From NCBI RefSeq assembly GCF_014191505.1, contig NZ_JACHWS010000002.1, positions 124,001 through 188,000 of the forward strand: 64,000 nt of DNA, given 5' to 3'. A program made the translations under genes and the position numbers. The notes beneath the pieces are model-generated. The model ran no database searches, was not told the DNA's origin, and saw only the letters and a program-made list of their open reading frames with translations. Positions 1-64,000 of the stretch are shown here, piece after piece. How positions within the stretch are numbered: position 1 is the stretch's first letter; each line of letters opens with the position of its first letter. Source of the DNA: Hoyosella altamirensis. GTDB taxonomy: Bacteria > Actinomycetota > Actinomycetes > Mycobacteriales > Mycobacteriaceae.

Positions 1-779
1 AGCTCATGGGCCGCCCGCTGACCTGCGTCGCGGGAGTGCGTGGACCGCTCCGCGATTGTCACCTCTGCGCCAGCCATATCGGCAGCGTCGAGAATCGCCC
101 GTATGCGCGCATTCTGAACAGGGAGTGGGGACGAGAGCGCACGGGCGCGGCCCACAAATTCGTCACGATCATCCGGCCCGAGCCGCATACAAATGACTCC
201 GATCCGGCGGTGCCCCGCCGCGAACACGGCGTCGGCCAGCTCGCGCATCGCGCGGTAATCGTCGATTCCAACCCGCGACGTTCCTGGAACATCGATCGGC
301 TGGTCGCACACCACCACTGGCAACTGGCGTTCCAGGGCCGCCGCGAGGTACGGATCGTTTGCGGCGACCGAGTAAACAACAAACCCGTCGACTCCCGCCC
401 GCTGCACCGCGGCCGCAGCCTCTAAATCGTCGCGATCCGGCCCTGCGGGAACGATGAGCAGTGATTTGCCCGCAGAATCACACGCGTCAGCAAGGCCAGC
501 GACGAACTCCACGGCAGCCGGATCGCGAAACGAATAGCTGAGTGGCTGGTCCAGAAGCAGTCCGACTGTGTTCGCCTTACGTGTGCGCAGCGAGCGCGCC
601 ACGGGATCAGGGCCCGGGTATCCGATCTCCTTCGCCGCGGCGAGCACGCGCTCGCGAAGCTCGGGTGACAGCTGGTCAGGGCGGTTGTAGGCGTTAGACA
701 CGGTCGTGCGCGAGACCTTGAGTTCCGCCGCCAGGGACGCCAAAGTGGCGCGCCGACGGGGCCTGCTTGACCGGGGCAT
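1..779 (-). CDS. LacI-family transcriptional regulator (3' end cut by window edge)
   Basis: This is a DNA-binding repressor-type regulator of the LacI/GalR family. I translated it from the minus strand; it starts at the ATG at 777-779 and stays open to base 1, so the C-terminus is missing. The N-terminal helix-turn-helix reads ATLASLAAELKVSRTTVSNA (about residues 11-30), followed by the hinge region (ERVLAAAKEIGYPGPDPVARSLR). After it comes a periplasmic-binding-protein-like sensor fold with the typical TVGLLLDQPLSYSF opening and the GHRRIGVI strand. It diverges from the zinc-type ABC operon starting at 907, with a near-perfect palindrome between them. The ligand cannot be read from the sequence; LacI proteins usually sense sugars or nucleosides, so a direct role in metal control would be unusual. 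Confidence 0.9.
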   Translation of the reverse strand, partial: MPRSSRPRRRATLASLAAELKVSRTTVSNAYNRPDQLSPELRERVLAAAKEIGYPGPDPVARSLRTRKANTVGLLLDQPLSYSFRDPAAVEFVAGLADACDSAGKSLLIVPAGPDRDDLEAAAAVQRAGVDGFVVYSVAANDPYLAAALERQLPVVVCDQPIDVPGTSRVGIDDYRAMRELADAVFAAGHRRIGVICMRLGPDDRDEFVGRARALSSPLPVQNARIRAILDAADMAGAEVTIAERSTHSRDAGQRAAHE

Positions 780-868
780 AGGTGGACGGTAACCGCACCG
801 GGGCCAGAGTTCCAGCACCATCACGTCAGATGTGGTTCAGAGTTCCCCTGCTGGAACGCTAGACTGCG

Positions 869-885
869 ATGGAAACCGTTACCAT
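869..885. promoter_or_regulatory. 17-bp palindromic operator between lacI-type gene and zinc ABC operon
   Basis: The sequence ATGGAAACCGTTACCAT reads as ATGG-n-AAC-n-GTT-n-CCAT, an almost perfect inverted repeat. It lies 22 bp before the GTG start of the binding-protein gene and 90 bp before the LacI-type gene. The AAC/GTT core fits LacI-family operators; the flanking TGGAAA...TTTCA also loosely resembles Zur boxes, so either regulator could bind. Confidence 0.5.
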
Positions 886-906
886 TTCAATCTCTAGGGG
901 TTACTT

Positions 907-2025
907 GTGCGTGCAGTAAAGACTGCTGGCGTCCTGGTCTCCGGACTCAGCCTCGCCGCATTCGGCCTGGCTGCGTGTGGCAGTGACGACGATGCCGCCA
1001 CCGGGACCGGTGCCGACACCGCCATCACCGTCGTCGCGAGCACGAACGTGTGGGCTGACATTGCGCGCCAGGTGGGCGGCGACGTGGTGTCTGTTGAGGC
1101 GCTCATCAGCGATCCCGCGGTCGACCCGCACCACTACGAGAGCACACCGCGCGATGTTGCCACAGTGCAAGACGCCGATCTGGTGGTCTATAACGGCGGC
1201 GGCTACGACCAGTTCGTTCAGGACATCATCGACTCCACCGACCCCGGCCCACGCTCGGTGAGCGCCTACGAGCTCCTCGTGCGCCACGATGACGCGCACA
1301 CTGATGACGACGAGCATCACGACGGGGAGCATCACGACGGGGAGCATCACGACGGGGACGAGCATGGTCATGGCGAAGATGAGCACGGTCATGATTCGGA
1401 GCACGAAGGTGGCGGCGAAGCTGACCATCACGATGATGAGGGTGACCACGGCCATGCTGCGGGTGCGAACGACCACGATCACGACCACGGACATGGCGCA
1501 GCAAACGAGCACGTCTGGTACGACTTCCACATCGTGAGCGACGTCGCGCGCGCCATCGCGAATGAACTGAGCGAACTCGATCCCGATAACGCTGACACCT
1601 TCTCCGCAAACGCCGAGGAGACGTCAGAGCGCATCGAAGAACTCGAAGACCGCGCAGACGACATCCGCGCCACCACCGAAGGCATCGAGGTTGCGCAAAC
1701 AGAACCACTGGCTGAATATCTGCTGGGAGCTCTGGGCGTGATCGACATCGCACCGACTGAATTCACCCGCGCTGTCGAGCATGGAAATGATCCCTCAGCG
1801 GCCGTAACGGCGCAGTTCAGCGACCTGCTGGCGGACGGCGAAGCACAGGCGCTCGTTTACAACAGCCAGACCGAGTCGCCCACCACGCAACGGATGCGGG
1901 AAATTGCCGTAGACAATGACGTTCCCGTCATTGAAGTCTCAGAATCACTTCCGGCCGGAATGGATTACTTTGAATGGATGCACTCCACTCTCGATGACTT
2001 CGAGCGCGTACTGACCGGAGCATGA
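907..2025 (+). CDS. Zinc-type metal ABC transporter substrate-binding lipoprotein (ZnuA/AztC-like)
   Basis: It binds a divalent metal, most likely zinc, outside the membrane and hands it to the permease encoded downstream. The N-terminus is a lipoprotein signal with lipobox LAAC (Cys about residue 24). Cluster A-I motifs are present: VVASTNVWADIARQVGG near the N-terminus, the metal-ligand-like PHHYESTP segment, and a late EVSESLPAGMDYFEWM segment. Between about residues 125 and 200 there is a very long His/Asp/Glu-rich loop typical of zinc-specific members. The GTG start has AGGGG six bases upstream. It is the first gene of a three-gene operon; its stop overlaps the ATPase start by four bases. 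The 372-residue length is larger than usual because of the loop. Manganese specificity is less likely given the His-rich loop. Confidence 0.9.
   Translation: MRAVKTAGVLVSGLSLAAFGLAACGSDDDAATGTGADTAITVVASTNVWADIARQVGGDVVSVEALISDPAVDPHHYESTPRDVATVQDADLVVYNGGGYDQFVQDIIDSTDPGPRSVSAYELLVRHDDAHTDDDEHHDGEHHDGEHHDGDEHGHGEDEHGHDSEHEGGGEADHHDDEGDHGHAAGANDHDHDHGHGAANEHVWYDFHIVSDVARAIANELSELDPDNADTFSANAEETSERIEELEDRADDIRATTEGIEVAQTEPLAEYLLGALGVIDIAPTEFTRAVEHGNDPSAAVTAQFSDLLADGEAQALVYNSQTESPTTQRMREIAVDNDVPVIEVSESLPAGMDYFEWMHSTLDDFERVLTGA
1312..1356 (+). repeat. Three perfect 15-bp tandem repeats in the His-rich loop
   Basis: The unit GAGCATCACGACGGG occurs three times back to back and encodes EHHDG three times. 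It lies inside the metal-binding loop of the zinc-binding lipoprotein. Because the unit is a multiple of three, copy-number change by slippage would keep the frame and alter the number of histidines. Confidence 0.9.
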
Positions 2026-2903
2026 CACCTAGCCCTTCCTCTTCACCGGGTTCACCCCCGCAGAGAAACCCCGTCGTTTCTCTGCGGGGCGCTGGCCTGC
2101 GCTTCGGTGCACGATCGCTCTGGGATGGACTCGATCTCGACATCTCGCCTGGCGAGTTCGTCGCGGTGCTCGGGCCCAATGGATCCGGAAAAACCAGCCT
2201 GCTGAGGGTGCTGCTCGGCCTTCAGCCCCTCGCAGCTGGCACGGTGCGCACCTACGGCGGAGCCGTTCGCACCGGTGACAATCGGATCGGATACATCCCT
2301 CAGCAGAAGACCCTCGACCGCGGCCTCACGCTGCGTGGCCGCGACCTCGTCGGTCTCGGTCTCAGTGGCCACCATTGGGGTCTCACCCTCTCGTCGGCGA
2401 AACGCCGTGAACGCAATGACCGCGTCCGCGAAGCACTCGACGCGGTCGGCGCGGCCAGCTACGCAGATGCCCCGGTTGGCCGCCTTTCAGGCGGGGAACA
2501 GCAACGCCTGCGCGTCGCCCAGGCGCTCGTGTCCGACCCTGGTCTACTGCTTTGCGACGAGCCACTGCTGAGCCTCGATCTCGCAAGTCAGCGCAAGGTA
2601 GCTGAGCTCATTGACGCGCGGCGCCACCTGGCTGACACGGCTGTCCTTTTCGTCACCCACGAGATCAACCCGATCCTGCCGATGGTCGACACCGTCCTCT
2701 ACATCGTGGACGGCCGCTTCCGCATTGGCCCGCCATCCGAGGTGATGACGTCACGCGTGCTGTCAGAGCTTTACCGGACCGACGTCGACGTCCTTCGCGT
2801 CCGTGACCGCATCGTGGTCGTGGGCACTGGCGACAGCATTGATGTCCTCGGGAGGGCTGGGCAAGAGCACCACCCTCAAGAACAGTTTCCGGAGCCATCA
2901 TGA
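2022..2903 (+). CDS. Metal ABC transporter ATP-binding protein (ZnuC/AztA-like)
   Basis: This is the cytoplasmic ATPase that powers the metal importer. It has Walker A GPNGSGKTS (about residues 51-59), a Q-loop region GYIPQQKT, the ABC signature LSGGEQQR, Walker B LLLCDEPLLSLD, and the switch histidine in FVTHEIN. At 293 residues it has the usual family size, with a short C-terminal extension. The ATG overlaps the TGA of the binding-protein gene (ATGA), and its own end overlaps the permease start, so the three genes are translationally coupled. Assignment to metal transport rests on the neighbours; the domain itself is a general ABC ATPase. Confidence 0.9.
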   Translation: MTPSPSSSPGSPPQRNPVVSLRGAGLRFGARSLWDGLDLDISPGEFVAVLGPNGSGKTSLLRVLLGLQPLAAGTVRTYGGAVRTGDNRIGYIPQQKTLDRGLTLRGRDLVGLGLSGHHWGLTLSSAKRRERNDRVREALDAVGAASYADAPVGRLSGGEQQRLRVAQALVSDPGLLLCDEPLLSLDLASQRKVAELIDARRHLADTAVLFVTHEINPILPMVDTVLYIVDGRFRIGPPSEVMTSRVLSELYRTDVDVLRVRDRIVVVGTGDSIDVLGRAGQEHHPQEQFPEPS

Positions 2904-3751
2904 ATGAGTTCTGGGTCCGGTTCCTCGACTTCAGCACTACCGCTGACCTCCTGAGCCGGTCTTTCGTCCAGCATGCGCTCATCGCGAGCGCAATCCTCGG
3001 CCTCCTTGCCGGGGTCATCGGCCCGCTGATCGTCAGTCGTCAGATGTCCTTCGCTGTGCACGGCACCAGCGAACTTTCCGTAATGGGTGCCGCAGGTGGT
3101 CTGCTCCTCGGCATCTCGGTCGGCGTCGGTGCCATAGCTGGGTCTGTTGCCGCAGCGCTGCTCTTCGGCATTCTCGGCGCGAGATCCCGCGAGCGTGATG
3201 CGGTCATCGCTGTCATTCTGTCCTTCGGCCTCGGCCTTGCAGTGCTGTTCCTGTGGCTCAATCCGGACCGAACAGTCAATCAGTTTGCGCTGCTCGTCGG
3301 CCAGGTCGTGACTGTTAACACCGCAGGTCTGCAGCTTTTGATCGTGACCGCGGCGATCGTCCTCATCGCGCTGATCGCCGTCTACCGGCCACTCTTGTTC
3401 GCGAGCACCGACCCCGAAGTCGCCGCCGCGCGGGGGGTTCCCGTCCAGTTCCTGACCGTCGTCTTCGCAGTACTGGTCGGCCTTGCCGTGTCCATCGGAG
3501 TCCAGATCGTCGGCGCCCTTCTGGTCCTATCGCTACTCGTCACCCCAGCCGCAGCGGCCTCCCGGGTCACCGCCGACCCGCTCAAGATCACGCTGCTGGC
3601 TCTGCTGTTCGCGCAGACCGCAGCACTCGGAGGCATCATCCTGTCGCTCGCTCCGGGCGTACCCGTCTCCGTCTTCGTCACGAGCATTTCTTTCCTCATC
3701 TACATGATGTGCCGACTAATCGGCCGTCGTGGAACAGCAGTACCCGCGTAA
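2900..3751 (+). CDS. Metal ABC transporter permease (ZnuB/AztB-like)
   Basis: This is the membrane channel subunit of the zinc-type importer, of the ABC-3 family. The 283-residue protein has about eight hydrophobic segments, including HALIASAILGLLAGVIGPLI near the N-terminus. The conserved MSFAVHGTSELSVMGAAGG segment and the VQIVGALLVLSLLVTPAAAA segment are hallmarks of this family. It overlaps the ATPase gene by four bases and closes the operon; the next gene (pxpA) starts 27 bp later and may be co-transcribed. No operator for a second promoter is evident in that short gap. Confidence 0.9.
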   Translation: MNEFWVRFLDFSTTADLLSRSFVQHALIASAILGLLAGVIGPLIVSRQMSFAVHGTSELSVMGAAGGLLLGISVGVGAIAGSVAAALLFGILGARSRERDAVIAVILSFGLGLAVLFLWLNPDRTVNQFALLVGQVVTVNTAGLQLLIVTAAIVLIALIAVYRPLLFASTDPEVAAARGVPVQFLTVVFAVLVGLAVSIGVQIVGALLVLSLLVTPAAAASRVTADPLKITLLALLFAQTAALGGIILSLAPGVPVSVFVTSISFLIYMMCRLIGRRGTAVPA

Positions 3752-3778
3752 CGCCCGCGATGTGACAACGTAGTAGTT

Positions 3779-4537
3779 ATGGCTGCCATCGACCTCAACT
3801 GCGATCTCGGGGAGAGCTTCGGCATCTGGGCTCTCGGTGACGACGCCACGATGCTGCCGCTCGTCACAAGCGCCAACATTGCATGCGGCTTCCACGCGGG
3901 TGACGCGCGGACATTGCTGATCACATGCCAGCGCGCCGTCGATCACGGTGTCCGGATCGGCGCACAGGTCAGCTACCGGGACCTCGCCGGATTCGGACGC
4001 CGATTCATCGACGTCGCACCCGACGAACTTACTGCGGACGTGCTGTACCAGATCGGAGCTCTAGATGGCCTTGCCCGGGTTGCTGGAGACCGCGTTCGGT
4101 ATGTGAAGCCACATGGTGCGCTCTATAACGCAGCTGTGCACCACGAGGAACAAGCAGCCGCGGTCGTCGACGCGGTCGCCCAATACGACCGGAATCTCCC
4201 GATCCTCGGTCTGCCAGGGTCTGCGCTCTTGCGCCTCGCTGAGGAGGCCGGCCTGCGAACCGTCACCGAAGCTTTCGCGGATCGCGCCTACACGGCGCAG
4301 GGCGCGCTGGTGTCGCGGCGCGAACCGGGTGCAGTGCTCAGCGACGCGACGGAGATCGCAGCCCGCGCGTACACCATGGTCACGACTCATCAGGTGGTTG
4401 CCGAAGATGAGACCGTGCTTGACCTGCACCCCGAATCGCTGTGCGTGCACGGCGACACTCCCGGTGCGGTGGAGATAGCGGCAAAGATCAGGGAGAAGTT
4501 CACTGCTGCGGGCGTGGTCATCGCCCCGTTCACGTAA
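3779..4537 (+). CDS. pxpA: 5-oxoprolinase subunit A (LamB/YcsF family)
   Basis: PxpA works with PxpB and PxpC to open 5-oxoproline (pyroglutamate) to glutamate using ATP. The 252-residue protein carries the family signature DLNCDLGESFG at the N-terminus, then NIACGFHAGD, the conserved AQVSYRDLAGFGRR stretch, VKPHGALYN, and a C-terminal SLCVHGDTPGAVEIA block. Length matches the family (about 250). It is followed after 11 bp by pxpB with an AAGGA ribosome site, and pxpC overlaps pxpB, so the three subunits form one operon. Pyroglutamate is a damage product of glutamine and glutamate, so this is housekeeping metabolite repair. Confidence 0.95.
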   Translation: MAAIDLNCDLGESFGIWALGDDATMLPLVTSANIACGFHAGDARTLLITCQRAVDHGVRIGAQVSYRDLAGFGRRFIDVAPDELTADVLYQIGALDGLARVAGDRVRYVKPHGALYNAAVHHEEQAAAVVDAVAQYDRNLPILGLPGSALLRLAEEAGLRTVTEAFADRAYTAQGALVSRREPGAVLSDATEIAARAYTMVTTHQVVAEDETVLDLHPESLCVHGDTPGAVEIAAKIREKFTAAGVVIAPFT

Positions 4538-4548
4538 GGAGCGCGCAC

Positions 4549-5163
4549 ATGCGGATACTCACCGCAGGCCCCGCTGCGGTTCTCGCGGAACTTGCGTCTC
4601 TGGAAGACGTCCTCAGCACTTTCACGTGCCTGAAGGACTCCCCTCCCCCTGGCAGCCTGGATGTCATTCCCGCGGCACGCACGGTGCTCATCCGTTTCGA
4701 TACCGGACGGACTTCGGCTGACGCTGTCATCGCACATCTCCGCTCACTGCCCGTGCGGAACGCGAGCGCTGAAGCCGAGGGCACGGTCATCACAATCGAT
4801 GTCAACTACAACGGTCCGGACCTCGACGACGTCGCTGAACACACCGGTTTGAGCACAGAGGACGTCATCGAAGCTCACACCGGCAAGCCCTGGACTGTGG
4901 CCTTCGGCGGTTTCGCGCCAGGTTTCGCGTATCTCGTCGGGGGTGACGAGCGCCTCCACGTCCCCCGGCGGCGGGATCCCCGCAAGAAAGTCGAAGCTGG
5001 GAGTGTCGGGCTGGCCGGCGAGTTCAGTGGTATTTACCCGCGAAGCTCGCCCGGAGGGTGGCAGCTAATCGGCACCAGCGACGCAACCTTGTGGGACCCG
5101 GAAAACGACCCGCCAGCGTTGCTGCGGCCCGGTGTCCGCGTCCAGTTCAGGGTGGCGCCATGA
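4549..5163 (+). CDS. pxpB: 5-oxoprolinase subunit B (allophanate hydrolase subunit 1 / KipI family)
   Basis: This is the second subunit of 5-oxoprolinase. The 204-residue protein has the KipI/AHS1 fold signature: VNYNGPDLDDVAEHTGLS, then AFGGFAPGFAYLVG, VPRRRDPRKKVEAGSVG and the end block PRSSPGGWQLIGTSDATLWD. I chose the ATG at 4549 because AAGGA lies just upstream and it gives the expected family length; an upstream in-frame start would extend into pxpA. Its TGA overlaps the pxpC start by four bases. The older name, allophanate hydrolase subunit 1, should not be confused with the true AtzF-type enzyme encoded at 54 kb. Confidence 0.93.
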   Translation: MRILTAGPAAVLAELASLEDVLSTFTCLKDSPPPGSLDVIPAARTVLIRFDTGRTSADAVIAHLRSLPVRNASAEAEGTVITIDVNYNGPDLDDVAEHTGLSTEDVIEAHTGKPWTVAFGGFAPGFAYLVGGDERLHVPRRRDPRKKVEAGSVGLAGEFSGIYPRSSPGGWQLIGTSDATLWDPENDPPALLRPGVRVQFRVAP

Positions 5164-6032
5164 CGGAAGGGCTCGAAGTTCTGCAGGCCGGCGCTCTGAC
5201 CACCATTCAGGACCGCGGCCGGCCCGGCTATGGCGATCAGGGCGTGGGCTGGTCCGGTGCTGCGGATACACGAGCGCTGGACGCCGCGAACAGGCTCGTT
5301 GGAAACCGGCCCTCAGCGGCATGCCTGGAGCTAACGCTCGGCGGGTTTGTTGCTAGGGCTCGCATAGCTATGGTCTGCGCGGTGACGGGCGCGCGCGCAC
5401 CGATCTTCGTCGGAGACAAACAAGTCGCGCATCATGAGCAGATCGTCCTTCCTGCCGGAGCGACGCTCAAGATCGGTATGCCGACTGCTGGCCTGCGAAC
5501 TTACGTCGCTGTGCGGGGCGGCATCGCTGGCCCTCTCGTACTCGGCAGCCGCAGCACCGACACCCTTTCTGGGCTCGGTCCGCCTCCGGTACGCCGGGGC
5601 GACGTCGTCTCGGTCGCGAAAGACGAAGAAGAGTGGCCGGCGGCGGACGTGATTCCCCAAGGATTCACTGAGCCGGGCACCGGACCGGTAACCATCAGGG
5701 TCCAACTGGGTCCCCGCGCTGACTGGTTCGACCCCTCAGCCCCGCATCTGCTGACATCCCAGACCTATGAAGTCACAGCGGATTCGAATCGCGTCGGCGC
5801 ACGCCTTGCCGGACCGAAGAGACTGACGCGTGCGCGGGATGACGAACTGTCCAGTGAAGGGATGGTGCCTGGTGCGCTGCAGGTTCCTCCGGAGGGTCAG
5901 CCTGTACTGTTCCTCGCTGATCATCCCGTCACCGGCGGATATCCTGTCATCGCGGTCGCCCTCGATCTCAGTGCTGCTGCACAACTGCGGCCAGGAGACA
6001 AGGTGCGGTTCACCACCGGCACGATCCAGTAG
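5160..6032 (+). CDS. pxpC: 5-oxoprolinase subunit C (biotin-dependent carboxyltransferase-like, KipA family)
   Basis: This is the third subunit of 5-oxoprolinase. The 290-residue protein begins with EVLQAGALTTIQDRGRPGYG, the invariant opening of the AHS2/KipA family, followed by GVGWSGAAD. It continues with CLELTLGG, the AVRGGIAGPLVLGSRSTD block and a late VLFLADHPVTGGYPVIA motif. The start is the ATG at 5160 within the ATGA overlap with pxpB. A short GC-rich hairpin follows the stop. The full set A-B-C is present and intact, so the enzyme is predicted to be functional. Confidence 0.93.
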   Translation: MTEGLEVLQAGALTTIQDRGRPGYGDQGVGWSGAADTRALDAANRLVGNRPSAACLELTLGGFVARARIAMVCAVTGARAPIFVGDKQVAHHEQIVLPAGATLKIGMPTAGLRTYVAVRGGIAGPLVLGSRSTDTLSGLGPPPVRRGDVVSVAKDEEEWPAADVIPQGFTEPGTGPVTIRVQLGPRADWFDPSAPHLLTSQTYEVTADSNRVGARLAGPKRLTRARDDELSSEGMVPGALQVPPEGQPVLFLADHPVTGGYPVIAVALDLSAAAQLRPGDKVRFTTGTIQ

Positions 6033-6038
6033 CAAGAA

Positions 6039-6053
6039 CCGCGCCACGCGCGG
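6039..6053 (+). terminator. Short hairpin after pxpC
   Basis: CCGCGC-cac-GCGCGG is a perfect 6-bp stem six bases after the pxpC stop, followed by cgttgttt. It sits between convergent genes and could be a weak terminator. Confidence 0.4.
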
Positions 6054-6079
6054 CGTTGTTTACTGGATCGTTGCGACGG

Positions 6080-6325
6080 TCACCGCTGCCGGTGGCGCCG
6101 CGACGCAAAATCGCGCACACACCACACGAGCAGCACACCACCGGCGGCCGCGAGGACGGCAGCGGCCGTCAGCCATGGACCCGAGTACCACGTCACGGTC
6201 TGCGGGCTGAGCCCGAGGTCCGATAGGTCCTCAACACGTGATTCGACGCCCCGGAACCAGCTTGCGACAGACCCCACGATCAACAAAAGGCCACAAATCA
6301 GCGCAGCCAGCGGCCTGCCCATCAA
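6080..6325 (-). CDS. Small two-helix membrane protein of unknown function
   Basis: I do not recognise a family. The 81-residue protein has one hydrophobic segment near the N-terminus (LAALICGLLLIVGSVASWF), a short polar, presumably external loop, then a second segment (LTAAAVLAAAGGVLLVWCV) and a basic C-terminal tail ending RRHRQR, which by the positive-inside rule would be cytoplasmic. Its start overlaps the upstream gene stop by four bases, so it is the last member of the haem-gene transcript running leftward. In mycobacteria the haem operon is likewise followed by small membrane proteins of unknown role. Confidence 0.7.
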   Translation of the reverse strand: MMGRPLAALICGLLLIVGSVASWFRGVESRVEDLSDLGLSPQTVTWYSGPWLTAAAVLAAAGGVLLVWCVRDFASRRHRQR

Positions 6326-6783
6326 GACGCCACCAGCAGCCGCTGCAGAGTCGCGCGCAGCGTGTCATGGTCGCGGGCCCAGGCCTGCACGATTGAGCCA
6401 GATTGCAGACGCAGTCCCACGCCGGTGCGGCGCCGCGGAACGCCATGCAATTCACCTAGCGCACGCGCCATCTGCCAGTCGCCTGGGCCCCACCGATCAG
6501 TTCCTTCGGGCGGCAGCAGCTCGGCGATTTCCTCGAGGGCGAGTGTTTCCTCACCCTGACGCAGATAGTGCGGGGTGAGTTCAACGCGAAGGTGCGTTCG
6601 TCCCGCATACACTTGCCACCCCACCACCGCAGTCAGCAACACCGCCGCGACCAGCCAGCCCACCCAGTGCACGGGCCCACCGAGAAAGATCTCGGCGACG
6701 ATGCCCACCGTGCAGAAGACCGGACCGAATAGGAGCGCCCGCCACTGGGCGCCAGGTTCAAAGAACTCGATCTCGGCCGTCAT
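6322..6783 (-). CDS. Membrane protein with C-terminal cytosolic domain, downstream of haem genes
   Basis: The function is unknown. The 153-residue protein starts with a polar stretch, then two membrane segments (LLFGPVFCTVGIVAEIFLGG and HWVGWLVAAVLLTAVVGWQV, about residues 17-60). A soluble part with beta-strand character follows (HLRVELTPHYLRQGEETLAL), ending in RLQSGSIVQAWARDHDTLRA. This layout resembles small PH-like membrane proteins such as the DUF3093 group, but I cannot confirm that. It overlaps its neighbours on both sides by four bases, indicating translational coupling within the hemB transcript. Confidence 0.75.
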   Translation of the reverse strand: MTAEIEFFEPGAQWRALLFGPVFCTVGIVAEIFLGGPVHWVGWLVAAVLLTAVVGWQVYAGRTHLRVELTPHYLRQGEETLALEEIAELLPPEGTDRWGPGDWQMARALGELHGVPRRRTGVGLRLQSGSIVQAWARDHDTLRATLQRLLVAS

Positions 6784-7190
6784 CGCTCAAACCATGGTTG
6801 AGCAGCCGGCCGGTAGACCAGGACACACGCCGTGATCGCGGGAACGACAATCGCCACCGCGTAGAAACCGGACACCGAGATCGTCGCTATCTGGAAGATC
6901 GCGAGCATGATGGAGAACGCGACGAGTGAGCGCCGGAATCGGGGATCACCTTTACGAGCGAACCCACTGAGAACGCCTACAAAAAGACCCGAGATCAGTG
7001 ATATGCCGCCGTACATGCGCAGCAAATTGACTAGTCCGCCGACGTCATCGATGTTTTCCCGCGCCGTAAGGAGCGCTTCCTCAGTGACGAGCAGATATGC
7101 GAGCCCCATAAGCACACACACCACCGCGGCGACGAACCACAGCCAGTAGGCCGCCGTCACCACTGTGGGACGACGCTCAGCGATTTCCAT
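6780..7190 (-). CDS. Four-helix membrane protein of unknown function
   Basis: The 136-residue product has four hydrophobic segments: TAAYWLWFVAAVVCVLMGLA, a stretch around MYGGISLISGLFVGVLSGF, LVAFSIMLAIFQIATISVSG, and YAVAIVVPAITACVLVY. A charged loop (about residues 45-60) separates the first two. I chose the ATG at 7188-7190 because GGGAG lies upstream and it limits the overlap with the preceding gene to 14 bp; a start 36 bp further upstream is possible but would overlap more. It is part of the leftward run after hemB. No catalytic motif is visible. Confidence 0.75.
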   Translation of the reverse strand: MEIAERRPTVVTAAYWLWFVAAVVCVLMGLAYLLVTEEALLTARENIDDVGGLVNLLRMYGGISLISGLFVGVLSGFARKGDPRFRRSLVAFSIMLAIFQIATISVSGFYAVAIVVPAITACVLVYRPAAQPWFER

Positions 7191-7818
7191 CGTGCTTCTC
7201 CCGCGTGAAGTATCGGTTCGACTCATCTCTATGCATCAGCACGATCGCCCCGGCGGCAAAGACCGCCTGCACAATGCCGAGGCCAGAATCGAAGAACGAC
7301 AATATCCCGCCGTCGCCACTACCGAACACCGATGCCACAGCGAATACACCAAAGACAACCCCGATAGCCGTCAGCGCGACTCTCGCCCAAGGTTTGCCGC
7401 GCCGCATCGTGAAAGCGACAGCCAGGAGCACGCTCAGCAGAAGAAGCAGCAGCACACCAGCAACACCAGTGATCACGTACGCCCAGACCCGGGCCTGCTC
7501 GTAGGTGAGATCCAGCGCGGACTGCTGCTCAAATTGGTCCATGAACAGGTCCGTCGTCTCGTCGATGTTCATCACCATCCCGACGAGACGCAGCGGGACG
7601 ATCACCACGCCGATCACGATGACACCAAGCCACAACTGGAACGCGGTGATCACATCGTGTGGCGGGACTCGCTCGGGGACCCCGGACCTGGACGGTTCCG
7701 TTCCTGGATGCTGGGGGCCACCCTCGTCGGGCGGCCGAAGCTGCGCACCACTATCCGGGGGCCGCGGGTAGAGGGGCGCGTCGCGATCGCCGTGGTCTTC
7801 AGAACTCATCACTTTCAT
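7177..7818 (-). CDS. Membrane protein directly downstream of hemB
   Basis: This 213-residue protein has a polar, Pro/Asp-rich N-terminal tail of about 55 residues, then four membrane segments. They include LWLGVIVIGVVIVPLRLVG, VITGVAGVLLLLLLSVLLAV and an AIGVVFGVFAVASVFG stretch, and the protein ends with a charged tail. Its start codon overlaps the hemB stop by four bases (positions 7815-7818), so it is translated with hemB. A gene of similar type follows hemB in mycobacteria (Rv0513, from memory). Whether it helps haem or porphyrin handling is only a guess from position. Confidence 0.8.
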   Translation of the reverse strand: MKVMSSEDHGDRDAPLYPRPPDSGAQLRPPDEGGPQHPGTEPSRSGVPERVPPHDVITAFQLWLGVIVIGVVIVPLRLVGMVMNIDETTDLFMDQFEQQSALDLTYEQARVWAYVITGVAGVLLLLLLSVLLAVAFTMRRGKPWARVALTAIGVVFGVFAVASVFGSGDGGILSFFDSGLGIVQAVFAAGAIVLMHRDESNRYFTREKHDGNR

Positions 7819-8795
7819 CGGTCAAGCAAGCCAATCGCGACGTCCGCAAAATATGTCAGGATAAAATCCGCCCCCGCTCGTTTGATGCTGGTCAGCGATT
7901 CGGTGATCCCACGATCCCGGTCTATCCAGCCACGTTCGGCTGCGGCGCTGATCATCGAGTACTCGCCGGACACTTGGTATGCGGCGACCGGGACATCAGA
8001 AAGCTCAGCAGTCTCGCGCACGACATCGAGATACAGCATGGCGGGCTTCACCATCACCATATCCGCGCCCTCTTCCAGATCGAGCGAGATCTCGCGGCGC
8101 GACTCACGCACGTTGGAGCAGTCCTGCTGATACGACGCCCGCGTACCGTGCAGGCTCGACCCGACGGCTTCGCGGAAGGGCCCGTACAGCGCCGATGAAT
8201 ACTTCGCGGAGTACGCAAGAATGGCGGTGCTGTGCTTGCCATGAGTGTCGAGTGCGGACCTGATCGCGGCAACTTGGCCGTCCATCATGCCGCTCGGCGA
8301 CACCACGTGGGCTCCGGCCTCCGCCTGCACCACCGCCATCTGCTGATACAGGTCTAGTGTCGCGTCGTTATCGACGGAGCCATCCTCGGCAACGACGCCA
8401 CAGTGGCCGTGGTCCGTGAATTCATCAAGACAGGTGTCCGCCATGATGACCGTATCGTCGCCCAAATCGCCACGAAGCGCTCGCAGCGCCCGGTTGAGGA
8501 CACCCTCGGGATCGATCCCGGCCCGGCCCTGTGGATCCTTGTCATCCGGATCTGGCACACCGAAGAGCATGACGCCGCCCACTCCCGAAGCAACCGCATC
8601 CGCGGCGGCGCGTCGCAGCGAATCGAGAGTGTGCTGATACACCCCTGGCATCGAACTGATAGGCCGGGGCGAGCTGACCTCGTCTGCCACGAACATTGGC
8701 AGCACAAGGTCACGAGCATTAACCTGCACCTCCGCGGTGAGGCGTCGCATCGCCGGTGTTGTCCGCAATCGCCGCGGACGGTGAGCAGGAAACAT
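7815..8795 (-). CDS. hemB: Delta-aminolevulinic acid dehydratase (porphobilinogen synthase)
   Basis: HemB condenses two 5-aminolevulinate molecules to porphobilinogen in the cytosol. The 326-residue protein has the metal-binding segment DTCLDEFTDHGHCG, in which the middle cysteine of the classical zinc site is Asp, as I recall is usual for actinobacteria. Both active-site lysines are visible, in AYSAKYSS and MVMVKPAMLYLD. The ends LVLPMFV and GADFILTYFA also match the family. It follows hemD by 21 bp in the hemA-C-D-B order and overlaps the next membrane-protein gene. Length and motifs are intact. Confidence 0.97.
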   Translation of the reverse strand: MFPAHRPRRLRTTPAMRRLTAEVQVNARDLVLPMFVADEVSSPRPISSMPGVYQHTLDSLRRAAADAVASGVGGVMLFGVPDPDDKDPQGRAGIDPEGVLNRALRALRGDLGDDTVIMADTCLDEFTDHGHCGVVAEDGSVDNDATLDLYQQMAVVQAEAGAHVVSPSGMMDGQVAAIRSALDTHGKHSTAILAYSAKYSSALYGPFREAVGSSLHGTRASYQQDCSNVRESRREISLDLEEGADMVMVKPAMLYLDVVRETAELSDVPVAAYQVSGEYSMISAAAERGWIDRDRGITESLTSIKRAGADFILTYFADVAIGLLDR

Positions 8796-8816
8796 CAGCC
8801 TTCCTCGGCGGGGTAA

Positions 8817-10376
8817 TCAGCGGCGGGCGCGTGAACGCTTACGCGGCGGTGGCAGCAGGCCTTCTGCCCGCAGATGCGCCGCATGCGCCGCGAGCGCATC
8901 AACAAGCGGCCCTACCTGCGCCACGTCTGGCTGCACATCGACGCGCAGGCCGAACTCGGCCGCCGTTTCCGCTGTTTTCGGTCCAATACAGGCCACGATC
9001 GTACGCTGATGCGGCTTGCCCGCGATACCGACAAGGTTCCGGACCGTCGACGAGGAGGTGAAAAGCACCGCGTCGAAACCGCCGGTCTTGATCATCTCGC
9101 GGATTTCCGCTGCGGGAGGGGAGGCGCGAACTGTTCGGTACGCAGTGACGTCGTCAATTTCCCAGCCGCGCTCGCGAAGACCTTCGGACAGTGTTTCAGT
9201 CGCGATATCAGCCCGGGGCAGCAACACGCGGTCCACTGGGTCAAGCACGTCGTCATGCGGTGGGAAGTCAGCGAGGAGACCCTGACTTGACTGTTCCCCA
9301 GACGGTACGAGCTCAGGTGTGATGCCGAATGAGCGGACCTTCTCAGCGGTCGCCTCACCCACACAAGCGATCTTCACGCCCGAGAACGCACGGGCATCGA
9401 GGCCGAACTCTTCGAACTTCTCCCACACCGCCTTCACAGCGTTTGTGGAAGTGAAAACAACCCACTGGTACCGGCCATCAACGAGGCCTTTGACCGCACG
9501 CTCCATTTGCGCGGGGCTGCGCGGCGGTTCCACGGAAATTGTCGGCACCTCGATGGGGATGGCACCGTAACTGACCAGGCGGTCGCTCATTTCACCAGCC
9601 TGCTGCTTCGTTCGGGGCACCAGCACCGTCCAGCCGTAGAGGTCGCGGTTCTCCCACCAGGACATCTTGCTGCGCGCCTCGACGACCTTACCGACCGTCA
9701 CGACGAGCGAACCCGTAAGTTCCGAACCGGACGCGTTCAGCGTTGCGAGGGTGGCTTCGATGGTGCGCTGCTTACAAGTCGTGCCGAACACGGTGATCGC
9801 GGCGGGAGTCTGCGGTGCCAGACCGTGCTCTACCAGTGCGCTCGCCATTTCCGCGAGGTGACTCGAGGTGGCGTGCAGCACGAGGGGGCCGGGGGCTGCG
9901 GCGAGCGCCGCCCAGTCCACGTCACCGCGGACGTCGGCTTCGGTGTGTCCGGCACCGAGCGGCATTCCGGCGTACGCGGGGATCGCCGCCGCTGGCGCGA
10001 GGCCCGGCACAACTTCGAACTGAACTTGCGTGCGTGCAACCGCAGTGATTTCGGCCAGCACCGAGTCCGTGGTCATCGGGTCACCCGACACTAGCCGAAC
10101 TACGTCGTGCCCCTTGCGCGCCTCGGCTATCAGTGTCTTTGCGACCTCCGACGGCTCGCCGAGCGCAGGCCGCACCTCTGACGTCGCGTCACCGTCATCT
10201 TCGGAAATGCATGTTCCAACGAGCTTCGCCACCGCGTCACTCACGTCGGCATCTGTGAACGCGATCGACGTCGTCTCCAGCACCTGCTTAGCGCGCAGCG
10301 TCAGAAGAGCAGGGTCACCGGGCCCAGATCCGACGAAGAGGATCCTGCCAGGTGTGCTCTTGTGTGCTCGGCTCAT
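8817..10376 (-). CDS. hemD: Bifunctional uroporphyrinogen-III methyltransferase-like / uroporphyrinogen-III synthase
   Basis: The C-terminal half (about residues 255-515) is uroporphyrinogen-III synthase, which cyclises hydroxymethylbilane. Its HemD features are VLVPRTKQQAGEMSDRL, the VFTSTNAVKAVWEKF block and AVLFTSSSTVRNLVG. The N-terminal half is a SUMT/CobA-type methyltransferase fold starting ILFVGSGPGDPALLTLRAKQ. Its second glycine motif reads RLVSGDPMTTDSV instead of the classical GGDPFVFGRG, so methyltransferase activity is doubtful. I chose the ATG at 10374-10376, with GGAG upstream, over a start 36 bp further out; this gives 519 residues. It lies between hemC and hemB. Fusion of these two domains is usual in mycolata. 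Confidence 0.93.
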   Translation of the reverse strand: MSRAHKSTPGRILFVGSGPGDPALLTLRAKQVLETTSIAFTDADVSDAVAKLVGTCISEDDGDATSEVRPALGEPSEVAKTLIAEARKGHDVVRLVSGDPMTTDSVLAEITAVARTQVQFEVVPGLAPAAAIPAYAGMPLGAGHTEADVRGDVDWAALAAAPGPLVLHATSSHLAEMASALVEHGLAPQTPAAITVFGTTCKQRTIEATLATLNASGSELTGSLVVTVGKVVEARSKMSWWENRDLYGWTVLVPRTKQQAGEMSDRLVSYGAIPIEVPTISVEPPRSPAQMERAVKGLVDGRYQWVVFTSTNAVKAVWEKFEEFGLDARAFSGVKIACVGEATAEKVRSFGITPELVPSGEQSSQGLLADFPPHDDVLDPVDRVLLPRADIATETLSEGLRERGWEIDDVTAYRTVRASPPAAEIREMIKTGGFDAVLFTSSSTVRNLVGIAGKPHQRTIVACIGPKTAETAAEFGLRVDVQPDVAQVGPLVDALAAHAAHLRAEGLLPPPRKRSRARR

Positions 10377-10427
10377 CGGCGATTCTCCAGTCAGGTAGCA
10401 AAATCTTGTCACGGGGCTAGCTGAGGG

Positions 10428-11396
10428 TCACCCAGGCGGTCCGGAGTCTGAAGCCAGGTTCGCTGGCATCAGCTCACGTGCGCCTAAGTCAAGCAGTTCA
10501 CGCGCGAGTTCTTGGCCGATTTCGACGGCTTTGTCCACTCTGCCTGTTCGCGACGCGCGAATAACACGCGACCCATCTAGCGCCGCGGCGCAAGCACGGA
10601 GGAACAGTTCCTCATGAATCACGCCGTCATCATCGAGTGATTCGACGACATCTGCAAGTGCACCGACCGGTGCGGTACAGCCAGCTTCAAGTTCCGCAAG
10701 CAGCGCCCGTTCCGCGTTCACCATCGCGCGTGCGTCAGGGTCGTCTTGCTTAGCGAGTATCGCGGCGAGCTCGGGCTCTTCCGCACGGCATTCCACGGCG
10801 AGCGCGCCTTGCGCAGGGGCGGGAAGCATCTGTACGGGGTCAAGCGACTCCGCGATCTCTTCGACACGGCCCACCCGCGCCAGGCCAGCCCGCGCGAGTA
10901 CCACGGCATCGAGTTCGCCGGAAGTCACTTTCCCGATACGGGTATCAATGTTTCCACGCAAGGGCACGATTTCGAGCCCCAGGCCGAGCGCTCGGAGCTG
11001 CGCCACCCGGCGCGGCGCGGACGTGCCTACGACGGACCCCGGTGCGAGTTCCCCTAGCACTTTGCTGTCCCGTGAGATCAGCGCATCTCGCGGATCTTCC
11101 CTCGGCGGAACAGCAGCGAGGATGAATCGTTCGTCAGGCGCTGTCGGCAGGTCCTTGTACGAGTGGACGGCGACATCGACTTCTTTCGCGGCGAGAGCGT
11201 CGCGCACGGCCGCAGTGAAAACACCGACACCGATCTTCTCTACAGGTTCCGCGCTCGCGTCTCCTGCAGTGCGGATGATCTTGAGCTCCGCCGGATATCC
11301 GGCTGCGATGATCGCGTCACGGACGGTGCCGGCCTGGGTCATCGCAAGCACACTCCCCCGCGTACCGATGCGCAGCGGTGATTGGCCTTCATGCAT
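10428..11396 (-). CDS. hemC: Porphobilinogen deaminase (hydroxymethylbilane synthase)
   Basis: HemC joins four porphobilinogens into the linear tetrapyrrole hydroxymethylbilane. The 322-residue protein starts [15 protein letters not shown] and contains the active-site region VHSYKDLPT, with the catalytic Asp in a normal context. The Arg-rich cofactor-binding stretch [12 protein letters not shown] is present, as is the dipyrromethane attachment cysteine in [12 protein letters not shown]. It starts inside the end of hemA (8-bp overlap), so the two are coupled, and it precedes hemD by about 50 bp. All key residues are present. Confidence 0.97.
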
Positions 11397-12777
11397 CCGG
11401 CTGGCCCTTGCGGGTTGTCATGATGTCGAGGCTGGCAGCGGTGTGATCATCTGCTAGCGCGCCCGGGGCGGACTCCATGGCCGCGGAAACCGCTTCGGCT
11501 TTCGCCGGGCTGAGCTCGAATAGTTCACGGAGGGCTTCAGCGTACGAGTCCCCGCCTGGCGCGGACGCGAGCTGTTTGACGCGGACAGTCGGCGCGTGCA
11601 GCAGCTTGTCGACAACGCGGCGGACTGTGTTCGCCACCTCGTCACGATCACCGTTGCTGAGCGCCGGAAGTTTCGAGTCGAGCCGCATCAATTCCGCCTC
11701 GACAACTTCGGCTGCGCGGCGGCGCAAGGCAGCCACCGTCGGTGTGATCTCCGCCAGCCGCTGGCCGTCCAGGTAAGCGGCCAGTTCCTCGGCGACGATG
11801 CTGCGTGCCGCGTCCGCATCGGACGCCGCCGCACCTGCTCCCGGATCGCGCTGCAACGTCTCCATGTCCAGGACATGCACGCCAGGCAAGCCGGAGACTG
11901 CCGCGTCAACGTCGCGGGGAAGACCGAGGTCGCACACGACGAGTTCACGACCCGCACGAGCAGATATTGCATGGTGCACGTCAGCGAGGTGGACAACCGC
12001 GCCGACCGAACCAGTACATGTGACCGCGACGTCGGCAGCGCCGAGCGCCTCAACCAGGCGGTCCCAGTGCATCGCGGACGCGGTCGCACCGTTTTCCGTG
12101 GCGTTTCGCGCGAGGTTCTGCGCCTTCTCCAGCGTGCGGTTGACGATGAGGATCTCGCCGACCCCTGCGCGCGTCAGATGGGCGACCGCGAGACCCGCCA
12201 TGGCACCTGCACCGATTACCACTGCCGTGCGACCGTCGAGGCCCTCATGGATCCGAGCGGCACGGTCGAGCGCCACAGAGACTACAGAAGCGCCTGCAGC
12301 GTCGATCCCCGTCTCACTGTGCACTCGTTTGCCGACACGGAGCGCTTGCTGCGCGAGTTCGTGGAGCGTCCGGCCGACGGTGTTATGCGCATCGGCTTCC
12401 GCGTACGAGGTGCGAATCTGGCCGAGGATCTGCTGTTCGCCCACGACGATCGAATCGAGACCACTGGCTACCGCAAAGAGATGCTCGGCGGCAGCTTCGC
12501 TGTAACGGACGTACATGTGGCGGGTCAGGTCACCCAGCCCAAGTCCAGAATGGTCCGCCAGGAGGTTCGTAAGGTCGGCGAGCGCGCCGTGGAATGCATC
12601 CACGACGGCATACACCTCGACGCGGTTACATGTGGAGACCACCATCGCCTCTGACACATGAGCCGACGTAAGTATTTTGTCGAGCATCTTCGGCCGGTCC
12701 GGATCCGCAATCGCCACGCGCTCGAGCACCGGCACGGGCGCGCTCCGGTGGGAAACCCCCAACATCAAGACACTCAC
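11389..12777 (-). CDS. hemA: Glutamyl-tRNA reductase
   Basis: HemA reduces glutamyl-tRNA(Glu) to glutamate-1-semialdehyde, the committed step of the C5 haem pathway. The 462-residue protein opens with [17 protein letters not shown] and carries the catalytic cysteine in [13 protein letters not shown]. The [18 protein letters not shown] segment follows, then the NADPH-binding [20 protein letters not shown]. The C-terminal dimerisation domain is complete. It is the first gene of the leftward haem operon. A 13-bp palindrome and a degenerate iron-box-like sequence lie in the 270-bp upstream region. GTG or ATG alternatives were not needed, as the ORF start matches the family start. Confidence 0.97.
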
Positions 12778-12970
12778 AGCAGTTTCACCGATCCGATCTC
12801 AGAACGAGGCAGGGGCTCGCGCCAACTCGCCCGCACGAGAGGTGTACGCTCACGCTCATACGGCAGGACCTCTCAGGCCACTCGGGCAGATCGTGTTCCC
12901 TCACGTTGAAGGCTCCTCGCCAGCCAGTGGATCACTGCTCATCACAGTAAACCCGACGCACTGTTCACTT

Positions 12971-12983
12971 AACCGTAACGGTT
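12971..12983. promoter_or_regulatory. 13-bp perfect palindrome upstream of hemA
   Basis: AACCGTAACGGTT is a perfect inverted repeat about 195 bp before the hemA start, in the gap between hemA and the glutaredoxin-like gene. It could be an operator. I cannot name the regulator; it does not match the Rex consensus. Confidence 0.4.
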
Positions 12984-13035
12984 CGCTATGCCGTCTACCA
13001 ACTTCGCCGATTCGTCGAGTGAGCTGGCCGAATGA

Positions 13036-13054
13036 TTAGGCAAACCTCACTTAG
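13036..13054. promoter_or_regulatory. Degenerate IdeR/DtxR iron-box-like sequence
   Basis: TTAGGCAAACCTCACTTAG matches about 12 of 19 positions of the remembered consensus TTAGGTTAGGCTAACCTAA. It overlaps the 3' end of the glutaredoxin-like gene and lies about 260 bp upstream of hemA. The match is moderate, so this is only a candidate. Confidence 0.25.
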
Positions 13055-13340
13055 CCAGGTCGGCGCGCAACCTTGGGAGATCCACGTCGCCGTAACTGTG
13101 TTCTACGCCATGTAGGAGAACTACGGGAAGCCGATCTCCATATTCGGCCCGAAGGTCTGGGTCCCTCTCCGCTTCCACGTCGACGTCGATGACAGCGAAT
13201 TCGAAATCAGCACTGCGCCGAAGAACTTCGAGGTCGTTTCGCGCCACTTCACACGCTGCGCACCCGGCTCGGGTCAACAGAACCACGGGCGCCTGTGCCG
13301 CTTGATCACCACTCGTGTTCTGATTAGGGGAACTATCCAC
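13047..13340 (-). CDS. Glutaredoxin-like (thioredoxin-fold) small protein
   Basis: This is a small redox protein of the DUF836/glutaredoxin-like family. The core reads VVLLTRAGCAACEVARNDLE, with a CAAC active-site motif, then the EFAVIDVDVE strand, and the cis-proline region DRLPVVLLHG. The most likely start is the GTG at 13338-13340 giving 97 residues, because homologues are about 80-100 residues; upstream in-frame codons continue open but look non-coding. No clear ribosome site is visible, so the start is uncertain. In M. tuberculosis a similar gene (Rv0508, from memory) precedes hemA, which supports the assignment. Confidence 0.75.
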   Translation of the reverse strand: MDSSPNQNTSGDQAAQAPVVLLTRAGCAACEVARNDLEVLRRSADFEFAVIDVDVEAERDPDLRAEYGDRLPVVLLHGVEHSYGDVDLPRLRADLAK

Positions 13341-13458
13341 GTACAGCAGGATAATCGGCGATTGAGAGTGGATCGGACCACAGGCGGCAGCATTGCCGTG
13401 TGGCGATAGTTGCCGACGTCTAGTGTGGGGAAGAGTTGCGGCGACGCGGGAGGTGGAC

Positions 13459-14424
13459 GTGCCAGAGCGTTCAGGGTTTCTGAGCACAAGTTCAGAGTGG
13501 ATGCGCAGCAGGTGGGAATCGCGCAGACCCTTTGGGATGAGCGTGGCAGAGAAACTCGCGAACATCGCGGGCGAGGCAAGCGCTGAGTTCGCGCACGCGC
13601 TCCACGAAGCGGAATTCGAGGCAGCGGAAGAGCCCTCAGTACCAAGGGACCTGACGGCAGCCGCGTTCTTCGACGTCGACAACACGATGGTCTCGGGTGC
13701 GTCATCTATCCACTTCGCTCGCGGACTCGCCGCACGCAAGTACATTGCGGTATCCGATATGGCGAAATTCGGCTGGCAGCAGCTCAAGTTCCGGATCACT
13801 GGCCGTGAGAGCAGCAAGGATGTCGCCAGCGGCAAGGAAAAGGCGCTTGCCTTCATCGCAGGCCGGTCTACCGCCGAATTCATGGAGCTCGGGGAGGAGA
13901 TCTACGACGATCTCATTGCCGACAAGGTTTGGCCAGGGACTCGTGCACTGGCACAGATGCACCTCGATGCCGGGCAGCAAGTCTGGCTCGTGACCGCGAC
14001 GCCACTCGAACTCGCCCAGGTGATCGCAAAGCGGCTCGGCCTCACCGGCGCGCTCGGCACCGTCCTTGAAAGCAAGAATGGCTTGTTTACGGGCCGGCTA
14101 GTCGGTGACCTCTTGCACGGGCGAGGGAAAGCACACGCGGTCCGTGCACTTGCTGCTCGTGAGGGCCTGAACCTGCGCCGCTGCACCGCATATTCTGACA
14201 GCTTCAATGACATGCCGATGCTCACGACTGTAGGGACAGCGGTCGCGATCAACCCTGATTCAGATCTGCGCGAGGTCGCGAAGGCGCGCGGCTGGGAAAT
14301 ACGGGACTTCCGCACCGGCCGCAAGGCGGCCAAGATCGGCATCCCTACTGCGCTGGCACTCGGCGCCCTTGGCGGCACCGCGGCCGCCATCCTGAGCCGC
14401 CGCGCGGAGGCGAACAGAGCCTGA
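13459..14424 (+). CDS. HAD-superfamily phosphatase, SerB-like (SerB1 type)
   Basis: This is a HAD-IB hydrolase. Motif I is [15 protein letters not shown], with the nucleophile Asp followed two residues later by the acid-base Asp. Motif II is [13 protein letters not shown], the motif III lysine is in [12 protein letters not shown], and motif IV is [12 protein letters not shown]. The C-terminal end has an Arg/Lys stretch followed by a hydrophobic helix ([20 protein letters not shown]), so the enzyme may be membrane-tethered. I chose the GTG at 13459, five bases after GGGAGG; a later ATG at 13537 is possible. The M. tuberculosis counterpart is annotated serB1, but true phosphoserine specificity is not proven by sequence. 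Confidence 0.88.
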
Positions 14425-14433
14425 GGGCGGGAT

Positions 14434-15537
14434 TTACCCCAGGAAAATGTTCCGACGATTCGCGAGGACCCTGTAAAGCGTCTGCTGAATAGTTTCACGC
14501 ACTTGGTCGGTCAAGTCGAAAACGACCATCGGGTCCTCTGCCGAGGCGCTGCCGTATTCACGCGTATCGATGGGTTCCCCGAAGACGATATGCCACTTGG
14601 TTGGCAGCGGAATCGCTCCGAGCGGTCCCAGGATCGGGAAAAGCGGCGTGATCGGGAAGTACGGCAGTCCGAGCAGTCGGGCGAGCAGTTTGAAATCTGC
14701 GACCTTCGGATAGATTTCCTCCGAACCCACAATCGAGCACGGGACGATCGGCGCACCGGTCCGCAACGCTGCCGAGACAAAACCGCCCCGGCCGAACCGC
14801 TGCAACTTATAGCGATCTGCGTACGGCTTGCCGATTCCCTTGAAGCCTTCGGGGAAGACCGCGGTGAGCTCTCCGTTGCGCAGCAGGCGCTCCGCGTCCG
14901 GGTTGCAGGCCAGGGTGTGGCCAGCTTTACGCGCGAGCATTGAGATGACGGGCGTCTCGAAGACCAGGTCAGCGGCAAGCATTCGCATGGGGCGGTGGTT
15001 GGGGGTGTGGTCATGCACCGCGACCGAAGTCATCAAGCCGTCGATCGGAATGACGCCCGCATGGTTCGCGACGACAAGCGCTGCACCGCGATCGGGGAGG
15101 TTCTCGATCCCCGAGACATCGATGCGGAACCATTTCTCATACAGCGGCCGCAGGATCGGCAGCAGTACCCCATCGTTGAGGTGCTCGTCGTACCCGAACT
15201 CGTCGACCTCGTAGTCCCCGGTAACGCGGCGTCGCAAGAATGCCGCCGTCTCCGCGACCTGCCCGGCAAGTTTGTGCCGCACACCGCCGAGCGGGATCGG
15301 GATAGGGAGCGCGAAATTACCGGACCCCTTGTCTTCCTGCTCAGGCGCGTCAGGTTCGGCCGACTCGTCGGGTTCCGCGGCGAGATCCATGGGTGCGTCC
15401 GCATCGGCTGACGGATGGTGGGGATCGACGAACTCCTCTTCGCCCTGCTGCGCCCCGCGGCCACGGCGGCCATATCCATCGCCATGCAGCGGAATAACTT
15501 TCGCCACGTCCGTTGTCTCCCTCGGATTCATGCCCAC
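14434..15537 (-). CDS. Lysophospholipid-type acyltransferase (PlsC family)
   Basis: This is a membrane-associated glycerolipid acyltransferase. The catalytic motif appears as ALVVANHAGVIPIDGLM (NHAGVIPID, the actinobacterial variant of NHxxxxD), and the acceptor motif as TAVFPEGFKGIGKP. The central domain spans about residues 135-340. The first 90 residues are polar, acidic and low in complexity (repeated DAEPDAP-type composition), probably unstructured. It is the M. tuberculosis Rv0502-type protein by position and length. Its start overlaps the epimerase gene stop by ten bases, suggesting co-transcription. The acyl acceptor is not known. Confidence 0.88.
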   Translation of the reverse strand: MGMNPRETTDVAKVIPLHGDGYGRRGRGAQQGEEEFVDPHHPSADADAPMDLAAEPDESAEPDAPEQEDKGSGNFALPIPIPLGGVRHKLAGQVAETAAFLRRRVTGDYEVDEFGYDEHLNDGVLLPILRPLYEKWFRIDVSGIENLPDRGAALVVANHAGVIPIDGLMTSVAVHDHTPNHRPMRMLAADLVFETPVISMLARKAGHTLACNPDAERLLRNGELTAVFPEGFKGIGKPYADRYKLQRFGRGGFVSAALRTGAPIVPCSIVGSEEIYPKVADFKLLARLLGLPYFPITPLFPILGPLGAIPLPTKWHIVFGEPIDTREYGSASAEDPMVVFDLTDQVRETIQQTLYRVLANRRNIFLG

Positions 15538-16787
15538 CGCGCTGCCGCGGCGACTACCTTCGATTCAAGCCTGCGTACTGTGTCCGGATCAATGACCGAT
15601 GTCGATCTGCGACTTCGGAGAAGATCATCGAACGCCTCGAGCGTTGTCCATTTCGGCAGAAAACCCAGCCTGGTCTGCATTCGCGTGGTGTCCATGCCGC
15701 AGCCAAACACCAGGTAATCGAACTGGTCGCTGCTGTAGTCATGCATGCCGAGACGTTTCTGCAGGCCCGAAAGCATCGCGAATGCGGCGGGGAACATCGG
15801 GGCCTGCACTCCGCCGGCACGCCTGATCGCTTGAGAAAGGGCGACCACTCCGTCCGCGGCGATATTGAACGTGCCAGATGCCTGCGAGATTGTGGAGCGC
15901 TCAAGCGCCGCTAGTGCGTCCTCCTCATGCAGTAGCTGCATGCGAGGATCCCGGCCCATGATCGTCGGCACCAGCGGCTGCAGGAGAAATCGGCTGAGTT
16001 CCGTTTCTAGCCGGGGACCGATTATTGGCGCGAGACGTAAGATTGTTGTCGCGATGTCAGGCCTGCGGCGGCCGAGAGCGCGCGTGTATCCCTCAACATC
16101 GAGGCAGTCCCTGGCGTAGCCGCTTTTTGGTGGCCGCCGCGCGCTCATCTCCTCGGTGAACATCGCGGGATCCTTGGAACTCGATCCGTAGATCGTGGAA
16201 GACGATTTCAGGACTACGCGCTTGACGGAGGAGGATTTCTGGCACGCGGCGAGCAGCTGCATTGCCCCGATGACATTCATCTCTTTCGTAGCCGCACGCC
16301 CTCCAGCACGCGACGGATGCGATGACATCGAAAGGTGCACGACGGTGTCGACCTCCGCATTGCGCACCACCTTGGCAATCAGCGGATTGCGAATATCGGC
16401 GCGGACGAAGTCTGCTCGTCCCATTCGCCGCCGCATGTCTTTCGACGGCGGAACGGCATCAACCGCGATGACGCGCTCAATATCGGGATTCTGCGCAAGA
16501 CGAGCTGTCAGGAAGCCGCCGAGAAAGCGACTCGCACCGGTGACCAGAACGACGCGTGGGCGGTTGTCCCGAGCAGGCCGCTCGGCGTCACCCTCATCCG
16601 CGTCGCTAACAGCTTTGGATGAGGCAGTCGCTGGCGTCTCTGTCACCTCGGTGTTCGATGTATCCGACGATTCATCGCGCATGGACACAACGTCACTGTC
16701 GGTACTATCCACCACTGTGCTGGCCCCCGCTGAGTAACTGGCGTCCCCAGGAACCTCCATACCGGAAGTCCCTGGCCCCTCCACCAT
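15528..16787 (-). CDS. NAD-dependent epimerase/dehydratase family protein (extended SDR)
   Basis: This is an extended short-chain dehydrogenase of the nucleotide-sugar epimerase type. The Rossmann motif is VVLVTGASRFLGGFLTARL (about residues 82-100), followed by ADFVRADIRNP and VDTVVHLSMSSHP. The catalytic region departs from the usual YxxxK: the segment reads SGYARDCLDVEGYTRAL, with no lysine four residues after the tyrosine. That suggests it may not be an ordinary epimerase. The start at the ATG 16785-16787 is uncertain, since two GTG codons lie a few bases upstream; the first 75 residues are polar and probably disordered. The order with the acyltransferase matches M. tuberculosis galE2 (Rv0501). 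Confidence 0.82.
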   Translation of the reverse strand: MVEGPGTSGMEVPGDASYSAGASTVVDSTDSDVVSMRDESSDTSNTEVTETPATASSKAVSDADEGDAERPARDNRPRVVLVTGASRFLGGFLTARLAQNPDIERVIAVDAVPPSKDMRRRMGRADFVRADIRNPLIAKVVRNAEVDTVVHLSMSSHPSRAGGRAATKEMNVIGAMQLLAACQKSSSVKRVVLKSSSTIYGSSSKDPAMFTEEMSARRPPKSGYARDCLDVEGYTRALGRRRPDIATTILRLAPIIGPRLETELSRFLLQPLVPTIMGRDPRMQLLHEEDALAALERSTISQASGTFNIAADGVVALSQAIRRAGGVQAPMFPAAFAMLSGLQKRLGMHDYSSDQFDYLVFGCGMDTTRMQTRLGFLPKWTTLEAFDDLLRSRRSTSVIDPDTVRRLESKVVAAAARWA

Positions 16788-16928
16788 CGTTTTCACCACC
16801 CCCACCCTAATCCGATACGGGGAGGTGAGACAACGGTCAACACGACATCCACCCGCGCCTGGCGCGGCGGCGATAACACACCAGCCCGCCACCTTTGGGG
16901 GTGACGGGCAGGGATGCATTGCATCAAC

Positions 16929-16964
16929 GCGTGGGGCAGACCCAAGACGGGCCCTGCCCCGCGC
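16929..16964 (-). terminator. Hairpin after bS22 gene
   Basis: An 11-bp stem (GCGTGGGGCAG with CTGCCCCGCGC, one G-T pair) with a 14-base loop starts four bases after the bS22 stop on the minus strand. It would end or attenuate transcription before the epimerase gene. Confidence 0.55.
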
Positions 16965-16967
16965 GGA

Positions 16968-17069
16968 TCACTTACCGAGTTTGCGACGCTGCACCCGCGT
17001 ACGACGCAGAAGCTTGCGGTGCTTCTTCTTCGACATACGCTTGCGTCGCTTCTTGATCACTGAACCCAT
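16968..17069 (-). CDS. Small ribosomal protein bS22 (33 residues)
   Basis: This tiny protein is a component of the 30S subunit in mycobacteria and relatives, where structures show it near the 16S rRNA decoding region. The translation starts [20 protein letters not shown] and ends VQRRKLGK; more than half of its residues are Lys or Arg. It corresponds to Rv0500B of M. tuberculosis (from memory), which is also 33 residues. GAGGTG lies nine bases before the ATG. A terminator-like hairpin follows at once. The genome position, between the BldC-like gene and the epimerase gene, is also the mycobacterial one. Confidence 0.95.
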
Positions 17070-17302
17070 TGTGGGTGCACCTCGTTCTGCTCAACGTCAT
17101 CTGCTTCACACGCGTTTCCGCGCATAGTGGAACCTGCCGGCCAGCCGAGTTGCGCCAAAGGATCCCTGTGAACCCTCTGCTCAACACTGGCCGGGCCAGC
17201 GCCCGGCGTTCCAGGCGTTGACTATAAGCCAGTCGGCTAGCGCGCCGAGGATCGATGTTACCGGCGATCGCGCTCAACCTGTTAACCGAGGGTCCAGAAA
17301 CG

Positions 17303-17542
17303 CTATCCCGCGTCGAAATACGACTTCCGCAAATAGTCATCAACGGCCTGTGCCTGGACCCGGAATGACCTGCCGACGCGAACCGCTGGCAGGTCACCGC
17401 CGTGCACGAGCCGATACACGGTCATTTTCGAAACCCGCATCATCGAAGCCACTTCAGCAACCGTCAGAAACTTGGTCGCTCCAAAAACCGATTGGGTGAC
17501 GTTATCCGCCGACCCTGCCGTGGGCGATTCATCCGCCGCCAT
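17303..17542 (-). CDS. BldC-like/excisionase-type helix-turn-helix DNA-binding protein
   Basis: This is a small MerR-like winged helix protein of the BldC/HTH_17 type. The helix-turn-helix reads FLTVAEVASMMRVSKMTVYR, followed by the wing LPAVRVGRSFRVQAQAVDDY. The 79-residue start at ATG 17540-17542 is supported by the strong GGAGGTGAG site seven bases upstream; longer in-frame starts are not. About 25 polar residues precede the DNA-binding part. M. tuberculosis Rv0500A is the positional counterpart. A TGTGCC-n5-GGCACA palindrome lies about 110 bp upstream and may be its own operator. Targets are unknown. Confidence 0.9.
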   Translation of the reverse strand: MAADESPTAGSADNVTQSVFGATKFLTVAEVASMMRVSKMTVYRLVHGGDLPAVRVGRSFRVQAQAVDDYLRKSYFDAG

Positions 17543-17650
17543 GTTGTTCTCACCTCCAGCACGACTCGCGCCGTCGGCTTCCCCTCCGACGGTGTCGACA
17601 CGTGCGTGCTCTATCGAGCTTAGCGGGACAACTGGGCACAATGCGACGGG

Positions 17651-17667
17651 TGTGCCTAATTGGCACA
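17651..17667. promoter_or_regulatory. TGTGCC-n5-GGCACA palindrome upstream of BldC-like gene
   Basis: TGTGCCTAATTGGCACA has perfect 6-bp arms around a 5-bp A/T-rich centre. It lies in the 158-bp gap between proC and the BldC-like regulator gene, 109 bp before that gene's start. The location suits an autoregulatory or nutrient-responsive operator. Confidence 0.5.
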
Positions 17668-17700
17668 AGATCGATTGTGTGGTATTAGCTACCGCAACTA

Positions 17701-18540
17701 TCAATCAAGTTGTTCACCGAGCTCGACCGAGCGATCCCGCGCCGCCTCCAGCGCCTCAAAGATGCTCGTGCGCAACCCGTTCCGCTCGAGTTCAGCCAAC
17801 CCGGCAGCGGTCGTTCCGCCTGGCGACGTCACCGCGTAGCGCAACTCGTTCGCTGCAGTAAGCACCGCGGGGCCACCTTCATCGAGGGTGCGCTGGAGCA
17901 TTGCTGCCGATCCAGTCATTGTTTGAACAACTAATTCCATAGCAGCGTCCCGCGTAAGCCCAAGCCTCACCGCAGCATCTGCCATCGCTTCGACCACCAA
18001 AAAGAAGTACGCCGGGCCGGAACCGGAAACCGCGGTGATCACGTCCATCATCTGCTCTCGCACCGTCATCACACGCCCGACCGGACGCAGCATCTCCTCG
18101 ACCAGCGCGATGTGTTGTTCAGCGGCGTAGCGCCCCGGAGCGACAACGCACATACCTTGATTGACCAACATCGGAGTGTTCGGCATGACCCGCACAACGG
18201 GCGTGCCCGCGGGCAATTTGGCCTCGTACCAGCCCGCGGTGAGACCGGCGACGAGAGAAACGACTGTCTTCTCGCGATCCGAGTCGTCAAGCACCTGGAC
18301 GAGGTGGTCGACAACGTTGCCCACGTCCCCCGGTTTAGTCGCAATCACCACCACATCCGCGCTTTCGGCCGCATCACGAAGTGACAGCGCCCGGATACCA
18401 AATCTCCGGCACAGCTCGGTGGCGCGGCTAGCCATCCTTTCGGAAACGACGACGTCACGCGGTTCGCGACCTGATGCGAGCAGTCCGGAAATCAGGGCTT
18501 CGCCGATGCGTCCGCCGCCGATGACAGCAATTGTGGTCAT
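17701..18540 (-). CDS. proC: Pyrroline-5-carboxylate reductase
   Basis: ProC makes the last step of proline synthesis, reducing pyrroline-5-carboxylate with NADPH. The 279-residue protein has the N-terminal Rossmann motif IAVIGGGRIGEALISGLL, the VVIATKPGDV segment, VVRVMPNTPMLVNQGM, and the family signature SGSGPAYFFLVVEAMADAAV with the later ELRYAVTSPGGTTAAGL. Length and motifs are normal. The ATG start matches the family. It is followed on the same strand by the BldC-like gene after 158 bp, and in M. tuberculosis the same neighbours occur (Rv0500, Rv0500A). Confidence 0.97.
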   Translation of the reverse strand: MTTIAVIGGGRIGEALISGLLASGREPRDVVVSERMASRATELCRRFGIRALSLRDAAESADVVVIATKPGDVGNVVDHLVQVLDDSDREKTVVSLVAGLTAGWYEAKLPAGTPVVRVMPNTPMLVNQGMCVVAPGRYAAEQHIALVEEMLRPVGRVMTVREQMMDVITAVSGSGPAYFFLVVEAMADAAVRLGLTRDAAMELVVQTMTGSAAMLQRTLDEGGPAVLTAANELRYAVTSPGGTTAAGLAELERNGLRTSIFEALEAARDRSVELGEQLD

Positions 18541-18597
18541 GTCGAGTAGGTTGCCATGACCGGGGCGTCGCTCGCTAGCCGCCGCACCGTGGATGGC

Positions 18598-19473
18598 TCA
18601 GGGCTGCGACGCATCGCCAGCACTGACGCCAAGATGACTCCTGGCGAACTGCAGGGCTTCGCCGAGCATCATGGAACGCTCACCTGTCGTGCGGGCATGC
18701 TTCGTGCTGATCTCGAGTACGACCTGGCCCTCGAAGTTCTGTTCGGCCAGCCGCTGACAGATCTCGGCGCACGGCTGTGTTCCATGCCCCGGGAGCAAAT
18801 GCTCATCGACCGATGCGCCGCGTCCATCCGCGAGGTGCACGTGAACGAGCCGCTCCCCCATCCGGTCCGCGAGTTCAATCGCATCCATGCCAGCAGTGGC
18901 GGTGTGCGATAAGTCGAGAGTGAAATGTGGGTGATCGACGTCGGTCGGGTCATATGACGGCGCGAAGGCAGAGACCGCACGTCCGGGGCCACCCCGCACA
19001 CGCATGCGCTCCGCAGACTTCGTTCGCTTCCCGAACAGCCGGTCGGCGCGCATGGGAAACATATTCTCGACTGCAATGTTCACGCCGGTACTCGCTTCAA
19101 GGCCCATAACCTGATCCGCGAAGCCATCCACGTACTTGCGCTGCCATCGGAACGGTGGGTGCACCACCACCGTATCCGCGCCCAGGTCCGCAGCCATCTG
19201 AGCGGACCGGTCCAGCTTCGTCGCGGGGTCGGAACCCCACACGCGCTGTGAGATCAGCAAGCACGGCGCGTGGATCGACAGGATAGGAACGCCGTACCTC
19301 TTCGACAGCTCCGCAATCGTGCCGGTGTCCTGGCTGATCTGCTCCGCCCAGACCATAACTTCGACACCGTCATAGCCGAGTTCAGCAGCGTACTGAAACG
19401 CTGCCTCGGTGTTTTGTGGATAGACCGAGGCAGTGGACAGACCCACTCTGATGTTGCGCGGTGTCCCCCGCAT
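18598..19473 (-). CDS. Sugar phosphate isomerase/epimerase-like TIM-barrel protein
   Basis: This belongs to the xylose isomerase-like TIM-barrel (AP endonuclease 2) superfamily. Visible strands are VGLSTASVYPQNTEAAFQYA, LGYDGVEVMVW, ILSIHAPC, DTVVVHPPF, VNIAVENMFP and FTLDLSHTATAG. The last two carry the Glu and Asp/His expected to bind a metal. HVHLADGRG and EICQRL follow. The start is uncertain: ATG at 19471-19473 gives 291 residues and fits the family N-terminus, but a start at 19539 overlapping the ppx gene is also open. Its product sits next to Ppx/GppA as in M. tuberculosis Rv0498. The substrate is unknown. Confidence 0.82.
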   Translation of the reverse strand: MRGTPRNIRVGLSTASVYPQNTEAAFQYAAELGYDGVEVMVWAEQISQDTGTIAELSKRYGVPILSIHAPCLLISQRVWGSDPATKLDRSAQMAADLGADTVVVHPPFRWQRKYVDGFADQVMGLEASTGVNIAVENMFPMRADRLFGKRTKSAERMRVRGGPGRAVSAFAPSYDPTDVDHPHFTLDLSHTATAGMDAIELADRMGERLVHVHLADGRGASVDEHLLPGHGTQPCAEICQRLAEQNFEGQVVLEISTKHARTTGERSMMLGEALQFARSHLGVSAGDASQP

Positions 19474-19519
19474 TCCGTACGTCACTGCACTGCACTCACT
19501 GTGTCTCGCTCCCAGCCGC

Positions 19520-20467
19520 TCATTCGCCCGCTTCCCCATTGCCGAACCCGGTGTCGAGCTTGCGGAGAATTAGACCCTCTCGCAATGCCCAGGGGCAAAT
19601 GTCCACCGTATCGATCGACAGCGCACGCATAGCCGCCTCCGCGATAAGGGCGCCCGCGACGATCTGTGGAGCACGATCCGAACTCACCCCTTCGAGTTCC
19701 GCGCGATCGGAGGCTGTCATCCGTGAGATGAAGGCGATGATCTGACGGAGCCCGGCTTCGGTCAGGGTCCGCTTCACCCGCGGGCCAGCTGAGGAAGGCG
19801 CGGCCCCCGTCAGCCGCGCCAGAGACCGGAAAGTTTTGGAGGTGGCTACCACTAAATCCGGTCTGCCGGTTTCCCTGATCTGCTTCGCCACATCGGAGAG
19901 TTCAGCATCGAGCCAGTCACGCAGCACAGCGATGCGGCGCCTATCAGGAGGGTCTTCAGGAAGCCAGTCCCGGGTGAGCCGCCCCGCACCCAGCGGTAAG
20001 GACATCGCCGCGTCCGGATCTTCGTCGATGCCCGTGCTGATTTCGAGTGATCCACCGCCAATATCGAGGTTCAGGATTCGCCCAGCGCTCCACCCGTACC
20101 AGCGACGCACGGCCAGGAAGGTGAGGCGGGCTTCCTCCACGCCAGGGAGCACCTCGAGAGCCACCCCTGCTTCTTCTTTGACGCGCGCCAGCACAGCCTC
20201 AGAGTTTTTCGCGTCGCGGACCGCGGACGTTGCGAATGCCATCAACTCCTCACAGCCGGATGACTGCGCGATACCTGAGAACTCGGCAACCGTAGTGACA
20301 AGGCTGTCGGCGCACTTCTTCGTCAGATCACCATTCTTGTCCATCTGCTCAGCAAGCCGCAGCGCTGCCTTCGTCGAACTCATCGGGGTCGGATGACCAC
20401 CGCGATGAGCGTCTACCATCAGTAGATGAACCGTATTACTGCCCACATCGAGGACCCCAAGGCGCAC
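19520..20467 (-). CDS. Exopolyphosphatase/pppGpp phosphohydrolase family protein
   Basis: This enzyme of the Ppx/GppA family cleaves inorganic polyphosphate or pppGpp in the cytosol. The ASKHA-fold phosphate-binding loops are [19 protein letters not shown] at the N-terminus and [13 protein letters not shown] in the middle; [14 protein letters not shown] lies between them. At 315 residues it is the short two-domain form, like mycobacterial Ppx1 (Rv0496). It is transcribed divergently from the Cys-rich gene with only 32 bp between the starts. Proximity to senX3-regX3, the phosphate-responsive system, is the same as in mycobacteria. Confidence 0.93.
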
Positions 20468-20499
20468 ATGTCCAACTTAGACCGCTACCGTCGGACGCT

Positions 20500-21276
20500 G
20501 TGACCCCGCCTCGCCCAAGTGTCCCCGAAGTCGAGCCGGACTTTCCACGTGAATGGGTCGAGTTCCTGGACCCCGCGGATTCCGATCATCTCATCAGCGC
20601 CGATCTGACCTGGCTGCTCTCACGCTGGACTTGCGTATTCGGCACCCCCAAATGCCACGGCATTGTGCCGGGCCGGGCATCGGACGGCTGCTGTTCCCAT
20701 GGCGCTTTCCTTGCCGACGACGAAGACCGCGACCGTGTATCGCGGGCAGCGGAGGAACTGACCGAAGCAGACTGGCAATTTTATGGCGAGCCTGAGATCT
20801 TCGAAACCGACGAACTGGAGGGCGAAGATGCCCTTCGGACCCGGCAGCACGACGGCGCATGCGTCTTCCTGAATCGGCCTGGATTCGCCGGCGGCCCGGG
20901 ATGTTCGCTACACGGTCTCGCGTTGCGAACGGGCAGACATCCGCTCGAACTCAAGCCGGATGTGTGCTGGCAATTGCCCATCCGCCGCTCGCAGGAATGG
21001 ATAACGCGTCCCGACGGCGAGCAGGTCCTGAAGACCACCTTGACCGAGTTCGACCGGCGCGGCTGGGGATCGGGTGGCGCCGACCTCACCTGGTGGTGCA
21101 CCTCCTCACCGGAAGCGCACGTCGGTTCCGAACCTGTCTGGAAGTCGTACGGCCCCGAGTTGCGGGCGCTGATCGGCGACGACGCATACAAGAAGCTCGC
21201 GAAGATCTGCAAGCGCCGCGGAGATCAGGGCAATCACAGACTCATCGCGATCCACCCGGCCACCAAGCAGGCCTGA
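20500..21276 (+). CDS. Conserved cysteine-rich protein (Rv0495c type)
   Basis: The function is not known. The 258-residue protein has a cysteine pattern suggesting metal binding: [10 protein letters not shown], then [10 protein letters not shown], then [20 protein letters not shown] and [10 protein letters not shown], and a late WWCTSS. Spacing recalls the YkgJ/DUF3109 Cys-rich proteins that bind zinc or an iron-sulphur cluster. An acidic linker (about residues 105-115) separates the blocks. It starts with GTG at 20500, 32 bp from the divergent ppx gene. A strong hairpin follows the stop. The positional match is M. tuberculosis Rv0495c, also uncharacterised as far as I know. Confidence 0.85.
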
Positions 21277-21311
21277 TCGCACTGGGCTAAGCAGCCGCGG
21301 TAGCAATGAGT

Positions 21312-21341
21312 CAGCCGCGTTAGCTGCTTCTAACGCGGCTG
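21312..21341. terminator. Perfect 12-bp hairpin between convergent genes
   Basis: CAGCCGCGTTAG and CTAACGCGGCTG pair perfectly around a six-base loop. It lies 35 bp after the Cys-rich gene and 26 bp after the end of regX3 on the other strand, so it probably serves as a two-way terminator. Confidence 0.75.
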
Positions 21342-21367
21342 TTCAGAACTAGTGCGGCTGACCGAAA

Positions 21368-22054
21368 TCACGGCTCGAGCTTGTATCCGAGCCCTCGCAC
21401 AGTCACAAGATGGCGGGGCTTGGCCGGGTCCTGCTCGATCTTCGACCGCAGCCGCTTCACGTGGACGTCAAGGGTCTTGGTATCACCGACATAATCGGCG
21501 CCCCAGACCCGATCGATCAACTGGCCGCGAGTCAGCACGCGTCCACTGTTGCGCAGCAAGTACTCCAGCAGGTCAAATTCTTTCAGTGGCAGCGTCACAG
21601 ATGCGCCGCTGACCTGCACGATGTGCCGGTCGACATCCATTCGGACCGGCCCCGCTTCGAGAACCGTGTCACCCGAAGGTTCTGCCTCAGGCTCCACACC
21701 GCGACGCAGGACCGCCCGGATACGCGCAATCAATTCTCGGGACGAGTAAGGCTTCGTGACATAGTCGTCCGCGCCGATTTCGAGCCCCACCACCTTGTCA
21801 ATCTCACTGTCGCGGGCTGTCACCATGATCACGGGCACGGTCGAGCGTGCCCGCAGCTGCTTGCATACTTCGGTACCGCTCATGCCAGGAAGCATGATGT
21901 CGAGCAAAACAATGTCCGCGCCCGCAACATCGAATGAATCAAGAGCTGCAGGACCGTCGGCGGCAATCGTGACCTCGAACCCCTCTTTGCGGAGCAGGAA
22001 TGCTAGCGGATCGGCCAGGGATTCCTCGTCTTCGACGATCAGCACACTTGTCAC
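21368..22054 (-). CDS. regX3: Two-component response regulator RegX3
   Basis: This is an OmpR/PhoB-type regulator acting with SenX3, in mycobacteria controlling phosphate-starvation genes. The receiver domain (about 1-115) has the acidic pocket in [11 protein letters not shown], the phosphoacceptor Asp in [14 protein letters not shown], the Thr in VIMVTARD and the Lys in [11 protein letters not shown]. The winged-helix domain includes [20 protein letters not shown] and the end block [13 protein letters not shown] with [10 protein letters not shown]. The 228-residue length is standard. Its ATG overlaps the senX3 stop by four bases, so the two are translationally coupled without the repeat-containing spacer known from M. 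tuberculosis. Confidence 0.95.
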
Positions 22055-23277
22055 CGGCGTACTTCCTCTCTGTTTTTCGCTCTGGGTTCCACTCTGGGCT
22101 CACCTGATCCCCGGCCAACGGGAGTTTCCTCGGCCGCGTCATCTGCCTCCACGTAGACAGGCAGCACAAGGGTGAAAGTCGATCCAGTTCCCGGGCGGCT
22201 CCACATGCGAATCGAACCATTGTGGTTCGCGGCAACATGCTTCACAATCGCTAGCCCTAGTCCGGTCCCGCCAGTTGCGCGGGAGCGCGCCTTATCCACC
22301 CGGAAGAATCGTTCAAAAACCCGTTCATGGTATTCCGGGGCAATGCCAATTCCGCGATCGGTCACGCTGATCTCGACATTGGTGTCCCGCAAATTCCGGC
22401 TGATTGTGACCGGGGTCTTGGGAGGCGAATACGAGATCGCATTCGACAGCAAGTTGGTGAGGGCGGTGACGAGCAACGTGCGATCGCCGAGTACCTCGAG
22501 ACCACTGGGGAAATCAGTCGTAATGGTGATTTCCGCGGCTTCCGCGGACACCGAGGAGCGTTCCATCGCTTCGGACACCACCGAATCGACGTCAACAACA
22601 TCGAGATCAGGAAGCTTCTCGGCACCCTGAAGCCGTGACAGCGCGATGAGTTCGCTGACCATATTCCCAAGTCGATTGGACTCGTGGAGCATCTTTTCAC
22701 CGAAGTGGCGCACCGAATCAGGATCGTCGACTGACTCAAGCAGCGCCTCAGTGAGCAAGCTGACCGCACCGACCGGAGTTTTCAGTTCATGGCTGACGTT
22801 GGCAACGAAATCGCGCCGCGTCGCCTCCATGCGCACCTGCTCAGAATCGTCCTCGGCGTAAATCACGGCAATTCGTGGATCGGCAGAATGGAGCAGGTGT
22901 GCGTGGCCGCGTACCGCAACAGCCCCGCGCACGAAGGGCTGCATTTTTTCCGACACATCAAAATCAACACTCTCGCCATTGGCGAACACCTTTTGACTCG
23001 CAACCCATGCCCGGTCATCGAGCAAGTGGTTACGCACCACCCCAAGCTCTTCCACACGCAGATTGGACATCAGCACGTGCTGGTGCTCGTCGACAACTGC
23101 GATCCCGATTGGTGAGGACGAGACGACGAGGTCGAGGACCTGCGACACTGTCAGACCCTCACGTGCATCCTCGCGCGCCTTGGCGCGTGCCTGCAGTCGC
23201 GAATTGATTGCCGAGCCGGCAATCGCACCTATGGCCGCTGCAAGCACCGCCAGCAGTACAGCCTGAACGATCGTCAC
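22051..23277 (-). CDS. senX3: Two-component sensor histidine kinase SenX3
   Basis: SenX3 is a membrane sensor kinase, in mycobacteria tied to phosphate limitation. The 408-residue protein has one N-terminal membrane helix ([20 protein letters not shown]) and a PAS-like region (about 50-155, [16 protein letters not shown]). The H-box [19 protein letters not shown] carries the phosphorylated histidine, and the ATP domain has N-box [15 protein letters not shown]1 [10 protein letters not shown] and G2 [14 protein letters not shown] polar tail follows. It starts 160 bp downstream of the phosphoglycerate mutase stop, in the order gpm-senX3-regX3 known from mycobacteria. Confidence 0.95.
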
Positions 23278-23351
23278 AGTGTAAATCGTACGGAAAAAGG
23301 AACAGACACCCTAATTTCGCGTGCACTTTTCAATGCACGTCACAGTTTCCT

Positions 23352-23387
23352 CTATCCGCGTTTCCCTTTTGTTCACTAAACGGATAG
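23352..23387. promoter_or_regulatory. CTATCCG...CGGATAG inverted repeat in the senX3 upstream region
   Basis: Seven-base arms separated by 22 bp enclose a T-rich stretch and GTTCACTAAA; a second ATTCACTT follows at 23399. The GTTCAC-type element recalls PHO/RegX3 boxes, but the repeats do not keep 11-bp spacing. It may be a regulatory site for senX3 or the end of the mutase transcript. Confidence 0.3.
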
Positions 23388-23437
23388 ATCCGCGACGGAT
23401 TCACTTCATGATCGTTATTGTCGACAGTTCGTAAGCC

Positions 23438-24184
23438 TTACTTGCCCTGGGCTGCGACCGCTGCCGCACCTGCCGCAGCTGCCGCTGGATCGAGGTAGGT
23501 TCCGCCGGGGTTGGCTGGCTTCAGATCGTCGCCGCTGAATTCGTACACCAGCGGGATACCTGTCGGGATGTTCATTCCGGCGATGTCCTCGTCCGAGATC
23601 TCGTCGAGGTGCTTGACGAGGGCACGCAGCGAGTTGCCATGTGCTGCGACCAAGACGGTCTTCCCGGCACGCAGGTCACGCGCGATGGTCTCTTCCCAAT
23701 ACGGAATCAGCCTCGTGACGACGTCAGACAGGCACTCGGTCAGCGGTCCGCCGTCGATATCCGCATAGCGCTCGTCCGTGTCTTGGCTGTACTCACTGCC
23801 GCGCTCAATCGGGGGTGGCGGGGTGCTGTAACTGCGCCGCCACAGCATGAACTGGTCGTCACCAAATTCGGCGAGCACCTGCGCCTTGTTCTTACCCTGC
23901 AGCGCACCGTAGTGGCGCTCGTTCAGCCGCCAATCGCGCACTACCGGGATCCAGAGCCGGTCCGCGGCGTCGAGGGCTACGTGCGCGGTGCTGATCGCAC
24001 GGCGAAGCAGAGACGTGTAAAGGATGTCGGGAAGGACCTCGTTCTCAACGAGAAGCTCACCTGCTCGTTTTCCTTCGCCGATGCCTTTTTCCGTGAGATG
24101 CACGTCCACCCAGCCTGTGAAGAGGTTGAGGGCGTTCCATTCACTTTCACCATGACGAAGCAAAACAAGGGTTCCGATACTCAT
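23438..24184 (-). CDS. gpmA: 2,3-bisphosphoglycerate-dependent phosphoglycerate mutase
   Basis: This glycolytic enzyme interconverts 3- and 2-phosphoglycerate through a phosphohistidine. The RHG motif [20 protein letters not shown] lies at the N-terminus with the catalytic His, followed by DVHLTEKG, the [17 protein letters not shown] loop, the long SYSTPPPPI segment, and the second histidine in [17 protein letters not shown]. The last 15 residues are an Ala-rich tail ([15 protein letters not shown]) beyond the usual family end. At 248 residues it is the normal cofactor-dependent form. The position before senX3 is the mycobacterial one. Confidence 0.96.
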
Positions 24185-24264
24185 ACCTTCATACTCGCAT
24201 GAGCACCGGACCCTTGTGTGCTGTCACCGGGTACTCGCCTCAGCATCTGAGACGGACCTGGCCA

Positions 24265-25854
24265 TCAGGCTGAAGCTGACTCCCGTGCCCGGAGATCCTT
24301 GCGCAGGATCTTTCCGGCCGCGGACTTCGGGACGGCATCGAGGAACTCCACCGCGCGGACCTTCTTGTGCGGCGAGACTTTCTCCGCGACGAAGTCGATG
24401 ACCTCCTGCTCAGTCAGCCCGGATTCTGCCTGGCGAACGACAAATGCCTTCGGCACTTCCTCGCCCTCGTCGTCGATTACACCGATGACAGCCGCATCCG
24501 CGATCTGCGGGTGCGTCAGCAGCAGCGCCTCTAGCTCCGCGGGCGGGACCTGGTAGCCCTTGTACTTGATGAGTTCTTTGAGACGGTCGACGATCGACAC
24601 GACACCATCCGACGAAACGGTAGCGATATCGCCGGTGCGCAGGTACCCATCTTCCACGAGCGTCTCAGCGGTTGCTTCAGCGTTACCGAGGTAGCCACGC
24701 ATGATGTTGGGGCCCTTGCACCACAGTTCACCGGGCTCACTGACACCAGACTCGGGAACCTGAATCTCCTCGCCAGTCCCCGGATCGACGAGCTTGCACT
24801 CCATGTTGGGAACGGTGAAACCAACCGAGTCGAGCGCGACATCATCTCTATTCACTGGGATCAGGTGGCTCACCGGGCTCATCTCACTCATCCCGTATCC
24901 CTGGCGTACCTGGCAGTTGAGGCGCTGAGCGACAGCCTGGCCAAGATTCGCGTCTAGCGGCGCCGCCCCCGAGAAAACGAGCTCGACGCTGGACAGATCG
25001 AACTGGTCCACAGCGGGGTGCTTTGCCAGCGCCACGGCGATCGGCGGTGCGATAAAGACTTGAGTGCACTTGTGTTCAGACGTGATCCGCAGGAACTCCA
25101 TCAGGTCGAACCGCGGCATCGTCACCAGAGTCGACCTGTTGCGAAGCGCAATGTTCAGCAGCACCGTCATGCCGTAGATGTGGAAGAAAGGCAGCACGGA
25201 AAGAATCCGGTGCTGGCCGCCTCCGAGTGCCTCACTGGCCTGACACACATTCGCAACGAGATTGCGGTGCGTGAGCATGACACCCTTCGGCCGCCCAGTC
25301 GTACCCGAGGAATACGGCAAAACCGCCAGATGCTCCTCAGGATCGATGGTCACGCGCGGGGTCGGTGCAAGCTCCGTCAGCAGATCACGCAACGAGGCAT
25401 ATCCCTCGGAACCGTCAAGGACAACAATGCTTTCCGCTGCCAAGCCCGCTTGTTCCGCCCCGGCCTTCGCCTGCGGAAGCAGCGGCGACACCGTGAAGAG
25501 GAACTTCGCCTTGGAGTCCTCGAGTTGCTTGGCGATGTCGTCGGCGGTGTACAGCGCATTGATCGTCGTTGCCGTGGCGCCCGCGCGGAGGATGCCGTGG
25601 AAGACCGAACCGAACGCCGGCACATTCGGTGAGTGCAGCGCAACGACGTCGCCTGGCTCGATACCGCGCGCAGCAAGCGCACCCGCGACGCCGTTGATGT
25701 GCGCGATGAGCTCACCGTAGGTAGTCACCGCTCCGGACGGCCCGTCAACGAAGGCGGGAAGTTCTAACTCCGCATCCGTTAGCGAGCCAAAGAGGAACTC
25801 GTAGATGCTCGTGGAAGGGATCTCGACATCGGGAAAGGGACTGTGGAAGCTCAT
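24265..25854 (-). CDS. AMP-dependent acyl/aryl-CoA ligase (4-coumarate-CoA ligase type)
   Basis: This enzyme activates a carboxylic acid with ATP and transfers it to coenzyme A. Core motifs are the P-loop LPYSSGTTGRPKGVMLTH, A5-type QGYGMSEMSPVSHL, ELWCKGPNIMRGYLGN, YLRTGDIATV, and the lysine-bearing ends KELIKYKGYQVPPAELEAL and PKSAAGKILRKDLR. I chose the ATG at 25852-25854 with GAGGAG upstream, giving 529 residues; a start 51 bp earlier is open but lacks such a site. The 4-coumarate ligase-like architecture suggests an aryl or medium-chain acyl substrate. It interrupts the usual gpm-YbjN gene order of mycobacteria, so it may be an insertion in this lineage. Confidence 0.92.
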   Translation of the reverse strand: MSFHSPFPDVEIPSTSIYEFLFGSLTDAELELPAFVDGPSGAVTTYGELIAHINGVAGALAARGIEPGDVVALHSPNVPAFGSVFHGILRAGATATTINALYTADDIAKQLEDSKAKFLFTVSPLLPQAKAGAEQAGLAAESIVVLDGSEGYASLRDLLTELAPTPRVTIDPEEHLAVLPYSSGTTGRPKGVMLTHRNLVANVCQASEALGGGQHRILSVLPFFHIYGMTVLLNIALRNRSTLVTMPRFDLMEFLRITSEHKCTQVFIAPPIAVALAKHPAVDQFDLSSVELVFSGAAPLDANLGQAVAQRLNCQVRQGYGMSEMSPVSHLIPVNRDDVALDSVGFTVPNMECKLVDPGTGEEIQVPESGVSEPGELWCKGPNIMRGYLGNAEATAETLVEDGYLRTGDIATVSSDGVVSIVDRLKELIKYKGYQVPPAELEALLLTHPQIADAAVIGVIDDEGEEVPKAFVVRQAESGLTEQEVIDFVAEKVSPHKKVRAVEFLDAVPKSAAGKILRKDLRARESASA

Positions 25855-25952
25855 CTCGCTCCTCGCTGAGGGGAATTCGCGGTGTGATTTTGCCCACCGT
25901 AGCACCGCGCCCCGAGCAGTTTCTCACAGCCCTTGGGAGCAGCCCGGTTCCG

Positions 25953-26528
25953 TCAGCCGTGCACGCCCTGCCCACTGCCCGGGCTGGCGCCCGCGTCGGC
26001 CTCGGCTTCAGAAGCTATGCCGCCGTTGCCATCTCCAGTTTTGATGAGATGTTCGAAAGCCTTCAAATTGTCGAGTGGCTCACCCCGGGAGATCCGCCAT
26101 GCCCATTCCCGGCGAATGGACGAGATGAAACCAATCTCGAGGAGAACATTGAAATCGCCGTCTGCCGCCTCGAGGACCTGCCCCAAAAGCCGGTCTAGTT
26201 CGTCGGGTGTCACAGCGTGATGACCCATGCGCCCCACAAGGTAGATGTCGCCACTGCGGTCAATCGTGTACGCGACCCCGTACAGCTTGCGGTTTCGCTG
26301 CAGCAAGTACTGGTGCACTGCCGGTTCGTTCTCGTCCGGATGGCGGCACACGAATGCCTCGATGCGCACACCGTGCACGCTCACGGTGAACAAGCAGGTG
26401 GTTTTCAGCTTGCGCACGCCAGGCAGTTGCACGATGACGTGCTCATCGCCGCGGCGCTCGAACTCGAGTTCCCGTTCTGTCAGCGTTTCCTCGATTGTGC
26501 CGAATGATCGTGCGACCTCGTCAGCCAT
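25953..26528 (-). CDS. YbjN domain-containing protein
   Basis: This is a YbjN/type III secretion chaperone-like fold protein of unknown role, corresponding to M. tuberculosis Rv0487 by position. The 191-residue form begins MADEVARSFGTIEETL; the conserved core includes LTERELEFERRGDEHVIVQL, TCLFTVSVHGVRIEAFVCR and VAYTIDRSGDIYLVGRM. It ends with a Gly/Ser/Ala-rich tail. AAGGAG lies about 11 bases before the chosen ATG at 26526-26528; a start 57 bp further up is open. Being next to mshA in many relatives suggests co-transcription, although 99 bp separate them here. Confidence 0.85.
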   Translation of the reverse strand: MADEVARSFGTIEETLTERELEFERRGDEHVIVQLPGVRKLKTTCLFTVSVHGVRIEAFVCRHPDENEPAVHQYLLQRNRKLYGVAYTIDRSGDIYLVGRMGHHAVTPDELDRLLGQVLEAADGDFNVLLEIGFISSIRREWAWRISRGEPLDNLKAFEHLIKTGDGNGGIASEAEADAGASPGSGQGVHG

Positions 26529-26627
26529 GATTTCCGCGTCTCCTTCCGGATGCTTACCCCTCCAGAGTGCCACGCCCGGCAGCATCGATTTCAGCCAGAT
26601 ATCCGGCAGACGGCATCGCGTTGCGTG

Positions 26628-28022
26628 TTAGCGCTGCGCCGCTGCGGGCTCGACCGTTCGATTGTTTCGCTGGCGGCGCAGGGCAAGATCTGCAACGCGG
26701 CTGCGGAACCGGTCAGCGCCCGCAAGCACAGGGCTCACACCGGTTCGGCTGAGCGCACGGTCGTAGCTGCGCAGCAGCCCATCAGCCGTGTGGGTCCACG
26801 AGAAGTTTGACGCGTGGTCCGGCGCAGCGGCGGCATAGCGCGCCCGGCGGTCATGATCATGGATGAGTTCGCTGATCGTTTTCGCCCATAGGCCTGGGGC
26901 GTGGCCGTTGACAAGGGTCCCGGTAACCCCATGATTGACGGCGACCCCCAGTCCGCCGACATCCGCGGCGATAACAGGTGTTCCGCATGCCTGCGCCTCG
27001 ACAGCGACCAACCCGAATGACTCGGAGTAGCTGGGTACCGCTACCAGATCAGAGGCTCGGTACACGTCGGCGAGTTGCGCCGACGGCTGCGGTGGCAGGA
27101 ACGTCACGCGATCCGCGATGCCCGCCTGGTGAGCGAGCCTGACCAGCGAATAGGACTGTTCCGCGGTGCCCGAATGCCCGCCGACCACGACGAGGCGCAG
27201 CGGCAGTCCGGGCTCCCTGCGAATGATCTCCGCGGCCGCTCGGACCAGAACATCCGGAGCCTTGAGTGGCTGAATGCGCCCCACAAAAGTCACCACTGTC
27301 TCGTCCGCGTCGAACCCCAGTGCTGCCCGCGCGGCATGCTTGCTCGCAGGGTGGTACACCGTCAGATCAGCGCCGGGAGCAACAACATCGATCTTCGCGG
27401 GATCCGCGTCATAGTAATTCTGGAGCGCTGCCCGCTCATCCGCGGTGTTCACGACCAGGCGGTCAGCTTCATCGGCCACCTGTTGCTCCCCCGCGCGGCG
27501 TGCGAGCGGCTCCGGAGTGTCCCCCTCGGCGAGTGACGCGTTTTTCACCGCCGCGAGGGTGTGCGCGGTATGGACGAGCGGAACTGACCATCGGTCGCGC
27601 GCCAGCCAGCCGACCTGGCCGGAAAGCCAATAGTGCGAGTGGACTAGATCGTAGTAGCCGGGTGCGTGGTTCGCTTCCTCGCGGAGCACTGCCGCGGTGA
27701 ACGGGCACATCTGGCTGGGCAAGTCGGTTTTGCCGAGGCCCTCGAAGGGGCCCGCAACGATGTTGCGGACAACCACACCATCAGCCGCCGTGACAGACGC
27801 GGGATCTGCGGATGAGGTAGCACGTGTGAAAATCTCGACCTCGACGCCCCGCGCGGCGAGTTCCTTCGCCGTTTGCAGCACATACACGTTCATACCGCCC
27901 GCATCCCCAGTCCCGGGCTGCGCCAGCGGCGAAGTGTGGACGGTGATGACAGCGATCCGGCGCAGCGACGGCATGCTAAGTAAAGTCCCGCGCGTAGACC
28001 GGCGGGTGTCCGGGGTGGTCAC
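26628..28022 (-). CDS. mshA: D-inositol-3-phosphate glycosyltransferase (mycothiol synthesis)
   Basis: MshA makes the first step of mycothiol synthesis, transferring N-acetylglucosamine from UDP-GlcNAc to inositol 3-phosphate. It is a GT4-family GT-B enzyme of 464 residues. The N-terminal half shows the family sequence [20 protein letters not shown] and [17 protein letters not shown]; the C-terminal half has [19 protein letters not shown] and the EX7E-type motif [20 protein letters not shown]. The presence of mycothiol genes is characteristic of actinobacteria. It lies between the YbjN gene and an alpha/beta hydrolase on the same strand. Confidence 0.96.
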
Positions 28023-28045
28023 TGGCGATATCCTGACCTATCTCT

Positions 28046-28921
28046 TCAGCGGTTCTGCGCGCCGGGTCGGCGGCTGTCGGAAGCATCTCTCCTAAGTGAA
28101 CCCACAAAGTTCGAGATCTCTTCCACGAATCGACCGGGATTTTCAACGAAGGGCGCGTGCCCAGAATCAGCCCAGAAGGAAGCATGCGCATTGAGCAGCA
28201 TTTCCGCGTTGTGTTTCGCGGTCTCGAGGGCCACGACCTGATCCTCGGTGCCATGAATTACCAGCGCGGCCAATTTCAGGCCTCCGAGCATCTCGTCATG
28301 GTCCACGCTTCGCCGGAACAGCGCCTCACGCACCCGCGGTGGTGTAGCCAGACTTGCTCCGAAGAGAGCCTGCTGGACGGCGCCGAGTTCGCCACTCAGA
28401 CGCTCCGGAACAAGCGCCGTCCCGAAACCACCGAGCGCACGGATCGCGTCTCTCGGCACTTCAGAGAATGCACCCGGAATGGCGCGCTTCATCGCGTCAC
28501 CGGTAACCGCCCCAGGATGATCGCGACCGAGGCTTGTAACCGCACCGACCAGGACGAGACCCGCCACAGCTTGCACGCCGTGCACGGCGAGGTAATCGCA
28601 TGCCACAAGTCCGCCGTACGACCAGCCAACGAGCACCGGGTCACGAGCCGCGTCACGCAGGAGCACCGCTGCGACATCGTCTGCCCAGCGCTGGGAGTCG
28701 TCGTATCCCGCGGCTGGCGCATCCGAGTAGCCATGGCCGCGCAGATCAAGAGCAAGCACGCGGTACGACTCCGCGAGCGAATCGATTACGCCGTCACCCC
28801 AGCATGCCGAGGATTGCGCCCAGCCGTGCAGCAGGACAAGAGCCTGATTGTCACGGTTGCCCGCCGCCCGGTACACGATGCGGGTTCCGTCTGCGCTGAT
28901 TGCCTGGTGGATCGCGAACAT
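28046..28921 (-). CDS. Alpha/beta hydrolase
   Basis: The 291-residue protein has the alpha/beta hydrolase layout: oxyanion region ALVLLHGWAQSSACW, the VLALDLRGHGYSD strand-turn, nucleophile elbow VGWSYGGLVACDYL with Ser, the acid in LVIHGTEDQVVALE and the catalytic His in FWADSGHAPFVENPGRF. I placed the start at the ATG 28919-28921; a GTG nine bases upstream is also open. The gene is 24 bp upstream of mshA and likely transcribed with it, and diverges from the SDR gene at 28960. The substrate is unknown; ester hydrolases, haloperoxidase-like enzymes and dehalogenases share this fold. Confidence 0.88.
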   Translation of the reverse strand: MFAIHQAISADGTRIVYRAAGNRDNQALVLLHGWAQSSACWGDGVIDSLAESYRVLALDLRGHGYSDAPAAGYDDSQRWADDVAAVLLRDAARDPVLVGWSYGGLVACDYLAVHGVQAVAGLVLVGAVTSLGRDHPGAVTGDAMKRAIPGAFSEVPRDAIRALGGFGTALVPERLSGELGAVQQALFGASLATPPRVREALFRRSVDHDEMLGGLKLAALVIHGTEDQVVALETAKHNAEMLLNAHASFWADSGHAPFVENPGRFVEEISNFVGSLRRDASDSRRPGAQNR

Positions 28922-28959
28922 GACGACCACGCTATATCGCCGCTACTACCATCAGCATC

Positions 28960-29715
28960 ATGGATATCGCTGAAAACACTCGGGTCGCGGTCGTGACAGG
29001 AGCTAGTTCGGGAATTGGTGAAGCCACCGCACGGGCACTCGCCGACGCGGGGTTCCACGTCATTGTGGGGGCGCGGCGCGTCGACCGGATCGAGGCGCTG
29101 GCGCAGGAAATCGGCGGTACCGCCCTGCCACTCGATGTCACCGACGACGAGTCCGTCCATGCGTTTACCACAGCAATTCCCCGTGTCAGCGTGCTGGTGA
29201 ACAACGCTGGCGGAGCCAAAGGGCTCGAAACCGTCATGGATGCTGACCTGGACAATTGGCGGTGGATGTGGGAAACGAACGTCCTCGGAACGTTGCGGAT
29301 GACGAAAGCACTGCTGCCGAAACTGATCGACTCTGGTGACGGACTGATCGTCACAGTCACGTCGATCGCGGCCCTCGAAATTTACAGCGGAGGCTCCGGC
29401 TATACGTCAGCGAAGCATGCTCAGGGGGTTCTGCACCGCACCCTGCGCGACGAGTTGCTCGGCAAGCCCGTCCGCCTCACGGAAGTTGCTCCCGGTGCAG
29501 TCGAGACGGAATTCTCCAAGGTCCGTTTTGAGGGTGATGACGAGCGCGCAGCTAAAGTCTACGAAGGCTTCACTCCCCTGTCCGCCGAGGACATCGCCGA
29601 AGTAATTAGTTTCGTCGCGACGCGTCCCTCTCACGTCAACATCGACCAAGTGATGATCAAACCGCGGGCACAGGCGGGACCCGGAAAGTTCCACCGGGAA
29701 CCAGGTCAGAGCTGA
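28960..29715 (+). CDS. Short-chain dehydrogenase/reductase (Rv0484c type)
   Basis: This is a classical SDR oxidoreductase of 251 residues. The cofactor motif is VAVVTGASSGIGEATARALA; the RRVD after the second strand (GARRVDRIEAL) suggests NADP preference. LVNNAGGAKG follows, then the catalytic Ser in VTSIAALEIYSG and Tyr/Lys in GYTSAKHAQGV. It starts close to the divergent hydrolase gene (38 bp) and its end overlaps the convergent murB end by ten bases. YdfG-like serine/3-hydroxy acid dehydrogenases share this sequence style, but the substrate is not certain. Confidence 0.9.
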   Translation: MDIAENTRVAVVTGASSGIGEATARALADAGFHVIVGARRVDRIEALAQEIGGTALPLDVTDDESVHAFTTAIPRVSVLVNNAGGAKGLETVMDADLDNWRWMWETNVLGTLRMTKALLPKLIDSGDGLIVTVTSIAALEIYSGGSGYTSAKHAQGVLHRTLRDELLGKPVRLTEVAPGAVETEFSKVRFEGDDERAAKVYEGFTPLSAEDIAEVISFVATRPSHVNIDQVMIKPRAQAGPGKFHREPGQS

Positions 29716-30815
29716 GCGCCCACAAACACTGGCTCGGGGTGCAGGTCCACACCGAATGCGTCACGCACCCCGTCCCGCACCGTACGTGCTAGGCCAACCA
29801 GGTCAGCGGTCGTCGCATCCCCGCGGTTCGTCAACGCGAGCGTGTGCTTCGTCGACAGCCGCGCGCGAGCGTCTTCGCCGGGAAAGCCACGGCTGAACCC
29901 GGCCCTCTCGATGAGCCATCCGGCTGAGAGTTTCACTCCGCCGTCAGCGCTCGCGAACTGTGGCACGGCGATGTCGTCACCCAGGCGCTCATGGATGGCC
30001 GCAAGCACGCGTGGAAGGTCTTCGCGGGACACGACCGGGTTGGTGAAGAAGGAGCCCGCGCTCCAGGTGTCGTGATCCTGAGAGTTGAGCACCATCCCCT
30101 TGCTGCCACGCAGTTTCAGCACAGCGTCACGCACCTGCGCGGCCGCTACCCGGTCTCCTTCTGCCGCGCCCAGATTGCGCGCCAGCTCGCCATAGCGGAC
30201 TGGCGCGCTGAGGCCGTCGTCAAGCAAACCCATTTCGACGGACAGCACGACCGCGGTGTCGGTGTTCTTCAGAATGCTATGACGATAGGACAGGTGCAGG
30301 TCGGCGGGATCCACCCAGTGCACGTTGCCGCTCGCGCGGTCGAGCAGTTTCACACGGCGGAGAACCGAGGAGATCTCGACTCCGTAGGCACCCACGTTCT
30401 GGACGGGCGTCGCCCCCGTTGAGCCCGGAATTCCGGACAGACATTCCAGTCCGCCGAGGCCCGCAACGACACTCGCGGCAACCACGGTGTCCCAGTTCGT
30501 GCCCGCTTCCGCGTGGACGACAGCGCCGTCTATTGAATAGGACGTTGCCGCCACCCGTACGACCACCGCATCCACGCCGTCATCAGCGATCACAAGATTC
30601 GAACCACCCGCCAGGATCAGGACAGGGACCTGTTCCTGATCGAGCCTGCGGACCACGCCGGCGAGCATGTCCGTCGTCGTGCAGGTCACTATCGCCGCTG
30701 CCGGGCCGCCAAGCCGCAGCGTGGTGTGCGCAGCGAGCGGCGTGCCGAAGGAGACCGCGGCGCCGAACTCGTCAGCGAGCCGCGCCACAACGTCAGTTGA
30801 GTGGATGGCAGACAC
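29706..30815 (-). CDS. murB: UDP-N-acetylenolpyruvoylglucosamine reductase
   Basis: MurB reduces UDP-GlcNAc-enolpyruvate to UDP-MurNAc in peptidoglycan synthesis, using FAD and NADPH. The FAD domain shows NTTLRLGG-like AAHTTLRLGGPAAAIV, then VLILAGGSNLVIADDG and the central LECLSGIPGSTGATPVQNVG. The catalytic Ser/His area appears as AGSFFTNPVVS, and the C-terminal end has SAGWLIERAGFSRGF and LALTNRGDATT. At 369 residues it is the normal actinobacterial size. It faces the SDR gene tail to tail with a 10-bp overlap, as the corresponding genes are close in mycobacteria. Confidence 0.96.
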   Translation of the reverse strand: MSAIHSTDVVARLADEFGAAVSFGTPLAAHTTLRLGGPAAAIVTCTTTDMLAGVVRRLDQEQVPVLILAGGSNLVIADDGVDAVVVRVAATSYSIDGAVVHAEAGTNWDTVVAASVVAGLGGLECLSGIPGSTGATPVQNVGAYGVEISSVLRRVKLLDRASGNVHWVDPADLHLSYRHSILKNTDTAVVLSVEMGLLDDGLSAPVRYGELARNLGAAEGDRVAAAQVRDAVLKLRGSKGMVLNSQDHDTWSAGSFFTNPVVSREDLPRVLAAIHERLGDDIAVPQFASADGGVKLSAGWLIERAGFSRGFPGEDARARLSTKHTLALTNRGDATTADLVGLARTVRDGVRDAFGVDLHPEPVFVGAQL

Positions 30816-30838
30816 AAGAGAACGGTAACCTGCCCGTT

Positions 30839-31339
30839 ATGGCTCGCCGCACTGAGTACCACAAAGAATTCCCGTTTCCCGCTGAGAAAGTCTTCACAGC
30901 GATCGCCACCAAGCAGTACTGGGAGGACCGTCTTGCTGCTGTGGGCGGCACCAATGCCCGCGTCACTTCGTTCAGCGCGGACGACTCCGGCATCACGGTC
31001 GAACTCGAACAATTCATTCCTCGCTCTAAGCTCCCGTCAGTCGCTCAGACCGTCATCAAGAACGACATGGTGATCGAACGCAAAGAAAGCTGGACTAAGT
31101 TCGACGGCACGTCGACAGGTGAACTCTTTGCAACGATGAAGGGCGGGCCGGGTAACGTCAAAGGCACCCGCACGCTGAAGGCGGACGGGGACCGATCTGT
31201 CGTCGACGCCACGGTCGAAGGCCGCGTGAGTGTTCCCATCGTGGGCGGCAAACTTGAAAAGCTCGTCCTGCAGAGTCTCGTCGATCTGTACGAGAAAGAG
31301 GACAAGTTCACCGCAGACTGGATCGAAAAGAACCTGTAA
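30839..31339 (+). CDS. DUF2505 family protein
   Basis: This is a 166-residue member of the DUF2505 family, which has a START/SRPBCC-like fold often used for lipid or hydrophobic ligand binding; function is not established. The translation starts MARRTEYHKEFPFPAEKVFT and includes KQYWEDRLAAVGGTNARVTS, IPRSKLPSVAQTVIKNDMVI and the late LEKLVLQSLVDLYEKEDKF. I chose the ATG at 30839 because sequence upstream in that frame lies antisense to murB and looks non-coding. The mycobacterial neighbour is the same (Rv0481c next to murB). Divergent from murB with about 24 bp between starts. Confidence 0.88.
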   Translation: MARRTEYHKEFPFPAEKVFTAIATKQYWEDRLAAVGGTNARVTSFSADDSGITVELEQFIPRSKLPSVAQTVIKNDMVIERKESWTKFDGTSTGELFATMKGGPGNVKGTRTLKADGDRSVVDATVEGRVSVPIVGGKLEKLVLQSLVDLYEKEDKFTADWIEKNL

Positions 31340-31341
31340 CC

Positions 31342-32163
31342 GTGCTGGGGGCTCGTTCCTCGCGCGGAGCCCCCACCGGAGCTCGCAGCCGAGCGTTAGG
31401 CCGGGTTACGCGCGGCACCACCGGGGTGAACCGCCTGCGCCGCGGCGACCGGTGGCTCGTACACCATCCAGATGTGCGGCGGGTGCTCCAAAGTACGCCC
31501 GAACCGCTCGTCGCCGACGTGGGTTACGGCTCGGTACCGGTAACAACATTCGAGCTCGCAGCCCGGCTTCGCGCCGTCGCGCCCCAGACTCGGGTTGTCG
31601 GGCTTGAGATCGATCCCGCCCGCGTTGTCACGGGCGGGGACAGGGTTGATTTCGCGTACGGAGGATTCGAGCTCGCGGGGCTTCATCCCGTCCTGGTGCG
31701 TGCATTCAACGTTCTGCGTCAGTACGACGAGTCCGATGTGCCAGCGGCGTGGGCAGCGATGCAGACGGGGCTCGCTCCGAATGGTCTCATCATGGACGGC
31801 ACTTGCGACGAGCTTGGCCGCCGCTGTGCGTGGATCCTCCTCGACAAGCACCGGCCGCTGAGTCTCACACTCGCGTGGGATCCGCATTTTGTCGCCACGC
31901 CTTCGGATGTGGCTGAGCGACTTCCGAAGGCCCTGATCCACCGGAACGTCCCCGGAGAGCGGATCTTTGATCTGCTGAACCTCGCCGACGAATGCTGGGC
32001 GCGCGCGGCGGGCTATGCGCCCTACGGCCCACGGCAGCGCTGGCGCGCCGCACTTCTCGCCATGCGGGATCGGGGCGTACCCGTTCATGTTCCCCGCCGC
32101 AGATTGCGTGACTGCATCCTCACCGTCGAATGGGCTCAGGTGGCCCCCGAAGTCACAGTGTGA
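31342..32163 (+). CDS. Class I SAM-dependent methyltransferase-like protein
   Basis: The protein has a class I methyltransferase-like Rossmann fold: motif I LVADVGYGSVPVTTFELA, followed by VVGLEIDPARV with the acidic ribose-binding residue, and a later GLAPNGLIMDGTCDE block. The 273-residue reading starts with GTG two bases after the DUF2505 stop, so the genes are probably co-transcribed. The first 25 residues are Arg/Gly-rich and a later GTG at 31426 would also give a good start. The C-terminal half (AGYAPYGPRQRWRAALLAM) is not one I can match. The substrate is unknown. Confidence 0.75.
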   Translation: MLGARSSRGAPTGARSRALGRVTRGTTGVNRLRRGDRWLVHHPDVRRVLQSTPEPLVADVGYGSVPVTTFELAARLRAVAPQTRVVGLEIDPARVVTGGDRVDFAYGGFELAGLHPVLVRAFNVLRQYDESDVPAAWAAMQTGLAPNGLIMDGTCDELGRRCAWILLDKHRPLSLTLAWDPHFVATPSDVAERLPKALIHRNVPGERIFDLLNLADECWARAAGYAPYGPRQRWRAALLAMRDRGVPVHVPRRRLRDCILTVEWAQVAPEVTV

Positions 32164-32231
32164 AAGACCTTAGGGAAAACACAGCGTTCTCGTAGCGCTG
32201 ACTGAAGAACCCTCGGGCAGAATGGCAGTCG

Positions 32232-32999
32232 ATGATGACAAGTAACCGTAACTATCCGCCACCGCCCAAGCGGAAGCGCCGTGGCAGCCGCATCGCCCTG
32301 ATTGTGGTTGTGGTGCTTGTCGTTGGCATTGCCGCCGTCGGTGTCGGCAGCGAACTGTACCTGCGCAACCGAGTGTCGGACTGCATGGCACAGTCGATGA
32401 GCCAGTCGATCGGGTCTGACGTTGAAGTCACTATGAGCCGCAAGCCGATGCTCATGCAGATGGTCGATGGCAAGACACCATGGGTCGAGGTTTCCACCAC
32501 CGGCAACCGGCTCGGCGATGCCGACGGTATGCATATGGATCTGCGGCTCAACGGTGTGCAGACGTTCAACGACGGTGAGATCGCGACGACGGTCGAGAGT
32601 TCCGCGGCTGACATCAGGTGGACCTCACAGGGCATCCTGGCGACGCTGCAGCAGCAGGGCATCCTCGCGGTTGTCACCGCGGTCGAGCCCCGGCCTGCGG
32701 ATCAGACCCTCGAGGTTCAGGTCGTGGGCGCATTGCTCAGTGTCACAGTCGCACCGACGATCCAGAACGAGGCGATCTCGCTGGAGGTCACGGACGCGAA
32801 CCTGCTCGGCATCAATATTCCGCGTGAACTCCCGCAAGCGATAATTCAGACAATCGGTGAGGGTCTTGCTGATTTCCCGCTCGGGATGAAGCCCACCGAT
32901 ATGACCGTCACCGGCGACGGCATCGAGGTTCGACTCGAAGGCGACCGCGCGGAACTCGAGCGCGCTGAAGACGAAGAAGTGGTGTGCGAACTGTTCTGA
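32232..32999 (+). CDS. DUF2993 (LmeA-like) membrane-anchored protein
   Basis: This belongs to DUF2993, the family of mycobacterial LmeA, which acts in the cell envelope on lipomannan elongation. The 255-residue protein has a short basic cytosolic start (PPPPKRKRRGSR), one membrane helix (IALIVVVVLVVGIAAVGVG) and an outer domain. That domain shows family features VEVSTTGNRLGDADGMHMDL and LEVTDANLLGINIPRELPQA. By position it corresponds to M. tuberculosis Rv0479c rather than to LmeA itself. It faces deoC tail to tail, 12 bp apart. The exact envelope role is inference. Confidence 0.85.
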   Translation: MMTSNRNYPPPPKRKRRGSRIALIVVVVLVVGIAAVGVGSELYLRNRVSDCMAQSMSQSIGSDVEVTMSRKPMLMQMVDGKTPWVEVSTTGNRLGDADGMHMDLRLNGVQTFNDGEIATTVESSAADIRWTSQGILATLQQQGILAVVTAVEPRPADQTLEVQVVGALLSVTVAPTIQNEAISLEVTDANLLGINIPRELPQAIIQTIGEGLADFPLGMKPTDMTVTGDGIEVRLEGDRAELERAEDEEVVCELF

Positions 33000-33011
33000 C
33001 GGCGCTCTTCG

Positions 33012-33680
33012 TCAGTCGGTGAAGCCCTCAAGCACGGCACGCGAGCCGGACAGGCCCAGCCGTGTCGCACCGGCTGCAATCATTGCCTGTGCGGCCTCGG
33101 GTGTGCGGATCCCGCCGCTCGCCTTGATGCCCAATTGGCCGCCAACAGTCTGCGCCATCAATTCGATGGCGTGAACTGTGGCGCCGCCCGCCGGGTGGAA
33201 CCCAGTCGAGGTCTTCACGAAATCCGCACCGGCAGTTCGGGCGACCTCACAAACACGCACGATGGCTTCGTCGGGCAGCGCAGCTGATTCGATGATCACT
33301 TTCAGCACGGTCTTCATGCCGGCGGCTTCACGCACGATGAGGATGTCCTGGAGTACCGCATCGAAATCACCTGCGAGTGCCCGGCCGACGTCGATCACCA
33401 TGTCGACCTCAGCTGCACCGGCTTCCACAGCCATACGCGCCTCGACACCTTTGACGAGTGATTGGTGCTTCCCTGAAGGGAACCCAGCTACCGTCGCGAC
33501 GACGAGGCCCTCAGCCTTCACCGGCAGCATCGACGGCGACACACAGATGGCGAGGACGCCGAGTTCCTGTGCCTCCGAAATGAGGGCGTCAACATCACTC
33601 GTCGTGGCCTCGGGCTTCAGCAAGGTGTGGTCGATCATGCTGGCGACACGCGAACGGGTGACACTGCGGAGGGGATCCAT
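33012..33680 (-). CDS. deoC: Deoxyribose-phosphate aldolase
   Basis: DeoC splits 2-deoxyribose 5-phosphate into glyceraldehyde 3-phosphate and acetaldehyde during nucleoside breakdown. The 222-residue protein starts before [20 protein letters not shown]. It shows the catalytic Asp region [16 protein letters not shown], the KVIIESAAL strand and the Schiff-base lysine in [18 protein letters not shown], then [19 protein letters not shown] chose the ATG at 33678-33680 because longer in-frame extensions run antisense into purU. It diverges from purU with 27 bp between starts. Confidence 0.96.
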
Positions 33681-33707
33681 TCTCGTGAGCTTGTCATACT
33701 TACCGGC

Positions 33708-34595
33708 ATGGTATTGAACCCGGTCTCTGACGAACGCCGTTTCGTGTTGTCCCTTGGCTGTCCCGACGCGCTGGGTATTGTGGCGCGCCTGTCCGGGTTC
33801 CTCGCGGGGGCCGGTGCCTGGATTGTGGAAGCGGCATACCATGCTGACCCTGATACCGGCTGGTTCTTCACACGGCAGGCTGTTACTGCTTCATCGGTGC
33901 GGATGAGTCTTGAAGAGTTCCGGGGACGTTTTGCGGAAATCGCCGCCACATTCGGCAAGGAAGCCGAGTGGTCCGTGCATGACACCGGAGCGCCGAAGCG
34001 GATCGTACTCCTGGTCAGCAAGGAAGGGCACTGCTTGCACGACCTGCTCGGTCGCGCCGCGACAGGTGAACTGCCGGCCGAGATCTGCGCTGTCATCGGG
34101 AATCACACGAACCTGGAACCGGTCGCGCGGGCACATGGCGTTCCGTTCCAGCATGTTCCGTTCCCGGCCGATCCGGAACAACGCGCCGCCGCGTTTGAAC
34201 AGGTGCGCGGACTCGTTGACTCCCATGATCCGCACGCTGTCGTCCTAGCGCGATTCATGCAGGTGCTGCCGCCCGAGTTGTGTGCGCATTGGAAGCGCAA
34301 GGCGATCAACATTCACCACAGCTTCTTGCCGTCGTTCGTTGGCGCCCGGCCCTACCATCAAGCCCACGAACGGGGCGTGAAGATTATTGGTGCCACCTGC
34401 CACTACGTCACCGCGGAACTCGACGCCGGCCCGATCATCGAACAGGACGTTGTGCGAATCGACCACTCCTACTCGATCGCCGATATGGTGCGCCACGGGC
34501 GCGACATCGAGAAGATCGTCCTGTCACGGGGGCTGCGCTGGCATCTGGAGGACAGGGTGCAGGTGCACGGCAGGAAGACCGTGATCTTCAGTTAG
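33708..34595 (+). CDS. purU: Formyltetrahydrofolate deformylase
   Basis: PurU hydrolyses 10-formyltetrahydrofolate to formate and tetrahydrofolate, balancing one-carbon pools for purine synthesis. The 295-residue protein has an N-terminal ACT domain ([20 protein letters not shown], about residues 10-80) and a C-terminal formyltransferase-like domain. The latter has [17 protein letters not shown], the catalytic [16 protein letters not shown] segment and the Asp in [19 protein letters not shown] chose the ATG at 33708 giving the family N-terminus. It converges with the hydrolase at 34597 with almost no gap and no hairpin. Confidence 0.95.
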
Positions 34596-34596
34596 G

Positions 34597-35694
34597 TCAG
34601 CCCACGCGACGATGCGATGCGGGGATACCGGCGAGGCGGCGAATCTCAGAAACCACCATTTCTGGCGCCTCCACCGGGCTCATGTGGCCGATACCCGCGA
34701 TCTCGCTGAACGACTCCAGGTTGCCGGACATCTCTAGCCGATCCTTGATCCGGTAGGAGTGCACCGGCGGTGTCAGACGGTCCGCGCTGCCGACGAGGAC
34801 ACCCGTCGGAACAACCAGATTATCCAGTGCATTTGCGATATCCAGACGCCCCAGCACCGTGCCCCACATGCCGCGGACCCGGCGCGGGCAAGCATTCACG
34901 ATCGTGCGGCAGAATTCGCGCTGCTCCGGAGTTGAAGCGCTTCCCATTGTCGCGTAGCGGAGAATCTCCGACGGCAACAGGCCCGTGGGTACCGGGGCTG
35001 ATATCAGCGCGTGAACCAGGACCGGACGGCCCGGCACATTCCGGAGCACGGGAGGGATGACCAGTTCCTCGGCCGTCAGGCGGTCTGACGCTGTGCTTAG
35101 CAGCAAAGCCGACGAGGCGTAGCGCGCCACTTCCGCCCGGTGCTTGTCTGCCCACGACATGATGGTCATGCCGCCCATGCTGTGGCCGACCAGCACCGCG
35201 CGTTCCCCGGGCGCCAGAGACCCCGAAAGGACACTTGAGAAGTCGTCAGCCAGCAGTTCCGGGCTGAGTCTGGCGCGGCCTAGTTCGCTGCGACCATGAC
35301 CGCGCTGATCGTAGGTGATGATGCGGAACTCGTCCGCAAGTGCATTGATCTGTGGACGCCAGAACTCTGTGGAACACGTCCATCCGTGTGAGAGCACAAG
35401 AGGCTGCGCCCCGGGGCGGCCGAACACGCGGACGTGCAGCTTGGTTCCGTCTTTCGAGACGATCGTCTGGTCTGCGGCTGGAGCCGTGATCTCGGAGAAA
35501 AGTGTGGGGTTCGACAGCGGGGCCGCATCTGGCAACTGGACGGTGCCATCGCTCCCGGGGACCAGAAGCTTGCGGGCTGAAGCGGAGACTGTTCCCAGTA
35601 ACGCCTCACGTGCAAGCCCGATGGACGCCAATGGCCGCGTAATTGGGACCGCCCCCATAGCTGGGCCAATCACCGGGAATCTCACCAGATTCAC
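34597..35694 (-). CDS. Alpha/beta hydrolase linked to the diiron oxygenase/MerR cassette
   Basis: The 365-residue protein has a roughly 85-residue N-terminal extension before an alpha/beta hydrolase core. The oxyanion loop is LVLSHGWTCSTEFWRPQ, then RIITYDQRGHGRSE, the nucleophile elbow VLVGHSMGGMTIMSWA, the acid region VLVGSADRLTPPVHS and the His in IAGIGHMSPVEAPEMV. The extension contains GPAMGAVPITRPLASIGLA and may help membrane or partner contact. It lies downstream of a MerR-type regulator and an AurF-type oxygenase on the same strand. Two 12-bp AT-rich repeats precede it. The fold suggests a lipase, esterase or epoxide hydrolase; the substrate is unknown. Confidence 0.87.
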   Translation of the reverse strand: MNLVRFPVIGPAMGAVPITRPLASIGLAREALLGTVSASARKLLVPGSDGTVQLPDAAPLSNPTLFSEITAPAADQTIVSKDGTKLHVRVFGRPGAQPLVLSHGWTCSTEFWRPQINALADEFRIITYDQRGHGRSELGRARLSPELLADDFSSVLSGSLAPGERAVLVGHSMGGMTIMSWADKHRAEVARYASSALLLSTASDRLTAEELVIPPVLRNVPGRPVLVHALISAPVPTGLLPSEILRYATMGSASTPEQREFCRTIVNACPRRVRGMWGTVLGRLDIANALDNLVVPTGVLVGSADRLTPPVHSYRIKDRLEMSGNLESFSEIAGIGHMSPVEAPEMVVSEIRRLAGIPASHRRVG

Positions 35695-35758
35695 CTCATC
35701 GTGTTCGTGGCTCCGGCAGCACTGCCGGCAAGCGCGTCGTTGCGCTTAAGACGTAATC

Positions 35759-35810
35759 TTTTTACAAAATAGCCCAGTTTGCAAGCCCCCGCGTAGGGTT
35801 TTTATAAAAT
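35759..35810. promoter_or_regulatory. Paired 12-bp AT-rich elements upstream of hydrolase gene
   Basis: TTTTTACAAAAT (35759-35770) and TTTTTATAAAAT (35799-35810) differ at one base and repeat at a 40-bp interval. Each is itself nearly palindromic (TTTTA/TAAAA). They stand out against the GC-rich background and lie 65-116 bp before the hydrolase start, just downstream of the MerR gene, so they are good operator candidates. Confidence 0.5.
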
Positions 35811-35860
35811 TCGGCCCACAGTGCAGCTTTCGATGGATTTCAAGTTCAGGCATCCACCGG

Positions 35861-36634
35861 TCAGCGAGTTTGCGAGCCGGACTCGCCTTCTTCAGATTCT
35901 CCGTTGAGTGCCGTCGCAGCGCGATTGATTGCCCTGCTGACTTCAATTTCCATAACCTCAGTGAAAAGGACATCTACGATGCGGTTCGCGAGGGGCCGGA
36001 GTTTCTTGGACAGTTCCGCAAGCTCCGCAATCCGTTTTTCATCGAGGTGGATTCCTTCAGCTGAGCCAAGCCCGTCGGGCAGGAACGTCTCGGTGATAGA
36101 GGAAACGAAGACGCGCGCGACGTCCCGCAAATCATCGCGCACAATCTGCCCTCTCTCGAGAATCTTCTCAAGCGGGACTCCGGAATCCACGAGCGTTTGT
36201 GCAATCTCGAGCAACTTCGGGTTTACGGCAGACAACTCGTCGGCGGATGCGGCCAGGGCCCCCTGAACTTTGATACGTTCTGCGGGCGCCGGTGAAACTG
36301 GGTCGCCGAATATCTTTCGGAACTCCCCAAGTGTGACCTTTGCTTTTGATCGGAAGAACCCCAGGGGGCCCCGTATATCGTCGGTTTCAAGTATGTCCTC
36401 GACGCTCATTCCCTGTTGGGAGGCGAGGAGCAATTCACTGATCGTCGCAAATGTGTAACCGCGTTCAAGCATGCGGATAATCAGCCGCAGGCGCGAGAGA
36501 TGGGACTCGTTGTACCACCCGGTCCGGCCCTCTTTACGAGGCGGCGGCAGTAATCCACGGTCCTGGTAAACACGCACATTTCGGACACTGATCCCTGCTG
36601 CGCGTGCCAGATCGTCGATCCGGTATTCCTTCAT
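35861..36634 (-). CDS. MerR-family transcriptional regulator
   Basis: The 257-residue regulator has an N-terminal MerR winged helix: YRIDDLARAAGISVRNVRVY, then DRGLLPPPRKEGRTGWYNES and LSRLRLIIRMLERGYTFATI. A short linker (LLLASQQGMSVEDILETDD) leads to a long alpha-helical C-terminal domain of about 150 residues without the cysteines of metal-sensing MerR proteins, so a lipid-like or hydrophobic ligand is more plausible. I chose the ATG at 36632-36634, which gives the family start; GGAGG lies 15 bases and GGGAG directly upstream. It sits between the AurF-type oxygenase gene and the hydrolase gene, all on one strand, and probably controls them. Confidence 0.87.
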   Translation of the reverse strand: MKEYRIDDLARAAGISVRNVRVYQDRGLLPPPRKEGRTGWYNESHLSRLRLIIRMLERGYTFATISELLLASQQGMSVEDILETDDIRGPLGFFRSKAKVTLGEFRKIFGDPVSPAPAERIKVQGALAASADELSAVNPKLLEIAQTLVDSGVPLEKILERGQIVRDDLRDVARVFVSSITETFLPDGLGSAEGIHLDEKRIAELAELSKKLRPLANRIVDVLFTEVMEIEVSRAINRAATALNGESEEGESGSQTR

Positions 36635-36754
36635 CTCCCGCTTTCGCTCACCTCCGCGCTGAACGGAGGGGTTGTGACTATGCCGATCGCTCGGCGCAGT
36701 GAGCACCTGCGTGGAGTATACCGCGACCATCTCTTCCGACCGTTTCAACGAACC

Positions 36755-37756
36755 TCAGATTATGTTGGCTCGCCGCAGAAGGAACTTCGATGGCCCGCCG
36801 ATTAACCCAACGCTGTCAAGAAACTCGATAGACTTTCGCGATCCTTCGCGGACCTTGCGCTGGTAGTGCGGATTTTCTCGGGCAGCCTTCTTGGCCTCTT
36901 TGACATCGAGGCCCGCAGCCTTGTATGCCTCCGGATTAACCAGCTCGGTCACAATGAAGTACGCGGTTATACCAAGGATCAAACGTGCACCTTCGCGCTG
37001 GACCCAGTTGACTTCTCGCATCCTGCGGATCGTCTCTTCACGCGCAAATCGAATATGGCGCGCCTCTTCTAGAACGTGGATCTGGCTGACTGCCCGAGTG
37101 ACGGGCTGCACACGTTCGTCACGCATAAAGTCGCGCTGCATCATGTCGAGGATTTCCTCGGCAAATAGCGTGCCACCGTAAGCCAGCGCGCCCGTAGCTA
37201 CCGACTTGAACGCGTTAGCAAGGTGCATGACGGCTTTGCCAGGCTTATATGATGGAACACCCATCTTGGTGGCTGCGCGTGCAAACATTGTCGAGTGGCG
37301 GCACTCGTCGGCAATTTCGGTAAGCCCGAATTGCACGTGTGAGGTTGATGCGTCTCGCCAGTAAATATCGCGCAGAAGCATCTGCATCAGAATCATCTCG
37401 AACCAGATTCCGGTGCCGCTGATGCTCGCAGCCTCATGGTTAGTCAACGTGACCCGCTGCTCAGGAGTCATTCGCTCCCAGAGCTCGGTGCCGTACAAGC
37501 TAGACCATTCAGGGGTCATGCCAAACAGCGACGGATCGAGAGGCGCATCCCAATCGATCTCAGTCGCGGGGTCGTACGACTTTCGAGCTGCAGAATCAAG
37601 CAGTCGACGGCCTGTTTCTTCGGCGCTAGACTCCGTTGTCCGCACCTGAAGAAAGGCAACATCATCGACGTCCGCGGCGCTGCAGACGCGAGTTGAACCT
37701 TCAGTGCAGGCCCCCTCCGCGGGGACACTTCGCCTCTTATCATGGACGATCGACAT
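36755..37756 (-). CDS. AurF-type diiron oxygenase (ferritin-like)
   Basis: The 333-residue protein resembles the AurF family, whose best known member oxidises an aryl amine to a nitro group at a diiron centre. The ligand-bearing helices are visible: TNHEAASISGTGIWFEM, EIADECRHSTMFARAATKMG, TLFAEEILDMMQRDFM and HVLEEARHIRFAREETIR. Together they supply the Glu and His set of a ferritin-like site. The first 70 residues are polar and poorly conserved; the C-terminus is Arg/Lys-rich. It is followed by the MerR gene on the same strand. Members in mycolata may act on fatty acids or other lipids rather than aryl amines; the substrate is unknown. Confidence 0.85.
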   Translation of the reverse strand: MSIVHDKRRSVPAEGACTEGSTRVCSAADVDDVAFLQVRTTESSAEETGRRLLDSAARKSYDPATEIDWDAPLDPSLFGMTPEWSSLYGTELWERMTPEQRVTLTNHEAASISGTGIWFEMILMQMLLRDIYWRDASTSHVQFGLTEIADECRHSTMFARAATKMGVPSYKPGKAVMHLANAFKSVATGALAYGGTLFAEEILDMMQRDFMRDERVQPVTRAVSQIHVLEEARHIRFAREETIRRMREVNWVQREGARLILGITAYFIVTELVNPEAYKAAGLDVKEAKKAARENPHYQRKVREGSRKSIEFLDSVGLIGGPSKFLLRRANII

Positions 37757-37819
37757 TGATCACTCCTCAAGGCACCATCGGCGTAAACCGATCAAGCCTC
37801 CTCGTTGGGGCTCGCTAGT

Positions 37820-37850
37820 ACCGTACCATTGAGACAATGACCGTTGTCAA
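37820..37850 (-). promoter_or_regulatory. Candidate promoter of the diiron oxygenase gene
   Basis: On the minus strand TTGACA (37850-37845) is followed after 19 bp by TACGGT (37825-37820), about 64 bp before the gene start. The -35 box is perfect; the spacing is longer than ideal, so confidence is moderate. Confidence 0.4.
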
Positions 37851-37880
37851 GGTTTAAGGTGAAACTTTCGTACGTGTCAG

Positions 37881-38162
37881 CTACCAGCGGGGGCCGCGCT
37901 GAACTTCATCCACGCGAGGGCGTACGTCCGCGAGATAAACACCGATAGCAATCACCGCAACGAAACCCAGCAGGCTCGGCAGATTGAAAACAAACAGCAC
38001 AAACGTCGACACGCCGAGGATGGCGAGCCACACGGGCTTGGTCAGCTTATCCACAGCCGGAAACGCGTCTGGGCGCTGCCGCACCGCGTGAACGACTGCG
38101 AACGCGCCCGCGCCGATCGCGGCGAGGGTCAGGAGCAGCGAAACAAAGGCCTGTATTTGCAC
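37881..38162 (-). CDS. DUF2516 small membrane protein
   Basis: The 93-residue protein is a DUF2516 member, found beside hbhA in mycobacteria (Rv0476). It has a hydrophobic N-terminal helix (FVSLLLTLAAIGAGAFAVVH), a polar turn (RQRPDAFPAVDKL) and a second hydrophobic region (VWLAILGVSTFVLFVFNLPS and LLGFVAVIAIGVYLAD), giving two or three membrane spans and a basic cytosolic end. The start is GTG at 38160-38162. An 18-bp palindrome immediately upstream covers the place where a ribosome site would be, so translation may be poor or regulated. Function unknown. Confidence 0.85.
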   Translation of the reverse strand: MQIQAFVSLLLTLAAIGAGAFAVVHAVRQRPDAFPAVDKLTKPVWLAILGVSTFVLFVFNLPSLLGFVAVIAIGVYLADVRPRVDEVQRGPRW

Positions 38163-38163
38163 A

Positions 38164-38181
38164 CCACCACTCTAGTGGTGG
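38164..38181. promoter_or_regulatory. Palindrome covering the DUF2516 translation start region
   Basis: CCACCACT-ct-AGTGGTGG has perfect 8-bp arms and ends two bases before the GTG start. In mRNA it could form a tight stem hiding the ribosome site, or in DNA it could be an operator. Confidence 0.45.
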
Positions 38182-38200
38182 CTGATTGACCGTTCTACAC

Positions 38201-38234
38201 AGCTTGGGCCGTGCCGATTGCCGCGGCCCAAGCT
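38201..38234 (-). terminator. Hairpin after hbhA
   Basis: AGCTTGGGCCG and CGGCCCAAGCT form a perfect 11-bp stem with a 12-base loop, 19 bp after the hbhA stop on the minus strand. There is no strong T tract, so it may be an attenuator or processing site before the DUF2516 gene. Confidence 0.55.
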
Positions 38235-38253
38235 CGTGCAGATTGCGGCTGTT

Positions 38254-39093
38254 TTACTGCTCTGCGGCTGACTTGCTCTGGCTGCTCCGGCGCGGTGTCG
38301 CGGCCCGCTTCGTCGCAGTGCGCCGCGTCGGCGCCTTCTTTACCGTCTCGGCTGTTTCGGCGACTTCTTCCTTCGCCTTCTCTGCAGCATCCGTCGCGGC
38401 ACCAGCCGCATCCTTCGAAGTGTCTTCGGCTGACTCAGCCGCATCGGCCAACGTCTCCCTGGTTTCGTCGGCAAGATCTGCGACGCGTTCCGCCGCGGCG
38501 TCGCGAACCTCAGCAGCTTCCGCCACCACCGTGTCCTTGACATCGGCTACAGTCTCGGCGGCACGTGAAGCCGTTTCAGAAGCAGCGCCCGCAACCTGTG
38601 CGGCTTGCTTGCTCGCCGCATCGACTGCCTTCTCGGAACGCGATGCGATTCGCCCGACAGCGCGGGTTGCGAAATCACGAACGAATCGTGAGCGTCGCGT
38701 AAGTTCCTCGATCGCCTCTTCGGTGGCTCCAGCTGCCTCCGACAGGCGGGCCTCCAGTACAGGCTGGCGGCGGATCGACTCGATACGGCCCTCCCCGCGC
38801 TGCGCCAGTTCCCCGTATGTCCCAGCAGCGTTGTGCAGGTACGACTCCGCCTGCTTGCGCAGGTCGTCCCCATTGATCCGCGCGCGCAACTCGCTCAAGT
38901 CACTCGGGACCTGCGACGGCAGCGACGAGATGATCTCCCGGGTGCGCTGCGCCCGCGCCTGTGTGTCCGTCGCTGCAGTGGCCGCACGACCACGGAGATC
39001 CTTCACGAATCCCCCGACGGCCTCTACTGCCAAGTCCCCCGCGCCGACAGCCGCGAACAGCGGTGTCTTCACAGATTCGATTGTCCTAGCCAT
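38254..39093 (-). CDS. hbhA: Heparin-binding haemagglutinin-like protein (HbhA)
   Basis: HbhA is a surface or membrane-associated coiled-coil protein; in mycobacteria its Lys-rich tail binds heparan sulphate and its coiled coil mediates aggregation and lipid-droplet contact. The 279-residue protein starts ARTIESVKTPLFAAVGAGDL, the family N-terminus. A coiled-coil core (about 60-160, with RARINGDDLRKQAESYLHNA) follows, then an unusually long Ala/Asp/Glu-rich helical stretch (about 160-245) and a basic end (KKAPTRRTATKRAATPRRSS) replacing the mycobacterial KKAAPAKK repeats. GGGGAG lies six bases before the ATG. It is about 80 residues longer than M. tuberculosis HbhA. Heparin binding is inference. 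Confidence 0.88.
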   Translation of the reverse strand: MARTIESVKTPLFAAVGAGDLAVEAVGGFVKDLRGRAATAATDTQARAQRTREIISSLPSQVPSDLSELRARINGDDLRKQAESYLHNAAGTYGELAQRGEGRIESIRRQPVLEARLSEAAGATEEAIEELTRRSRFVRDFATRAVGRIASRSEKAVDAASKQAAQVAGAASETASRAAETVADVKDTVVAEAAEVRDAAAERVADLADETRETLADAAESAEDTSKDAAGAATDAAEKAKEEVAETAETVKKAPTRRTATKRAATPRRSSQSKSAAEQ

Positions 39094-39193
39094 GTGTTGC
39101 TCCCCATCAATGTCGACGTGTATGTGCGCCAAGGACAGCACCCCCTATTGAGCACTTACCCCGGGGCGGAGCAAGCAGCGAAGTACAGGTGGC

Positions 39194-39760
39194 CTACTCC
39201 TGGCTGGCCTCGTTCTCATGACAGAACGAGTTATAGATTTCGAGGATGACCTGCTTCTGGCGCTCATTGAGCGTTGCGTCGGCAAGTACCGCGTCGCGCA
39301 CGGGACTTGACTGCCGCTGTTCGAGAATTCCAGCACGCACATAGAGCGCCTCAGCGGATACCCTCAGCCCCTTAGCAATTTGGCCGAGTACCTCAGCGGA
39401 CGGTTTACGTAGCCCACGTTCGATCTGACTGAGATAAGGGTTACTGACGCCGGCACGTTCGGCGAGCTGACGGAGCGACACTTGCGCCAGCTCACGCTGC
39501 GCACGTATGAAGCTTCCGATGTCCTGCGCCGCGTTGCTGACAACGCGGACCGCCGCAGGTCCCCCAGCCTGGCGCGAGGCGTCAGAGTCCTTCTCTAGAT
39601 CGGACGCATCCCCGACCTCATTGTCGGTTTCCGCGGAGCGTTCAGGCGAGTCTTGCTCATCGACGCCGCCAGCGGCATCGTCCGCGTCGATGCCGCTCTC
39701 TTCGGCAATCAACTCGGAATTATCTTTGGCGCCGTCAAACTCGCCGTCAGCCTGGGCCAT
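39194..39760 (-). CDS. XRE-family transcriptional regulator upstream of hbhA
   Basis: The protein (188 residues from the chosen ATG) has a long acidic, disordered N-terminal region (about 1-70). A helix-turn-helix of the XRE/Cro type follows: IGSFIRAQRELAQVSLRQLA with ERAGVSNPYLSQIERGLRKP and EVLGQIAKGLRVSAEALYVR. A short C-terminal segment ends FCHENEASQE. I chose the ATG at 39758-39760; a GTG nine bases upstream is possible. It lies 100 bp upstream of hbhA on the same strand, as Rv0474 does in M. tuberculosis. A consensus Crp/GlxR box is found 92 bp before its start, linking it to cAMP-type control. Confidence 0.88.
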   Translation of the reverse strand: MAQADGEFDGAKDNSELIAEESGIDADDAAGGVDEQDSPERSAETDNEVGDASDLEKDSDASRQAGGPAAVRVVSNAAQDIGSFIRAQRELAQVSLRQLAERAGVSNPYLSQIERGLRKPSAEVLGQIAKGLRVSAEALYVRAGILEQRQSSPVRDAVLADATLNERQKQVILEIYNSFCHENEASQE

Positions 39761-39851
39761 CAACTCCACCTTCTGCTCCGGCTACGTGCGTGAGGGTACT
39801 CACGTGTGCTAACTGCTGCAAGCACTCACGATAGCTGTGTCGAACATGCAG

Positions 39852-39867
39852 TGTGATGGTTTTCACA
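39852..39867. promoter_or_regulatory. Crp/GlxR-type binding site upstream of the XRE-hbhA genes
   Basis: TGTGATGGTTTTCACA matches TGTGA-n6-TCACA at every defined position, and the symmetry extends one more base on each side (AGTGTGA...TCACACT). It lies five bases after the DUF445 stop and 92 bp before the XRE regulator start. Confidence 0.75.
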
Positions 39868-39871
39868 CTAG

Positions 39872-41128
39872 CTACGCAAACAGCAAATGAGTGATGGAGT
39901 GGATGGACAAACCAGCCAAGGCTCCGACGACCGTCCCATTGATGCGGATGAATTGAAGATCCCGCCCTACCTGCAGCTCGATCTTGTCGCTCGCTTCATC
40001 TGCGTCCCACTTCGCGACGGTATCGCTGATGATGCTCGTGATCTCATGCGCGTAGTTGTCGATGACGTACCCCGCGCCGTCGGTCATCCAGCGCTCAACC
40101 TTGGTACGTAACGCCGCATCGTCCTTTAGCCGTTCGCCAAAACTGATCACGGAGTCGCGGATCTTGAGCCGCAGTGTGCTCTTAGGGTCGTCCACCGATT
40201 CGAGGATCATCTTTTTCACGAGTGACCATGCCGCGCTTGCGAGACCGGTGACCTCCCGCCGGTTCATCAGTTCTGTTTTGATGCGCTCGGCCTTCGCGAT
40301 GGTGGTCTCGTCATTCTGCAGATCGTCGGCGAAGTCGAAGAGGAACTGGTTGGCCGCGACGCGGACCTCGTGTTCGGGATCAGACCGGACTTTCCATGCG
40401 AACTCCACTAGCTCACGGTGGATCTTCTCTCCGACGAGCAAGTCGACCATCTTCGGGGACCATGTCGGCGAGTCTCTCGTAACGATCCGGTCTATCGTTT
40501 CCTGCGACCCGAGCGCCCATTGGTAGGCGCGGTCACAGAGCAACTCGATCACGGGCTGCTGCCTGTTCTCTTTCAGCAGTTCGCCGAGAATCTTTCCAAG
40601 TGGCGGTCCCCACTTCGGTTCCGCGATGCGCTTAACCAGCGTGTTGTCGATAACCTGCTGCACGTCCTCATCGCGCAGCACCATCACGAATGCCCGCAGC
40701 ATCGCAGCTGCCTCTGTCGCGATCCGGTCGGCGTGCGCCGGATCAGCCAGCCACTCCCCGGCCTTTTTGGGCAGTTCCGCAGACTGGAGGCGCTGCGTCA
40801 CTACGTCGCGCGACAGAAAGTTCGACCCAACGAAAGTGCCGAGGTTCTCGCCAAGCTGATCTTTCTTTTTCTTGATCAGCGCCGTATGCGGAATCGGAAG
40901 TCCCATGGGGCGCTTGAAGAGCGCCGTCACGGCAAACCAGTCGGCGAGGCCGCCAACGACGCCAGCCTCTGACGCCGCGCGCAGAAAACTCACCCAGCCG
41001 GCGGGGTCTTCTTGCGATTCCAGGTACCTGCAGTACAGATATATCGAAGCGGCCACTGCCAGGAAGGCCAGCGAGAACATCTTCATCTTGCGAAGATCGC
41101 GGCGCTTGGCTTCGTCGTTGAGGTCCAT
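39872..41128 (-). CDS. DUF445 family membrane protein
   Basis: This is a DUF445 protein, a bacterial family of unknown function seen as YjiN in E. coli. The 418-residue reading has an N-terminal membrane helix (MFSLAFLAVAASIYLYCRYL), the family signature GVVGGLADWFAVTALFKRPM followed by LPIPHTALIKKKKDQLGENL, long helical cytosolic or periplasmic segments, and a C-terminal hydrophobic end (INGTVVGALAGLSIHSITHL). The start at ATG 41126-41128 is uncertain; one 39 bp upstream is open, and no ribosome site is clear. The positional counterpart is M. tuberculosis Rv0473. It lies between metE-like and XRE genes on the same strand. Confidence 0.85.
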   Translation of the reverse strand: MDLNDEAKRRDLRKMKMFSLAFLAVAASIYLYCRYLESQEDPAGWVSFLRAASEAGVVGGLADWFAVTALFKRPMGLPIPHTALIKKKKDQLGENLGTFVGSNFLSRDVVTQRLQSAELPKKAGEWLADPAHADRIATEAAAMLRAFVMVLRDEDVQQVIDNTLVKRIAEPKWGPPLGKILGELLKENRQQPVIELLCDRAYQWALGSQETIDRIVTRDSPTWSPKMVDLLVGEKIHRELVEFAWKVRSDPEHEVRVAANQFLFDFADDLQNDETTIAKAERIKTELMNRREVTGLASAAWSLVKKMILESVDDPKSTLRLKIRDSVISFGERLKDDAALRTKVERWMTDGAGYVIDNYAHEITSIISDTVAKWDADEASDKIELQVGRDLQFIRINGTVVGALAGLSIHSITHLLFA

Positions 41129-41218
41129 CAGCTGCACAGCACCATTGTGACCTATACGAGCAGGCAAGCTCAGGCAGGACGCCTAACGGCAGCGCCGTAC
41201 CTCCCTGGCCATGCGAAA

Positions 41219-41290
41219 TGACTTCACCACCTGAAATACCGCGCAGCGGCGAGATGGCGAGCCGAAACGGGATTTCAGGTGGCGAAGTCA
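41219..41290. repeat. 19-bp inverted repeat after the metE-like gene
   Basis: TGACTTCACCACCTGAAAT (41219-41237) and ATTTCAGGTGGCGAAGTCA (41272-41290) are complementary at 18 of 19 positions, separated by 34 bp. It begins 17 bp after the metE-like stop on the minus strand and ends before the DUF445 start. It could be a large terminator, but it lacks a T tract and the arms are not GC-rich, which is unusual for this genome. Confidence 0.7.
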
Positions 41291-41307
41291 CACGAGGTCG
41301 GGCACAC

Positions 41308-43593
41308 CTAGCTCGCGCGCCTCCGGATTCGCCGGGCGGCTGCCACAAGGTTGCGCAGTGATGGCTCGAGCTGCCACCAGTGCCGGGTTTTGAGCCCACC
41401 ATCGGGATTGGCCCACAGACGTTCGGGTTCAACTGCCTGGACAGCCTTAGTGAGCAATTCATCGATCTCATCGATGTCGGGGATCCGTGCCGAGTGAGTC
41501 TCGTAGACGCCTGGCCCAACGCCACGGGTAAGCCCGGCGTTCTGCAACGCGTCGAGCACCCAATACAGGGTCCTAGTCGCGGTAACGAGGTAGGTGACGT
41601 CAGCGTCGAGGTCTTCGATCGCTTCCACCACTGCGGCGACACCAGACAGGCCCATGTGCGTGTGGATCTGCGTTTCTGGTTTAACACCCGCGGTCGCGAG
41701 CCGGAATGCGTCGACCGCCCACTTCAAGTACTCCTCGCGGCCCTCCATGCGGCGCGGCAAGAGTGTCCGAATCGCAGGTTCGTCGACCTGAATAACCTTG
41801 ATGCCCGCGGCTTCCAGGTCCGCTACCTCGTCACGGACAGCGAGCGCCAGTTGCATGACCGTTTCCTGAAGTGGCTGGTCTTCTCTGACGAACGAGAAAG
41901 CGAGCATCGTTACGGGGCCAGTCAGGATCGCCTTGACCGGCTTGTCCGTAAGCGATTGCGCATAGCCGATCCAGTCGACTGTCATAGGCTTCGGACGCGA
42001 CACATCACCATAGAGGACTGGCGGTCGGACGCAGCGCGAACCGTAGACCTGCACCCAGCCGTTCCGTGTCACGAGATAGCCTTCAAGCAATTCGGCGAAG
42101 TACTGAATCATGTCGTTTCGCTCGACTTCGCCGTGGACCAGTACGTCGAGCCCGATGTCTTCCTGCAGCCGGACGACTGTCTCGATCTCGCTCTTCACCA
42201 CACCCACGTACTCGTCATACGTGAGCCGGTCTTGACCGAGGTCGTATCGAGCCTGTTTCAGCGCGGCGGACTGGGGATACGAGCCGAGAGTCGTCGTGGG
42301 CACGATGGGAAGAGGCAGCGCCTCCTGCTGTGCAACCCTGCGCTTGGCGTACGGGACGCGCTCACGGTCAGCGTCGGTCACCGCGGCGACGCGCTTGCGC
42401 ACAGCGTCGTCTGGCGGAGCGATGGGCTCGTCACTCGGTGACACCCAGCGCTCTGGTGCGCCATCTTTCAGAGCACGGGCTAGCGCAACCACTTCCCCGA
42501 CCTTTTGCTTGGCGAACGCGAGGCGATCGGCAACGCTACCGAGCAAATCGAACTCAGAGAGGACGTCCACCGGAACGTGCAGCAGCGTGCACGAGGTGGA
42601 CACGACGATGTCCGGCACAACTTCCTGAAGTTCCCGGAGGTAGTCGAGCGCGGCCAGTTTGTCGGTTTTCCACACATTCCGTCCGCTGACGACACCCGCA
42701 TAAATACGCTTGCGCCGGAGTCCTGGAATCTCGGCTAGTTCGGCAGGAGTCTTGCGCGCGGTCACCAGATCCAGCCCGATGGCCTCGACCTTCGTTGCCG
42801 CGAGAATCGGGAGGGCAGGGCCGAGATCACCGTACTGACCGGTGACGAGCAGCCGTGGGCGCAGGGGTGAATGCCCGAGTGTTTCGTACGCGCGTTTGAA
42901 AGCGTCGAGTTCGTCGTCGGTGCGTTCGAGCGTGAAGTACGGTTCGTCAAGCTGAACGCAGGTCGTGCCTGCGCGCGCTAGGCGCTCGAAGAGATCTTCG
43001 TATTTTGTCAGCAGGCTATCGAGCAGATCGAGGGTCTGAAAGCCCTCGCGCGCCTGCGCGGACGCCTTGCTCATCAAGAGGAGGGTGACGGGACCCATGA
43101 TGACCGGGCGGAGTTCGATACCAGCCTCGTTGCCGCGCTTGATCTCGTCGATGATGTGATCAGCGTTCAGCCCGAACTCGATCTCCGGTTCCAGTTCCGG
43201 CTGGCGATAGTAATAGTTGCTGCTAATAAACTTCACGAGCTCGAGCGGCGGGAAGTCGGGCCGGCCGCGAGCCATCGTGAAGTACAGGTCGAGCGGGTTC
43301 AGTTCTTCTTCTAGCGCTTTGAACCGTTGCGGAATCGCGCCGAACAGAAACGCTGTGTCAAGGACATGATCGTAGTAAGAGAAGGTGTTCCCCGGCACCT
43401 GAGAAAGCCCGGTGGCAGCGAGTTCGCTCCAGGTCTGCTCCTGCAGTTCCCTTCCTGCGGCAACCAGTTCCTCCTGCGAGATGCCACCGCGCCAATACGA
43501 CTCGAGAGCCCGCTTGAGTTCACGGCGCGGACCGATCCGCGGGTAGCCCAGGATGCTTGAGCGATACTCACTCATGTGGGGGGAACTGGTCAT
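41308..43593 (-). CDS. MetE-like cobalamin-independent methionine synthase homologue lacking most zinc ligands
   Basis: The 761-residue protein aligns over its full length with MetE, which methylates homocysteine from methyltetrahydrofolate. The N-terminal domain has SILGYPRIGPRRELKRALES; the catalytic domain has TTLGSYPQSAALKQARYD, LVHGEVERNDMIQYFAELL, YGSRCVRPPVLYGDVSRP, ILTGPVTML and IQVDEPAIRT. The catalytic zinc site differs: E. coli His641 is kept in HTHM, but Cys643 is Gly648 (HTHMGLSG), Glu665 is Val670 (DADVTYLVTATR) and Cys726 is Gly732 (NPDGGLKTR). Without these, homocysteine activation by zinc is unlikely. The ATG at 43591-43593 has AAGG upstream. It takes the place of the mycolate methyltransferase genes of the mycobacterial locus. 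It may have another thiol-free substrate or be inactive. Confidence 0.85.
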   Translation of the reverse strand: MTSSPHMSEYRSSILGYPRIGPRRELKRALESYWRGGISQEELVAAGRELQEQTWSELAATGLSQVPGNTFSYYDHVLDTAFLFGAIPQRFKALEEELNPLDLYFTMARGRPDFPPLELVKFISSNYYYRQPELEPEIEFGLNADHIIDEIKRGNEAGIELRPVIMGPVTLLLMSKASAQAREGFQTLDLLDSLLTKYEDLFERLARAGTTCVQLDEPYFTLERTDDELDAFKRAYETLGHSPLRPRLLVTGQYGDLGPALPILAATKVEAIGLDLVTARKTPAELAEIPGLRRKRIYAGVVSGRNVWKTDKLAALDYLRELQEVVPDIVVSTSCTLLHVPVDVLSEFDLLGSVADRLAFAKQKVGEVVALARALKDGAPERWVSPSDEPIAPPDDAVRKRVAAVTDADRERVPYAKRRVAQQEALPLPIVPTTTLGSYPQSAALKQARYDLGQDRLTYDEYVGVVKSEIETVVRLQEDIGLDVLVHGEVERNDMIQYFAELLEGYLVTRNGWVQVYGSRCVRPPVLYGDVSRPKPMTVDWIGYAQSLTDKPVKAILTGPVTMLAFSFVREDQPLQETVMQLALAVRDEVADLEAAGIKVIQVDEPAIRTLLPRRMEGREEYLKWAVDAFRLATAGVKPETQIHTHMGLSGVAAVVEAIEDLDADVTYLVTATRTLYWVLDALQNAGLTRGVGPGVYETHSARIPDIDEIDELLTKAVQAVEPERLWANPDGGLKTRHWWQLEPSLRNLVAAARRIRRRAS

Positions 43594-43699
43594 TCCTGCC
43601 TTCACCTTTCCTGCGCCGCAGCCCGGCCCGTCCCGAGTGCTGGCGGCCAGTATTTGTGCTCGATGCAACCCTACTGCGCTAAAGGCCGTAAACGACAAG

Positions 43700-43739
43700 A
43701 AGGGGTGCGGTCGTTCGCTGTGGAATAACCGCACCCCTT
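43700..43739 (-). terminator. Terminator after 3-hydroxybutyryl-CoA dehydrogenase gene
   Basis: AAGGGGTGCGGT and ACCGCACCCCTT form a perfect 12-bp stem with a 16-base loop, 33 bp after the dehydrogenase stop; on the minus strand it is followed by the T-rich TTGTCGTTT. It separates the aceA operon from the metE-like gene. Confidence 0.8.
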
Positions 43740-43772
43740 GATGTTTGAGCGCCCGCTTGGCTGGCTAGCCGA

Positions 43773-44699
43773 TCACTTCGCGGACGGACGGCCGGACGCT
43801 GGGTACTGGTAGAACCCGTGCCCTGCCTTCTTGCCCAGCCTGCCCGCCTCAACCATGCGCAGCAGCAGCGGCGGCGGCGAGTACAAAGGCTCCTTGAACT
43901 CCTCGTACATCGAGTCCGCGATGGCCTTGATGGTGTCGAGCCCAACCAAGTCGCTCAGCGCGAGCGGCCCCATTGGGTGCGCAAGACCAAGCACGATCGC
44001 CTTATCGATGTCCTCCACCGTCGCGAATCCAGATTCGACCATACGAATCGCGGAAAGCAGGTACGGGACAAGGAGGGCGTTGACCACGAAGCCGGAACGG
44101 TCCGCAGACCGCACAACCTGCTTGCCGAGCACATCGCGAGCGAACGCTTCCGCACGCTCGGATACGTCGGAACTGGTCATCAAGGTGGTCACCAATTCAA
44201 CCAGGGGCAGGACCGGCACCGGGTTGAAAAAGTGCATGCCCACTACACGGCTGGAGTTCTTGGTGGCCATGCCCAGCTTCATGATCGGGATGGACGAGGT
44301 GTTGGAAGCCAGTACTGCCTTTGGGTCGGTGACGATCTGGTCAAGTTCCCGGAAGACTTCCGTCTTGACCTTCTCCTCCTCGACAACAGCCTCAACGACA
44401 AGCTGACGATCAGCGAAATCACCGAGATCGGAGGTGAAGCGGAGTCGCCAGGCGGCCTGCTCCCGCTCACGCTCGGTGATCTTCCCGCTGCTCACACCAC
44501 GGTCAAGCGACCGGAGAATTCGCGCCCGGCCTGCGGCGGCGAGTTCACGGGTCTGCTCGAACACCAGCACGTCGACGTGTGCGCGAGCGCACACCTCCGC
44601 GATACCAGCACCCATCTGGCCGGCGCCGATAACACCCACTCGCGAGATCTTGTCTCCGGCGCCCGGCTTGGCGGCGGGAGTGTCAGCTTGCCCGGTCAT
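43773..44699 (-). CDS. 3-hydroxybutyryl-CoA dehydrogenase (FadB2 type)
   Basis: This enzyme oxidises 3-hydroxyacyl-CoA or reduces acetoacetyl-CoA with NAD(P). The 308-residue protein has the Rossmann motif RVGVIGAGQMGAGIAEVCAR, the substrate segment LASNTSSIPIMKLG and the catalytic HFFNPVPVLPLVEL (His). The Asn/Glu region is SGFVVNALLVPYLLSAIRMV and the end is LGKKAGHGFYQYP. It overlaps the isocitrate lyase stop by one base, so the two are one operon; the same pair (Rv0467-Rv0468) exists in M. tuberculosis. Together they serve fatty-acid and acetate use. Confidence 0.94.
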   Translation of the reverse strand: MTGQADTPAAKPGAGDKISRVGVIGAGQMGAGIAEVCARAHVDVLVFEQTRELAAAGRARILRSLDRGVSSGKITEREREQAAWRLRFTSDLGDFADRQLVVEAVVEEEKVKTEVFRELDQIVTDPKAVLASNTSSIPIMKLGMATKNSSRVVGMHFFNPVPVLPLVELVTTLMTSSDVSERAEAFARDVLGKQVVRSADRSGFVVNALLVPYLLSAIRMVESGFATVEDIDKAIVLGLAHPMGPLALSDLVGLDTIKAIADSMYEEFKEPLYSPPPLLLRMVEAGRLGKKAGHGFYQYPASGRPSAK

Positions 44700-45985
44700 C
44701 AGTGGAACTGGCCTTCTTCAGTCGACCCCTTGAGGGCTGCGGTGGAGGTGTTCGGGTCCACTGTGGTAGCGATGCGGTCGAAGTAGCCGGCACCAACCTC
44801 GCGCTGGTGCTTGGTGGCGGTGTAGCCGCGAGCTTCTGACGCGAACTCGCGCTCCTGCAGGTCAACGTAGGCGGTCATGCCTTCACGGGCATAGCCGTAA
44901 GCCAGGTCGAACATGCTGTAGTTGAGTGCGTGGAAGCCCGCGAGCGTGATGAACTGGAACTTGAAGCCCATCGCGCCGAGTTCCTTCTGGAACTTCGCAA
45001 TCGTCGAGTCGTCGAGGTGCGCCCGCCAGTTGAAGGACGGTGAGCAGTTGTACGACAGCAGCTGGTCTGGGAAGTCAGCCTTCACAGCCTCGGCGAACTT
45101 CTTCGCGACCTCGAGGTCCGGAACACCGGTCTCCATCCAGATCATGTCCGCGTACGGTGCGTAAGCCTTCGCGCGGGCGATGCAGGGCTCGATGCCATTC
45201 TTGATGTTGTAGAAGCCCTCAGCGGTGCGCTCGCCGGTGATGAACGGGCGGTCACGCTCGTCGACATCAGACGTGATGAGTGTCGCGGCCTCAGCGTCGG
45301 TACGAGCGATGACGACGGTTTCCGTGTTGGAAACGTCCGCTGCGAGACGGGCCGAGGTCAGCGTGCGGATGTGCTGCTGGGTGGGGATCAGCACCTTGCC
45401 ACCGAGGTGGCCGCACTTCTTCTCCGACGCGAGCTGGTCTTCCCAGTGGGTACCAGCGGCGCCCGCGGCAATCATGGCCTTCTGCAGCTCGTAGACGTTC
45501 AGCGCGCCACCGAAGCCCGCTTCACCGTCAGCGACGATCGGCACCAGCCAGTTGTCAACTGCCGTGTCACCCTCGACACGCGCGATCTCGTCGGCACGGA
45601 GCAGCGCGTTGTTGATGCGGCGAACAACAGCTGGAACTGAGTTTGCCGGGTAGAGGCTCTGGTCAGGGTAGGTGTGACCCGAGAGGTTCGCGTCACCGGC
45701 GACCTGCCAGCCGGACAGGTAGATGGCCTTCAGGCCCGCGCGGACCTGCTGAACGGCCATGTTGCCGGTCAGTGCACCAAGAGCGTTGATGTAATCGTCG
45801 CTGTTGACGCCTTCCCACAGGATTTCCGCACCGCGGCGAGCCAGCGTGTGCTCTTCTACGACGCTGCCCTGAAGTTCGGCGACCTGCTCAGCGCTGTAGT
45901 CGCGGGTGATTCCCTTCCAGCGAGGGTTGGTGTCCCAGTCCTGCTGAATTTCAGCGGCGGTACGTGGCTTACCGACGTTAGACAT
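44699..45985 (-). CDS. aceA: Isocitrate lyase
   Basis: Isocitrate lyase splits isocitrate to glyoxylate and succinate, the entry to the glyoxylate shunt. The 428-residue protein has the catalytic [19 protein letters not shown] loop with the active cysteine. [40 protein letters not shown] and [15 protein letters not shown] are also present. Its length is that of the short bacterial Icl1 form. The upstream region is shared with divergent ramB and contains a RamB-like palindrome and a Crp/GlxR box, in keeping with induction on acetate or fatty acids. Confidence 0.97.
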
Positions 45986-46186
45986 CGATTCTCCAGTTTC
46001 TGTGAGTCTGACCCTTACGAGGCGTGAAGCGGCCCGTGTAAACGGCTCGTTACCGAGTGCTCACACATGTGACCGGCTTCGCATCTTTGTACCTCGGTGG
46101 TTCGGTTACTTAACCGACGATGCCACACCATAAAGACGCTGGTCTACCCCTTGCAAGTGCCAATTGTGGCTAGGTTTACGAGGGGT

Positions 46187-46204
46187 CTTGCAAATTTTGC
46201 GAAG
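46187..46204. promoter_or_regulatory. RamB-like palindrome (TTGCAAA/TTTGCGAA)
   Basis: CTTGCAAATTTTGCGAAG is an imperfect inverted repeat of the TTTGCAAA-type half site that, as I recall, RamB recognises in Corynebacterium glutamicum. It lies about 200 bp before aceA and 260 bp before ramB, suited to RamB control of both. Confidence 0.55.
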
Positions 46205-46339
46205 AAGCGCCGAGGAGCCGCCGAGAAAAAACAGTACGAGCGTTACGTTAGCGCAGGTGAGCGCAACGGGCCCTCAGTCACCACCTCGGCGCACCGCCCG
46301 CAACCCCTCTACGCCAGCCGAGGCACAACACTGGAGCAA

Positions 46340-46355
46340 TGTGAGCACATTCACA
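46340..46355. promoter_or_regulatory. Crp/GlxR-type binding site upstream of ramB
   Basis: TGTGAGCACATTCACA matches TGTGA-n6-TCACA exactly. It lies 112 bp before the ramB GTG start, within the shared aceA-ramB region, and suggests cAMP-type control of acetate metabolism. Confidence 0.75.
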
Positions 46356-46467
46356 TTCGACTAGACGGCCGGAATGTGCGCTTGCCACGCGCACCGCTGT
46401 GAATATTGCGAACCTGGTCATGGGAATCGGCTAGCAGTCCCGCCAGCCTGCGCATAGCCTGGAACTC

Positions 46468-47940
46468 GTGGCAAAGACGTTTGTCGGTGCACGCTTGCGG
46501 CAACTGAGAGCCGAGCGGGGCCTGAGCCAGGTCGAGCTTGCGAAGATGCTCGACATCTCGGCGAGCTACCTGAACCAGATCGAACATGACGTGCGACCGC
46601 TGACCGTCCCCGTTCTGCTGCGGATCACCGAGCTATTCGGAGTCGATGCGACGTTCTTCGCGTCTCAGGACACCACCCGTCTCATCGCCGAAATGCGGGA
46701 GGTTCTCCTCGATTCTGAAGTCGGCGTGGATGCCGACGCGCAAGAGGTTGCCAGCCTGGTGCAAACGCACCCCGCAATCGCCCGGGCGGTCGTCAACTTG
46801 CACCGCCGCTACCGCAACACGACCTCCCAGCTGGCAGCCGCAACGGAAGACCGGTACAACGACGGCAGCGGATCCGGCGCGATCACGATGCCCCACGAGG
46901 AAGTCCGTGACTACGTCTACCAACGGCAGAACTACTTCCACGAACTCGACACCGCCGCCGAGCAGCTGACTGTGCAGATGCGCATGCACCACGCCGACGT
47001 GCGGAGGGAGATCGCCCGGCGGCTCGAGCGGGTGCACGGCGTGCAGATCATCAAGCGCATCGACCTTGGGGATTCCGTACTGCACCGCTACCACCCCGAA
47101 ACCCGGGTGATGGAGATTTCGACACATCTCTCTCCCGGCCAGCAAGTCTTCAAGTTCGCCACCGAGCTCGCGTATCTCGAGTGCGGCGAACTCCTTGATG
47201 AGCTTGTGGACGAAGGCAACTTCAGCTCCGACGCCGCGCGACGGCTCGCCCGGGTCAGCCTCGCCAAGTACTTCGCCGCCGCGACGATGCTGCCCTACCG
47301 GCAGTTCCACGAGGTGGCTGAGGACTTTAAGTACGACGTTGAGCGGATGTCCGCCTTCTACTCGGTCAGCTACGAATCAATCTGTCACCGACTGTCGACG
47401 CTGCAGCGGCCGAACCTCCGCGGAGTGCCGTTCTCTTTCGTGCGGGTAGACCGCGCAGGCAACATGTCGAAACGGCAATCGGCAACGGGGTTTCACTTCT
47501 CGTCGACCGGCGGCACATGTCCGCTGTGGAACGTCTACGAGACTTTCGCCTATCCCGGCAAGATCATGCGACAGATCGCCGAAATGCCCGACGGCCGCCG
47601 CTACCTGTGGATCGCCAGAACGGTCGAGCGACGGGCCTCGAGGTACGGCGAGCCCGGTAAGACTTTCGCGATCGGACTGGGGTGCGAGCTGCGCCACGCG
47701 GGACGCACGGTTTACGCGGATGGCCTTGATATCTCAGATTCCGGCACAGCAACCCCCATTGGAGTGGGCTGCCGGATCTGCGAACGGGATACCTGTCCGC
47801 AGCGGGCCTTTCCCGCTATCGGGAAGGACATCGACCTCAACGAACACCGCAGCACCATTTCCCCGTACCTAGTGCGGGAAGATTCGCGGGATCGCGTGCG
47901 AGAGCGGATACCGGACGAGGAGTTCGCTCCGCACCTGTGA
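46468..47940 (+). CDS. ramB: Short-chain fatty acid / acetate metabolism regulator RamB
   Basis: RamB is an XRE-type regulator that represses acetate-use genes in corynebacteria and controls icl in M. tuberculosis. The 490-residue protein starts with a helix-turn-helix (FVGARLRQLRAERGLSQVEL, then MLDISASYLNQIEHDVRPL). It continues with the family's central ImmA/IrrE-like region (ATELAYLECGELLDELVDEG) and a C-terminal domain with conserved cysteines (GVGCRICERDTCPQRAFPAI, typical of the DUF2083-type end). The start is GTG at 46468. It diverges from aceA, its expected target. Its arrangement matches M. tuberculosis Rv0465c-Rv0467. Confidence 0.95.
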   Translation: MAKTFVGARLRQLRAERGLSQVELAKMLDISASYLNQIEHDVRPLTVPVLLRITELFGVDATFFASQDTTRLIAEMREVLLDSEVGVDADAQEVASLVQTHPAIARAVVNLHRRYRNTTSQLAAATEDRYNDGSGSGAITMPHEEVRDYVYQRQNYFHELDTAAEQLTVQMRMHHADVRREIARRLERVHGVQIIKRIDLGDSVLHRYHPETRVMEISTHLSPGQQVFKFATELAYLECGELLDELVDEGNFSSDAARRLARVSLAKYFAAATMLPYRQFHEVAEDFKYDVERMSAFYSVSYESICHRLSTLQRPNLRGVPFSFVRVDRAGNMSKRQSATGFHFSSTGGTCPLWNVYETFAYPGKIMRQIAEMPDGRRYLWIARTVERRASRYGEPGKTFAIGLGCELRHAGRTVYADGLDISDSGTATPIGVGCRICERDTCPQRAFPAIGKDIDLNEHRSTISPYLVREDSRDRVRERIPDEEFAPHL

Positions 47941-48089
47941 CGGTTCGGGGCCGCGGCGCGCGGATTGTGAGCGTATCGTCATTCGGCCGAGCCTGATCGG
48001 TGACCGGATTCGGTACTGCCCCAACATACCGTTACAGCAGGCGCGGAATGCCCGCGCTGAAAGCGGTTTACTGTGAAGGGGTTACGCAC

Positions 48090-48236
48090 ATGTTCGGTTC
48101 GATTCTCGATATGATCGCGGCGTTCGCGCTGTGGATCAGAGACAACGACGGCACTGGCGACTTCAGCAACTTCGAGATGGTCTTCGACATGTTCGGCGAC
48201 CTCGCTGGCTCCGTCGATGGTTTCCTCGGCTCCTAA
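48090..48236 (+). CDS. 48-residue acidic amphipathic peptide (possible mycolata small porin or surface peptide)
   Basis: This short gene encodes a 48-residue peptide that starts MFGSILDMIAAFALWIRDND and ends GDLAGSVDGFLGS. It is acidic and alternates hydrophobic and polar residues like an amphipathic helix; no signal peptide is present. GAAGGGG lies eight bases before the ATG, and a perfect 14-bp terminator hairpin follows 15 bp after the stop, so the gene forms its own transcription unit. Its size and composition recall the PorA/PorH peptides of corynebacteria (about 45-57 residues, also leaderless), but I see no clear sequence identity, so that idea is inference. A similar 40-residue peptide is encoded at 60600-60722. 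Confidence 0.65.
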   Translation: MFGSILDMIAAFALWIRDNDGTGDFSNFEMVFDMFGDLAGSVDGFLGS

Positions 48237-48251
48237 GGGCAGCGTGTGCAA

Positions 48252-48287
48252 GTTAGCGCGGGTCCCGGCTTCCGGACCCGCGCTAAC
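48252..48287 (+). terminator. Perfect 14-bp terminator hairpin after the 48-residue peptide gene
   Basis: GTTAGCGCGGGTCC and GGACCCGCGCTAAC pair fully around an eight-base loop and are followed by tcgtttctc. It is one of the strongest hairpins in the window. Confidence 0.85.
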
Positions 48288-48397
48288 TCGTTTCTCAGAA
48301 ATTTTCCCGAAAGTTTCGCTCTGACCCAATCCGTCTGAACTCATGCTCCGAAGACTGTGTGTAAGGCAGTTCACACCTTCACCCCGATGGAGATGGC

Positions 48398-48934
48398 ATG
48401 TCTCAGACGGCAGTATCAACACACCATCGCGTTACACGCCGCCTCGCTCTCGCTGCGAGCGGCGCCCTGATAGCCGGCTCGGCGTCACTACTGGGTGCGA
48501 CGACAGCAGCAGCCGCGCCCGTGGAGTGTCCGGCGGTTCCGGGAACGGGCCCGGCAGCAACCTCTGCCACATCATCATGTTCTGCGACCGCAGACGATTC
48601 GAGCGCGGCAGCAGCATTTGGCTTTGACGGAAACGCCGCAGCGGCCGGAGAAATGTTCGGACTTTCCCTGGCGATTGCGGCGGATGGTGGTACCGCGACG
48701 AGCGCGGCGACCAACTTCTCAGGCCCCGCTGCCATTGCCATCGGCGATGGTGCAACGGCGGAAACGTGGGGCCTCAACCCGGGGCTTTCAATCGGAATCG
48801 CAGGACCGAGTGCCACTGTCATGGTCTCCGGAACCGCCGCGCCCCAGTGCATGGGCGGGCTTGCGTTCGCGGGTGATTTCCAGACAGGTAAAGGCTGCTT
48901 TTCCGACGGGATGAGCACCGTCCCTCTGGGCTGA
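48398..48934 (+). CDS. Secreted small protein of unknown function
   Basis: The 178-residue protein has a clear signal peptide: basic start (THHRVTRR), hydrophobic core (LALAASGALIAGSASLLGA) and an AAAAP cleavage region near residue 40. The mature part is Ala/Gly/Ser/Thr-rich with four cysteines (VECPAVPG, TSSCSATAD, APQCMGG, GKGCFSDG), probably two disulphides. It has beta-like repeats such as FGLSLAIAADGG and GPAAIAIGDGATAETWG, in which GLxLxIAxxG-type units recur. I do not recognise the family with certainty; mycolata contain small secreted proteins of this look (DUF6764-like is one guess). A hairpin follows the stop. Confidence 0.8.
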   Translation: MSQTAVSTHHRVTRRLALAASGALIAGSASLLGATTAAAAPVECPAVPGTGPAATSATSSCSATADDSSAAAAFGFDGNAAAAGEMFGLSLAIAADGGTATSAATNFSGPAAIAIGDGATAETWGLNPGLSIGIAGPSATVMVSGTAAPQCMGGLAFAGDFQTGKGCFSDGMSTVPLG

Positions 48935-48942
48935 CCTAGTCT

Positions 48943-48987
48943 TCGGGTGCCGCCCCACTGCCCGCCCCACCGGGTGACGGCACCCGA
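48943..48987 (+). terminator. Hairpin after secreted protein gene
   Basis: TCGGGTGCCG and CGGCACCCGA form a perfect 10-bp stem with a 25-base loop, nine bases after the stop of the secreted protein gene. Confidence 0.55.
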
Positions 48988-49152
48988 TGGTCGTCGTGCG
49001 ACCCCGGGCCCAGCCCCAGTGAGCCGCCCCCGCACACCGCCATCCATCGCGGGGGTTGCGGGCTGCGGCCCGGAGGGTTCACGACGATAGTGGCGGGCGC
49101 TGTGTGCTTCACCCAGCGCCCGTCACACTTCCTTTTCGCCCACTTTGGGACT

Positions 49153-49200
49153 GTTTACCACCCGGTAACAGTGATTCACCTCACCGTGACAACTGGTCAC
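49153..49200 (+). promoter_or_regulatory. GlnR-like box and adjacent palindrome upstream of urtA
   Basis: GTTTACCACCCGGTAAC (49153-49169) has the AC-n9-AC spacing described for actinobacterial GlnR sites. GTGACAACTGGTCAC (49186-49200) is a GTGAC/GTCAC inverted repeat 17 bp later, and TTGACC follows at 49202. The set lies about 100-150 bp before urtA and suits nitrogen control. Confidence 0.45.
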
Positions 49201-49304
49201 TTGACCGAAACAGGCACTCAATACCGTTCCCCAGGACTGGCTTCAACGTGGCGCCCTCACGGCGTCACCGAAAGCTCCCGACGAACGGAACGAAAGGTGT
49301 GCCG

Positions 49305-50555
49305 ATGAGGTTGTCCAGGCGCATGATCGCTGCCCCCACCGCACTGGTAGCGATCGGTCTACTTCTCACGGCGTGCGGCAGCCGTGCTGGCGATGAAGCG
49401 GCTGCCAGCGCGGAATCGTGCGTGGATACAAGTGGTGACACAATCAAGGTTGGGTCCCTGAACTCGCTCTCGGGCACGATGGCGATCAGCGAGGTCACCG
49501 TTCGCGACTCGATCCGCCTCGCGGTGGAAGAAATCAACGCTGACGGTGGCGTCCTCGGCAAGCAGATTCAGGTCGTCGGTGAAGATGGCGCGTCCGACCC
49601 CGCCACATTCGCCGAGAAGGCGGAAAAGCTGATCCGCCAGGACTGTGTGGCAGCAGTCTTTGGTGGCTGGACCTCCGCAAGCCGTAAAGCGATGCTGCCG
49701 GTCTTCGAGGACAACAATTCCCTGCTCTACTACCCCGTCCAATATGAGGGTCTCGAAGCCTCCCCGAACATCTTCTACTCCGGCGCTACCACGAACCAGC
49801 AAATCGTCCCAGCCCTTGATTACTTGAAAGAACAGGGCACAGAATCGCTGTACCTCGTGGGCAGCGACTATGTGTTCCCGCGCACGGCAAACTCTGTGAT
49901 CAAGGCCTATGCCGAAGCGAATGGAATCGAGATCCTCGGTGAGGACTACACCCCGCTGGGTTCAACCGACTTCTCGACCATCGTCAACAAAGTCCGCACC
50001 GCTGGAGCAGATGCGGTCTTCAACACCCTGAACGGTGACTCCAACGTCGCCTTCTTCCGCGAGTACTCCAACGCGGGCCTCACTGCCGAAGCGATGCCGG
50101 TCGTCTCAGTGTCCATTGCGGAGGAAGAGGTCGGCGGCATCGGTGTGCAGAACATCGAGGGCCAGCTGACCGCGTGGAACTACTACCAGACCGTCGACAC
50201 TCCGGAGAACCAGACATTCGTTGCTGCGTACAAGGAGCGATTCGGCGACAATAAGCCGACCTCCGATCCGATGGAAGCCGCGTACACCTCGGTCTACCTC
50301 TGGAAGGAATCAGTCGAGCAGGCTGAATCATTCGACGTCGCCGACGTACAGGCTGCGGCAGGTGGAGTGTCCTTCGCTGCGCCCGAAGGCACCGTGACGA
50401 TCAATGGCGACAACAACCACATCACCAAGACGTCACGCATCGGCGTGATCAACAGTGACGGACTCATCGACACCGTGTGGGAGTCCGACGGCCCGATCGA
50501 TCCGGACCCCTACCTCGAGTCGTACGAGTGGGCTGAAGGCCTGTCCGGCAACTGA
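49305..50555 (+). CDS. urtA: Urea ABC transporter substrate-binding lipoprotein
   Basis: UrtA binds urea (or short amides) outside the membrane. The 416-residue protein has a lipoprotein signal ([12 protein letters not shown], Cys about residue 22) and a type I periplasmic binding fold. Family sequences include [40 protein letters not shown] and [20 protein letters not shown]; the last is characteristic of UrtA rather than branched amino acid binding proteins. I chose the ATG at 49305, where the signal peptide starts; upstream sequence in frame looks non-coding. It opens the urtABCDE operon, complete here. Confidence 0.95.
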
Positions 50556-50651
50556 TGCCCCAACTGATTTAGCGGCCTGGGGCCCGTGCCTGACAGGTAC
50601 AGGCCCCAGCGTGCGGCCACAAGTCAGTTCTCACACGAAAGGTTGGTGTCG

Positions 50652-51536
50652 ATGGACGTTTTAGCCAGCCAGCTCTTCACCGGGCTCAGCATCGGTTCGA
50701 TCTTGCTTCTGATCGCGCTGGGCCTCTCCCTCACGTTCGGCCAGATGGGCGTCATCAACATGGCGCATGGTGAGTTCATCATGGCCGGGTCGTACACCGC
50801 ATTCGTTGTTCAACAAGTTATTTCGAGTGCCGGGGTGTCGCTGTTCGTGTCGCTGATTGTCGGTTTCTGCGTCGGCGGCACGATGGGCGTAATACTCGAA
50901 GCGACCCTGCTTAAACGCATGTATCACCGGCCGCTGGACACGTTGCTCGTCACGTTCGGTGTCGGGCTGATCCTGCAGCAGGTAGCGCGGGACATCTTCG
51001 GCGCTCCCGCCGTCAACGTCGCCACACCAGAGTTTCTGCGCGGCAACATCGAAGTACTCGGCGTCGTGCTAACGAAATCACGCCTGTTCATCCTGATTCT
51101 CGCCATTGTGTGCGTTGCCGTTCTCGCCGCAGCGCTGAAGTACACCTCCATAGGGCGCCGGATCCGCGCGGTCGTTCAGAACCGTGACCTTGCTGAAGTG
51201 AGCGGAATCTCAAGCCGGCGCACCGACCTCACGACCTTCTTCATCGGCTCTGGTCTCGCTGGAGTAGCTGGGGTCGCGCTGACACTGATCGGATCAACAA
51301 GCCCGACGATTGGTCAGAGCTACATCGTCGACGCGTTCCTGGTCGTCATCGCTGGTGGTCTCGGACAGATTCGCGGGGCGGTGATCGCTGCGTTCGCGCT
51401 GGGAGTGCTGCACTCGGTAATCGAATACTCCACCACCGCGAGCATCGCGAAAGTCTTGGTGTTCGTTGCGATCATCATCTTCCTGCAAGTTCGGCCGCAG
51501 GGCCTCGTCAGCGTCAAGACTAGGAGCCTCGTATGA
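50652..51536 (+). CDS. urtB: Urea ABC transporter permease UrtB
   Basis: UrtB is one of two membrane permeases of the urea importer, of the LivH family. The 294-residue protein has about eight membrane segments, including GSILLLIALGLSLTFGQMGV. The conserved NMAHGEFIMAGSYTAF segment follows, with an RLFILILAIVCVAVLAA helix and the C-terminal IVDAFLVVIAGGLGQIRGAV block. I chose the ATG at 50652 with AAAGG upstream; this is where the family begins (DVLASQLFTGLSIGSI). Its end overlaps urtC by four bases. Confidence 0.94.
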   Translation: MDVLASQLFTGLSIGSILLLIALGLSLTFGQMGVINMAHGEFIMAGSYTAFVVQQVISSAGVSLFVSLIVGFCVGGTMGVILEATLLKRMYHRPLDTLLVTFGVGLILQQVARDIFGAPAVNVATPEFLRGNIEVLGVVLTKSRLFILILAIVCVAVLAAALKYTSIGRRIRAVVQNRDLAEVSGISSRRTDLTTFFIGSGLAGVAGVALTLIGSTSPTIGQSYIVDAFLVVIAGGLGQIRGAVIAAFALGVLHSVIEYSTTASIAKVLVFVAIIIFLQVRPQGLVSVKTRSLV

Positions 51537-52657
51537 TCAGCACTTTGGTCAAGGATTCCCCCGACGCCGCGAAGCCGAAGATCCCGAAAGCTGAGCGGTC
51601 GTGGTTCGAGCGCTACGGCGTAGCCCTCGGATTCGCAGCTGGCGCTCTGATGTTGTTCGTCGTCGCACCTGCCTTGCTGAGCGATTTCCGCCTCAATCTG
51701 CTTGGCAAGTTCTTGTGCTTCGCCATCGTCGCTGTTGGCATCGGTCTGGCGTGGGGCCGCGGTGGAATGCTCACCCTCGGGCAGGGCGTGTTCTTCGGAC
51801 TCGGCGCTTATATGATGGCCATGCACATGAAGCTCGCCGACGCAGAAATCCGCGACGGTTCGGGAGCACTGCCCGACTTCATGCAACTCGGCGGACAGCG
51901 TGACCTACCCGGCTTCTGGCTCCCATTCACGAGCCCATTCGCGACGTTGCTGATGATTCTGACCATCCCGCCGTTGCTGGCGCTGCTGCTCGGTATGGGT
52001 ATCTTCAAGCGGCGGGTGAAGGGCGCGTACTTTGCAATCCTCAGCCAGGCACTCGCTGCGGCATTTGCCATATTGCTTATCAGTCAGCAGAACACGCTTG
52101 GCGGCTCGAACGGCATAAGTTACTTCCGCACCTGGTTCGGCTTCACGCTGAATGATCCGGTCAATAAGCAAATGCTCTATTTCATCGCCGCCGGTACGTT
52201 GCTGGTGGTCATGTTCATCACCCGGCAGCTGATGAACAGCCGGTACGGCGAATTACTCGTCGCCGTGCGGGACCAGGAGGAGCGCGTCCGCTTCCTCGGC
52301 TACGACCCCGCGAACATCAAGCTGGTCGCTTACGTCGTCGCGGCCTTGTGGGCATCGATCGCGGGAGCGCTGTTCGTCCCGATCGTCGGCATCATCACCC
52401 CGCAAGACGTCGGTGTTCTCGCCTCGATCGCATTCATCATCGGTGTCGCGATTGGTGGCCGCACCACCCTGCTCGGACCAGTGCTAGGTGCAATCGCTGT
52501 CGCCTGGGCGCAGACGACGTTGTCGGAGCAGTTCCCGTCCGCGTGGACGTACGCCCAGGGCGCACTGTTCGTGCTTGTCGTCGGGTTCCTGCCCGGCGGG
52601 ATCGCGTCGTTGTTCCTGCTTCGTCGGCGCAAGAAGCAGAAGGAGGGCACCCCGTGA
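51533..52657 (+). CDS. urtC: Urea ABC transporter permease UrtC
   Basis: UrtC is the second permease of the importer, of the LivM family, 374 residues. After a polar start come roughly ten hydrophobic segments with family motifs CFAIVAVGIGLAWGRGGMLT, LGQGVFFGLGAYMMAMHMKL, the FAILSQALAAAFAILLISQQ helix and the LLVAVRDQEERVRFLGYDPA loop that contacts the ATPase. It overlaps urtB by four bases and urtD by four bases (GTGA), so the operon is translationally coupled. The GRGGMLTLGQG motif favours the Urt subgroup over Liv transporters. Confidence 0.94.
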   Translation: MISTLVKDSPDAAKPKIPKAERSWFERYGVALGFAAGALMLFVVAPALLSDFRLNLLGKFLCFAIVAVGIGLAWGRGGMLTLGQGVFFGLGAYMMAMHMKLADAEIRDGSGALPDFMQLGGQRDLPGFWLPFTSPFATLLMILTIPPLLALLLGMGIFKRRVKGAYFAILSQALAAAFAILLISQQNTLGGSNGISYFRTWFGFTLNDPVNKQMLYFIAAGTLLVVMFITRQLMNSRYGELLVAVRDQEERVRFLGYDPANIKLVAYVVAALWASIAGALFVPIVGIITPQDVGVLASIAFIIGVAIGGRTTLLGPVLGAIAVAWAQTTLSEQFPSAWTYAQGALFVLVVGFLPGGIASLFLLRRRKKQKEGTP

Positions 52658-53469
52658 CAACTGCCACACATGCACCCGCCTACGGCGGCAACGTCGGTAT
52701 GGGGTCCGAGTACCTAGAGATCTCGGACCTGACTGTCGACTTCGACGGATTCAAAGCGGTTTCCGGCGTGAACATGACGCTGCTGCAGGGAGATCTGCGC
52801 TTCCTGATCGGCCCCAACGGCGCCGGAAAGACAACGCTGGTAGATGCCATTACAGGCCTTGTCTCCGCCACCGGTTCGGTCCAGAAGTCTGGTGTTGAAC
52901 TGATCGGCAAGCGGGCACACAAGATTGCCCGCCTCGGTGTCGGCCGCACGTTTCAGACCGCGAGTGTCTTTGAGAACCTGACGGTCCTGCAGAATCTCGA
53001 TATCGCTGCGGGAGCACGGCGTTCAGCGCTCGCGCTGCTCCGTACCCGGAGGGGCGTGGAGGCGAAGATCGACGAGGCGCTCGACATCATCGGTCTCAGC
53101 GGGTTGCGCGACGAACCCGCGGGGGTTCTCGCGCACGGGCAGAAGCAGTGGCTCGAAATTGGCATGCTGCTCGTCCAGAATTCGACTGTTCTGCTGCTCG
53201 ACGAACCTGTGGCTGGCATGAGCCATGAGGAACGTGAGGAAACCGGAAACCTGCTTCGCCGCATCGGGGGTGAGCGGACTGTCGTCGTTGTTGAGCACGA
53301 CATGGATTTCATGCGGCAGTTCGCTACTTCGGTGACAGTGCTGCACGGCGGAAAAGTGCTGAGCGAGGGCACCGTGGCCGAAGTACAGGCCGACCCCAAG
53401 GTCCAGCAGGTTTACCTCGGAACAGCCGCCGCGGCTGGCACCGAACTTGAGGAGGGTGACGATGCTTGA
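52654..53469 (+). CDS. urtD: Urea ABC transporter ATP-binding protein UrtD
   Basis: UrtD is one of two ATPases of the urea importer (LivG type). The 271-residue protein has Walker A IGPNGAGKTTLVDAITG, the Q-loop region GVGRTFQTASVFENLTV, the signature area VLAHGQKQWLEIGMLL (HGQKQWLE, typical of UrtD), Walker B VLLLDEPVAGMS and the switch histidine in VVEHDMDFM. The start is GTG at 52654, overlapping the urtC stop; a longer in-frame reading upstream would run inside urtC. Its own end overlaps urtE by eight bases. Confidence 0.94.
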   Translation: MTTATHAPAYGGNVGMGSEYLEISDLTVDFDGFKAVSGVNMTLLQGDLRFLIGPNGAGKTTLVDAITGLVSATGSVQKSGVELIGKRAHKIARLGVGRTFQTASVFENLTVLQNLDIAAGARRSALALLRTRRGVEAKIDEALDIIGLSGLRDEPAGVLAHGQKQWLEIGMLLVQNSTVLLLDEPVAGMSHEEREETGNLLRRIGGERTVVVVEHDMDFMRQFATSVTVLHGGKVLSEGTVAEVQADPKVQQVYLGTAAAAGTELEEGDDA

Positions 53470-54154
53470 GCTGAAGGGCGTCCACACTGGCTACGGCAAA
53501 ACCACCGTCATCCACGACGTGTCGATCGAGGTCCCGACGGACGGGGTTGTGGCGATCATGGGCCACAACGGGGCCGGGAAAACGACTCTGCTTCGCACCG
53601 CAGTCGGGCTGCTTAAAGCTAGCAAAGGCAGCGTCCACTTCGACGGTGAGGACGTCACCTCGATGCGACCCAGCGCCCGGGTCATGCGCGGGCTTGCGTA
53701 TGTTCCGCAGGGCCAGCAGTCGTTCGGCCAATTGACGACGATGGAGAATCTTCAGGTTGTCGCGGATGGGCGAGCCCGCGGCAAGGAGCTCATCGACGAA
53801 TCGTTGGATATGTTTCCCGCGCTGAAGGAGCTTCTCACGAGGCGTGCTGGGCTGCTTTCCGGTGGTCAGCGGCAGCAGCTCGCTATCGCGCGAGCACTGA
53901 TCACGGAGCCCCGGATGCTGATCCTCGACGAACCCACGGAGGGCATTCAGCCTTCGGTTGTTCAGGAGATCGAGGAAAAGATCCTCACGCTCACGCAGCG
54001 GGGCGGGCTGGGTGTGCTGCTAGTGGAACAGCACATCGGGTTCGCGTTGCGCGCTGCGAGTAGGTATTACGTCCTGGAAGCCGGCCGCGTCACTGCATCT
54101 GGCCCGGGCGGTACGGCAGCGGCCCACGAGGTTCGGGCTGCCATGACGATCTGA
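53462..54154 (+). CDS. urtE: Urea ABC transporter ATP-binding protein UrtE
   Basis: UrtE is the second ATPase of the importer (LivF type), 230 residues. Walker A is MGHNGAGKTTLLRTAVG, followed by the Q-loop region LAYVPQGQQSFGQLTTMENL, signature LLSGGQRQQLAIARAL, Walker B MLILDEPTEGIQPSVVQEIE and LLVEQHIGFAL with the switch His. EPTEGIQPS is the UrtE form of this motif. The start at ATG 53462 overlaps the urtD end by eight bases. A 9-bp stem hairpin follows 14 bp downstream, before the allophanate hydrolase gene. Confidence 0.94.
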   Translation: MLELKGVHTGYGKTTVIHDVSIEVPTDGVVAIMGHNGAGKTTLLRTAVGLLKASKGSVHFDGEDVTSMRPSARVMRGLAYVPQGQQSFGQLTTMENLQVVADGRARGKELIDESLDMFPALKELLTRRAGLLSGGQRQQLAIARALITEPRMLILDEPTEGIQPSVVQEIEEKILTLTQRGGLGVLLVEQHIGFALRAASRYYVLEAGRVTASGPGGTAAAHEVRAAMTI

Positions 54155-54167
54155 TAAGCGCCTGCGC

Positions 54168-54205
54168 TGCGCCCAGGTGCCCTGCTGAGGTGTCATCTGG
54201 GCGCA
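54168..54205 (+). terminator. Hairpin between urtE and allophanate hydrolase gene
   Basis: TGCGCCCAG and CTGGGCGCA form a 9-bp stem with a 20-base loop, followed by catttcg. It may reduce rather than fully end transcription into the next gene. Confidence 0.45.
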
Positions 54206-54253
54206 CATTTCGCTCAGCAATTTCTATCGTGTGACAGATAAGGAGTGAGTGCC

Positions 54254-55930
54254 ATGTCACCGACACCCCAAGACCGAGTCCTTCGAGCCTACGAACGCAT
54301 CGCGGAGACGGATCGCCCAGAGGTCTGGATTCACCTGCGCCCAATTGGGGATGTGCTTGCGGAGGCCGCGGCAGTAGACTCCGCGCTTCCGCTCGCAGGA
54401 ACGGTGTTCGCCGTCAAGGACAACATCGACGTAGCCGGGCTGCCTACTACAGCAGCGTGCCCAGAGTTCGCCTACACCCCAGAGCGCTCCGCGACTGGAG
54501 TTCAGCGGCTGGTCGATGCGGGGGCGCTCGTGCTCGGCAAAACGAACCTCGACCAGTTCGCTACCGGCCTCGTCGGCACGCGAAGCCCCTACGGTGCGTG
54601 CCGGAATGCGCACCACCCTGAGCGAATCGCAGGAGGTTCGAGTTCAGGGTCCGCAGTCGCAGTGGCACTTGGGATTGCGGACTTCGCGCTGGGGACAGAC
54701 ACGGCAGGGTCGGGACGTGTGCCAGCAGCCCTGAACGGAATCGTCGGTATGAAGGCCACGCTGGGCCTGATCCCGGCAGACGGCGTTGTCCCAGCATGCC
54801 CCTCATACGACTGTCTGACCGCGTTCGCGCCGACACTCGCCGATACGGTGCGCGTCATGCGGACCATGGCGGGGCCTTCACCAAGGGACCCAGCATCACG
54901 GCAATGGCCTCCAGATGCCCGTCTCGCAGCACCGCTGACGCCCAACATAGCAATACCGTCCGAGAAGGATCTGAGCCTGCTTTCGCGCGAGGCGCGTGAG
55001 TGTTTCGCCGCGGCGGTGACACAGCTCGAAGCTGCTGGCGCGAGAGTGTCGGCGATCGATATTTCCACGTTCCTCAGTGCCGCCAGACTGCTCTACGATG
55101 GGGCGCTCGTCGCGGAACGCTATGCGTCATTCGGTGAGTTCGTGACCGGCGCAGGCGTGACCGCCGACGCGTCAGTCCAGCAGATTGCGGCCAAGGCGCA
55201 GCACGTCACGGGCGCGCAACTGGCACGCGACCAACAGCACCTGCGCGGCGTAAAGCTCCAGACGCAGGCACTGCTCGAGGGGTTCGATGCGATGCTCCTT
55301 CCCACAGCGCCCACGCACCCCACCCTCGCCGAAGTTGCCGCTGACCCGCTCGGCGTCAACGCCATGATGGGGACCTATACCAACTTTCTGAACTTGCTCG
55401 ACATGGCTGCGGTCGCCGTGCCAGCAGGTGCGGCGGACGGCGGACTCTTCGGTGTCAGCGTCGTAACGCGAGCTTTCGACGATCAAGCGGCAATTGATAT
55501 TGCGTCTCTGATAACCGGCACCGAGCCGGGGATCCTCACCGAAACCGGCGCCGAGGTGGCTGTTTTTGGCGCACACATGCGCGGCTTCCCGCTGAATCAT
55601 GAGCTTCTGGATGCTGGGGCGCGGTTCGTCAGCGATGTGCGAACCGCCGCCGCTTATCAGATGTTCGCTCTGCCTGGACCTATCGCCAAGCCCGCAGTAA
55701 TCCGGGCAGCCGACGGTGTGAGCCTCAGGGGCGAACTATGGCGGCTCCCGCACGCAGGTCTCGGGCGTTTCCTTGCGGCACTTCCCCGCCCAATGACACT
55801 GGGCAAAACTGAACTCGAGGACGGAAGGTGGGTAGTCGGATTCGGCTGCAGCGAACCCGAGGGTAACGACATTTCTGGATACGGGGGCTGGGCGGCGTAT
55901 CAAACCCCATCCGCGCGTGCACACAGATGA
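54254..55930 (+). CDS. atzF: Allophanate hydrolase (AtzF type)
   Basis: This amidase-signature enzyme splits allophanate to ammonia and carbon dioxide; allophanate comes from urea carboxylase or triazine breakdown. The 558-residue protein has the catalytic Lys in TVFAVKDNIDVAGLPTTAA and the Ser-Ser part in RIAGGSSSGSAVAVALGIAD with GTDTAGSGRVPAALNGIVG. A C-terminal domain (about 450-558) of the allophanate hydrolase type reads AVFGAHMRGFPLNHELLDAG and WVVGFGCSEPEGNDISGYGG. I chose the ATG at 54254, nine bases after AAGGAG. It follows urtABCDE, but no urea carboxylase gene is in the window, which is odd. Confidence 0.92.
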   Translation: MSPTPQDRVLRAYERIAETDRPEVWIHLRPIGDVLAEAAAVDSALPLAGTVFAVKDNIDVAGLPTTAACPEFAYTPERSATGVQRLVDAGALVLGKTNLDQFATGLVGTRSPYGACRNAHHPERIAGGSSSGSAVAVALGIADFALGTDTAGSGRVPAALNGIVGMKATLGLIPADGVVPACPSYDCLTAFAPTLADTVRVMRTMAGPSPRDPASRQWPPDARLAAPLTPNIAIPSEKDLSLLSREARECFAAAVTQLEAAGARVSAIDISTFLSAARLLYDGALVAERYASFGEFVTGAGVTADASVQQIAAKAQHVTGAQLARDQQHLRGVKLQTQALLEGFDAMLLPTAPTHPTLAEVAADPLGVNAMMGTYTNFLNLLDMAAVAVPAGAADGGLFGVSVVTRAFDDQAAIDIASLITGTEPGILTETGAEVAVFGAHMRGFPLNHELLDAGARFVSDVRTAAAYQMFALPGPIAKPAVIRAADGVSLRGELWRLPHAGLGRFLAALPRPMTLGKTELEDGRWVVGFGCSEPEGNDISGYGGWAAYQTPSARAHR

Positions 55931-55970
55931 ACTGCGTCGCGCGCACGCTCCCGGCACGTATGGTGGGGGC

Positions 55971-56822
55971 GTGACGGGGAAACTCGATAAGAAGCTCAGT
56001 GGCCGCCGCATACTCATCACCGGCGCGGCACGGGGAATCGGCGCGGCACTTGCTCAGCGCCTCTCTGACCGGGGCGCGCATGTCGGCCTGATCGGCCTCG
56101 AACCCGATCTGCTTGAAGGCGTCGCCACGCAGTGCGGCGGCGCACCGTGGCACGAATGCGATGTCGCGAAGCTAGAAAGCGTTCACGCTGCTGTCGATTC
56201 GGTTCGTACACGCCTGGACGGCATCGATGTGGTCGTCGCGAACGCCGGCATCGCGGCACAGTTGCCGCTGATCGAGGGTGATCCCGAAATCTTCCGCCGC
56301 ACTATCGAAGTCAACCTCACTGGCGCCTACAACACCATCTACGCCGCAGCGCCCCACATCGCAGGCAAGCGCGGTTACTTTCTCCTCGTTTCCTCCCTCG
56401 CTGCTGTCATCAACTTGCCCCTGGTCGGCGCGTACAGCGCGTCCAAGGCGGGCGTAGAAGCGCTCGGCAATACCCTCCGGACTGAACTCCACCCGACCGG
56501 CGCCCGCGTAGGGGTAGCGTATTTCGGCAGGATCGACACCGACATGACAAGCCGCGGGTTCGGCACTGACGCGGCGCACGCGCTGACGAAATCGTCACAT
56601 CTGCCAGGAGTGGCCCCCCTCGAATCAGCGATTACGGCGCTCGAAAGAGGAATCGCTAGCCGCGCAAGGGTCATCGCAGCGCCTTCGCATGCGAAGCCAC
56701 TACGCTACGTACGGCCGCTCGCCCAGCGCGTGGTCGACCTTACGGTGCGGCGTAACGTTGCCGCTGCCCTCGAGGTGGCCCGAACTGAGCGGGCGCCGCT
56801 CACGACCCCGCAACCTGAGTAG
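55971..56822 (+). CDS. Short-chain dehydrogenase/reductase
   Basis: This is a classical SDR of 283 residues. The cofactor motif is ILITGAARGIGAALAQRLSD; VVVANAGIAAQLPLIEG follows, then Ser in LVSSLAAVINLPLVGAYSAS with Tyr/Lys in AYSASKAGVEALG. The C-terminal 60 residues are extended and basic (RYVRPLAQRVVDLTVRR), as in SDRs that associate with membranes or partner enzymes. I chose the GTG at 55971 with GGTGGGGG upstream. It starts 40 bp after atzF and ends eight bases before the AhpD/CMD-like gene, so these form a transcription unit. Its substrate is unknown. Confidence 0.85.
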   Translation: MTGKLDKKLSGRRILITGAARGIGAALAQRLSDRGAHVGLIGLEPDLLEGVATQCGGAPWHECDVAKLESVHAAVDSVRTRLDGIDVVVANAGIAAQLPLIEGDPEIFRRTIEVNLTGAYNTIYAAAPHIAGKRGYFLLVSSLAAVINLPLVGAYSASKAGVEALGNTLRTELHPTGARVGVAYFGRIDTDMTSRGFGTDAAHALTKSSHLPGVAPLESAITALERGIASRARVIAAPSHAKPLRYVRPLAQRVVDLTVRRNVAAALEVARTERAPLTTPQPE

Positions 56823-56829
56823 GAGAACT

Positions 56830-57390
56830 GTGACGATGAAGCCCCGGATTTCGCCTGGTTCCCTCGCCGAACTCGGCCCAGCCAACTGGGGGTTCAGCCG
56901 TCTCGCGTCACAGGTGATGCGCGTCGACGACGTGCATCTCTTCAGCACGCTTGGCCAGGCGCGCGGACTCTTCCGCGCGTGGCTGATGTTCTCGGCACGG
57001 CTTATGCCCTTCGGCTCGATTCCCCGGTACGAGGTGGAAATGGCGATTCTGCGAATCGCCTATTTGCGCGGCTGCGACTACGAGTATGACCATCACGAAC
57101 GCCTCGGAAAGCGCGCGGGGCTCAGCCCCGCGATCATCGATCGCATCGAGCGTGGGCCGTCTGCTCCTGGGTGGTCAGTTCGTCACGCCGCTCTGTTAAC
57201 AGCAGTGGACCAGGTCATACAAACTAAAGATATCGATGATGAGACCTGGGAACGACTGAGCCGGTTCTACAAGACGCGTGAGCTGATCGAAATCGTCATG
57301 CTCATCGGTCAATATGACGCACTCGCAACGACAATCCGCGTGCTGCGCATCGAACGTGACCACAAGCGCGGTGCGCTAGCACCGAAGTAG
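56830..57390 (+). CDS. Carboxymuconolactone decarboxylase/AhpD-like protein
   Basis: The 186-residue protein resembles the CMD/AhpD-like alkylhydroperoxidase fold. The helical core has EMAILRIAYLRGCDYEYDHH, then ERLGKRAGLSPAIIDRIERG and a late ELIEIVMLIGQYDALATTIR. Only one cysteine is in the CxxxEH-like segment (CDYEYDHH), so the two-cysteine peroxidase chemistry of AhpD is absent; the carboxymuconolactone decarboxylase branch fits better. The start is GTG at 56830 or ATG at 56836; AGGAG lies upstream of both. It follows the SDR by eight bases and is closed by a strong bidirectional hairpin. Confidence 0.8.
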   Translation: MTMKPRISPGSLAELGPANWGFSRLASQVMRVDDVHLFSTLGQARGLFRAWLMFSARLMPFGSIPRYEVEMAILRIAYLRGCDYEYDHHERLGKRAGLSPAIIDRIERGPSAPGWSVRHAALLTAVDQVIQTKDIDDETWERLSRFYKTRELIEIVMLIGQYDALATTIRVLRIERDHKRGALAPK

Positions 57391-57400
57391 CCCAAACGAT

Positions 57401-57445
57401 GTGGAGGGGTACGCTGCCCCATTCGTGAGCAGCGCACCCCTCCAC
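57401..57445. terminator. 17-bp-stem bidirectional terminator
   Basis: GTGGAGGGGTACGCTGC and GCAGCGCACCCCTCCAC pair at 16 of 17 positions around an 11-base loop. It lies between the convergent CMD-like gene and lpd and can end both transcripts. Confidence 0.85.
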
Positions 57446-57455
57446 AGTCGGTTGT

Positions 57456-58859
57456 CTAGAAGTTGATCATGTGTCCCGCGAGGCCGTGAATCGCTTCCTG
57501 GAGCGCTTCGCTGAGAGTCGGGTGCGTGTGCACGTTCCGTGCCAATTCGTTCACCGTCAGGTCCCACTTCTGCGCGAGAGTCAGCTCGGGAAGAAGTTCG
57601 GACACGTCCGGGCCGATCAGGTGCCCGCCGAGGAGTTCACCGTACTTCTTGTCAGCGATGAGCTTCACAAAGCCGGTCGTATCCCCCAAGCCATGCGCCT
57701 TGCCGTTAGCCATGAACGGGAAGGTCGCGACCTTGATGTCGTAACCTTCATCCTTGGCCTGCTGCTCGGTGAGCCCGAAGCTCGCAACCTGAGGCTGGCA
57801 GAAGGTAGCGCGCGGCATCATCCGGTAGTCACCGAGCTCGAGCGTCTCGGCATCACCGATCGTTTCCGCGGCCACGACGCCCTGCGCCTCTGCAACGTGT
57901 GCGAGCATCAATTTGGCGGTGACGTCGCCGATCGCATAGATGTGCGGCACGTTCGTACGCATGCGCGCGTCGATTTCGATCGCCCCACGATCGGTGAGCT
58001 CTACACCCGTGTTTTCGAGCCCGAAACCCTTCACGCGCGGACCGAATCCGACTGCCTGAAGCACCTTGTCGACCGTAACGGTTTCGGTCTTCTCGGTCTT
58101 GTTGTCCTTGATCTTCACCGTGACGGACGAACCGTCGTCCTCGATGCTCTGCACCGAAGCGCCTGTCTTGACCTTGACGCCGAGCTTCTTGTACGTCTTC
58201 TCGATTTCCTTCGAGACGTCCGCATCCTCATTTGGCAGCGCGCGGTCGAGGAACTCAACGATGGTGACGTCGACACCATAGTTGGCGAGCACGTAGCCGA
58301 ACTCCATACCGATCGCGCCAGCACCGACGATGACGATCGACCCCGGCAGGTCCCGAGTCATGATCTGTTCTTCGTAGGTCACAACGTTCTCGCTGAGCTC
58401 CGTGCCCGGCAGCAACTTGGTTTCGGTACCAGTCGCGATGATCGCGTTGTCGAACGTGACCTCTTCAGTCCCGCCCTTAGACAACTCGACAGAAATCGTG
58501 TGATCATCCGTGAAGGAGCCGCGCCCTTCATATTCGGTGATCTTGTTTTTCTTCATGAGGAAGTGGACACCCTTGACCCGGCCGTCAGCGACCTTACGGC
58601 TCCGGTCGTAGGCAGCTCCGAAATCGAGCTTCACTTCTCCCTCGATGCCAAATACCTTGGCTTCTTTAGTAATGAGGTGGGCGAGTTCGGCGTTGCGCAG
58701 CAGCGCCTTCGACGGGATACAGCCCACGTTGAGGCAGACCCCACCCCAGTACTTCTCTTCCACAATCGCAGTTTTAAGTCCTAGTTGCGCACAGCGGATC
58801 GCCGCTACGTACCCACCAGGTCCAGCTCCGAGAACAACAACGTCATAATGTGCAGCCAC
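57456..58859 (-). CDS. lpd: Dihydrolipoyl dehydrogenase
   Basis: Lpd is the FAD-dependent E3 subunit of pyruvate and other 2-oxoacid dehydrogenases; in mycobacteria it also serves antioxidant and branched-chain acid systems. The 467-residue protein has the FAD motif [20 protein letters not shown], the redox pair in [20 protein letters not shown], the NAD motif [17 protein letters not shown] and the His-Glu end [15 protein letters not shown]. The start matches the family. It is the M. tuberculosis lpdC (Rv0462) counterpart by position near ramB and icl, with the urt cluster inserted between. Confidence 0.97.
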
Positions 58860-59033
58860 GCTACAAAATCGTAGTCGTGTGCCCAGTCGCTGTCCTGAGT
58901 TGGGTCGGATTTACTGATGTGGGATCGCGCATACGGTCACAATCGGGACAATCGTCAGCGACTCAATTCACAGTGGTCCATACTGACCTCAGTCTCAACA
59001 CACGCACCAGTACTCAACGGTGAGGGGCTGGTT

Positions 59034-60512
59034 ATGACGGAACTAGCGGAGCCACAGCAGGTCCGCGCTGGGCGGAAGAAACGCCTGACCGAATGGTCAG
59101 CGCGTGAACTCGCCCGCGCCATCGCATCGCGACAACTCACATCACGCGAAGTCGTGCAAGAGCACATTTTGATGCTCGAGCGGAACAAGAATCTCGGTGC
59201 GATCGCGCGCGGCCGCTTCGCTGAAGCGCTTGCCGACGCCGAGCGTGCGGATGACTTTCTGGCTAGTGCGCATCGAGACACACCCATACCGCCGCTATGC
59301 GGGGTCCCGTTTACAGTCAAGGAGTTCATCGCTGTCCGGGGGTTGCCCAATTCTGCGGGCTTCCCGCACCGGCGCAACGTCATCCCCGAGGAAGACGCTC
59401 CTGCTATTGCCCGCTTGCGCGCAGCCGGCGGGATCGTCCTCGGAGTCACTAATTCAGCTGGTCCCGTCTTTTGGATGGAGACGTACAACCCCCTCTACGG
59501 GCGGGTCAACAACCCCTACGATCTGTCACGCACCGCTGGCGGCTCGTCGGGAGGCGATGGAGCCGCCGTTGCGTGCGGCGGATCACCTGTTTCGATTGGG
59601 TCGGACCTCGGCGGGTCATTGCGCATCCCCGCGTTCTTCAACGGCGTTTTCGCGCACCTGCCCTCTGTTGGCCTCGTCCCCACTACTGGACATTTCCCGA
59701 TGGCAAACGGGGATGCCCGCAGGACGCTGTTCCTGGGCCCAGTAGCCAGACGCGCTGAGGACCTTCACCTCGTTTTGAAGATCATCGGCGGTCCTCATGC
59801 GAGTGACCCTGTCTCCGCCCTGATGCCTCTCGGTGACCCCGAGAACGTTAGCCTCGCCGGGCTCCGGGTGGTGCTGGCCACCGGCGCGACACTTACCAAG
59901 CCACGGGCGGACCTCGAGACGGCGCGGTTCTTGGCAGGGCGGATGCTCGAAGCTCAAGGAGCTCAGGTCACCGAGGTTTCACTCCCTTCGCTGCGTTGGA
60001 CAATCGCCCAGGCGCTCGCGGCGCTTTCGTCAAGTCTCGACTTCGCGAGCATTGTGGCCGAAATCGTTGGCGCCTCGAATACCGCGAACCCGTCGGCTCT
60101 TCGGAGCCTCGCCACGGCGCCTGTCGCTCTGCTACGTCTCGCTGAAGCAGCGCCTGCGCGGCGCTTACGCACCCGGGCTGCCCGCCGTCTCGTCGACGGT
60201 GCTCAGAAGGCCGCGGACCACCTTACCGATCTCCTGGGAGACGGCGCGCTCCTGTTTCCGCCGTTTCCGCGGCTCGCACCCCGACACTTCACCACTTACG
60301 GACAGCCATGGCTCGCGAGCAACACGATCGTGTTCAATATCCTCGGCTTACCGGTCACTCAAGTACCCACCGGGCTTAATAGTTCTGGGCTGCCCCTTGG
60401 TCTTCAGGTGGCGGCGGCACCCGGCAACGATCACGTCGCCCTTCGTATTGCACTGGCGCTCGAGACTGGCCTCGGTGGCTGGAGCCCTCCGGCACGGCGC
60501 GTCGAATACTAG
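59034..60512 (+). CDS. Amidase-signature family hydrolase
   Basis: This serine hydrolase of the amidase-signature family has 492 residues. The catalytic Lys is in GVPFTVKEFIAVRGLPNSAG, and the Ser-Ser part in SRTAGGSSGGDGAAVACGGS followed by GSDLGGSLRIPAFFNGVFAH. The C-terminal half has the usual pattern including the late GLPLGLQVAAAPGNDHVAL. I chose the ATG at 59034 with GAGGGG nearby, giving the family N-terminus (LTEWSARELARAIASRQLTS). Fatty acid amide hydrolases, 6-aminohexanoate-type and aryl amidases share this fold; the substrate is unknown. It diverges from lpd and ends at a strong hairpin. Confidence 0.9.
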   Translation: MTELAEPQQVRAGRKKRLTEWSARELARAIASRQLTSREVVQEHILMLERNKNLGAIARGRFAEALADAERADDFLASAHRDTPIPPLCGVPFTVKEFIAVRGLPNSAGFPHRRNVIPEEDAPAIARLRAAGGIVLGVTNSAGPVFWMETYNPLYGRVNNPYDLSRTAGGSSGGDGAAVACGGSPVSIGSDLGGSLRIPAFFNGVFAHLPSVGLVPTTGHFPMANGDARRTLFLGPVARRAEDLHLVLKIIGGPHASDPVSALMPLGDPENVSLAGLRVVLATGATLTKPRADLETARFLAGRMLEAQGAQVTEVSLPSLRWTIAQALAALSSSLDFASIVAEIVGASNTANPSALRSLATAPVALLRLAEAAPARRLRTRAARRLVDGAQKAADHLTDLLGDGALLFPPFPRLAPRHFTTYGQPWLASNTIVFNILGLPVTQVPTGLNSSGLPLGLQVAAAPGNDHVALRIALALETGLGGWSPPARRVEY

Positions 60513-60525
60513 GCCGCACAACAGA

Positions 60526-60559
60526 CAAGGCGCCCGAAGCGTGTAGCCCGGGCGCCTTG
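60526..60559. terminator. 11-bp-stem hairpin between amidase and small peptide gene
   Basis: CAAGGCGCCCG and CGGGCGCCTTG pair perfectly around a 12-base loop, 14 bp after the amidase stop and 41 bp after the end of the convergent small-peptide gene. It suits both as a terminator. Confidence 0.75.
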
Positions 60560-60599
60560 TCGGCTTCAGTCAGCGGAGACCGATAGACGGTCTCCGGCA

Positions 60600-60722
60600 T
60601 CAGCTGAGGAAGGTGAAGCCTCCGTCGCCACCGGCTTCTCCACCGCCACCGAAGAAGTCGAAGAAGTTGAAGAACGCATCAAACATCGCGCCGAAGTCGG
60701 CAAAAGCTTCCAGGCTTCCCAT
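60600..60722 (-). CDS. 40-residue Phe/Gly/Asp-rich peptide (possible small surface or porin-like peptide)
   Basis: This gene is too short for standard calling. The peptide starts MGSLEAFADFGAMFDAFFNF, continues with FDFFGGGG and ends GGDGGFTFLS. Its N-terminal 24 residues are a strongly amphipathic, acidic, phenylalanine-rich helix, followed by a glycine-rich tail. AGGAG lies six bases before the ATG, an ideal ribosome site, and the gene has its own AT-rich upstream region and a downstream hairpin. Its size and character resemble the leaderless small porins of mycolata or a bacteriocin-like peptide; I cannot decide, and no homologue is recalled. The 48-residue peptide at 48090 has a similar FGxMFD-type mix. 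Confidence 0.7.
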   Translation of the reverse strand: MGSLEAFADFGAMFDAFFNFFDFFGGGGEAGGDGGFTFLS

Positions 60723-61074
60723 GTTCACTCCTGTGTGATTGAAAACAGATTCCCTACATAGGCCCCATATGGCGCCCAAGGATATTGGAACATTTGGGGC
60801 TCAAATTTGGAAGAGCAATACCATAATTGTACGTGTACTTTTATCACGGACAGATCACAGTTGATTACCGTGAAATTCACAACAGTGGGTGGAATAAATA
60901 GTGTGAAGCGCACATTAGTTCTGCTAATAAATTTTCGTACGGGTTAATCCATTATTAGGGGTATTGAGCAAACAGCGCCTGAAACGCCAGGTAGTGGAAG
61001 GCAGTTGCAGTAGGCCGGTGCGAAACCGCTACCCTAATCGAACATTAACGACGGCCCGATAGTAAAGAGAGAAC
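60723..61074. other. 352-bp AT-rich non-coding region
   Basis: No gene is supported. The first 230 bp are strikingly AT-rich compared with the surrounding genome, with stretches such as AAATTTGG, ACTTTTATCA and GCTAATAAATTTTCGTAC. It probably holds the promoter of the 40-residue peptide gene, in an extended regulatory region, and may bind nucleoid proteins such as Lsr2. Confidence 0.55.
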
Positions 61075-61908
61075 TCAACTCAACCCCTCGAGCCAGTCCT
61101 TTATCCGGGCGACTGTCGTGGCGGGTTCCCGAATCCAGCCGACGTGACCTAGCGGCTGAGTGTTGCGCCACGACGTGACCCTCGCGGACTGCAGTTTGTT
61201 GACTAGGTTTTTGACAGACTGCCCAGGAGCCAGCTCATCGCGCGCAACGGAGACAGCCAGCACAGGTAGATCGATCTCAGCGATTCGTTCTTCGTAGTCG
61301 ATATCAGCGCCTGTGGGCGCCATCCGTCCCGTACGGGCGAACCTCGACCAATCGGTGATGAGTGTCTTGGATTGGGGCCCGAAACCCGCGAAGTTCACTT
61401 TGTCCCCCGGCCAGTAACCAGCGATGTTGGCGGTAAGCGACATCGCTTGCGCACCGATTAGTGGCCCGAACACGCGCGCTCCCGGGAAGCCTTTGAAATA
61501 TGGGGACCCTGCCGCCACGAGAATCAGCCCACCCAGATTGTGCCCAACCCGCGCGGCGAACATCACTGCCAGCTGACCACCAACGGAGTGGCCGAGCAGA
61601 AAAGGGGTGCTTGCGGGAAACTGCTCACGCGCGACTTCCAGCACAGCGGGGAAATCAACGGTAAGCATTTCCTGGTATCCGAAGGAACTTTCCCGGCTAG
61701 GACTGGGTTCGCTGGCCCCTTGGCCTCGCAATTCAGCAACTACGACGTTGATACCGTGTTCTGTAAGCGCTGTGGCAAACGGATCGTAGTAGCTGGCTGA
61801 TAGCCCGAATCCCGGCCACACCACGATCACCGGCGCACCTTCTGACGCTTCGAAGACGCGGACAGGCGTGACACTCGAGTCAGGCATCTGTACCGGGATG
61901 GTGATCAC
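61075..61908 (-). CDS. Alpha/beta hydrolase (serine aminopeptidase S33 type)
   Basis: The 277-residue protein has the alpha/beta hydrolase pattern: VIVVWPGFGLSASYYDPFAT in place of the usual HG oxyanion motif, VVVAELRGQGASEP, the nucleophile elbow FLLGHSVGGQLAVMFAARVG, the acid region LAVSVARDELAPG and His in QPLGHVGWIREP. It resembles the YheT/S33-type hydrolases of mycolata that are said to be lysophospholipase-like; the substrate is unknown. The gene lies between the AT-rich region and the 5S rRNA gene, on the same strand as the ribosomal operon but after its terminator. Confidence 0.86.
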   Translation of the reverse strand: MITIPVQMPDSSVTPVRVFEASEGAPVIVVWPGFGLSASYYDPFATALTEHGINVVVAELRGQGASEPSPSRESSFGYQEMLTVDFPAVLEVAREQFPASTPFLLGHSVGGQLAVMFAARVGHNLGGLILVAAGSPYFKGFPGARVFGPLIGAQAMSLTANIAGYWPGDKVNFAGFGPQSKTLITDWSRFARTGRMAPTGADIDYEERIAEIDLPVLAVSVARDELAPGQSVKNLVNKLQSARVTSWRNTQPLGHVGWIREPATTVARIKDWLEGLS

Positions 61909-62030
61909 TGTGCACCCCTACCGATCATGCTTCCACAGTAGGCGATTGGATCTTGTGATGCTTCTAGTGCGCGTAACGCGGAGTAACCAGCAGCGGGCCA
62001 AGTAGCCGAAAATTGGTCCAGAAATGGGTC

Positions 62031-62058
62031 AGAGGGGGACCCTGGTGGGTCCCCCTCT
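62031..62058 (-). terminator. Terminator of the rRNA operon
   Basis: AGAGGGGGACCC and GGGTCCCCCTCT form a perfect 12-bp stem with a four-base loop, nine bases after the end of the 5S gene on the minus strand. This is the expected intrinsic terminator of the rRNA operon. Confidence 0.9.
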
Positions 62059-62067
62059 GTTTGTTGG

Positions 62068-62187
62068 TGTCCGGCGGTGTCCTACTCTCCCGCACTCTCG
62101 CGTGTGCAGTACCATCGGCGCTGGAGGGCTTAGCTTCCGGGTTCGGGATGGGTCCGGGCGTTTCCCGCTCCGCTATGGCCGCCGTGA
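62068..62187 (-). rRNA. rrf: 5S ribosomal RNA
   Basis: On the minus strand the RNA begins TCACGGCGGCCATAGCGGAG and ends GTAGGACACCGCCGGACA. It contains the conserved CCCGAACCCGGAAGCTAAGC segment. The 5' and 3' ends pair to form helix I (ACGGCGG/CCGCCG). At about 120 bases it has the usual length. It lies about 90 bp after the 23S gene, in the order 16S-23S-5S read leftward. A perfect terminator follows. Confidence 0.96.
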
Positions 62188-62275
62188 CAAGCTTTTTTTG
62201 TTGTGGCAAGGGGTGGTGTGTTGTTTCAGATGCTGGGTAGTGGTGTGCGCGTGTTTTTGTGTTGTGTTGGGTTGT

Positions 62276-64000
<1,725 letters not shown>

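Follow-up and report, generated by a model that had tools for sequence, protein, structure and literature searches.

The window, a 64,000-nucleotide stretch of the Hoyosella altamirensis genome that ends in 5S and 23S rRNA genes, carries on its minus strand a short open reading frame (60722 to 60600) whose translation is the 40-residue peptide MGSLEAFADFGAMFDAFFNFFDFFGGGGEAGGDGGFTFLS, hereafter the 40-mer. The initial annotation had placed this peptide correctly without naming the strand, and most of what it said of the flanks is borne out by the sequence. The AGGAG motif ahead of the ATG is present, at a spacing of five bases rather than the six that had been given, and the upstream region is indeed AT-rich, with a G+C content of 0.40-0.43 over 60700-60999 against 0.61-0.69 over 60000-60599 (200-base windows). 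In total, a gap of 352 nt separates the gene from the hydrolase-like ORF upstream, and a consensus scan of this gap returned no sigma-70-like promoter match. A hairpin does follow the gene: the 96 nt from 60515 to 60610, which take in the last 11 bases of the coding sequence and the sequence beyond, fold at -53.8 kcal/mol (z = -6.6), a value matched by 0/200 shuffles. Two stems make up this fold, both in the interval that separates the stop codon of the 40-mer from the 3' end of the amidase-like ORF, which converges on it (Table 1). The longer stem has a weak T tail and is absent from the consensus terminator scan; it may perhaps act as a common terminator of the 40-mer and amidase-like genes.

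Table 1. Features of the 40-mer locus and of a second small-peptide gene in the window.
Feature	Position	Strand	Basis
Gene for leaderless, acidic, Phe/Gly-rich 40-residue peptide (stop included)	60600..60722	-	Translation, orthologues, synonymous-only change
Shine-Dalgarno AGGAG, 5 nt before ATG	60728..60732	-	AGGAG 5-6 nt from ATG in 4/4 orthologues
Codons of predicted amphipathic helix, residues 3-25	60648..60716	-	AlphaFold2 model and hydrophobic moment
Codons of the tail (residues 25-40), Gly-rich and acidic; GGGGE and the C-terminal Ser are invariant	60603..60650	-	Orthologue alignment
G+C-rich hairpin 3' of the 40-mer gene, likely terminator	60524..60561	-	Fold z -6.6; strong downstream hairpins in the other three genomes
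Small stem directly past the stop codon	60575..60595	-	Folding
AT-rich intergenic region, presumed promoter region	60733..61074	-	G+C windows
Amidase-like ORF, convergent neighbour	58917..60512	+	Named by eye from sequence
Alpha/beta-hydrolase-like ORF next upstream of the 40-mer gene, same strand	61075..61908	-	Named by eye from sequence
Second leaderless peptide, 48 residues, possible partner	48090..48236	+	Orthologues in g1 and g21; two-helix model

Judged by comparison with its relatives, the ORF is a real, conserved gene. The H. subflava protein is identical to the 40-mer, and all 11 of the codons that differ between the two genes differ synonymously, with no non-synonymous change. Among all single changes of the coding sequence 21% are synonymous (33% of transitions), which gives this outcome a probability of about 4e-8, or 6e-6 when transitions only are counted. 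Identity between the two coding sequences is 109/120 bases; over the flanking 100 nt it is 69/94 aligned bases on the upstream side and 74/94 on the downstream side. More divergent forms occur in Hoyosella sp. YIM 151337 (G001, 73% identity) and in Hoyosella rhizosphaerae (G079, 68%), the latter placed by the genome collection in genus g21, with g1 as the Hoyosella genus. Across the four sequences 21 of 40 alignment columns are invariant, including MGSLE, AFF (residues 16-18), GGGGE and S40; S3 and S40 are the same in 4/4, and all four genomes keep an ATG with AGGAG 5-6 bases ahead of it. Of the outcomes that the initial annotation had named as fatal to the gene, neither non-conservation nor frame disruption was encountered: there are four orthologues, and change relative to H. 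subflava is synonymous only.

The surroundings of the gene are less constant than the gene itself. In three genomes the orthologue adjoins an amidase/hydrolase pair; the exception is H. rhizosphaerae, where the gene is flanked by other genes than in g1 and has its own AGGAG and its own hairpin, followed by TACTGTTTTTG (a T5 tail). We therefore regard the 40-mer gene as a self-contained unit, independent of lpd, of the amidase and of rrn. Since the neighbours of the orthologues are not constant, lpd and rrn are unlikely to be linked to it in function. By eye, an ABC-transporter-like ORF of iron or heme type lies near the H. rhizosphaerae gene (L052, L004), with a heme-oxygenase-like ORF ~3 kb from it.

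The minus-strand ORF is overlapped by a Pro/Lys-rich antisense mirror frame, at 60613-60738 (+), that is open in all four orthologues and has 1/39 codons changed between H. altamirensis and H. subflava. Its openness follows from the wobble positions that it shares with the sense frame. The sense frame outscores it in all three comparisons (217 v 196, 149 v 141 and 137 v 120), and we rejected the antisense ORF, whose start codon in the window is not conserved in YIM 151337 and H. rhizosphaerae. A leader peptide or attenuator was likewise rejected, the next gene past the hairpin being the convergent amidase-like one. Set against 11 synonymous and no other changes, an AGGAG-ATG common to the four genomes, and a gene retained with its own hairpin in a second setting, the suggestion that the ORF is no gene at all, only a chance frame, a leader of the hairpin or an antisense shadow, can be put aside as having a negligible chance of being right.

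A profile of the four sequences was run over 401 genomes of the family, and that family only. Nine of the 401 genomes gave a match at E <= 0.05, and four of these were strong, namely 3/3 genomes of g1 and 1/4 of g21. Because the other three g21 genomes had no match at E <= 0.5, the 40-mer is, as far as these sequences tell, dispensable or replaced in g21. A profile match in G120 was rejected as chance, sitting within a 325-aa frame, as was one in G020 that covers the Gly-rich tail alone (residues 21-37) within a frame of 67 aa that lies opposite a long ORF; from the first similarity search, 41 of the 45 matching genomes were discarded by table rather than by individual inspection, the open frames being at least 105 aa long. 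Pfam and NCBIfam held no match for the 40-mer, the H. rhizosphaerae peptide or the 48- and 34-residue peptides discussed below. The four-row profile found no sequence match in the PDB, and tblastn found no copy among phage and plasmid sequences. In the genome contig collection 220 pattern stretches for the 40-mer were obtained, none of them confirmed by tblastn, perhaps through low-complexity filtering of an F/G-rich query; a DNA pattern of AGGAG plus the first residues gave seven stretches in the same collection, two from Hoyosella and five with unlike products.

Structure prediction agrees with the earlier description of an acidic, Phe-rich amphipathic N-terminal helix followed by a Gly tail. 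AlphaFold2, run on the four-row alignment as a single chain, returned one helix spanning residues 3-25, with a pLDDT of 80-84 over residues 1-20 and of 64 and 49 in the last two blocks, where the tail is uncertain; the mean of 69 corresponds to moderate confidence. One side of a helical wheel worked out by hand is occupied by E5, D9, D15, N19 and D22, the other by almost all the Phe residues, and the hydrophobic moment is 0.66 over the 11-residue window FDAFFNFFDFF. For residues 4-24, shuffles reached as high a moment in 204 cases per 10000 for H. altamirensis, 185 for H. subflava, 209 for YIM 151337 and 4 for H. rhizosphaerae. The net charge is -6 (-5 in YIM 151337), and by inspection the peptide has no basic N-region or cleavage-type leader.

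Peptides of similar build have been described in Corynebacterium, where leaderless helical pore peptides of 37-57 residues include PorACj (40), PorACur (37) and PorA/PorH (45/57) (PMC3792995, PMC5944148, PMC11927696, PMC5310785). The C. glutamicum PorA and PorH are reported to lack a signal sequence, to reside in the mycolate layer, to be mycoloylated on Ser (PMC11927696, PMC5310785) and to be mostly alpha-helical (PMC9233653). PorACj of C. jeikeium (jk0268) is described as 40 residues without a presequence, forming a two-faced amphipathic helix, and as homo-oligomeric with heptad-type amphipathic helices (PMC3792995). The likeness is one of description, and there are differences: PorACj lies between groEL2 and ppk2 and is anion-selective as reported (PMC3792995), whereas the 40-mer is acidic and has a Gly-rich C end. 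PorACur of C. urealyticum, again likened by description and not by sequence, has 37 residues and a predicted helix whose lumen side carries acidic residues and one Lys; it is reported as cation-selective and, unlike the 40-mer, lies at the groEL2-ppk2 locus (PMC5944148). The phrase 'restricted to Corynebacterium' in PMC12021427 refers to PS2 and not to PorA/PorH.

The 40-mer resembles the PorA/PorH type in being shorter than 60 residues, in starting at its own Met, in showing no signal sequence by inspection and, by prediction, in forming an amphipathic alpha-helix (3-25). Sequence and locus give the opposite answer. Neither the 40-mer nor the H. rhizosphaerae peptide matches the NCBIfam models for PorA (NF033925) or PorH (NF033938), and the gene does not lie between groEL2 and ppk2, its neighbours being the amidase-like and hydrolase-like ORFs and rRNA. 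By sequence, therefore, the 40-mer is not a PorA or a PorH. None of the seven g1 and g21 genomes exceeded the cut-off of either model. The PorH model did so in two of the 15 genomes tested, both of g3, a genus that seems to fit Corynebacterium and the only one of six tested with such a match. The PorA model is narrow, since not one of the 15 genomes, three of g3 among them, passed its cut-off; a PorA-model match in the H. altamirensis genome (G000; E 0.15) spans two stop codons and was taken as chance.

Direct comparisons of the 40-mer with individual peptides were scored against shuffled sequences. For a provisional C. glutamicum PorH sequence, 5 per 1000 class-preserving shuffles scored as high with the H. 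altamirensis peptide, 11 with that of YIM 151337 and 154 with that of H. rhizosphaerae; for a provisional PorA sequence, the corresponding counts were 201, 228 and 253 per 1000 plain shuffles. Three Corynebacterium-type peptides (G004, G054) gave 0 to 527 per 1000 class-preserving shuffles. The class-preserving series comprised 15 tests, the 34-residue peptide included, on five of the 10 plain-shuffle targets; the targets outside it were the provisional PorA, two forms of the 48-residue peptide, and a PorH and a PorA from G054. Direct similarity to the Corynebacterium proteins is weak and inconsistent, and is compatible with remote descent or with none. PorACj itself has 11.1% (PorA) and 13.6% (PorH) conserved residues (PMC3792995), and the failure by sequence therefore weighs little against a PorA/PorH-like way of working.

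Hoyosella is a mycolate genus (PMC6113628) and therefore possesses an outer mycolate layer in need of solute pores. MspA (PF09203) is, like the proposed 40-mer pore, an outer-membrane pore of mycolate bacteria; it differs in being a signal-peptide-bearing beta-barrel octamer (PMC9233653), whereas the 40-mer has 40 residues and no Pfam match. Across the family MspA was matched in 311 of the 401 genomes, which represent 26 of the 31 genera sampled, and in none of the three Hoyosella (g1) or four g21 genomes. The strong 40-mer matches among the 401 genomes are limited to these two MspA-less genera. Five of the 31 genera lack an MspA match (g1, g4, g12, g18 and g21), and g4, g12 and g18 have no PorH-model match either (2, 1 and 2 genomes tested); among the 15 g3 genomes that appear in the listed matches, two have a listed MspA match and 13 do not. 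Hoyosella may have other pores, for example of the DUF3068-type PorA or the PorB/C type. We found no report of a Hoyosella porin in the open-licence literature, and one may exist elsewhere.

The most likely reading of these data is that the 40-mer is a mycomembrane pore or envelope peptide, because it matches the Corynebacterium peptides in length, in the lack of a visible leader, in its predicted helix and in its C-end Ser. The initial annotation had offered a membrane-active surface peptide, a small porin or a bacteriocin-like molecule. Conservation, the predicted helix, an N-terminus in which no leader is visible, the mycolic acids of the host and the failure to find MspA favour the small-porin or mycomembrane branch of that proposal; the bacteriocin branch has little support. 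To the narrower statement that the 40-mer is a leaderless helical pore peptide of the mycomembrane, working like PorA/PorH, we give an even chance. Everything beyond the gene and its predicted helix, that is the location in the mycomembrane, the oligomer, the pore, its selectivity, mycoloylation and any partner, we infer.

In the mechanism that we propose, the leaderless peptide would be exported to the mycolic-acid outer membrane, where residues 3-25 would form one amphipathic helix of about 34 Å (at 1.5 Å per residue), enough for a thin membrane. Several copies would associate laterally, with the Phe face packed against lipid, the acidic stripe (E5, D9, D15, N19 and D22) lining a water-filled, probably cation-selective pore, and the flexible Gly/acidic tail placed at one pore mouth. 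The 40-mer would then serve among the small-solute pores of Hoyosella, either alone, as PorACj does, or with a second peptide such as the 48-residue one, as PorA does with PorH. The invariant C-terminal Ser would be the likeliest site of O-mycoloylation, by analogy with the penultimate residues modified in PorH (Ser56) and ProtX (Ser37) (PMC5310785). O-mycoloylation is reportedly required for the targeting of porins in C. glutamicum (PMC12021427). Channel activity there reportedly needs mycoloylation of PorA at Ser15, in an internal loop, while that of PorH is dispensable (PMC5310785). The 40-mer has Ser at S3 and S40 only, and no internal Ser like Ser15 of PorA; the role suggested for the tail Ser is weakened, because the needed modification is the internal one of PorA and that of PorH can be dispensed with.

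The possible partner is the second leaderless peptide of the window, the 48-mer, which on sequence grounds is a real family present in 7/7 g1 and g21 genomes. It is identical in H. subflava (G002) and 79% identical in YIM 151337, and each of the four g21 genomes has a form of 44 aa. Its profile gave matches at E <= 0.05 in 12 of the 401 genomes, seven of them strong (3/3 of g1 and 4/4 of g21); the remaining five fall within frames of at least 335 aa. A second weak match (E 0.016, L032), which by eye overlaps a desaturase-like ORF, was taken as chance. The 48-mer is modelled as two helices (mean pLDDT 69), lacks a visible leader and has GS at its C end. By eye, its gene is followed by an inverted repeat and then by a 178-aa, secreted-looking, Ala-rich ORF (48398-48934).

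The initial annotation held that the 40-mer shares its character with the 48-mer. In build the two are alike; in sequence their homology is unconvincing, hhalign giving a probability of 2% (E 0.024 over 7 columns) and shuffles scoring as high in 440 (H. altamirensis), 675 (YIM 151337) and 26 (H. rhizosphaerae) cases per 1000. We rejected homology between them as unproven on these results. The genes are 12.4 kb apart rather than in tandem as porH and porA are, and three g21 genomes have the 48-mer family without the 40-mer. A PorA/PorH-like pairing of the two peptides is possible and attractive, but the distance, the lack of convincing kinship and the 48-mer-only genomes speak against it.

The present results fit equally well a mycomembrane peptide that forms no pore, a mycoloylated envelope component like ProtX that would anchor or stabilise the mycolate layer. 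ProtX of C. glutamicum (cg2875), likened to the 40-mer by description and not by sequence, is a 38-aa protein mycoloylated at its penultimate Ser37, with a function given as unknown (PMC5310785); the 40-mer is of nearly the same length and has a C-terminal Ser. The very Phe-rich helix, with few charges on its polar face, would suit such a structural role. A genus in which MspA is not found would, however, still need solute pores, and we consider a purely structural function unlikely, though well worth keeping in mind. Many conserved bacterial proteins of fewer than 50 residues are small inner-membrane or cytoplasmic regulators, and an amphipathic helix would suit peripheral membrane binding, so that the 40-mer could instead be a regulatory peptide that binds the inner leaflet or some protein partner. 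It has no fixed neighbour gene, as the different surroundings in H. rhizosphaerae attest, and its strong matches lie in just two genera, both of the mycolate family that the profile search covered; we regard a regulatory role as improbable. Phenol-soluble modulins are leaderless peptides of comparable build, and a leaderless amphipathic helix with a strong Shine-Dalgarno sequence and a hairpin of its own might belong to a secreted surfactant or antimicrobial peptide. The net charge of -6, the lack of an export or immunity gene among the adjoining ORFs of the window (amidase-like and hydrolase-like, by eye), the identity of the protein in two species with 0/11 codon changes altering it, and the want of a phage or plasmid copy make this quite improbable.

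If the 40-mer is a mycomembrane pore peptide, it could account for the uptake of small hydrophilic solutes by Hoyosella and would offer a compact scaffold for pore peptides. More generally, we tentatively suggest, with rather less than even confidence, that Hoyosella and g21 gave up MspA and use separately evolved, tiny, leaderless helical pores, the 40-mer and 48-mer families among them. Should this be true, short helical porins would recur across mycolate bacteria and would not be a Corynebacterium speciality. In the papers cited here, Corynebacterium is the only genus in which such peptides were studied. Another genus whose peptide set shows no clear sequence kinship to the known ones, and in which no MspA is detected, would provide an independent test of which features are needed, with length, the acidic stripe and the C-terminal Ser all open to comparison, and would bear on how leaderless peptides get to the mycomembrane and how short helices form stable pores.

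On the same assumption, a 34-residue peptide of genus g24 would be a relic or a relative of these pores. This leaderless peptide, MPSSSDISDFLGAFSALFSFLDFISGSVEGVMPK/Q, is preceded by AGGAG (L035 1366-1584 and L036 1366-1584, plus strand; L037, minus strand) and occurs in three g24 genomes (G164, G212 and G221), with an E of about 0.006 to the 40-mer profile. Its core, DFLGAFSALFSFLDF, resembles that of the 40-mer. It differs in having neither the Gly tail nor the C-terminal Ser, and its hosts also carry MspA. Against the 34-mer, 1 (H. altamirensis), 0 (YIM 151337) and 14 (H. rhizosphaerae) per 1000 class-preserving shuffles scored as high, counts that are not independent, since the 34-mer was itself picked by the profile search. 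Comparison of the three g24 genes shows 2 synonymous codon changes and 0 others for one pair; for the remaining two pairs the numbers are 3 and 1.
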